This document shows, in pieces, positions 1 through 24,416 of a stretch of DNA of 24,416 nt. The notes beneath the pieces were generated by a model. That model had not been told where the DNA came from. It worked only from the letters and a program-made list of their open reading frames with translations, and ran no database searches. This DNA is from a virus: IMG/VR virus record IMGVR_UViG_3300042879_005586, positions 1 to 24,416 of that record. One strand, 5' to 3'. Position 1 is the first letter of the stretch. Each line of letters opens with the position of its first letter. The position numbers and the translations under genes are program-made.

Positions 1-1
1 A

Positions 2-196
2 AGAGAAATCACTTTGAAACTTGAAGATGTTGATTTGAACATTAATAAAATTGAAAATTCAATCAGAATGATTGGTGAGTCTAATACATTGACTATTGCT
101 CTTGGAAATTTAAGAAAAAGAAAAGATGCGTTGGAAGAGGAAATAATAGCAATCAGAGAATTACAATATAGAGAAAGAGAAAAAGAAAGAATCTAA
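2..196 (+). CDS. C-terminal end of an unidentified coiled-coil protein (cut by left edge)
   Basis: The reading frame is open to the left edge, so this is the last 64 codons of a longer gene. A TTG at 14 could be mistaken for a start, but the frame reads through it without a stop. The visible peptide is charged and helical, with Leu/Ile at heptad-like spacing and a Lys/Glu/Arg-rich tail ending REREKERI, as expected for a coiled coil. I do not recognise a family. It is followed after 6 nt by a strong intrinsic terminator, so it is the last gene of its transcription unit. Confidence 0.6.
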   Translation, partial: REITLKLEDVDLNINKIENSIRMIGESNTLTIALGNLRKRKDALEEEIIAIRELQYREREKERI

Positions 197-202
197 AATT
201 AA

Positions 203-227
203 AACCCCCAAATTTGGGGGTTTTTTT
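203..227 (+). terminator. Rho-independent terminator
   Basis: Perfect hairpin CCCCC-AAATTT-GGGGG (205-220) followed by seven T residues. It ends transcription of the partial gene at the left edge and separates it from the sigma factor gene. Confidence 0.9.
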
Positions 228-270
228 ATTTTATATCAAAACAAAGTATCAAGTAACTATATAACATGAA

Positions 271-300
271 AGGATTTTAAATCCATCTGTGGATTAAAAA
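271..300 (+). promoter_or_regulatory. Possible leader with two mutually exclusive hairpins
   Basis: The segment AATCC (280-284) can pair with GGATT upstream (272-276) or with GGATT downstream (291-295). The two stems exclude each other. It lies about 45 nt before the gp55-like start, so it could control that gene, but the stems are short and no U-run follows. A TATATAA-like stretch lies just upstream near 259-264. I see no gene between 197 and 341. Confidence 0.25.
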
Positions 301-341
301 ATAACTACACGGCTATTTACTTACATAATAAAGACCTATAC

Positions 342-680
342 ATGGAGATTATTGTCTCCAAGGCTCAAGGAAAACTAACCAGAAATTGTAAACTAATGTT
401 GGAGGTTCTTGCTAAGAGAACCATCAAGAAAATGAGATACTACAATAATGATGATAGGATGGATTGCTATCAATCTGGGTTATTAGATATGTTCTCAAAC
501 TGGCACAACTTCAATGAAGAGAAGTCTGATAATGCTTTTGCTTACTTCACTGAAATCTTCAAGAGAGGCCTAGCAAAAGGATTTAATGAACTCTATAAGA
601 AAAAGGGTGATAGTGACCACCAGATTAGATTGATTTCAATAGAATCATCTAATGATGGAATGGGGTTACATTCCATTTGA
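342..680 (+). CDS. 55: T4 gp55-like late-transcription sigma factor
   Basis: 112 residues. Residues about 41-88 match the conserved core of T4-like gp55, the sigma factor that redirects host RNA polymerase to late promoters: a helical segment with the signature HNFNEEKSDNAFAYFT, followed by a basic helix with KRG, AKGFNEL and KKK. This corresponds to sigma region 2, which melts and recognises the -10-like late promoter. The protein is shorter than T4 gp55 (about 185 residues), and I cannot see the C-terminal clamp-binding hydrophobic peptide of T4, so coupling to replication may differ or be lost. No Shine-Dalgarno precedes the ATG. The recurring AT box upstream of head genes in this window is a candidate target. 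Identification is from recalled family motifs, not a search. Confidence 0.8.
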   Translation: MEIIVSKAQGKLTRNCKLMLEVLAKRTIKKMRYYNNDDRMDCYQSGLLDMFSNWHNFNEEKSDNAFAYFTEIFKRGLAKGFNELYKKKGDSDHQIRLISIESSNDGMGLHSI

Positions 681-686
681 TCAATG

Positions 687-759
687 TGGGCCTTCCTGGA
701 TTCGAACCAGACACCTTCGACTTATGAGGTCGCTGCTCTACCTAATGAGCTAAAAGCCC
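687..759 (-). tRNA. tRNA with CAU anticodon (Met, or Ile after lysidine modification)
   Basis: Complete cloverleaf on the minus strand: acceptor GGGCTTT / AAGGCCC, D arm with TAGCTC...GAGCA, anticodon loop CTCATAA (CAT at 724-726), T arm TCTGG-TTCGAAT-CCAGG, discriminator A. CCA is not encoded and must be added. From sequence alone I cannot decide between elongator Met and the Ile tRNA whose C34 is converted to lysidine. It is separated by 4 nt from the next tRNA and convergent with the sigma factor gene. Confidence 0.92.
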
Positions 760-763
760 GAAG

Positions 764-837
764 TAGACAGGGCGGGACTTGAACCCACAACCTTGACCGT
801 ATAAGAGTCCTGCGCTCACCAATTGCGCCACCTGTCC
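764..837 (-). tRNA. tRNA-Ile with UAU anticodon
   Basis: 74-nt cloverleaf: acceptor GGACAGG / CCTGTCT with one G-U pair, D stem GCGC/GCGC, anticodon stem GGACT/GGTCA with loop CTTATAC (anticodon TAT, complement at 801-803), variable AGGTT, T arm GTGGG-TTCAAGT-CCCGC, discriminator A, no encoded CCA. UAU reads AUA directly. Most bacteria read AUA with a lysidine-modified CAU tRNA, so a UAU tRNA is uncommon. AUA codons are frequent by eye in the phage genes, which gives a rationale for carrying it. The anticodon assignment depends on the stem placement above, which fits standard numbering at every position. Confidence 0.85.
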
Positions 838-848
838 AAATCATAGTA

Positions 849-856
849 CAAATATA
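849..856 (-). promoter_or_regulatory. Possible Bacteroidetes -7 element for the tRNA pair
   Basis: Read on the minus strand this is TATATTTG, fitting the Bacteroidetes TAnnTTTG -7 element, 11 nt before the 5' end of tRNA-Ile. I do not see a good TTTG at the -33 spacing, so the call is tentative. Confidence 0.35.
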
Positions 857-923
857 TGCAAAACTTTTCAGATAGTTCTGAAAATTTAAAAAAACTTTAC
901 ATTAGTTTTATTATAAACTTCAT

Positions 924-1268
924 ATGTCTACAATATTTTATTTACTCTCAATACTTTTCATTTGGGTAGAGATTTTCCAAATGAGGAATAGAATGAGAAT
1001 TGATCATATTGAAGTTCAGTCATTAAATCCAAAGAGATGGATTTTCTTTTACATCTCTAAGATTGTTTATTACTTTTGGATGATTTTAGGTCTTTTCAGT
1101 GATAATCCCCATTTATTCTCTATATTGATTATTTTAGGATTATTGAAATTCTTAATTGTTAAAACCAAAAAAGATTTTTGGATAAACCTATATGATTTAA
1201 TATCTTGTGTATTGAGTATAATAATTCTCCTGGGATTTACGTTCTTAGGTGTTGTTCTGTTATTATAA
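924..1268 (+). CDS. Small membrane protein of unknown function
   Basis: 114 residues with four likely membrane segments, about 3-17, 39-58, 63-78 and 90-114, separated by basic loops (for example RNRMR and VKTKKD). The protein ends in a run of hydrophobic residues. I recognise no family; holin-like or superinfection-exclusion roles are possible for a small phage membrane protein, but nothing in the sequence decides this. Its last 32 nt overlap the 3' end of the convergent gp4-like gene, which is unusual but both frames look genuine: the gp4-like gene by homology, this one by its consistent hydrophobic pattern. Confidence 0.6.
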   Translation: MSTIFYLLSILFIWVEIFQMRNRMRIDHIEVQSLNPKRWIFFYISKIVYYFWMILGLFSDNPHLFSILIILGLLKFLIVKTKKDFWINLYDLISCVLSIIILLGFTFLGVVLLL

Positions 1269-1743
1269 TAAATTCAAAACCTTTTCGTTCACAATACTCA
1301 ATCATAGCTTTCCATTTACTCAAGTTTTTATTATACATTTTAAGAGAGTATTCAAAATTTTTAAGTTGTTTAGCAGTTGGGTTATTTGGTAATTTTGGTT
1401 CTTGTGTTTCTGAATGGGGTTTCACTTCTGCTACTACTTTAGAGAGTGTTCCATCTTTTCTTCTTAGTTCATAATAAAAATCAGGGTAATAACTATGTTC
1501 TGAGGTTTTGAACTCTTGTCTTTCAGACAGCCATTCTGTTTTTGTATATGGTATTCTTAAATGTTCAGCTCCCCAGAAAATTATATTTTCATTGTTATCA
1601 AGGTATATCATCATTTTTTGTTCTAATCCAGACCTGTAATAGAGACCTCCTTGTGAATTCAATTTTATTACTTTATCTCTATTATTTGGTGTGTAAAGTC
1701 CTTGTTTATATTTAGTTGGTTGTTTTGGTGCACTATTTATCAT
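1237..1743 (-). CDS. 4: T4 gp4-like head-completion protein (PD-(D/E)XK nuclease fold)
   Basis: 168 residues, close to T4 gp4 (about 150). It carries the family layout: YRSGLEQKMM with Glu41, WGAE and IPY in the middle, PDFYYELR with Asp88, AEVKP with Glu106-x-Lys108, and a C-terminal stretch WKAMIEYCERKGFEFIIITE typical of the gp4/TnsA-like endonuclease fold. In T4, gp4 acts with gp50 to complete filled heads before tail joining. Glu41, Asp88, Glu106 and Lys108 are the expected catalytic set, so the nuclease centre looks intact. It is divergent from the next gene across a palindromic AT box (1759-1770). Family identification is from recalled motifs. Confidence 0.78.
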   Translation of the reverse strand: MINSAPKQPTKYKQGLYTPNNRDKVIKLNSQGGLYYRSGLEQKMMIYLDNNENIIFWGAEHLRIPYTKTEWLSERQEFKTSEHSYYPDFYYELRRKDGTLSKVVAEVKPHSETQEPKLPNNPTAKQLKNFEYSLKMYNKNLSKWKAMIEYCERKGFEFIIITEQHLRT

Positions 1744-1758
1744 ATAATAGTAAATTTT

Positions 1759-1770
1759 GAATATATATTC
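1759..1770. promoter_or_regulatory. Palindromic AT box between divergent genes (candidate late promoter)
   Basis: GAATATATATTC is a perfect palindrome, 15 nt from the plus-strand start at 1786 and 15 nt from the minus-strand start at 1743. Similar boxes precede several other genes in the window. It is a candidate bidirectional late promoter for the gp55-like sigma factor. Confidence 0.4.
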
Positions 1771-1785
1771 TAAAATATTGGTTTT

Positions 1786-2484
1786 ATGGGAGAATTGTTG
1801 GAAAGAATAAAACTGAGTAATTTAGTTAATGGGAATGGAATTGTAGATAATTTCAAAAAAAATTCATTATATTTTTATAACAAGTATAGAAAATCAGATA
1901 GTGAAGTTAGATCTGTTCCTTTGAGTAGGATACAGGCAGGTAGATTTTATTTTTTTCACTACCTAGATGATTCAAATTGGATTAGATACTCACCTGTTTT
2001 TGTTATCAGTATTAAAAAATTCAAAAATCTTCAAATAATTTTTGCTGTAAATTTTAATTTTTTACCTCTCGAGGTAAGACCTTCTATATTTGATGATGTA
2101 ATGATAGAAAGAAATTTTGATAAAGATTTACCCCTGGTAGTTAAATTTGATGAAGTATATAAAAGGTTGAGAAAGTATGGATTTGAGTACTGTATACAAG
2201 AGTATAATTTAGTTCAAGTAAAATTGTGTCATAAAATTAATATGGAGGTTGTTCCAAGATTTTTATATTCTGGACATCCTAAAAATAAATATGATGCTAA
2301 AAAATTATATCAGATATGGAAAGCTAAAATAAAAACAAGGACTCAGAGGGATAATGAGATGTCAAATGCTTTGATTACTGATTTATTTGAAGTATCTGAT
2401 GACATTTCTGAAAATTATAAAGTACTGAAGAACCACATAACAAGATTGCAAAACAGTCTAAAAAAATACGGCAGTCAAAGTTAA
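1786..2484 (+). CDS. Phage protein of unknown function, possibly morphogenesis
   Basis: 232 residues, soluble. The centre (about residues 48-102) reads like a compact beta domain: GRFYFFHYLDDSN, then SPVFVIS, then FAVNFNFLPLEVRPSIFDD. I have a general memory of similar phage proteins with a start GxxYxFxY and a later NxxYLPxxxR motif, but cannot name the family. The C-terminal 60 residues are helical and charged (KIKTRTQRDNEMSN onward). It lies between the gp4-like gene and the portal, so a role in head completion, neck or packaging is a reasonable guess from position only. Confidence 0.6.
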   Translation: MGELLERIKLSNLVNGNGIVDNFKKNSLYFYNKYRKSDSEVRSVPLSRIQAGRFYFFHYLDDSNWIRYSPVFVISIKKFKNLQIIFAVNFNFLPLEVRPSIFDDVMIERNFDKDLPLVVKFDEVYKRLRKYGFEYCIQEYNLVQVKLCHKINMEVVPRFLYSGHPKNKYDAKKLYQIWKAKIKTRTQRDNEMSNALITDLFEVSDDISENYKVLKNHITRLQNSLKKYGSQS

Positions 2485-2492
2485 TATATAAC
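2482..2492 (+). promoter_or_regulatory. AT box upstream of portal gene
   Basis: TAATATATAAC overlaps the preceding stop codon and lies about 32 nt before the portal ATG. It resembles the ATATATA boxes before the protease and capsid genes and is a candidate late promoter. The start region lacks a Shine-Dalgarno. Confidence 0.35.
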
Positions 2493-2523
2493 ACTATAAT
2501 AATAAATAATTGAAGCATTTTTA

Positions 2524-4257
2524 ATGGCATCATATAACCCACTTAACAACCAAGGTCAATCTCAGACAAATTTAAATTCAACAGTTGAGAATAAAGGTTT
2601 ATTCAACAGACTTCTTAGAAATTTGTCAAACTTTGGCATGAGGTATGATGACATGATACTAAGAAACACTGTAGGTGTTGGTATAAATGAAGACCCATAT
2701 TCTCAGAAAAATAATTCAATGTATGATTTTTTCAGTCAGAAAGCAGTTGCTTCTGTTCTGAATAAAAAGTCAATTCCTTATCTTGACAGATCTTATGCTG
2801 ATAAAAGAAGAATATTGAGGGAGTATTCTATAAAAGATGAAATAAGAGATTTTATTTCAGCTGTATCTGATGAGGGTATTATCTATGGTGTTGATAGAGA
2901 CTTTTGTTCACCTGAACCTTTATCAAGTGATTTTTCTCAAGATGTAAGAGATAAATATCAAGAATATTTTGAAGTAATTTATAATAAGTTTGGGTTCAAT
3001 GACAACATAACAGCATGGAATATGATGAGAGATTATCTAATTGATGGTTATGTAGCTATAGAAATAGTATGGGATGATAAAAAGAAAAACATAATTTATT
3101 TCAACAGACTTAGACCAGAGACTTTGGTTCCTGCTTATGAGCCAGCTATAGGAAATCTCTGGATACAATTCCCAGAAGACCCTCAATTAAGAAGGATATT
3201 TTTAGATTCTCAAATTGTATTCATTTCATATTCAACTCAAAATGATTTTACTGAAACTTCATATGTTGAGGGGTTGATAAAACCATATAACCAATTGAAG
3301 ATTTTGGAGCAAACAAAAATTATGTTCAATATCATAAATGCTACAATTTATCAGAAATTTACTATACCAATCAAAGGTTTGCCAAGACAACGTGCTGAGG
3401 AACAAATTGGTCAGTTGATAGCTGATTATTCTGAGGAGATTGAGTGGGATGATACTATGGGTACAGTTACAATCAATGGAAAAAAACATTTACCATATAA
3501 CAAACAAGTTTGGTTTCCTGAGGGGGATGCTGGAACACCACAAATGGAACTTGTGAGTCCTGAGGGTCACAATTTGAATGAAGACATCTTATTAACTTGG
3601 TTTCATAATGCTTTGAAAAGAGCTTCAAAGATTCCATTCCAAAGATTTGATAAAGAAAGTGGTGGAGGTACCGTATTTGATGATGCTGCCTCTATGACAA
3701 GAGATGAAGTTAAATTTAATAACTTCATCAATAGGTTGAGAGCTAATTATAAAGAGTTGATTGTAAAGCCTTTAAGACTGCAAATGTGTATGGAGTTTCC
3801 AGAACTTAAAGATGATGAAATATTTCTAAATCAAGTTGATATAATTTTTGTATCCAATCAATTATTTGAAGAATGGAAAAGACTTGGTAACTTGGAAAAA
3901 AGGAGTGGTATATTAGGGACTTTACTTGGAATTCAAACGCCTGATGGTAAACCATATTTCCACATTGATTATCTTATGGATAAAGTGATGAAGCTCACTC
4001 AAGAAGAAAAAGAAGAGAACAAATCATATTGGATTAAATCCCAAGGTGGTGGTACTGCTCCTGAGGGTGAAATGGGTGGTGCTGGTGAGGCTAGTGGAGC
4101 AGCTGGTGGTGAAGTTGGTGAAATGGGTGGTGGTGAAGAAGCTGGTGGTGCACAAGCTACTCCTGAGGCTGGTGGAGCACAAGCTACTCCTGAGGCTGGT
4201 GGTGCACAAGCTGCTCCAGAGGGTGGGGGTGAAGAAGCTTCTGAATTTGAATTTTAA
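2524..4257 (+). CDS. 20: Portal vertex protein, T4 gp20-like
   Basis: 577 residues, slightly longer than T4 gp20 (about 524). The portal forms the dodecameric ring at one head vertex through which DNA is packaged and ejected, and nucleates prohead assembly. Family features are the N-terminal wing with YADKRRILREYS, IRDFI and the DGYVAIEIVWDD strand, and the clip/stem region with SMTRDEVKFNNFINRLR and the following LIVKPLRLQM. The C-terminal 70 residues (from about 508) are a low-complexity Gly/Ala/Glu tail with three 9-residue repeats, not typical of T4. The position just upstream of a protease and capsid gene matches the T4 order 20-67-68-21-22-23. Confidence 0.9.
   Translation: MASYNPLNNQGQSQTNLNSTVENKGLFNRLLRNLSNFGMRYDDMILRNTVGVGINEDPYSQKNNSMYDFFSQKAVASVLNKKSIPYLDRSYADKRRILREYSIKDEIRDFISAVSDEGIIYGVDRDFCSPEPLSSDFSQDVRDKYQEYFEVIYNKFGFNDNITAWNMMRDYLIDGYVAIEIVWDDKKKNIIYFNRLRPETLVPAYEPAIGNLWIQFPEDPQLRRIFLDSQIVFISYSTQNDFTETSYVEGLIKPYNQLKILEQTKIMFNIINATIYQKFTIPIKGLPRQRAEEQIGQLIADYSEEIEWDDTMGTVTINGKKHLPYNKQVWFPEGDAGTPQMELVSPEGHNLNEDILLTWFHNALKRASKIPFQRFDKESGGGTVFDDAASMTRDEVKFNNFINRLRANYKELIVKPLRLQMCMEFPELKDDEIFLNQVDIIFVSNQLFEEWKRLGNLEKRSGILGTLLGIQTPDGKPYFHIDYLMDKVMKLTQEEKEENKSYWIKSQGGGTAPEGEMGGAGEASGAAGGEVGEMGGGEEAGGAQATPEAGGAQATPEAGGAQAAPEGGGEEASEFEF
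4141..4221 (+). repeat. Three 27-nt tandem repeats in the portal tail
   Basis: Three in-frame copies at 4141-4167, 4168-4194 and 4195-4221, each encoding AGGAQATPE or AGGAQAAPE. They sit in a Gly/Ala/Glu-rich, probably disordered tail. Copies differ at a few bases. Confidence 0.9.
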
Positions 4258-4658
4258 ACTTTATTCTTTCTACCAATAATTTCCTTTGATTTTGAAGGAT
4301 TGTTTACTCCAAATTTTTGAATCATTGTTTTCTCAATTTTCTTACGTATTTCCTTATTCTGAATTGGGTATTCAACTCCATAATTTTCCTTTAGAGTTGC
4401 TTTCCTTTTAGATTCAGAACATTTTCTACAATAATACTCACCCCATCTGTTATCATATTTGACATAATTTTTAAAAATTACCTCCTTATTTATACCGCAC
4501 CCATCACATTTGCATTCTATCTTATAGTGACTACCAGTAGACAATAACTCAATTGGTATTTCAAGGGTTTCACCTATAGACACATCATAACCTAGCTCTT
4601 CATAGTAAGAATAGTTTGATTCATTAATTTTTATTAATATTTCTCTAGTTAGTATCAT
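4254..4658 (-). CDS. Small zinc-ribbon protein with YGV-x-x-P repeats, possible homing-endonuclease remnant
   Basis: 134 residues. A zinc ribbon is formed by C51-x2-C54 and C77-x2-C80. It is followed by two copies of a motif, NYGVEYP (92-98) and KFGVNNP (115-121), each followed by a helical stretch like IQNKEIRKKIEKT. This arrangement is known to me from DUF723-type repeats in phage proteins that usually continue into an endonuclease domain. Here the protein stops soon after the second repeat, exactly at the portal gene, whose last 4 nt it overlaps. I infer a truncated mobile-endonuclease-like gene or a small DNA-binding protein. Its ATG overlaps the stop of the upstream gene (ATGA). Confidence 0.55.
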   Translation of the reverse strand: MILTREILIKINESNYSYYEELGYDVSIGETLEIPIELLSTGSHYKIECKCDGCGINKEVIFKNYVKYDNRWGEYYCRKCSESKRKATLKENYGVEYPIQNKEIRKKIEKTMIQKFGVNNPSKSKEIIGRKNKV

Positions 4659-5080
4659 GATACATCTTGTGTTATATTAAAATCAATATCAAAAGTTGCT
4701 ATTTTATATGGTTCATTTTCATATCTAAAATACACTGGCCTCAATACACCCTTTTGGAAATCTATAACTTCACCATAATCAGATGGTATAACCTTTGCAA
4801 AAAAACCATCATCTCTTATATCTATCTCTGATATAGTGTGTGATGTGGCATAAATTTGCTCATTTTTTCTGTAGGTGCTCTGAAAAGTACTTCCAAAAAC
4901 TTCATCAAGTTTTATTGGTGAAAGATTTTTTATTTCATCCTTTAGAGAAATGGAATTATTTAATATATTATCTATATTATAATTTCTTTTGAAATATAAA
5001 GATTTTCTAAAAAAAAAGTTAATTAGATCATCCAAAAAATCTTCTTTTTTTGAAAAAATTTTAACAACATACTCTTGCAT
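4655..5080 (-). CDS. Phage protein of unknown function
   Basis: 141 residues. The N-terminal half is helical (KKEDFLDDLINFFF onward); the C-terminal half looks like beta strands (ISEIDIRDDGFFAKVIPSDYG, then LRPVYFRY, then IATFDIDFN). I recognise no family. It is translationally coupled to the zinc-ribbon gene downstream by a 4-nt overlap. The pair is inserted antisense between portal and protease genes, the place occupied in T4 by the small head genes 67 and 68 on the sense strand. Confidence 0.6.
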   Translation of the reverse strand: MQEYVVKIFSKKEDFLDDLINFFFRKSLYFKRNYNIDNILNNSISLKDEIKNLSPIKLDEVFGSTFQSTYRKNEQIYATSHTISEIDIRDDGFFAKVIPSDYGEVIDFQKGVLRPVYFRYENEPYKIATFDIDFNITQDVS

Positions 5081-5167
5081 TATGATCCTTATAAAACCTA
5101 AGCATCATAAAGTTTTTATTGAGTCCATAAAAAATCCTTCTTAAAAAAATTGTGGTTTTTTTAGGTT

Positions 5168-5181
5168 GATATATAATATAC
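5168..5181 (+). promoter_or_regulatory. AT box upstream of the protease-scaffold gene
   Basis: GATATATAATATAC lies about 21 nt before the ATG and is preceded by TTAGGTT. The same ten bases TTAGGTTGAT recur near another AT box at 20153-20163. Candidate late promoter. Confidence 0.4.
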
Positions 5182-5202
5182 TTAAAAAATAAATCGCGAT
5201 AA

Positions 5203-7314
5203 ATGAAACCAATCCTAATTGTTGAAAACAATACAAATCCATTGAAGGAGAATGTTCAGGTTAGTGGTGGTAAAAAAGAATATGTTTTAGGTGGTATTTT
5301 CACAGAATTTGGTGTTAAAAACAGAAATGAGAGAATCTATACTGCTGATAAATTTATTCCATGTTTACAAGAACTCAATGAAAGAATTAACACAATGGGT
5401 GTTGTTTATGGTGAATTTGACCATCCTGATGTGTTTGATACTTCTCTTTCGAGAGCATCACATATTATTAAGAGGGCAAATTTTATTAAAGAGTCCAATA
5501 GAGTAGAAGGAGAGATTAAACTTCTTAATACTTATTGGGGTAAAGAGGCTAAATCTCTTGTTGATGATAATTGTCCAGTTTTTGTATCTTCTAGAGCAGC
5601 TGGTGTTACTGAGTCTGATGGTACTGTGACTTTAAAAAAATTATTTACCTATGATATTGTTGCTGATCCTGGTTTTGCATCAGCAAGAATGAGTTCTATT
5701 AATGAATCATTAGGTTTTAAAAAAGAAACTAACTTTAGGATATATGAAATGTCCGATGAGTCAAAAATAAACGATATATTCACTATGAACAAGAATGAAT
5801 TCGTTACCAAGCAACAGTTGACTGACTATTCTAAATACTTGATCAATGAAATTTCTAGTACTAAGAAGCAAGTTCAAACTGCTGTCAAGAGTGGTAATAT
5901 CAATCCAAAGAAATTAGAGCAACTTCTTGAGTATTATGAAGAGCTTAATAAGACAAATACACAAATGGTTAAGTATCTTGACTATTTAGCAGAAAAAGTA
6001 CAAGTTGTAGTAAATGAAAATAGTTCATTGAAATCAACAACTGAAAAACTTATTTCTCACAATGATTATTTAGCTGAAAATCTTGAAAAGGCAATAAATT
6101 ATTCTGAGTATTTAGCTGAAAATCTTGATAAGAACATTTCCTACTCTGAGTATTTAGCAGAAAACTTAGATAAAAACATTGCTTATTCTGAGTATTTAGC
6201 TGAAAATCTTGATAAGAACATTTCTTACTCTGAGTATCTAGCAGAAAACTTAGATAAAAACATTGCATATTCTGAATATATTGCTGAGAACCTTGATAGA
6301 GGTATTTCTTATGCTGAATATTTAGCTGAAAACCTTGATAATTCAATTGCTTATTCTGAGTATTTAGCTGAGCATGTTGAAGGTAACATTGCATATTCTG
6401 AATACATTGCAGAAAACTTGGATGATAATATTGCTTACTCTGAATATATTGCTGAGAATCTTGATAAGACAGTTTCTTATGCTGGAATGATTGCTGAGAA
6501 ATTAAATTCAGGTGCAGTTAATGAATCTAAAAAATCTACAAAAGTAGTTCCAACTCTTGAGGAAATGGGTTTTGAAGAAAATCCAATGGAAGAAGAGGAG
6601 GAAATGATGGCTCATGAGGAAGGAGATATGATGGCCCATGAGGAAGAAGAAGAAAATCTTCCACATTTAAGTGCTTCTGAAGAAGAAGTAAAATCTCAGG
6701 CTTGGGCTGATGAAGAAGCGGATGAAGAGGAAACCTATTCTTGGGAAACTGCTGAAGAAGAAAGTTCTGAAGAGTCTGAAGAAAAATATGAAAAAAATTC
6801 TGATACAGAATTATCTAAACAAATTGATAAATTAATTCAAGAGGCTAAAAAACGTAAAGTTTCTGAAACATCTGAAATGCATTTCTTGAAATTCTTGAAC
6901 AAACGTCAAGCTGATGATTTTTATAATCTAACACTTGAAGAACAAGAGCAAGTAAAACTTTATATAAATGAAAAAAGTTACTTCTCACAAGGTGAAGTTC
7001 TAAGACTTATCCAAGAAGCATTATCAACTAAAAATGAATCTCTAGAAGAGAGATTGATTAGATTGATGCCTGAAAACATTAAGCCAATCTGGTCCCAACT
7101 TAATGAATCTTCTAAGAAATCAATAATGTCACAAGCTAGACTTTATCCTGATTTAACAACAGAGTCTAATATTGAACATTTTTGGAATACTAGAAGTCTT
7201 AAGAAAAAAGAATCTGGTACTAAGAAACTAGTTTCAGTAGATCCTATCATTCAAGAAGATAGATTAGCTGAAAATGAAGTTAAATCCATCTTAGAAAGAT
7301 TCAAAAGCCTTTAA
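5203..7314 (+). CDS. 21: Prohead protease (gp21-like) fused to a scaffold-like repeat region
   Basis: 703 residues in three parts. Residues 1-180 are a herpesvirus/T4-type prohead serine protease: NERIY motif, GEFDHP with His74, FVSSRAAG with Ser129/130, and DIVADPGFA with Asp151/155. Residues 286-439 are eleven 14-residue repeats of the type YSEYLAENLDKNI, a helical rod likely to act as internal scaffold like T4 gp22. Residues about 450-530 are very acidic (runs of Glu), and the C-terminal 170 residues are a mixed charged domain with no family I know. T4 encodes protease and scaffold separately; here they are one polypeptide. Each repeat contains LAE or IAE, the gp21 cleavage consensus (I/L-x-E), so the mature protease could shred its own scaffold. 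Confidence 0.85.
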   Translation: MKPILIVENNTNPLKENVQVSGGKKEYVLGGIFTEFGVKNRNERIYTADKFIPCLQELNERINTMGVVYGEFDHPDVFDTSLSRASHIIKRANFIKESNRVEGEIKLLNTYWGKEAKSLVDDNCPVFVSSRAAGVTESDGTVTLKKLFTYDIVADPGFASARMSSINESLGFKKETNFRIYEMSDESKINDIFTMNKNEFVTKQQLTDYSKYLINEISSTKKQVQTAVKSGNINPKKLEQLLEYYEELNKTNTQMVKYLDYLAEKVQVVVNENSSLKSTTEKLISHNDYLAENLEKAINYSEYLAENLDKNISYSEYLAENLDKNIAYSEYLAENLDKNISYSEYLAENLDKNIAYSEYIAENLDRGISYAEYLAENLDNSIAYSEYLAEHVEGNIAYSEYIAENLDDNIAYSEYIAENLDKTVSYAGMIAEKLNSGAVNESKKSTKVVPTLEEMGFEENPMEEEEEMMAHEEGDMMAHEEEEENLPHLSASEEEVKSQAWADEEADEEETYSWETAEEESSEESEEKYEKNSDTELSKQIDKLIQEAKKRKVSETSEMHFLKFLNKRQADDFYNLTLEEQEQVKLYINEKSYFSQGEVLRLIQEALSTKNESLEERLIRLMPENIKPIWSQLNESSKKSIMSQARLYPDLTTESNIEHFWNTRSLKKKESGTKKLVSVDPIIQEDRLAENEVKSILERFKSL
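6058..6519 (+). repeat. Eleven in-frame 42-nt repeats (14 residues each)
   Basis: Units start at 6058 and follow every 42 nt without gaps. The consensus peptide is YSEYLAENLDKNI plus A or S; the first and last units are more divergent. At DNA level the pair 6100-6183 is nearly identical to 6184-6267, so the array grew partly by duplicating an 84-nt double unit. Confidence 0.95.
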
Positions 7315-7354
7315 TCTATAAAAAATCCAGTAAAGAAAATTTAAAGTTTTTTAA

Positions 7355-7370
7355 GGAATATATATAGATA
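7355..7370 (+). promoter_or_regulatory. AT box upstream of the capsid gene
   Basis: GGAATATATATAGATA lies 23 nt before the capsid ATG. The leader between it and the start is almost pure A, with no Shine-Dalgarno, as is usual in highly expressed Bacteroidetes genes. Candidate late promoter. Confidence 0.45.
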
Positions 7371-7393
7371 ACAAAAAAAAATTAAAAAAAAAT

Positions 7394-9148
7394 ATGTCAC
7401 ACATTAGAATTGACAAACAGAAGGCTCTTAAAAAATGGTCTCCTGTTTTAGAAAACATGGGTGTTACAGGCGAAGATAGACTAGATTGGATGTCAGAATA
7501 TGCTGAATTCCACTCTATCAATGAAAACGCTTATGTTAACGCTACTTTAGCTGGTATGGGTGCAGTTACATCACCTCAGCCTTCAACTTTTGCTGGTTTC
7601 ACTGATCCAGGTAAAATTGGACAAACCCTCGGTGGCCTTTCAACTGGTTCTGGAGATTTGGGTCAAAACCTTCTTCCAGTAGCTATGAAAATTGCTGCTC
7701 AGACTATTGGTCTTGATTTAGTTGCTGTAAAACCTTCACCAGGTCCAAAATTAGACCTTCTTTATATTGATTTCCAATATGATGATTTAGCTAACCCTGG
7801 CACTTTTGGTAGACCACAAATTTTCAAAGTTACTGCTGCTGGTTCTGGTCAACTTGACCAAGCTAAATTGAGCATCAGAGCTTCATTGACTGCTAATGGT
7901 ATCATTGAAACTTCAGATGGTCTCAAAGGTAAAAGACTTTGGTTAACAATCGCTACTGGTGCTGCTGGTACATATAATCAGATTGCTGCAAGTGTGAACC
8001 TAACAAGTGAACCTTCAACACCATATGGTGGTGTTGCTGAATTTTTAGGATTCTCTCGTATTGATGGAGCTCCAATTTTAAGAGCTTACAGACAAGCTAA
8101 TTCTGAAAGAGTGAATTCTCCTTCATATGCTTATACTTTCGATCCAGCACAGAACACTTTCCACATTGCTACTCAGTCAATGGTTGATTATATAAAGTGT
8201 ATTGGTACAGCTGCTGTTGCTCCTACTTCAATTGAACTCATCTCAGCTCTTGAAGACCATATTCCTGGATTCTCTACAAACTTCGCTGGCACAAGAACTA
8301 ATGATGCTTCTGGTACTTATCCAATGGATAGGCTTACTGATGATAATAGTTATGCTGGTGTTATTGGGCCAAAAATTTCTTCTAAATCAATCGCAGTTGG
8401 TACTATTGAAGTATCTTCAGCTCTTAGAAGAACTGAAATCGAAGACATCAAAGCTAACACTGGTATGGATATCGTTCAGAAGATGGAGTCAATCCTTGTA
8501 AATGAACTTTCTCAAACAATCTCTAAGCAAATTGTTTCTAAGATTTTTGAAATGGGTGATTTGAACAGACTATCTGCTCCACTACAATCTACAAAGACTG
8601 TATATGGAACTCCAGGTTTAACTGCGACAACTATCTTTGACCTTGACACTGATTATGCATCTGGAACATTAGGTGGTGAAACTACACATGCTGTACAAAG
8701 AAAACTCATCACTAAAATGGTACATGCTTCTAACTTCATCGCAACTGAAGGTCGTGTTGGACCTGCTCAATTTGCTGTGACTAATGGAGGTATTGCTGCA
8801 GCTCTTATGGACATTGCTGGTTACACAATTAACCCAACCAAGTCTAAAATCAATGGTTCTGGACAACTTTATCCAGTTGGTCAAATTGGTGATATCCAGA
8901 TCTATGTAGATCCTTATATGAAGTATAATGATGACAGAATTGTCATTGGTAGAAAGAATAACCCAGATCAACCTGGTATTATTTTCGTACCTTACTTAAT
9001 GGCTCAATCAATCAGCCTTATATCTGAAGCAACATTCGCTCCAAGATTGTTACTTAGATCAAGATATGCAGTTGCTGAAGTAGGTTGGTATCCACAGAAG
9101 CAATTCATGACATTATCAGTTATTGATTCTAATCAATACCTTAACTAA
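7394..9148 (+). CDS. 23: Major capsid protein, T4 gp23-like
   Basis: 584 residues (T4 gp23 has 521). It forms the hexamers of the head shell. Supporting features are an N-terminal charged helical propeptide, the region LAGMGAVTSPQPS followed by NLLPVAMKIAAQTIGLDLVA, which aligns with the gp23 start of the mature fold, the strands LDLLYIDFQYDD, and the C-terminal SRYAVAEVGWYPQKQFMTL typical of this family. A candidate propeptide cleavage site fitting the gp21 rule is I42-N-E44 before Asn45. Codon use is enriched in C-ending codons compared with neighbours (GCTGCT, AACCTT), as expected for a very highly expressed gene. A strong terminator follows. No separate vertex protein (gp24) is seen nearby. 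Confidence 0.92.
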   Translation: MSHIRIDKQKALKKWSPVLENMGVTGEDRLDWMSEYAEFHSINENAYVNATLAGMGAVTSPQPSTFAGFTDPGKIGQTLGGLSTGSGDLGQNLLPVAMKIAAQTIGLDLVAVKPSPGPKLDLLYIDFQYDDLANPGTFGRPQIFKVTAAGSGQLDQAKLSIRASLTANGIIETSDGLKGKRLWLTIATGAAGTYNQIAASVNLTSEPSTPYGGVAEFLGFSRIDGAPILRAYRQANSERVNSPSYAYTFDPAQNTFHIATQSMVDYIKCIGTAAVAPTSIELISALEDHIPGFSTNFAGTRTNDASGTYPMDRLTDDNSYAGVIGPKISSKSIAVGTIEVSSALRRTEIEDIKANTGMDIVQKMESILVNELSQTISKQIVSKIFEMGDLNRLSAPLQSTKTVYGTPGLTATTIFDLDTDYASGTLGGETTHAVQRKLITKMVHASNFIATEGRVGPAQFAVTNGGIAAALMDIAGYTINPTKSKINGSGQLYPVGQIGDIQIYVDPYMKYNDDRIVIGRKNNPDQPGIIFVPYLMAQSISLISEATFAPRLLLRSRYAVAEVGWYPQKQFMTLSVIDSNQYLN

Positions 9149-9163
9149 TAATGAATTAGAAAA

Positions 9164-9191
9164 AAAACCTCCCTTCTGGGAGGTTTTTTTT
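9164..9191 (+). terminator. Rho-independent terminator after the capsid gene
   Basis: Stem AACCTCCC / GGGAGGTT with loop TTCT, followed by eight T residues. It ends the head-gene transcript 16 nt after the capsid stop. Confidence 0.93.
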
Positions 9192-9200
9192 GATATATAA
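9192..9200 (+). promoter_or_regulatory. AT box upstream of a small gene
   Basis: GATATATAA directly follows the terminator T-run and lies 13 nt before the ATG at 9214. Candidate promoter restarting transcription after the capsid terminator. Confidence 0.4.
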
Positions 9201-9213
9201 AAGAAAAAAATTT

Positions 9214-9408
9214 ATGCAAAGAGATAATTTAAGTTTGATTAGAGATACTAGTAAAATTTCAAAAGATGATGAAAATATCTTGAGGGAAAAATTTGTTTCT
9301 GACTATTCTAGAAAAAAAGGATGGGATAAGGAAAATTTATCACCAACACAAATGTTGGAAATTGTACAGCAAAACGAATATAAGAATCCTGGTTTAATAC
9401 TATCTTGA
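9214..9408 (+). CDS. Small phage protein of unknown function
   Basis: 64 residues from the ATG at 9214. An in-frame TTG at 9190 would extend it by 8 residues, but that extension lies in the terminator T-run and the AT box, so I prefer the ATG. The first half is charged and helical; the second half has KKGWDKENLSPTQMLEI and then NEYKNPGLI, which looks like a conserved small helical motif but I cannot name it. It sits alone between the capsid terminator and the glycosyltransferase. Confidence 0.55.
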   Translation: MQRDNLSLIRDTSKISKDDENILREKFVSDYSRKKGWDKENLSPTQMLEIVQQNEYKNPGLILS

Positions 9409-9454
9409 TTGAAACTAATTAATTATTAGTAATATAATTTTAAAAAAATATTCA

Positions 9455-10198
9455 ATGCAAAATAGTTATAAACCTAAATTCACTTATGTAATTCCTTTTA
9501 GATATTCACAAGACAGAATTTTACCTTTGAAAAGAGTTGTTGAGTGGTTATCTGGATTTCAAGGAATTGAAATATTGATAATTGAACAAGATAAACATTC
9601 AAAATTGGAAAATATGAATATGAAGGCTAATGTCATATTCTGTGAGAGTGAGTTACCTTTCAATAAAGCATGGGCTTATAATGTTGCGTTGAGAAGATCT
9701 ATATCACCAATTTTAATATTTGGTGATGCTGATTTTATAATGAATCCAAATGAATTAATTGAAGGATTGAAAACTCTAGAGTTTTTTGACTGTGTTTTGC
9801 CAGTATCTAATATTATAAGATTAACCCCACAGGAGTCAAGCATGGATTCTGGTTCAATTTTGAGAATTCAAAGAAAAGAATTACCTGGGAATATATCGGA
9901 TGGTATATCGATCTTCAAAAGGGATGCAATTCAAAAAGTTGGTGGTTGGAATGAGGATATTTTAGGTAATGGGTTTTGTAATAAATTTCAAGATTTGAAG
10001 ATTAAAAAGATGTTGAATTATAAAATTTTGAACTATAGTGGATATTCTTTGTTTCACAGGCAATCCCCATTTGACCAAAATTTGTTTGATAGGAATAAAC
10101 AAATTTATGACTATTACTGTCAAGATTCCTCAGATTTAAATTTACATATAAATACCACAGTACCAAAAAGTGGCTTCAAAAATAAATACCAGTTTTAA
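9455..10198 (+). CDS. Glycosyltransferase, GT-A fold (GT2/galactosyltransferase-like)
   Basis: 247 residues. The N-terminal half has the nucleotide-sugar fold: YVIPFRYSQDR, ILIIEQD, then the substrate-recognition stretch FNKAWAYNVALR and the metal-binding D91-A-D93 in LIFGDADFI. The second half has the acceptor-site motif GGWNEDILGNGFCNK with a later Asp (FQDLKIKK), as in family 2/7 galactosyltransferases. The enzyme would transfer a sugar to an unknown acceptor: phage structural protein, modified DNA base or host surface glycan are all possible. It has no membrane segment, so it is cytosolic. It ends convergently with the next gene inside a shared hairpin. Confidence 0.8.
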   Translation: MQNSYKPKFTYVIPFRYSQDRILPLKRVVEWLSGFQGIEILIIEQDKHSKLENMNMKANVIFCESELPFNKAWAYNVALRRSISPILIFGDADFIMNPNELIEGLKTLEFFDCVLPVSNIIRLTPQESSMDSGSILRIQRKELPGNISDGISIFKRDAIQKVGGWNEDILGNGFCNKFQDLKIKKMLNYKILNYSGYSLFHRQSPFDQNLFDRNKQIYDYYCQDSSDLNLHINTTVPKSGFKNKYQF

Positions 10199-10210
10199 TA
10201 AACTGGTATT
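10185..10210. terminator. Convergent terminator hairpin spanning two stop codons
   Basis: A perfect 11-bp stem (10185-10195 with 10200-10210) and TAAT loop. The loop holds the stop of the glycosyltransferase, and the stop of the minus-strand gene overlaps the same bases. On the minus strand the stem is followed by a T-rich tract, so termination of the minus operon is better supported than of the plus gene. Confidence 0.65.
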
Positions 10211-10770
10211 CTTACTTTGTCATACTTCATGAGTAATTGATATAAATTATCATATTCTAGATTTATATCAATTATTTCTTTTTTAATCCAGTCTTTATTA
10301 TCAAAGTATTCCAAAATCATCCCTTTTTTTAGTTCACTCTTTTCTTTTGGAAAATAAAATCTTTGTTTTTCTAAAAAAGAAAAAGAAACTCCATTGTATA
10401 GATAAGTTTTGTTGTCCAAGTTAGAATCATAAATTGTAATACTCATTGATTTTTCCTCACCAGAATTACTAATTTTAGTGGCATCAGTTTGGCCTTTGTA
10501 TTTCACAATAGCGTTGTTCTGTTTAAAAGTTTCTAAAAGGTAGAGACAATCCTCCCTCAAAATATCATTATTTGATACATTTTGTAAAGCAATAAATGAA
10601 TTCTCTAATTCCCCTTTATAGTGACCCTTCACAGCGATTACAGTATAGTCTTTTGAGTAAAGAATGCTTGATGCCTTTTCACAAAGAAGATTATTTTCAA
10701 CTTTTGTTAAATCTTGTTGCTCTGGTGAGAAAAGTATGTAGGATATATCAGTTCCGTTCAAATTAAACAT
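10195..10770 (-). CDS. Phage protein of unknown function
   Basis: 191 residues, soluble. The N-terminal half contains SKDYTVIAVKGHYKGELENS and then a helix followed by FKQNNAIVKYKGQ. This recalls in general layout small phage or bacterial proteins of the DUF3293 type, but I am not confident. The second half has strands SITIYDSN and VSFSFLEKQRFYFP. Its start overlaps the end of the polymerase-like gene by 8 nt, so it is co-translated with it and is the last gene of this minus operon. Confidence 0.55.
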   Translation of the reverse strand: MFNLNGTDISYILFSPEQQDLTKVENNLLCEKASSILYSKDYTVIAVKGHYKGELENSFIALQNVSNNDILREDCLYLLETFKQNNAIVKYKGQTDATKISNSGEEKSMSITIYDSNLDNKTYLYNGVSFSFLEKQRFYFPKEKSELKKGMILEYFDNKDWIKKEIIDINLEYDNLYQLLMKYDKVRIPVY

Positions 10771-12025
10771 ATGAATATATATTAATATCTGAATTCTGGA
10801 CTTCTATTGTATTGACTCCAAATTCTAAATCTAAATATTTGTCAAATATTTCTTTTACAAAATTCTTTTGTGATGAAGGACAAATGATACTATCATGTAC
10901 TGTTAATAAATGAATATTTGGGTTTATATTAGTAATTTCTTTTATAACTTTGTTATAGATAAAATCAGATTCTAAATTCTGTAGATTATATGACAAAGTT
11001 TTATAACCACCATTTATTTTCTTAAAGTGTTTTATAAAGATGTAAATTGTTGGAAAACTTTTTTCAAACATTTTATCATATTTATTTGGGTAATTTTTTC
11101 CAAAAAATACTTTATAAATACATTCTTTGATAATCTTTTTTTCTTTTACTGTAGTCTGATTCATAAAATGTTCATAAAATTTACCTTGTTTGGTCAAAAA
11201 TTTAAAAAGTTCAAATTCATTACTATCAACTAAATCCAATCCAAATTGTTCAATCAATTTAGTTAAAAAAAGAGGTTGTGAGTTCTTGATATCAATTTCA
11301 AAAGTTTCCTCACCATCTATCAATAGACAATTCTTTCTGAGGAATGATTTTAGGATTGTAAAATTTGTATGCATTCTACCATAATTATCAAAATGATAAA
11401 ATATGTGTTTATCATTGATGCACTCTACACTATACTTGTTTCTTTGATAAATATCATAATCTTGTATGGTGGAGTCCAAAAAAAATATAGACCTTGAATA
11501 GTCTATTTCAACATAGAACAAATCAGATACTAACTTTTTCTTAATTTCTGCATCAATTTTATTATTAATAAAATCTTCTTTTATTACAGATGAAACAGCA
11601 TTTTTGTATTTTTTCAGTAAAGTTCTGTCTGAATTCTTGAATCTTGTTATTTGTTTTTTGAAAACATTGTCATCCAACTTATAAACTCTTGCGTTTTTAC
11701 CTTTTAAATGTTTTTTTGTAAGTTTCAAAACATTATTTTCACTCAGGTAATTTATGTAGTAGTTATATAAATGTCCGTACTTTTCTTTTAAAACTACTGA
11801 TGATAAATTGAATGAATTTTCTTTTGTGAAATAATACTTGAGAATTAAATTATGAACTATATCAATCAGATAGGATGATTTAATTTTTTGTCCATTGTAG
11901 AATATATTCTCTACTTTAGATTCTTTGAGAAGGCAAGTTGGTAGGAATTGGATACTATGTTTCTTCTTATCCAAATTTTTGAATACATCAAATTTGGGTT
12001 TGAATTCTTTTACTAATTTCATCAT
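10763..12025 (-). CDS. Putative divergent polymerase with family-A-like palm motifs and N-terminal winged helix
   Basis: 420 residues. I see no annotated family with certainty. Around residues 55-117 there is a winged-helix-like segment (SSVVLKEKYGHLYNYYINYL, then VLKLTKKHLKGKNARVYKL). From 207 onward come motifs in the order expected for a family A DNA polymerase or T7-type RNA polymerase palm: GRMHT with Arg217, LRKN with Arg230, EIDIKNSQPLFL with Asp245 (motif A-like), IYKVFFGKNYP (fingers-like), LQNLESDFIYNKVI (like the QGTAADiik helix) and LLTVHDSIICPS with His377-Asp378 (motif C-like). The protein is much shorter than true Pol I. Similar proteins exist, as I recall, on Bacteroidetes mobile elements. 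Activity (DNA or RNA polymerase, primase-like or none) is inference. Confidence 0.55.
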   Translation of the reverse strand: MMKLVKEFKPKFDVFKNLDKKKHSIQFLPTCLLKESKVENIFYNGQKIKSSYLIDIVHNLILKYYFTKENSFNLSSVVLKEKYGHLYNYYINYLSENNVLKLTKKHLKGKNARVYKLDDNVFKKQITRFKNSDRTLLKKYKNAVSSVIKEDFINNKIDAEIKKKLVSDLFYVEIDYSRSIFFLDSTIQDYDIYQRNKYSVECINDKHIFYHFDNYGRMHTNFTILKSFLRKNCLLIDGEETFEIDIKNSQPLFLTKLIEQFGLDLVDSNEFELFKFLTKQGKFYEHFMNQTTVKEKKIIKECIYKVFFGKNYPNKYDKMFEKSFPTIYIFIKHFKKINGGYKTLSYNLQNLESDFIYNKVIKEITNINPNIHLLTVHDSIICPSSQKNFVKEIFDKYLDLEFGVNTIEVQNSDINIYSYV

Positions 12026-12061
12026 GGGTTATAAAAATAACCTGAATAATTGTTTCAGAAA

Positions 12062-13381
12062 TTATTGTTTAGTGATTTCACCAGGTATTTTTCCTGGGAA
12101 TTTACCCTTTTTCTTATCTTTTTCCTCTGAGCCTCTTTCTATTTCAGTATAGACATCTGGATATACTTGCTCTTCTGAATCCACATCATATTTAATATCA
12201 AAAAACTCCCCAAAATCAACTAGACCACTTCTGGTGAGTTCTATTTCACTCTTCTTATTGAAATATTCATCAATCTTTTTTTGTATAATATCAACAAATT
12301 GATTGAATATATTAATTGTAGAATCTGTAAATATTCCTATTGGTTTTTTTCTTTTTTTATTAAATGATCCAAGTATAACTTTGAAACAGTATTCTAACTT
12401 TTTTTCTTGCTCTATATAATTTTTGGTAAGTTTATTAGGTATTAATTCTGTATTGATTCTGAACTTATCTTTATCAAAAAACTGTGGGACTATAAAATCA
12501 AAATTTATCAAATCATCTTTAACCTCTGATAAGTAGATGTTGAACAATTTACAAATAAGATTGAGGTATACTTCATCCCTCTTGTTACCATTTGGTTTTA
12601 TAGTTGATAAATCAATGGATTGACAAAAATTTAGGAAATTTATTAGGATTAGTGTATAAATTTCTACAAACTCAGTTGAATTTCCCTCAGAAATTTTTTT
12701 ATAAAGGGGGTTCAGAATTTCAAATGAAACATTTTGGTCTTCTACCCTCAATATAAGTTTTTCAAGATTGTTTTGAAATTCATCTTCCATCAGGAATGAA
12801 TTTTGAGTATTTGGGTTTAAAATCTTATAGAAAAAATAGGCAAATGACTTCTCTCCAAATACATAATCCAAATCTTGTTCACTTGTATTGAGAAAATACT
12901 TTATTGCTTCTTTTGTTTGGTCACTTAACTTACCTTTGAATATTACTGGTATTGAATCAACTTCTAATAATCTTGCATACTCATCAATTTCTTCCATTGT
13001 ATAATCAAATTTATTACCTTTACAGATTGATATCAATACTAAGTTATTTTTTGGAATCCTTGAATATTCTATATTGGCTGGTTGGTTGTCAGGAAAATAC
13101 TCAAAACAAAACCACCACTTTCTATTTAGTAGTCCCAAAACCCTTTCAGAAAGGTTGTCAAAAAAGTCAATAGCATTATTATAATAATTTTGCATTGCTA
13201 AATCTATAAGATTGATTGGGTCAGAAGATAAAGATTTTGCTTTTATTGTGAATTTATGACCATTCCAATTCACATAAATCTTACTTCCCTGAATATCCTC
13301 TAAGATTATTAATTCACTATCCAAAACTTGGCTTAGAGAATTGTCATCTGATATTTCACTCAAATTCATTAATTTTGACAT
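12062..13381 (-). CDS. Unknown phage protein, possible degenerate RNA-ligase-like fold
   Basis: 439 residues. The first 170 residues recall the nucleotidyltransferase domain of RNA ligases: LEDIQGSKIYVNWNG, FTIKAKSL, then WWFCFEYFPDNQPANIEY, NLVLISI and VDSIPVIFKGKLS. However, the catalytic Lys expected in an E-K-x-D-G motif is absent (here E-D-I-Q-G), so if the fold is right the enzyme is probably inactive or uses a different residue. The remainder is helical with no motif I know and ends in a Lys/Pro/Gly-rich tail KGKFPGKIPGE. It is the first gene of the minus operon reaching 10195 and is divergent from the NFACT-R gene across a palindromic AT box. Confidence 0.6.
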   Translation of the reverse strand: MSKLMNLSEISDDNSLSQVLDSELIILEDIQGSKIYVNWNGHKFTIKAKSLSSDPINLIDLAMQNYYNNAIDFFDNLSERVLGLLNRKWWFCFEYFPDNQPANIEYSRIPKNNLVLISICKGNKFDYTMEEIDEYARLLEVDSIPVIFKGKLSDQTKEAIKYFLNTSEQDLDYVFGEKSFAYFFYKILNPNTQNSFLMEDEFQNNLEKLILRVEDQNVSFEILNPLYKKISEGNSTEFVEIYTLILINFLNFCQSIDLSTIKPNGNKRDEVYLNLICKLFNIYLSEVKDDLINFDFIVPQFFDKDKFRINTELIPNKLTKNYIEQEKKLEYCFKVILGSFNKKRKKPIGIFTDSTINIFNQFVDIIQKKIDEYFNKKSEIELTRSGLVDFGEFFDIKYDVDSEEQVYPDVYTEIERGSEEKDKKKGKFPGKIPGEITKQ

Positions 13382-13435
13382 ATCTGTTTTAAAAAAGTTA
13401 CCCTTTTGTTTTTATTTAACTTTTGTTTTTGACTA

Positions 13436-13451
13436 TTTAATATATATTAAA
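13436..13451. promoter_or_regulatory. Palindromic AT box between divergent operons
   Basis: TTTAATATATATTAAA is a perfect 16-nt palindrome, 21 nt before the NFACT-R ATG and 54 nt before the minus-strand start at 13381. Candidate bidirectional promoter or operator for both operons. Confidence 0.45.
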
Positions 13452-13472
13452 TATAAATTTACCAATTGTTTA

Positions 13473-13862
13473 ATGAGATATATTAAATATTTTTTTGAAG
13501 CTAAATCAGACAAACCAAAAGTTAAAAAACATGACATAGATGGGTTTGTTGTTCTACAAGGAAAAGATGCTTCTGCTAATGAATATTTAACCTTAGAAGT
13601 TGCAGATGAGGATGATATTTGGATGCATGCTAAGGGGGTGCCAGGCAGTCACATAATCATCAAGATAAAAGAAAAGATACCAACTGAAACAACTATTCAA
13701 CGTGTTGCAGAGATTGCTGCTAAGAATAGTAAATCTACAGAAGATATGGTAAAGGTTGTTTATTGTAAGAAGAAATTTGTTACAAAGGAACCTGGTATGA
13801 ACACTGGTCAAGTTAAAGTTGACTATGTCAATGCTAATGAAATAATTGTCCCTAAAAATTAA
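13473..13862 (+). CDS. Stand-alone NFACT-R (DUF814) domain protein, ribosome-quality-control related
   Basis: 129 residues. NFACT-R is the C-terminal RNA-binding domain of RqcH/NEMF (FbpA), which bind stalled 60S/50S subunits and tRNA in ribosome quality control. Nearly the whole protein matches it: DGFVVLQGKDASANEYLTL, DIWMHAKGVPGSHIIIK, VAEIAAKNSK, VVYCKKKFVTKEPG, GQVKVDYVNANEIIVP. The NFACT-N, helix-hairpin-helix and coiled-coil parts of RqcH are missing. I start at the ATG at 13473; an upstream in-frame ATG at 13341 would run back through the AT box and into the divergent gene and adds no domain sequence. The N-terminus MRYIKYFFEAKS resembles the other possible head-targeting peptides in this window. 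It is the first gene of a cluster ending with tmRNA. Confidence 0.88.
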   Translation: MRYIKYFFEAKSDKPKVKKHDIDGFVVLQGKDASANEYLTLEVADEDDIWMHAKGVPGSHIIIKIKEKIPTETTIQRVAEIAAKNSKSTEDMVKVVYCKKKFVTKEPGMNTGQVKVDYVNANEIIVPKN

Positions 13863-13873
13863 TATATAAATGG

Positions 13874-15247
13874 ATGGCAAAGAATAAGAAAAATCAAAAT
13901 AATTCACAAGCCCCACTTATAAAGTTTAGTGATGATTTTTGGATAATGTTGGATAAGATTGCCCAAGTAGATAATTCTGAAATAGCTTGGTCTTTATATG
14001 AATTAGATTCAAACCCCCTTGTTAAAAACATAATGCGGGTTAGTAAAGTAGATATTTCTGAAAAAGAAAGTAGGTTTTCTGTAACTATTTCAGGAAGTCA
14101 GGTTGATGTGAGAATCACTTCTTTTTTGAAAAATTATTTTGAAGACCAATTTTCAGATGATAAGATACAGAAATTTATAAGGTCTTATAACAGACTGATA
14201 TCAGGAAGTGATGATGTGGAAGATGAGGATACTAAACAAATTGAAATCAAAGAATTTAACTATGACCCATCAGATATCAAATCTACATTTTTATCACTTG
14301 TTAGTGAAACATATCCATATGGATATGAAGAAGAAGTTGTGAAATTTTTACCATCTTTTTTAAAAAGAGACAAACACGGAAATTACTACCATTTGATTGG
14401 CACTTCAGATACAGCATTCACTTGTCATTTGGATACGGCTTCAAGAACTAAATCAAAAGTAAAACTTAGGGAATTTGAAAAAGATGGTCAGACTTTTATC
14501 AAAACAGATGGAAGTTCTATATTGGGCGCTGATGACAAAGCTGGTGTTACAGTTTTGCTTTATATGATTCACAATAATGTACCAGGTGTTTACTGGTTCT
14601 TCATTGGTGAGGAGAGGGGTGGTATTGGATCTAGAGATGTGGCTAAGACTTATGATGATTATTCATTTATGAAAGATGTAAAGAAAATAGTATCCTTTGA
14701 TAGAAGGAATTACTATTCAGTAATTACGTCTCAGATGGGTGTTTCTTGTTGTTCAAATGAATTTGCACAATCTCTTTGTGATGAACTAAATAAAAGTGGT
14801 CTGAAGTTGACTTTGGACCCCACTGGAATCTTCACAGACTCAGCCAGTTTCATTGATTTAATACCAGAGTGTACCAATGTATCAGTTGGATATTTTGATG
14901 AGCACAGACACACAGAATTGCAAAATATAACCTATTTAAAAAAGTTATGTAAAGCAGCAGTGGTTTGTGATTGGGATAAATTGGTTGTGAAAAGAAAAAT
15001 TGGTATAGATGAGGAAGTTTCCAAAAAGTATGCTAGAATGGTTGGTGATACAAGAAGACTCAAAACAAATAATAAAATTAAGTTTTCAAGTGAGGGAGGC
15101 AATTTGTTTTATGAAATTGATATAATAAATGGTGAACTAAATGATTTTCATGAGGATATGGTTCAATTAGAAAGATTATTTGCTCAATACAGACACCAAC
15201 CAAGTATCTCATTCCATGAGAATACAATAAAAATTAAATTTGACTGA
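13874..15247 (+). CDS. M28/M20-like di-zinc metallopeptidase with an extra N-terminal domain
   Basis: 457 residues. The peptidase part starts near residue 130 and shows the full metal set in order: CHLDTAS (His185, Asp187), ILGADDKAG (Asp220), IGEERGGIGS (Glu246-Glu247), SFDRRN (Asp276) and FDEHRHTE (His344 or His346). This is the pattern of co-catalytic zinc aminopeptidases and carboxypeptidases. Residues 1-130 form an unrecognised domain with an acidic linker (DDVEDEDT). There is no signal peptide, so it acts in the cytoplasm. It starts 12 nt after NFACT-R and overlaps the next gene by one base, so the three are co-expressed. Processing peptides from degraded proteins is a plausible but unproven role. 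Confidence 0.8.
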   Translation: MAKNKKNQNNSQAPLIKFSDDFWIMLDKIAQVDNSEIAWSLYELDSNPLVKNIMRVSKVDISEKESRFSVTISGSQVDVRITSFLKNYFEDQFSDDKIQKFIRSYNRLISGSDDVEDEDTKQIEIKEFNYDPSDIKSTFLSLVSETYPYGYEEEVVKFLPSFLKRDKHGNYYHLIGTSDTAFTCHLDTASRTKSKVKLREFEKDGQTFIKTDGSSILGADDKAGVTVLLYMIHNNVPGVYWFFIGEERGGIGSRDVAKTYDDYSFMKDVKKIVSFDRRNYYSVITSQMGVSCCSNEFAQSLCDELNKSGLKLTLDPTGIFTDSASFIDLIPECTNVSVGYFDEHRHTELQNITYLKKLCKAAVVCDWDKLVVKRKIGIDEEVSKKYARMVGDTRRLKTNNKIKFSSEGGNLFYEIDIINGELNDFHEDMVQLERLFAQYRHQPSISFHENTIKIKFD

Positions 15248-15693
15248 TGGAGTGGAATAAACATATCAAAAAATTTGAGAAATATGATGACCCAGATGAT
15301 TTTGAATTTGATTTTTCAGATGAGTTGTCGCCTAAGAAATATAGTAAATATGGTGATGATGAAGAAGTTGATGATGAATTAAAAGCAGCATATGAGCACT
15401 TAGCATCTACTATAAGACAAATGATTAGAAATGCTGGTCTAAAAAATTCAACAGTTACTGTACATGATAAAGATTTTGTTATGGAATTTATTTTAGAACA
15501 AAATCAAAAGTTCTCAAAGTTTATGTCAATCATTGGTTTGATGAAAAAAATTCATCAAGATATTTTAATTCAGTACGAACCTGCTGTTGATTTGTGGTAT
15601 ACCAAAGACAAAAAACCACTTTTAACAGTAGATTTTTATTATAAAGAGGGTAAGAGTGGTAATTTTAAATGGTCAGAAGACATACCTTTTTAA
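15247..15693 (+). CDS. Small acidic phage protein of unknown function
   Basis: 148 residues. The first 55 residues are very acidic (DDPDDFEFDFSDEL, then DDEEVDDEL), followed by a helical and beta region (AYEHLASTIRQMI, then TVTVHDKDFVMEFIL, then LTVDFYYKEGKSG). I recognise no family. Start and preceding stop overlap as TGATG, so translation is coupled to the peptidase and the two products may work together. The N-terminus MEWNKHIKKFEKYDD is loosely similar to the shared N-terminal motif discussed in the findings. Confidence 0.6.
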   Translation: MEWNKHIKKFEKYDDPDDFEFDFSDELSPKKYSKYGDDEEVDDELKAAYEHLASTIRQMIRNAGLKNSTVTVHDKDFVMEFILEQNQKFSKFMSIIGLMKKIHQDILIQYEPAVDLWYTKDKKPLLTVDFYYKEGKSGNFKWSEDIPF

Positions 15694-15698
15694 ACTTT

Positions 15699-15730
15699 TT
15701 TGTTTTTTTCAGATAAAATATATACTTTTG
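15699..15730 (+). promoter_or_regulatory. Bacteroidetes-type housekeeping promoter of tmRNA
   Basis: TTTG (15699-15702), a 20-nt spacer, then TACTTTTG (15723-15730), fitting the Bacteroidetes sigma consensus TTTG-N19-21-TAnnTTTG. The mature tmRNA 5' end is predicted 10 nt later, about right for a start near 15737. It is the clearest host-type promoter in the window and implies expression by unmodified host RNA polymerase. An AT box AAAATATATAC overlaps the spacer. Confidence 0.7.
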
Positions 15731-15739
15731 TAAACTAAT

Positions 15740-16090
15740 GGGGGCGACTTGGAATAGATTCGCGATGTAAGTTTAGGGATGCAGGCATTGGGTGATATCG
15801 ACCAATTAAATAAGGTATCAAAGCTGTAAATGGCAACACAAACGAAGTAGCTAGCAAAGAAGAATTAGTATTTGCCCTACGCAACAACCAACTCAAGGTA
15901 AACGAGGTAGCTTCTGTAGCTTAATAGTTTCCAACAGTAATGAGTCTGTAAAACTCACGATGTTATCTGTCAGTTAGAATCGTAAAATCAAATTGAATAT
16001 TTTGTCAGTTTAAGAAAAAATTGACTAAGCTTGTGAAAGAGTTTTTAGGTTTAGTTGAGGAAGACGTGGGTTCGAATCCCTCCGCCTCCA
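15740..16090 (+). ncRNA. ssrA: tmRNA (ssrA)
   Basis: 351-nt gene. tmRNA enters stalled ribosomes as an Ala-tRNA, swaps the message and tags the nascent chain for proteolysis. The tRNA-like ends pair as GGGGGCG (15740-15746) with CGCCTCC (16083-16089, one G-U), then discriminator A. The T arm GTGGG-TTCGAAT-CCCTC and the conserved stretch CTAAGCTTGTGAAAGAG near the 3' end are typical; GATGCAGGCATTGGG matches the 5' helix region. The likely tag frame begins at GGC 15832 and stops at TAA 15922, followed by TAG: 30 residues beginning GNTNEVAS and ending NEVASVA. The start codon choice rests on similarity to Bacteroidetes tags that start with Gly. CCA is not encoded. No SmpB gene is in the window. 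Confidence 0.93.
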
Positions 16091-16092
16091 CA

Positions 16093-16126
16093 AAAGAAAA
16101 ACCCACCAAATTTGGTGGGTTTTTTT
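16093..16126. terminator. Bidirectional terminator after tmRNA
   Basis: Stem ACCCACC / GGTGGGT around AAATTT, with T7 on the plus side and an A-rich tract (T-rich on the minus strand) on the other. It can end both tmRNA and the convergent minus operon, whose last stop codon lies in the T-run. Confidence 0.88.
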
Positions 16127-16304
16127 ATGACTTATATTTTCCTCCTCTGCGTTTTCTTTTACAATAATTTATTTGACTAAAACCCTTTGGATTTGAACAA
16201 TTTATATTTTTCTTGTATTTAACAGACCATCTGGATTTCATACCCTTTCTTGGTTTGTTATATCCTTCAGTGATGAAGTCTTCATATGATAGTATATTTT
16301 CCAT
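16125..16304 (-). CDS. Small basic protein with capsid-targeting-like N-terminus
   Basis: 59 residues, found by reading the frame after the upstream gene: its ATG is 2 nt after the stop of the ten-CxxC gene. The N-terminus MENILSYEDFITEGYNKP resembles the T4 capsid-targeting sequence (MKTYQEFIAEA), with I-T-E before Gly fitting gp21 cleavage. The rest is strongly basic: PRKGMKSRWSVKYKKNINCS, then NPKGFSQINYCKRKRRGGKY, with two Cys 12 apart. I have seen similar CxNPKGFS...C segments in phage proteins but cannot name a family. After cleavage at Glu13 a 46-residue basic peptide would remain, like T4 internal proteins that travel with the DNA. The last codons lie in the tmRNA terminator. Confidence 0.65.
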   Translation of the reverse strand: MENILSYEDFITEGYNKPRKGMKSRWSVKYKKNINCSNPKGFSQINYCKRKRRGGKYKS

Positions 16305-16306
16305 AA

Positions 16307-17821
16307 TTACCAGTTACATTCAGGACAAGAATTCTGTCCATTGCCATCACAGTCGTTACATTCCACTCTACCATTTCCATCACAGTCAGGACATTCTCTA
16401 TTACCATGGCCCCAACAATCCTCACACTGTACCTTGCCATCACCATTACAATCTTCACAAGGGTTTCCTTCATCATCTACACCCTTACCATCACAAGTAC
16501 CACATTCAATTTCACCAGAACCCTCACATTCTGGACATTCTATTTTACCATTGTCACACTCATCACATCTCAAGTTACCCCTACCATAACACTCACCACA
16601 CTCTACATAAGCATCACCACCACAGTAGTCACAAGATTGATTTGAATAACCACCGCCAGTGTCTTCTAATTGGTATTCACCATCACCAGAAGATAATATA
16701 CCATTAAATGGTGTATAGAACTTTAAAGTATCCAAATAAGGATAACCACTATATTCTTTTGCCTTCACTGTAACTTCCAAATATTTTGGTCTTGATTCTG
16801 TACCATCTGGAGCAATCATAGTTGAATCATCTGTTGAACTAGTATATTTCTTTTTCAAGTACCATCCTTGTTGTGCGATATATTGCTTATATAACTCCAA
16901 ATCCGAATCATCATGGGTATAAATTCTATCCACATAAGTGATTCCATCTGGACTTGATAATTTCCAAACAAGTGCTCTACCTTTTATTTTATCTGTTTGG
17001 TCATCATCCTTTAATATAAGTAACTGACAAACATCAGGATTATCTGTGTAAATTTCCAACCATCTTCTTGGGGCTCTAGCCATACAAGAATTACTCAATT
17101 GACCTTTACTTGTGCCGTGTAAATAGTTATCATACTGATACCAATGGTGAATTGCATTTCCAGAAACTAATTCAAAGTTTCTGAAAGCATCATTGAACTT
17201 ATCAAATTCTGATTTGTATTTATTAACAAATTGTTCAATCTCAGCATTTGAATAAGTAACATCAGCAGACCTTAATAAGGCTTGTACTGATGCACCAATT
17301 CTACCAGGTTGTCTATTTTTGGAAAATGGTAACTTTGATAAATCAACAAGTCTCAACCTACCTTTGTTTATAACAGAAACACCACCAGGGAAAACAACTT
17401 TACAATAAACATTACCAGATGTTGGGGATGTATATTCTGATTCTATAACACCTTCCTCATTTGATTGTGGGTGGTATGTTTGTGGACCTTCTGGTCTATA
17501 TCCCAATGCAGCAAAAATTTCATTATTGGCTTCTGAGTGTGTCAAATGACCAGAACCCATATGAGTTACTTTTTTAGCTTCTTGGCTTGAAAGTAATTCT
17601 TTAGCTTTTCTATCAGTTATGAAGGTGATTTGGTTCTTATTATCAGCAATATCAATATAGTTATTAGCAACATCTAAATCTTTAGTTTCAATATCCAATA
17701 AGGATTTAGCTACAGGGGAATCAATTTTTGCTAGTAATTTCTTGAACCTGTCTGAAAAAACTACAATTGATTCATTTAAAACAGACTCAAGTAAAAAATC
17801 ATTGAATTTTAAAAATCTCAT
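16307..17821 (-). CDS. Cys-rich protein with ten CxxC motifs (DnaJ-type zinc repeats) and a phage-specific domain
   Basis: 504 residues. Residues 397-504 hold ten CxxC motifs at a regular spacing of 10-11 residues (one gap of 15), many followed by Gly as in the DnaJ CxxCxGxG zinc region; DnaJ has four. Paired, these could bind five zinc ions. There is no J domain, so this is not a co-chaperone by itself. Residues about 240-325 carry a phage domain with LSNSCMARAPRRWLEIYT, LLILKDDD, GRALVWKL and YVDRIYTHDD, which I recall from other large phages without a function. The N-terminus MRFLKFNDFLLESVL has L-L-E before Ser, fitting head targeting and gp21 cleavage. It is 2 nt after the upstream stop. 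Confidence 0.75.
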   Translation of the reverse strand: MRFLKFNDFLLESVLNESIVVFSDRFKKLLAKIDSPVAKSLLDIETKDLDVANNYIDIADNKNQITFITDRKAKELLSSQEAKKVTHMGSGHLTHSEANNEIFAALGYRPEGPQTYHPQSNEEGVIESEYTSPTSGNVYCKVVFPGGVSVINKGRLRLVDLSKLPFSKNRQPGRIGASVQALLRSADVTYSNAEIEQFVNKYKSEFDKFNDAFRNFELVSGNAIHHWYQYDNYLHGTSKGQLSNSCMARAPRRWLEIYTDNPDVCQLLILKDDDQTDKIKGRALVWKLSSPDGITYVDRIYTHDDSDLELYKQYIAQQGWYLKKKYTSSTDDSTMIAPDGTESRPKYLEVTVKAKEYSGYPYLDTLKFYTPFNGILSSGDGEYQLEDTGGGYSNQSCDYCGGDAYVECGECYGRGNLRCDECDNGKIECPECEGSGEIECGTCDGKGVDDEGNPCEDCNGDGKVQCEDCWGHGNRECPDCDGNGRVECNDCDGNGQNSCPECNW

Positions 17822-17823
17822 TA

Positions 17824-18675
17824 TTAGTGTAGTTCATTTTCTAACCAATCATGTACTTGTTGTACATTTTCTTTGGCTGCTGATATGTGGTCTTCTGCCC
17901 AATCATGTCCTTCTCCAAGTACATTATCTATTTCCATTTGATTAAATTCAAGTAATTTTCCAACCATTCTACAGATAGATTCAATATTGGCAAAAAACAT
18001 ATAATTTTCATTGTGTGATGCCATATCTGAATCCATACCCTCACTAACTTCTTTATTTGAGAGGAAATTGAATACATGTGAAACATTTTCCTTAGCTACT
18101 GACATATGGTCTTCAGCCCAATTATGACCATCATTTAACATGGTGTTAATTTGTGAGTGATCCATTTCCATCATTTCTGTGCACATATTGTGGATAGTTT
18201 CCAAATTATTGAAAAACATATAAGATGTTTCCTGTGTGTCATTCTCAAAATTGACATCATTATCCATTGGACTTACTTGATTCATTTCTGAATCTCCACA
18301 CTTACAATCTTGACATCCACATCCACAGTTCTCTTCATTAACTTTTAAAAAACCTTGGAAAGATTTTATGAGTTTTTCATCAACAATCTTGTATTTATGG
18401 TCTGTTTCTTCTACACCATCATCTTCTAAAGATTTGATTCTATCCTCAATTTGAGCTTTAGAAAGATTTTTATCCATCTTATTTGTTACAGTATTCCAAT
18501 GTAATTCGTCTTGACCACTGTGTGGAAAAGATGTTCTACTTACTTTGTCATCTCTATTTTGTCTTTTAACTTTTTTTAGGTCATCTTTTTCTTTTTTAAT
18601 ATTATCTAAAAAAGGAGCAAATCTCTGGATTCTACTGTGATTTGTTTGATATTGTGGATCATTATTTGGTATCAT
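17824..18675 (-). CDS. Unknown protein with a duplicated helical domain and a Cys cluster
   Basis: 283 residues. Residues 152-209 and 225-283 are two copies of one domain: each begins YMFF-x-N followed by helices, then GH-(N/D)-WAEDH-x-S-x-AKENV and an ending helix. In the middle lies CGCGCQDCKCG (about 117-127), a possible metal site. Between the N-terminal charged region and this is KLIKSFQGFLKVNE, a peptide like the head-targeting motif but internal. I do not know the family. It is tightly coupled to the ten-CxxC gene (2-nt gap) and has an AT box 22 nt upstream of its start. Confidence 0.6.
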   Translation of the reverse strand: MIPNNDPQYQTNHSRIQRFAPFLDNIKKEKDDLKKVKRQNRDDKVSRTSFPHSGQDELHWNTVTNKMDKNLSKAQIEDRIKSLEDDGVEETDHKYKIVDEKLIKSFQGFLKVNEENCGCGCQDCKCGDSEMNQVSPMDNDVNFENDTQETSYMFFNNLETIHNMCTEMMEMDHSQINTMLNDGHNWAEDHMSVAKENVSHVFNFLSNKEVSEGMDSDMASHNENYMFFANIESICRMVGKLLEFNQMEIDNVLGEGHDWAEDHISAAKENVQQVHDWLENELH

Positions 18676-18696
18676 AATAAATAAATTGATTTATAA

Positions 18697-18711
18697 GTTT
18701 ATATATTAAAC
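18697..18711 (-). promoter_or_regulatory. AT box upstream of the duplicated-domain gene
   Basis: GTTTATATATTAAAC, near-palindromic, lies between the stop of the gene at 18714 and the start at 18675. Candidate internal promoter of the minus operon. Confidence 0.35.
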
Positions 18712-18713
18712 TG

Positions 18714-19400
18714 TTATTTTAATTTTTCATCAAGGATTTTAGCAATTGTACTGCCTATTGTGAAGTGGATATTTTTCAAAGTATCAGTTTCAATAGTCGT
18801 GTATTCATCCAAAAATTGAAATTGAAAGACATAAGTATCATAATCTCTATCTTCTTCTCTTTCCTTTTTAGAAATAGATAAAGACATTTTATAATTGTCA
18901 TTAACATTGATTTTGAAATCAAATGTAACATCTTCACAAGGAACTGTTTTGAATTTTGGTTCATACTCAACATCAAATATAGAATAGTCAGTAATCTTTG
19001 ACCTTCTCATATAATAGTTCAGAAACATTGCTGGAGCTTCTATGAAATCGGAGAGTATTTGTATGTCTTTTCCAAAATCATTGGAATCAATAATATCTTG
19101 TAATTTAGTTTTTAAATCAATTGCATTTTTAAATTCTATCTTATTATAAACACAATTTATGTCATAAAGATAAATAAATGAATTATCAATCAATTTACTC
19201 TTTTCCTTATCTGTTTTAAATATAAATTTAGTGTGTATTATTAATGTGTCATCGATTGAAATGCCATGTATAGATATGACTAATTTGTAAAAGTTTTTAT
19301 CTTTGGATAGTTCATAGACAGTATCAACAGAAGCTACCATTCCTTCTTCTTCTTGGAATATATCTTTGAATACTTGTTCTATTTCAGTAATTGTTACCAT
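18714..19400 (-). CDS. Phage protein of unknown function
   Basis: 228 residues, soluble and mixed alpha/beta. Visible stretches are FYKLVISIHGISIDDTLIIH, a helix-rich centre (NAIDLKTKLQDIID) and a C-terminal beta part (YDTYVFQFQFLDEY). I recognise no motif or family. It starts 3 nt after the nucleotidyltransferase stop, so it is cotranscribed with it. Confidence 0.6.
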   Translation of the reverse strand: MVTITEIEQVFKDIFQEEEGMVASVDTVYELSKDKNFYKLVISIHGISIDDTLIIHTKFIFKTDKEKSKLIDNSFIYLYDINCVYNKIEFKNAIDLKTKLQDIIDSNDFGKDIQILSDFIEAPAMFLNYYMRRSKITDYSIFDVEYEPKFKTVPCEDVTFDFKINVNDNYKMSLSISKKEREEDRDYDTYVFQFQFLDEYTTIETDTLKNIHFTIGSTIAKILDEKLK

Positions 19401-19403
19401 AGT

Positions 19404-20150
19404 TTATTTAAATTGTTTATCATATGATTTGCTTTTTAGGTTCATATATCTTTCAATATATCCATTTCTCCTAAGTAATTTGAAAACCAAATTTTCTACT
19501 GAAAATTCACCTTCTCTATCTAAGCCAGCTTGTCTACCATCTTTTATCTTTTTCCAAACCTTTTTAAATTTTGGTTCAAGTGACTTATAAGATTTACCAG
19601 ATTTGAAATCCTTTTCAAGATCATTAATCATAGTCATATATATAGTAGCTTTTTTTCTGATAGATTCTTGGTCTGGTTCAAAATTCTCTTTTGTTGGTTT
19701 TTTTATCCATTCATCATTCAATAAAGAATAAACACCTGATGAGTGATGTTCTTGTGAAATATCTTGACAGTATATTTCAACATCAAAACCTTTTATTTTG
19801 ATATCATGTTGTAATTTCCAAGATTTTTCAACAGCATCCAAATATTTTCTAACCAATTCTACATCTTCATTCACATCTGAGAAATCAAATACCAAATGTA
19901 AATCTATATCAGAATAATTACTCCAATTAAAGTTAGCTAATGAACCTGTAAAAATTAAATCACTGAGTTCTACATTTCCTAAATCTAATTGATTAAAATA
20001 ATCTTGTCCAAGTTGTATCAATTCATCTTTTATTTCTGAATCTAATTCATAATCAGTCCAAAAATCACCATTCAAATTATCTTGTAATTTAAATGATTTT
20101 ATTGGTTCAAATTGTGCTTGTGTAAAGTCTTCGAAATATTTGAAAATCAT
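19404..20150 (-). CDS. Pol-beta-type nucleotidyltransferase
   Basis: 248 residues. The catalytic signature is clear: FTGSLANFNWSNYSDIDLHL with Gly69-Ser70, Asp81 and Asp83, and the third acid Asp123 in GFDVEIYC. This is the minimal nucleotidyltransferase fold that moves an NMP from NTP to a protein, RNA or small molecule; substrate is unknown. The second half (EHHSSGVYSL, WIKKPTKENFEPDQ) matches a phage-specific version I recall from other T4-like genomes. The N-terminus MIFKYFEDFTQAQFE resembles the shared head-targeting-like motif. It is the first gene of the minus operon to 16125 and is divergent from the gene at 20224. Confidence 0.78.
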   Translation of the reverse strand: MIFKYFEDFTQAQFEPIKSFKLQDNLNGDFWTDYELDSEIKDELIQLGQDYFNQLDLGNVELSDLIFTGSLANFNWSNYSDIDLHLVFDFSDVNEDVELVRKYLDAVEKSWKLQHDIKIKGFDVEIYCQDISQEHHSSGVYSLLNDEWIKKPTKENFEPDQESIRKKATIYMTMINDLEKDFKSGKSYKSLEPKFKKVWKKIKDGRQAGLDREGEFSVENLVFKLLRRNGYIERYMNLKSKSYDKQFK

Positions 20151-20165
20151 ATTTAGGTTGATTTT

Positions 20166-20177
20166 AGATATATATTA
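20166..20177. promoter_or_regulatory. AT box between divergent genes
   Basis: AGATATATATTA lies in the 73-nt divergent region, next to TTAGGTTGAT (20153-20163), which also occurs before the protease gene. Candidate promoter for either or both directions. Confidence 0.4.
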
Positions 20178-20223
20178 AAACTATGTAATTAATTTATTTT
20201 ATAATAAAAAAATAAGACATTTT

Positions 20224-20772
20224 ATGATGCCAGATTTGAATATAGATAATAATTTTTTCCCTGATAGAAAAAGCCTAAAGAAAGTAATTGAGGCTAACAA
20301 AGTTTTATATAATGACATCATGGAACAAGCCAAAAAGATTGAATTGGATAAAATTGATTTTAACAAAGAGGATTTTGTTCCAAGATCTAAAGTAGCTCAG
20401 AAACAAAAAGTTTATTTTTGGGTTAGGGTGTATCTTAAAGAAGAAATAGAAATATCAGAAAATACAGATGTTAAATTCACTTGGGCTCCAAGCGGTGAAA
20501 ATATTCTAGCTAAATTTATTTGTTATGCAAAAAAAGGACTTGAGAAAGATATGGATGAACAAGTCACTAACTACAATCCAGAGGATGATAAAAAAGTCCT
20601 TTGTTTAATGGTTGATGAGGAAAGAATAAATATTAATAATCAAGATATTCCATTTATCAAAAAACTTTTTAAGATTGGGAGATATTATGAAAGTCAAGTT
20701 TGGAAAAGAGAAGAAATGGTCCTCACTAAAGAAGATGGTTCTGAACTCCCTTGGTTTGATATAGACTTCTAA
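20224..20772 (+). CDS. Phage protein of unknown function upstream of DNA polymerase
   Basis: 182 residues, soluble. The N-terminus is charged and helical (LKKVIEANKVLYNDIMEQ); the centre has QKQKVYFWVRVYLKEE; the end has a short motif GSELPWFDIDF. ATG occurs twice at the start (codons 1 and 2), so the true start is uncertain by one codon. I recognise no family. It lies 4 nt before the DNA polymerase and is probably co-translated with it, so a replication-linked role is possible from context. Confidence 0.6.
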   Translation: MMPDLNIDNNFFPDRKSLKKVIEANKVLYNDIMEQAKKIELDKIDFNKEDFVPRSKVAQKQKVYFWVRVYLKEEIEISENTDVKFTWAPSGENILAKFICYAKKGLEKDMDEQVTNYNPEDDKKVLCLMVDEERININNQDIPFIKKLFKIGRYYESQVWKREEMVLTKEDGSELPWFDIDF

Positions 20773-20776
20773 TAAA

Positions 20777-22270
20777 ATGCTAATTGATTTTCAATATTTA
20801 ACAAACTCCAAAAGATTAGTCATCAGTTATGTTGATGATACTGGTGAAATCAAATTGAAATATTTTGAATGGGATAATCCCTTGAAGTATGTAATATGTT
20901 CAGATGACGACCCACAAAGACATAAAGTATATAAATCTTGGGATGGTAAATCTGTAAAATTAGAAGCTGTTTCAAATCCTGACAGATACACAGTTTATGA
21001 ATTCTTAGATGCCTTACCAGAGAAGGAAAAGAATGAAATATTTGAATATCACACACCCAAGATATATTTTGTTGATATTGAAACTGAAATAGTTGATGGT
21101 TTCCCAGATGCTGAAACAGCTCCAACAAAAGTTTTATCTATATCTATAGTTTTTGAAGATAAGATTATTCTCCTTGGACTCAGAGATATGCCAGAAGATA
21201 TGCAATTGAGAATCAAGGATAATACTAATAAGTATTTCAAAAAGTTCAATGCTGACTATAAATTCAAATACATTAAATATGATGATGAATTTGATATGAT
21301 GTATAACTTCTTTTACAAAATGATTCCAAAAATGCCAATGATTACAGGTTGGAATTTTGTAAACTATGACTGGTTATACTTAGTAACAAGAGCTCGTAAA
21401 CTAAAAAAAGTTGTTAATGGTAAAGAATATACTATTGATCCAGCTGTTTCATCCTTAACAAAAAGATTGAATAAGGTGTGGATGACAAACTATGAAATGC
21501 CTGCTCATAGAATGATTTTTGATTACATGCAACTTTATGAAGTTTGTGATACTTCTATTAAAGTAAAAGAATCTTCATCACTGGATTTTGTGTCTAGTAA
21601 GTTAGTTGGTGTTGAAAAGATTAAATATACTGGTTCCCTTCAAAAATTATATGAAGATGATTTTGAGACCTTTATGTATTATAACGCAGTTGACTCCGTC
21701 CTAGTACAAAAGATTCATGAATCTAGAAACTATATTTCAATCATATATGCTATTTCATCTTTGGCTAGAATAAGAATTGTTGATGTTGTTTCTCAAATGA
21801 ATAATGCTCTTGCATCACTAGCTATCACAGAGGGTGTATTGAGAAATAGATTTAGGGAACAAGAAAATATAGTTCTTTTTAAAGGTGAGAAGAATACTGA
21901 GGAAAATGTTGGTATTGCTGGTGGTTGGGTTAAGGATCCAGTCCAAGGTATGAACCAATGGTGCGTGACTTACGATTTTGCTAGTTTGTACCCAACAAGT
22001 CAAATTCAATGGTATATTGCTCCAGAGAACTTTATAGGTGTTCAAGATCCAAAGAATCCAGAATACTGTGATAATGGTATGAAGATTGATAAGGAAAATA
22101 ATGTTATTTGTGTTAATGGTGTGGTATTCAGGAAAAGAAATTCACCAACAATTCAGATGTTGAAAGATGTTTATGCTGATAGGAAGAAGAATAAGAAGAT
22201 TATGATGAATAAGAAGGAAGAACTTAAAAAAGTTATGGATGAAATTAAAGCTTTGGAATCGGAACTTTAA
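20777..22270 (+). CDS. 43: Family B DNA polymerase, N-terminal part (exonuclease and motif A); split
   Basis: 497 residues, versus 898 for T4 gp43. The proofreading exonuclease is intact: YFVDIETE (Asp100, Glu102), GWNFVNYDW (Asp198) and YYNAVDSVL (Asp306). Polymerase motif A follows in TYDFASLYPTSQIQW (Asp400). The protein then stops in the fingers, after ADRKKNKKIMMNKKEELKK, before motif B (K-x3-NSLYG) and motif C (YGDTDS), so it cannot polymerise alone. The C-terminal half is not in this window. Some T4-like phages of Aeromonas encode gp43 as two peptides split in the fingers; this may be another case. The gene is followed directly by a minus-strand HAD gene overlapping its last 4 nt. Confidence 0.88.
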   Translation: MLIDFQYLTNSKRLVISYVDDTGEIKLKYFEWDNPLKYVICSDDDPQRHKVYKSWDGKSVKLEAVSNPDRYTVYEFLDALPEKEKNEIFEYHTPKIYFVDIETEIVDGFPDAETAPTKVLSISIVFEDKIILLGLRDMPEDMQLRIKDNTNKYFKKFNADYKFKYIKYDDEFDMMYNFFYKMIPKMPMITGWNFVNYDWLYLVTRARKLKKVVNGKEYTIDPAVSSLTKRLNKVWMTNYEMPAHRMIFDYMQLYEVCDTSIKVKESSSLDFVSSKLVGVEKIKYTGSLQKLYEDDFETFMYYNAVDSVLVQKIHESRNYISIIYAISSLARIRIVDVVSQMNNALASLAITEGVLRNRFREQENIVLFKGEKNTEENVGIAGGWVKDPVQGMNQWCVTYDFASLYPTSQIQWYIAPENFIGVQDPKNPEYCDNGMKIDKENNVICVNGVVFRKRNSPTIQMLKDVYADRKKNKKIMMNKKEELKKVMDEIKALESEL

Positions 22271-22926
22271 TGAACCCTTATACCTTCAAATTCTATTTCT
22301 GGTAATTCTTTTCTTACTTCTAAAACTACCTTTTTAACCCATTTTGGTTTATCATCATAGAACTTAGCTTTTTTGAAACCAGTATCTTTTAAGAGTTGAA
22401 CTATAGTTTTAGCTTTCCATTCAGCGACTCTATCTGTTTTATCATCTTTTGAAGGATAACAAAATAAACCAAGATTAGGTAATTCTAACCCAAACTTTAG
22501 TAATGATTCTTTTACTTTTTCTTCTAAGTCAACCATTCGTCCAGTTACAATTGCTTTGTTCTGAACTTTTTTATACATCTCAGAGAGTTCTTTTACTTTT
22601 GTGGGTAAAGATATATCTAAGAAATGATAAACATTTGGAGTGACCATATAAAGTCTCAAACCTTTCCTAACCCAATTTCCTTTTGGCTCTACGGTTTGGT
22701 TTGGATCTTCTATATAAATCCTACCATTTTCTATTCTAAGATCTGATTTACTCCTATTAACAAAGTGTAAAGATTTTTTAATTAGGTCACTAATACTTTG
22801 ATTTTCAGTAAGATATTCAATAGCTAACTCTTCAAAACTTGGTGATTCTACAAGCGTTTGGTCTAAATCGAAAATATAAAGTGTTTCATCATTTTGAAAG
22901 TTTTCAAAGAATTTTAAATATTTCAT
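22267..22926 (-). CDS. HAD-superfamily phosphatase (polynucleotide-kinase-phosphatase / Swiss-army-knife type)
   Basis: 219 residues. Catalytic motif I is IFDLDQTLV (Asp20, Asp22). Motif II lies in KAIVTGRMV, and motif IV in AKFYDDKPKW. Spacing fits the HAD_SAK group often linked to RNA repair, and the phosphatase of T4 Pnk, which removes 3'-phosphates. A 5'-kinase domain is absent. The N-terminus MKYLKFFENFQNDE resembles the head-targeting-like peptides of neighbouring genes. It lies on the opposite strand, exactly where the split polymerase ends, and faces a helicase across a short divergent region. Confidence 0.75.
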   Translation of the reverse strand: MKYLKFFENFQNDETLYIFDLDQTLVESPSFEELAIEYLTENQSISDLIKKSLHFVNRSKSDLRIENGRIYIEDPNQTVEPKGNWVRKGLRLYMVTPNVYHFLDISLPTKVKELSEMYKKVQNKAIVTGRMVDLEEKVKESLLKFGLELPNLGLFCYPSKDDKTDRVAEWKAKTIVQLLKDTGFKKAKFYDDKPKWVKKVVLEVRKELPEIEFEGIRVH

Positions 22927-22930
22927 CCAT

Positions 22931-22940
22931 GTATATATTC
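22931..22940. promoter_or_regulatory. AT box between HAD and helicase genes
   Basis: GTATATATTC lies 4 nt upstream of the minus-strand start, too close for a minus promoter, but 34 nt before the helicase ATG. Weak candidate. Confidence 0.25.
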
Positions 22941-22974
22941 AAAAAACTAAACCAAATACTTTAATATAACCCCT

Positions 22975-24416
22975 ATGTCATTGAAGAAAGATCTAATAAA
23001 ATATACCCCGAGACCAGAGCAACAAGAAGCTCTTGACTTCATCATTAACACTAAAAAAGAAAAACCTGACACCAAGTTTTTCCTAATGGACTTACCCATG
23101 GGTGTTGGTAAGTCCCACATTTCTTTAATGATTTCTGATTGGTATAGTAAAAAGATAGACCAGACTGCTAAGATTGATATTATAACTGCTGGTAAAATCC
23201 TACAAGACCAATATGATACTACTTATGAATCAATAAAAAATCTAAAAGGAAAAGAAAATTATTCTTGTAAGTCCTATTCTACTTCTTGTTCACAGGGTAA
23301 AGAATTCAATAGATTAAACAAAACTACTTGTGATCTTTGTCCTTATGATGAAGCTAAAAATGGATATCTTGGTGGTAAAGTTAGTTTAACAAATTTCTAT
23401 TTTTATCTAATCTATGCTATTTATAATAAGAAGATGATGGAACAAAGGGAATCAAGTGTTTTAATTGTTGATGAATGTCATGAACTTGATGATGTTGTTT
23501 CTGATTTTATTTCTATTAAAATAACAGAGACACTTGTAAAGAGATTAAAATTTACAAATGAGTATGAAATAATAAAAGCTTTATCTAAAGTTAAGAGTAT
23601 TTCAGAATATGTAAGTTTTCTTAGATATTTCCAAAATGAGATATTACAAACAATATCTACCATAGACGCTTCTATGATTAGTGGTAGAGATATAACATCA
23701 GATAAGAGGGATTTGAAAATAAGTAAACTTACTGGTACTGTTAACACTGATGTTAAAATGATGCAAATCATTTCTGACCTAAAACAATATCAAATCAAGA
23801 TTGAAGTTTTTCTAAAGGAATATGATGCTAATCCACATAACTGGGTATTGGAATCAAACTATAATGAAAAGTCAAAGCAAAAAGAATTATCCCTTGAACC
23901 TATTTGGGCAGCTGATTATTTGGATCAATATGTGTGGTCCAATTATGATTTAGTAATATTGATGTCTGGTACTATACTCGATAAAAATCTTTTTTCAGAA
24001 TTGAATGGATTAGATGCTGATAAGACTGCATATTATTCTACAAGTTCGCCTTTCCCATTAGAGAATAGAAAAATATTCTATATGCCACTTGGTAAGATGT
24101 CATTTCAGAAAAAAGAGGAAACATTCAAAAATTATATACCTTATTTTCACAAGATTCTAAAGAAGTATGAGGGCTTAAAGGGAATAGTACACACAAACTC
24201 TTTTGAGTTATCATACTGGATAAAAAGGGATATTGAAAATTCAAGACTATTATTTCATACAAATATTGATAGGGATGATAAACTACGAGAACATATGGAA
24301 AGTAAAGACCCACTGGTATTTGTAAGTCCGTCTGTTGGTACTGGTGTGTCTTTTGACCATGAAAAAAGTAGATTTCAGATAATCGCAAAAATACCTTATC
24401 CAAGTCTAGCTTCGCA
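22975..24416 (+). CDS. DinG/XPD-like superfamily 2 helicase with iron-sulfur cysteines (cut by right edge)
   Basis: The frame is open from the ATG at 22975 to the right edge (480 codons). Visible motifs: Walker A in DLPMGVGKS (about 39-47), four Cys at 98, 105, 119 and 122 as in the Fe-S domain of DinG and XPD, Walker B DECHELDD (166-172), SGTIL (motif III-like), VHTNSFE, and SPSVGTGVSFD with IIAKIPYPSL, which match motifs V and VI. This family unwinds DNA 5'-3' from overhangs and resolves R-loops or damage. The C-terminus is missing, but the last motif is near the usual end. Minus-strand frames inside it are shadows. Confidence 0.85.
   Translation, partial: MSLKKDLIKYTPRPEQQEALDFIINTKKEKPDTKFFLMDLPMGVGKSHISLMISDWYSKKIDQTAKIDIITAGKILQDQYDTTYESIKNLKGKENYSCKSYSTSCSQGKEFNRLNKTTCDLCPYDEAKNGYLGGKVSLTNFYFYLIYAIYNKKMMEQRESSVLIVDECHELDDVVSDFISIKITETLVKRLKFTNEYEIIKALSKVKSISEYVSFLRYFQNEILQTISTIDASMISGRDITSDKRDLKISKLTGTVNTDVKMMQIISDLKQYQIKIEVFLKEYDANPHNWVLESNYNEKSKQKELSLEPIWAADYLDQYVWSNYDLVILMSGTILDKNLFSELNGLDADKTAYYSTSSPFPLENRKIFYMPLGKMSFQKKEETFKNYIPYFHKILKKYEGLKGIVHTNSFELSYWIKRDIENSRLLFHTNIDRDDKLREHMESKDPLVFVSPSVGTGVSFDHEKSRFQIIAKIPYPSLAS

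Follow-up and report, generated by a model that had tools for sequence, protein, structure and literature searches.

The window analyzed here is a whole virus record of 24,416 bases (G000). It carries the gene for the N-terminal half (N-half) of a DNA polymerase of family B, a convergent gene on the opposite strand, and a helicase-like gene that runs off the record (Table 1). The N-half takes in the exonuclease motifs, motif A, and a long charged helix before its frame closes with TAA. DIETE, GWNFVNYDW, and YNAVDS correspond to exonuclease motifs. Two Pfam families match the N-half: PF03104 (exonuclease domain of family B polymerases) at E 1.8e-12, and PF00136 (DNA_pol_B) with its first part only (profile positions 21–150 of 453). 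Both of its PHROGs matches are DNA polymerase families. An AlphaFold2 model places a helix at residues 457–496, although the model is weak (mean pLDDT 62.9). The convergent gene, presumably HAD-like from its DLDQT motif, has no Pfam match at E 0.001. Its stop (TTA, 22267–22269) overlaps the TAA of the N-half by two bases, and because the two stops overlap (22267–22270) the end of the N-half gene looks natural. A profile of polymerase back halves finds none in the 24,416-base record. The sequence-only reading had described an exonuclease and motif A followed by a natural stop before motifs B and C, with an opposite-strand gene and then a helicase behind the break, and the locus bears out this description.

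Table 1. Features of the polymerase N-half locus in the window
Feature	Position	Strand	Basis
N-terminal subunit of a putative two-piece family B DNA polymerase, 497 aa	20777..22270, stop included	+	RB69 gp43 profile match, phrog_2062, phrog_262
Exonuclease motif DIETE, residues 100-104	21074..21088	+	Translation; D100, I101, E102 invariant (15 sequences)
Exonuclease motif GWNFVNYDW, residues 191-199	21347..21373	+	G191, W192, N193, D198, W199 invariant (15 sequences)
Exonuclease motif YNAVDS, residues 302-307	21680..21697	+	Y302, D306 invariant (15 sequences)
Polymerase motif A DFASLYP, residues 400-406	21974..21994	+	Translation, relatives' alignment
First fingers helix with charged tail; protein ends at fingers tip	22145..22267	+	AlphaFold2 helix 457-496; RB69 gp43 alignment to residue 503
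Natural stop TAA, overlaps the stop of the convergent gene	22268..22270	+	Sequence
Convergent gene past the break, 219 aa, DLDQT motif	22267..22926	-	Sequence
Helicase-like gene, runs off the record	22975..24416	+	Pfam ResIII and DEAD_2 matches

Relatives of the N-half, collected with tblastn and a scan of viral contigs, range from 100% down to about 27% identity. In 51/51 of them (44 viral contigs and seven phage records, two of the 51 being cut at the 5′ end), the reading frame closes at this same position, before any motif B or C, and the stop codon at the break is TAA in 38, TGA in seven, and TAG in six. The sequence past the stop varies among them, and no motif B or C pattern is found downstream of it in six frames and up to 3 kb (four relatives had less than 3 kb). 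Contig L002, which comes from another sample, carries the N-half gene at 100% identity. The group includes the 634–735 kb uncultured phages LR756502, LR745206, LR756504, and LR756501 as well as Lak phages and the Chryseobacterium phage MA9V-2. A two-gene layout is annotated in Sphingomonas phage PAU (gp105/gp110), Tenacibaculum phage pT24 (gp165/gp168), and PTm5, and it is also present in MA9V-2 and Vibrio phage V6Aob. In contrast, cyanophage S-WAM1 has one single, fused polymerase gene of 2,400 bases. In the accessible part of PMC7162821, the clade name Mahaphage includes the Lak phages, and five genomes above 634 kb are predicted to replicate in Bacteroidetes.

The missing half is found in the relatives as a separate gene. 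A search of 45 records (the 44 relative IMG/VR records and the window) with PF00136 and then with a C-half profile gives a separate C-half gene in 10 of the 44 relatives; the other 34 are linear and possibly incomplete. Among the phage records, the gene is found in 11/11 with a split N-half, the twelfth being the fused S-WAM1. C-half genes carry NGSYG-like and DTDS motifs, the C-terminal subunit being taken to comprise the second fingers helix, KLVLNGSYG as motif B, YADTDS as motif C, and the thumb. In the window's clade, the C-halves open with Met followed by a charged helix and have no additional domain there; the AlphaFold2 model of one of them has a helix at residues 3–38 but is also weak (mean pLDDT 51.8). 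N- and C-half genes often lie on opposite strands, and 41–281 kb separate them in 13 related records. The distance is roughly 41–171 kb in nine contigs (G023, G040, G021, G008, G028, G006, G001, G005, and G004), ∼75 kb in G038, where the C-half is a truncated copy at the contig end, and ∼101 kb, 132 kb, and 281 kb in LR745206, LR756502, and LR756504, respectively. The halves are 618 kb apart along the linear record of LR756501 and ∼1–15 kb apart in the more distantly related LR756500, Lak-B5, MA9V-2, PTm5, PAU, pT24, and V6Aob. The sequence-only reading had inferred that the second half must be encoded further away and had proposed a search for a motif B/C protein without an exonuclease. Such proteins are what the relatives encode, while the window's own C-half would lie outside the 24-kb record.

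The break falls where known split polymerases break. A profile of 15 N-halves aligns to residues 108–503 of RB69 gp43 (E 8.6e-57; PDB chain 1clq, which is taken to be this protein), and the C-half profile match starts near residue 546, after the charged N-terminal helix. In the Aeromonas phage 44RR, 43A/43B is annotated as a split gene with the break at the same place. The N-half fits this class in having an exonuclease and motif A, no motif B or C, and a break at the tip of the fingers as in 43A/43B. The 43A and 43B proteins of phage 25 co-purify and are active, according to the available part of PMC2988022, and together with the 44RR break this agrees with the earlier statement that gp43 split in the fingers works as two subunits in some T4-like phages. 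The layout of an exonuclease/motif A gene plus a motif B/C gene is shared with 44RR and phage 25. However, the 44RR genes are neighbors about 50 nt apart, whereas tens to hundreds of kilobases separate them in the window's clade, whose members are huge or jumbo phages of other lineages. A split DNA polymerase III alpha is said to have been described by Iyer and colleagues in 2021. It occurs in the same phage group (group 2.2 jumbo phages) and likewise has distantly encoded pieces, but it is a family C enzyme, whereas the enzyme here belongs to family B; the available passages of PMC7824862 contain no split family B enzyme.

By analogy, the N-half would supply the N-terminal domain, the 3′-5′ exonuclease, palm motif A, and the first fingers helix of the replicative polymerase. 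The two polypeptides would join noncovalently through the two fingers helices, as in gp43A/gp43B, and the C-terminal subunit of the window's phage would be a separate gene elsewhere in its genome. Assembly of the subunits and their activity are inferred and have not been shown at the bench. A split intein that joins the halves into one continuous polymerase chain is scarcely credible, although the annotation of PTm5 ORF-237 describes a split polymerase precursor that contains an intein and the C-half frames of Lak-B5 and LR756500 run into intein-like sequence after DTDS. The inteins of those relatives sit at motif C, not at the fingers break, and at that break a split intein is ruled out by the lack of an extra domain both at the N-half end, which is a charged helix, and at the C-half start. 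The sequence-only reading had named an assembly error at 22270 as grounds for refutation; an assembly or sequencing error there, or a decayed pseudogene of a really continuous gene, has nothing in its favor beyond the short length and metagenomic origin of the record, and its chance is virtually nil, as it is ruled out by the end point common to 51/51 relatives with all three stops and differing downstream sequences, the identical L002 contig, and the separate partner genes. At the level of sequence, the split, its conservation, and the separate partner gene in relatives are established, and the split extends across a broad range of huge and jumbo phages that includes many phages of Bacteroidota.

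In LR756500 (L060) and Lak-B5 (L064), the C-half frame passes from motif C into intein-like sequence (e.g., TGDHS near the end), and the Lak polymerase seems to combine the fingers split with an intein at motif C. A second, longer interruption is present at motif C, near C-half residue 115, in L188 (3773–4873), L194 (3767–4876), L191–L193, and L232. In L188 and L194 the two parts are separated by an ORF of about 366 aa, which in L188 matches phrog_22677 (unknown function).

Some C-halves match the profile in two pieces around residues 34–43. The interruption is a short insert of a stop plus a hairpin beside motif B, and it is present in 35/55 readable C-half loci (25 distinct gap sequences) and absent in 20 (16 representative loci). 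L183 and L189, which are cut before the insertion region, were left out. The base set holds 24 distinct gap sequences, and the totals of 25 and 16 add L226 (with the gap) and L237 (without it), neither of which has an endonuclease gene that could be found. Statistics were performed on 24 representative gap loci, in which L173 and L177 share one gap and were both kept and L192 was collapsed into L191, and on a comparison set of 15 representative uninterrupted genes. The nearest relative in which a C-half is seen, G005 (N-half 89% identical), has a gap at Tyr42 in its partner gene.

The gaps are 36–48 nt long (38 in L226) and fall into all three classes modulo 3, with the product frames restored. 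Take-off and landing codons, as defined by homology, are synonymous in 18/25 distinct gaps (∼1.4 of 24 expected by chance), namely at Ala33 (GCT to GCA or GCT, three gaps), Leu34 (CTT or CTG to CTA, 12 gaps), Val37 (GTT to GTA or GTT, two gaps), and Ser41 (TCT to TCA, one gap). At the Tyr42 site, they are not synonymous in any of the seven distinct gaps. An in-frame stop directly follows the take-off codon in four of the 25 and comes one codon later in 19, so that most gaps have one sense codon between take-off and stop; it is missing in L240 and L179. All 25 gaps contain a hairpin, with predicted energies of −16.8 to −31.4 kcal/mol for 24 of them and compensatory changes at nearly every stem position. 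The loops are UUCG in L239 and L138 and GAAA in L179 and L227. Divergence by codon position (third-position excess) is similar before and after the gap and to that of uninterrupted genes. The 25 distinct gaps meet the definition of a noncoding gap in a conserved frame that is otherwise under purifying selection.

A scan of 2.29 Mb, overlapping loci included, gives 29 stop-hairpin sites, of which 23 lie in the partner gene and six are terminator-like; the window, scanned within the same set, has none. In two phage records scanned over 464,605 and 239,000 bases, every site other than the partner-gene gap was terminator-like or a repeat, and a scan with the C-half L070 as query returned only L070 itself. 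A terminator is rejected as the nature of the element: the gap hairpins lack a T-run and lie inside the frame, and real terminators show separately in the scans. A group I intron or other known RNA is likewise rejected, as nine gap loci had no Rfam family match at gathering scores.

Just upstream of the take-off site, the coding sequence folds into a stem-loop; at each of the sites in use, its 3′ arm stops 0–4 nt short of the take-off codon's last base. Scored against synonymous-codon shuffles, its mean z is −3.83 in the 24 insert genes versus −0.16 in the 15 uninterrupted ones (p 6.6e-7). Insert genes fall below z −2.4 in 22/24 cases, the exceptions being L170 (+0.48) and L179 (−1.62), and L226 (−6.75) raises this to 23/25; none of the 15 uninterrupted genes falls below −2.1. 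The upstream stem-loop of T4 gene 60 did not stand out in the same codon-shuffle test (z about −0.2), which is thus without a working positive control. A Ser12 codon and a GAGTC motif (C-half codons 11–13) accompany about 20/24 insert genes and 0/15 genes without the insert. For gaps of the Leu34 class, pairing between the 3′ linker and the upstream GAGTC is better for matched combinations than for swapped ones (p 0.0015), whereas no such difference is seen when the Val37, Ser41, and Tyr42 classes are pooled (p 0.62). Linker pairing accounts for part of the Ser12/GAGTC association, and for the Leu34 class alone; an endonuclease site, co-conversion, or a signal in the nascent peptide is possible as well. 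The gaps of L170 and L179 have neither an endonuclease gene nor a significant upstream stem-loop. In L170 a 16-bp hairpin pairs the stop codon, and in L179 the in-frame stop is lost; these gaps may be decaying elements or represent another mode.

A gene that matches DUF7487 in Pfam and two homing endonuclease families in PHROGs lies just upstream of the insert-bearing C-half on the opposite strand. It is found at 15/25 representative insert loci and at 0/16 without the insert (Fisher p 9e-5 for 24 versus 15), a test that ignores kinship. On independent tree pairs, the association runs in the same direction 4.6 times on average and never in the opposite one over nine pairs (median p 0.06). The insert state changes at least 9–11 times on a tree of 39 C-halves, in which four rows cover under half of the columns, and near-identical C-half genes differ in insert state. 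L169 is a natural empty site compared with the occupied L170 and L171, with downstream flanks 93–95% identical; the gap at this type of site splits a Tyr codon (TA|CGGA). L177 and L179 have identical C-parts from residue 43 on, with gaps at different codons. Within the window's own clade, the homing endonuclease gene on the other strand and the 36–48 nt stop-hairpin gap probably form a small cassette that repeatedly targets the partner gene.

Translation of the gap-bearing partner genes most likely depends on programmed bypassing that resembles the T4 gene 60 case. The ribosome would leave the message at a codon next to the stop and resume on a synonymous one past the hairpin, and such skipping has not been observed. 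The arrangement of the gap elements is established from the sequence, while it is an inference that ribosomes bypass the gap and that the same happens in the window's own phage.

Three other explanations compete with bypassing. An excision of the gap from the mRNA, by a very small intron or by endonuclease-ligase splicing without a ribosome jump, is unlikely and is not excluded. It would accommodate gap lengths in all three classes modulo 3 with the frames restored, and the co-variation of the Leu34 linker with the upstream motif could bring the edges together; yet it requires neither the codon-phased synonymous edges nor a stop beside the take-off codon, which is within one codon in 23/25 gaps, and the nine loci compared with Rfam give it no support. 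Similarly doubtful is a reading of the synonymous codons as a mere scar of insertion, in the form of a target-site duplication. Most gaps are indeed flanked by two or three repeated bases, and the Tyr42 class with its split codon shows no match. However, the repeats are in codon phase at four residues and are retained even where gaps have diverged, and they are accompanied by a stop, a hairpin, and an upstream stem-loop that all move with the site. It is very unlikely that the gap-bearing genes are broken or that re-initiation after the stop yields a third separate piece, even though a stop codon ends the first 33–42 codons and the G-rich stem sequence could serve as a ribosome-binding site. 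The resumed frame at Tyr42 starts with GGA GCA and has no start codon, and a restart at TTG38 in the Leu34 class would lose Lys35, which is presumed to be catalytic. No second C-half copy was found in the gap-bearing records searched, and the third-position excess does not differ between the stretches before and after the gap, nor from that of genes without one.

Bypassing remains the preferred reading of the gaps. Mobile cassettes of an endonuclease and a stop-hairpin probably invade the motif B region repeatedly, so that the polymerase would be made only if the host ribosome bypasses the gap; the hosts of the cassette-bearing phages are probably Bacteroidota. Taken as a whole, the observations are very probably best explained by a two-subunit polymerase whose C-half gene lies elsewhere in the genome and whose partner gene, in relatives, is targeted by cassettes and most likely bypassed.

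The gap of T4 gene 60 starts with TAG CC UUCG GG in the T4 record. Together with mobA, it reportedly forms one mobile cassette (Bonocora 2011). As far as the available text goes, such a cassette is supported by PMC5009743, and the gap is described as 50 nt long, placed after codon 46 between matched GGA codons, with a UAG stop and with both a take-off hairpin and a 5′ stem-loop; the homing endonuclease gene mobA lies nearby, and gene 60 itself split off from gene 39 (PMC5009743, PMC11194080, PMC3014915). The huge-phage gaps resemble this layout. They lie early in the gene (codons 33–42), with a stop after take-off, matched codons, a C-rich take-off hairpin (with a UUCG loop in T4 and in two huge-phage elements), an upstream stem-loop, and an HNH-type endonuclease nearby. 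Unlike the T4 gap, which lies in a topoisomerase gene, they lie in a polymerase gene, are shorter, and occur as many distinct sequences at five codon positions; one sense codon usually precedes the stop, the Tyr42 landing is unmatched, the hairpins are far stronger, and experimental data on skipping are lacking. Membership in the gene 60 type is not settled, because the stop usually lies one codon further, the Tyr42 landing is unmatched, and skipping has not been observed. The byp elements in the mitochondria of Magnusiomyces capitatus are also many short inserts, some without perfectly matched codons (PMC5009743, available part), but they are mitochondrial and number 81 instances in that genome, whereas the huge-phage gaps are in one gene only. 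The same part of that source mentions a 29-nt hop once reported in an adhesin gene of Prevotella, of the phylum Bacteroidota. The literature searched, which excluded closed-access papers and was in part available only as excerpts, gave no report of a hairpin gap or of bypassing in the polymerase genes of huge phages.

Family B polymerases made in two pieces are known from a handful of T4-like phages, where the genes are neighbors, and here they would characterize one whole branch of huge phages, in which far-apart polymerase halves must find each other. Gene callers will break or truncate the gap-bearing partner genes. Bypassing has so far been a near-solitary curiosity of T4 gene 60; if the proposed reading is true, these phages hold dozens of natural sites of the gene 60 type, compared with one well-studied phage site. 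The 25 distinct gaps, the empty site, the varied codons, and the matching stem-loops open the rules of bypassing, its evolution, and its tie to the endonuclease to direct testing, both in an essential gene and with the ribosomes of other hosts.
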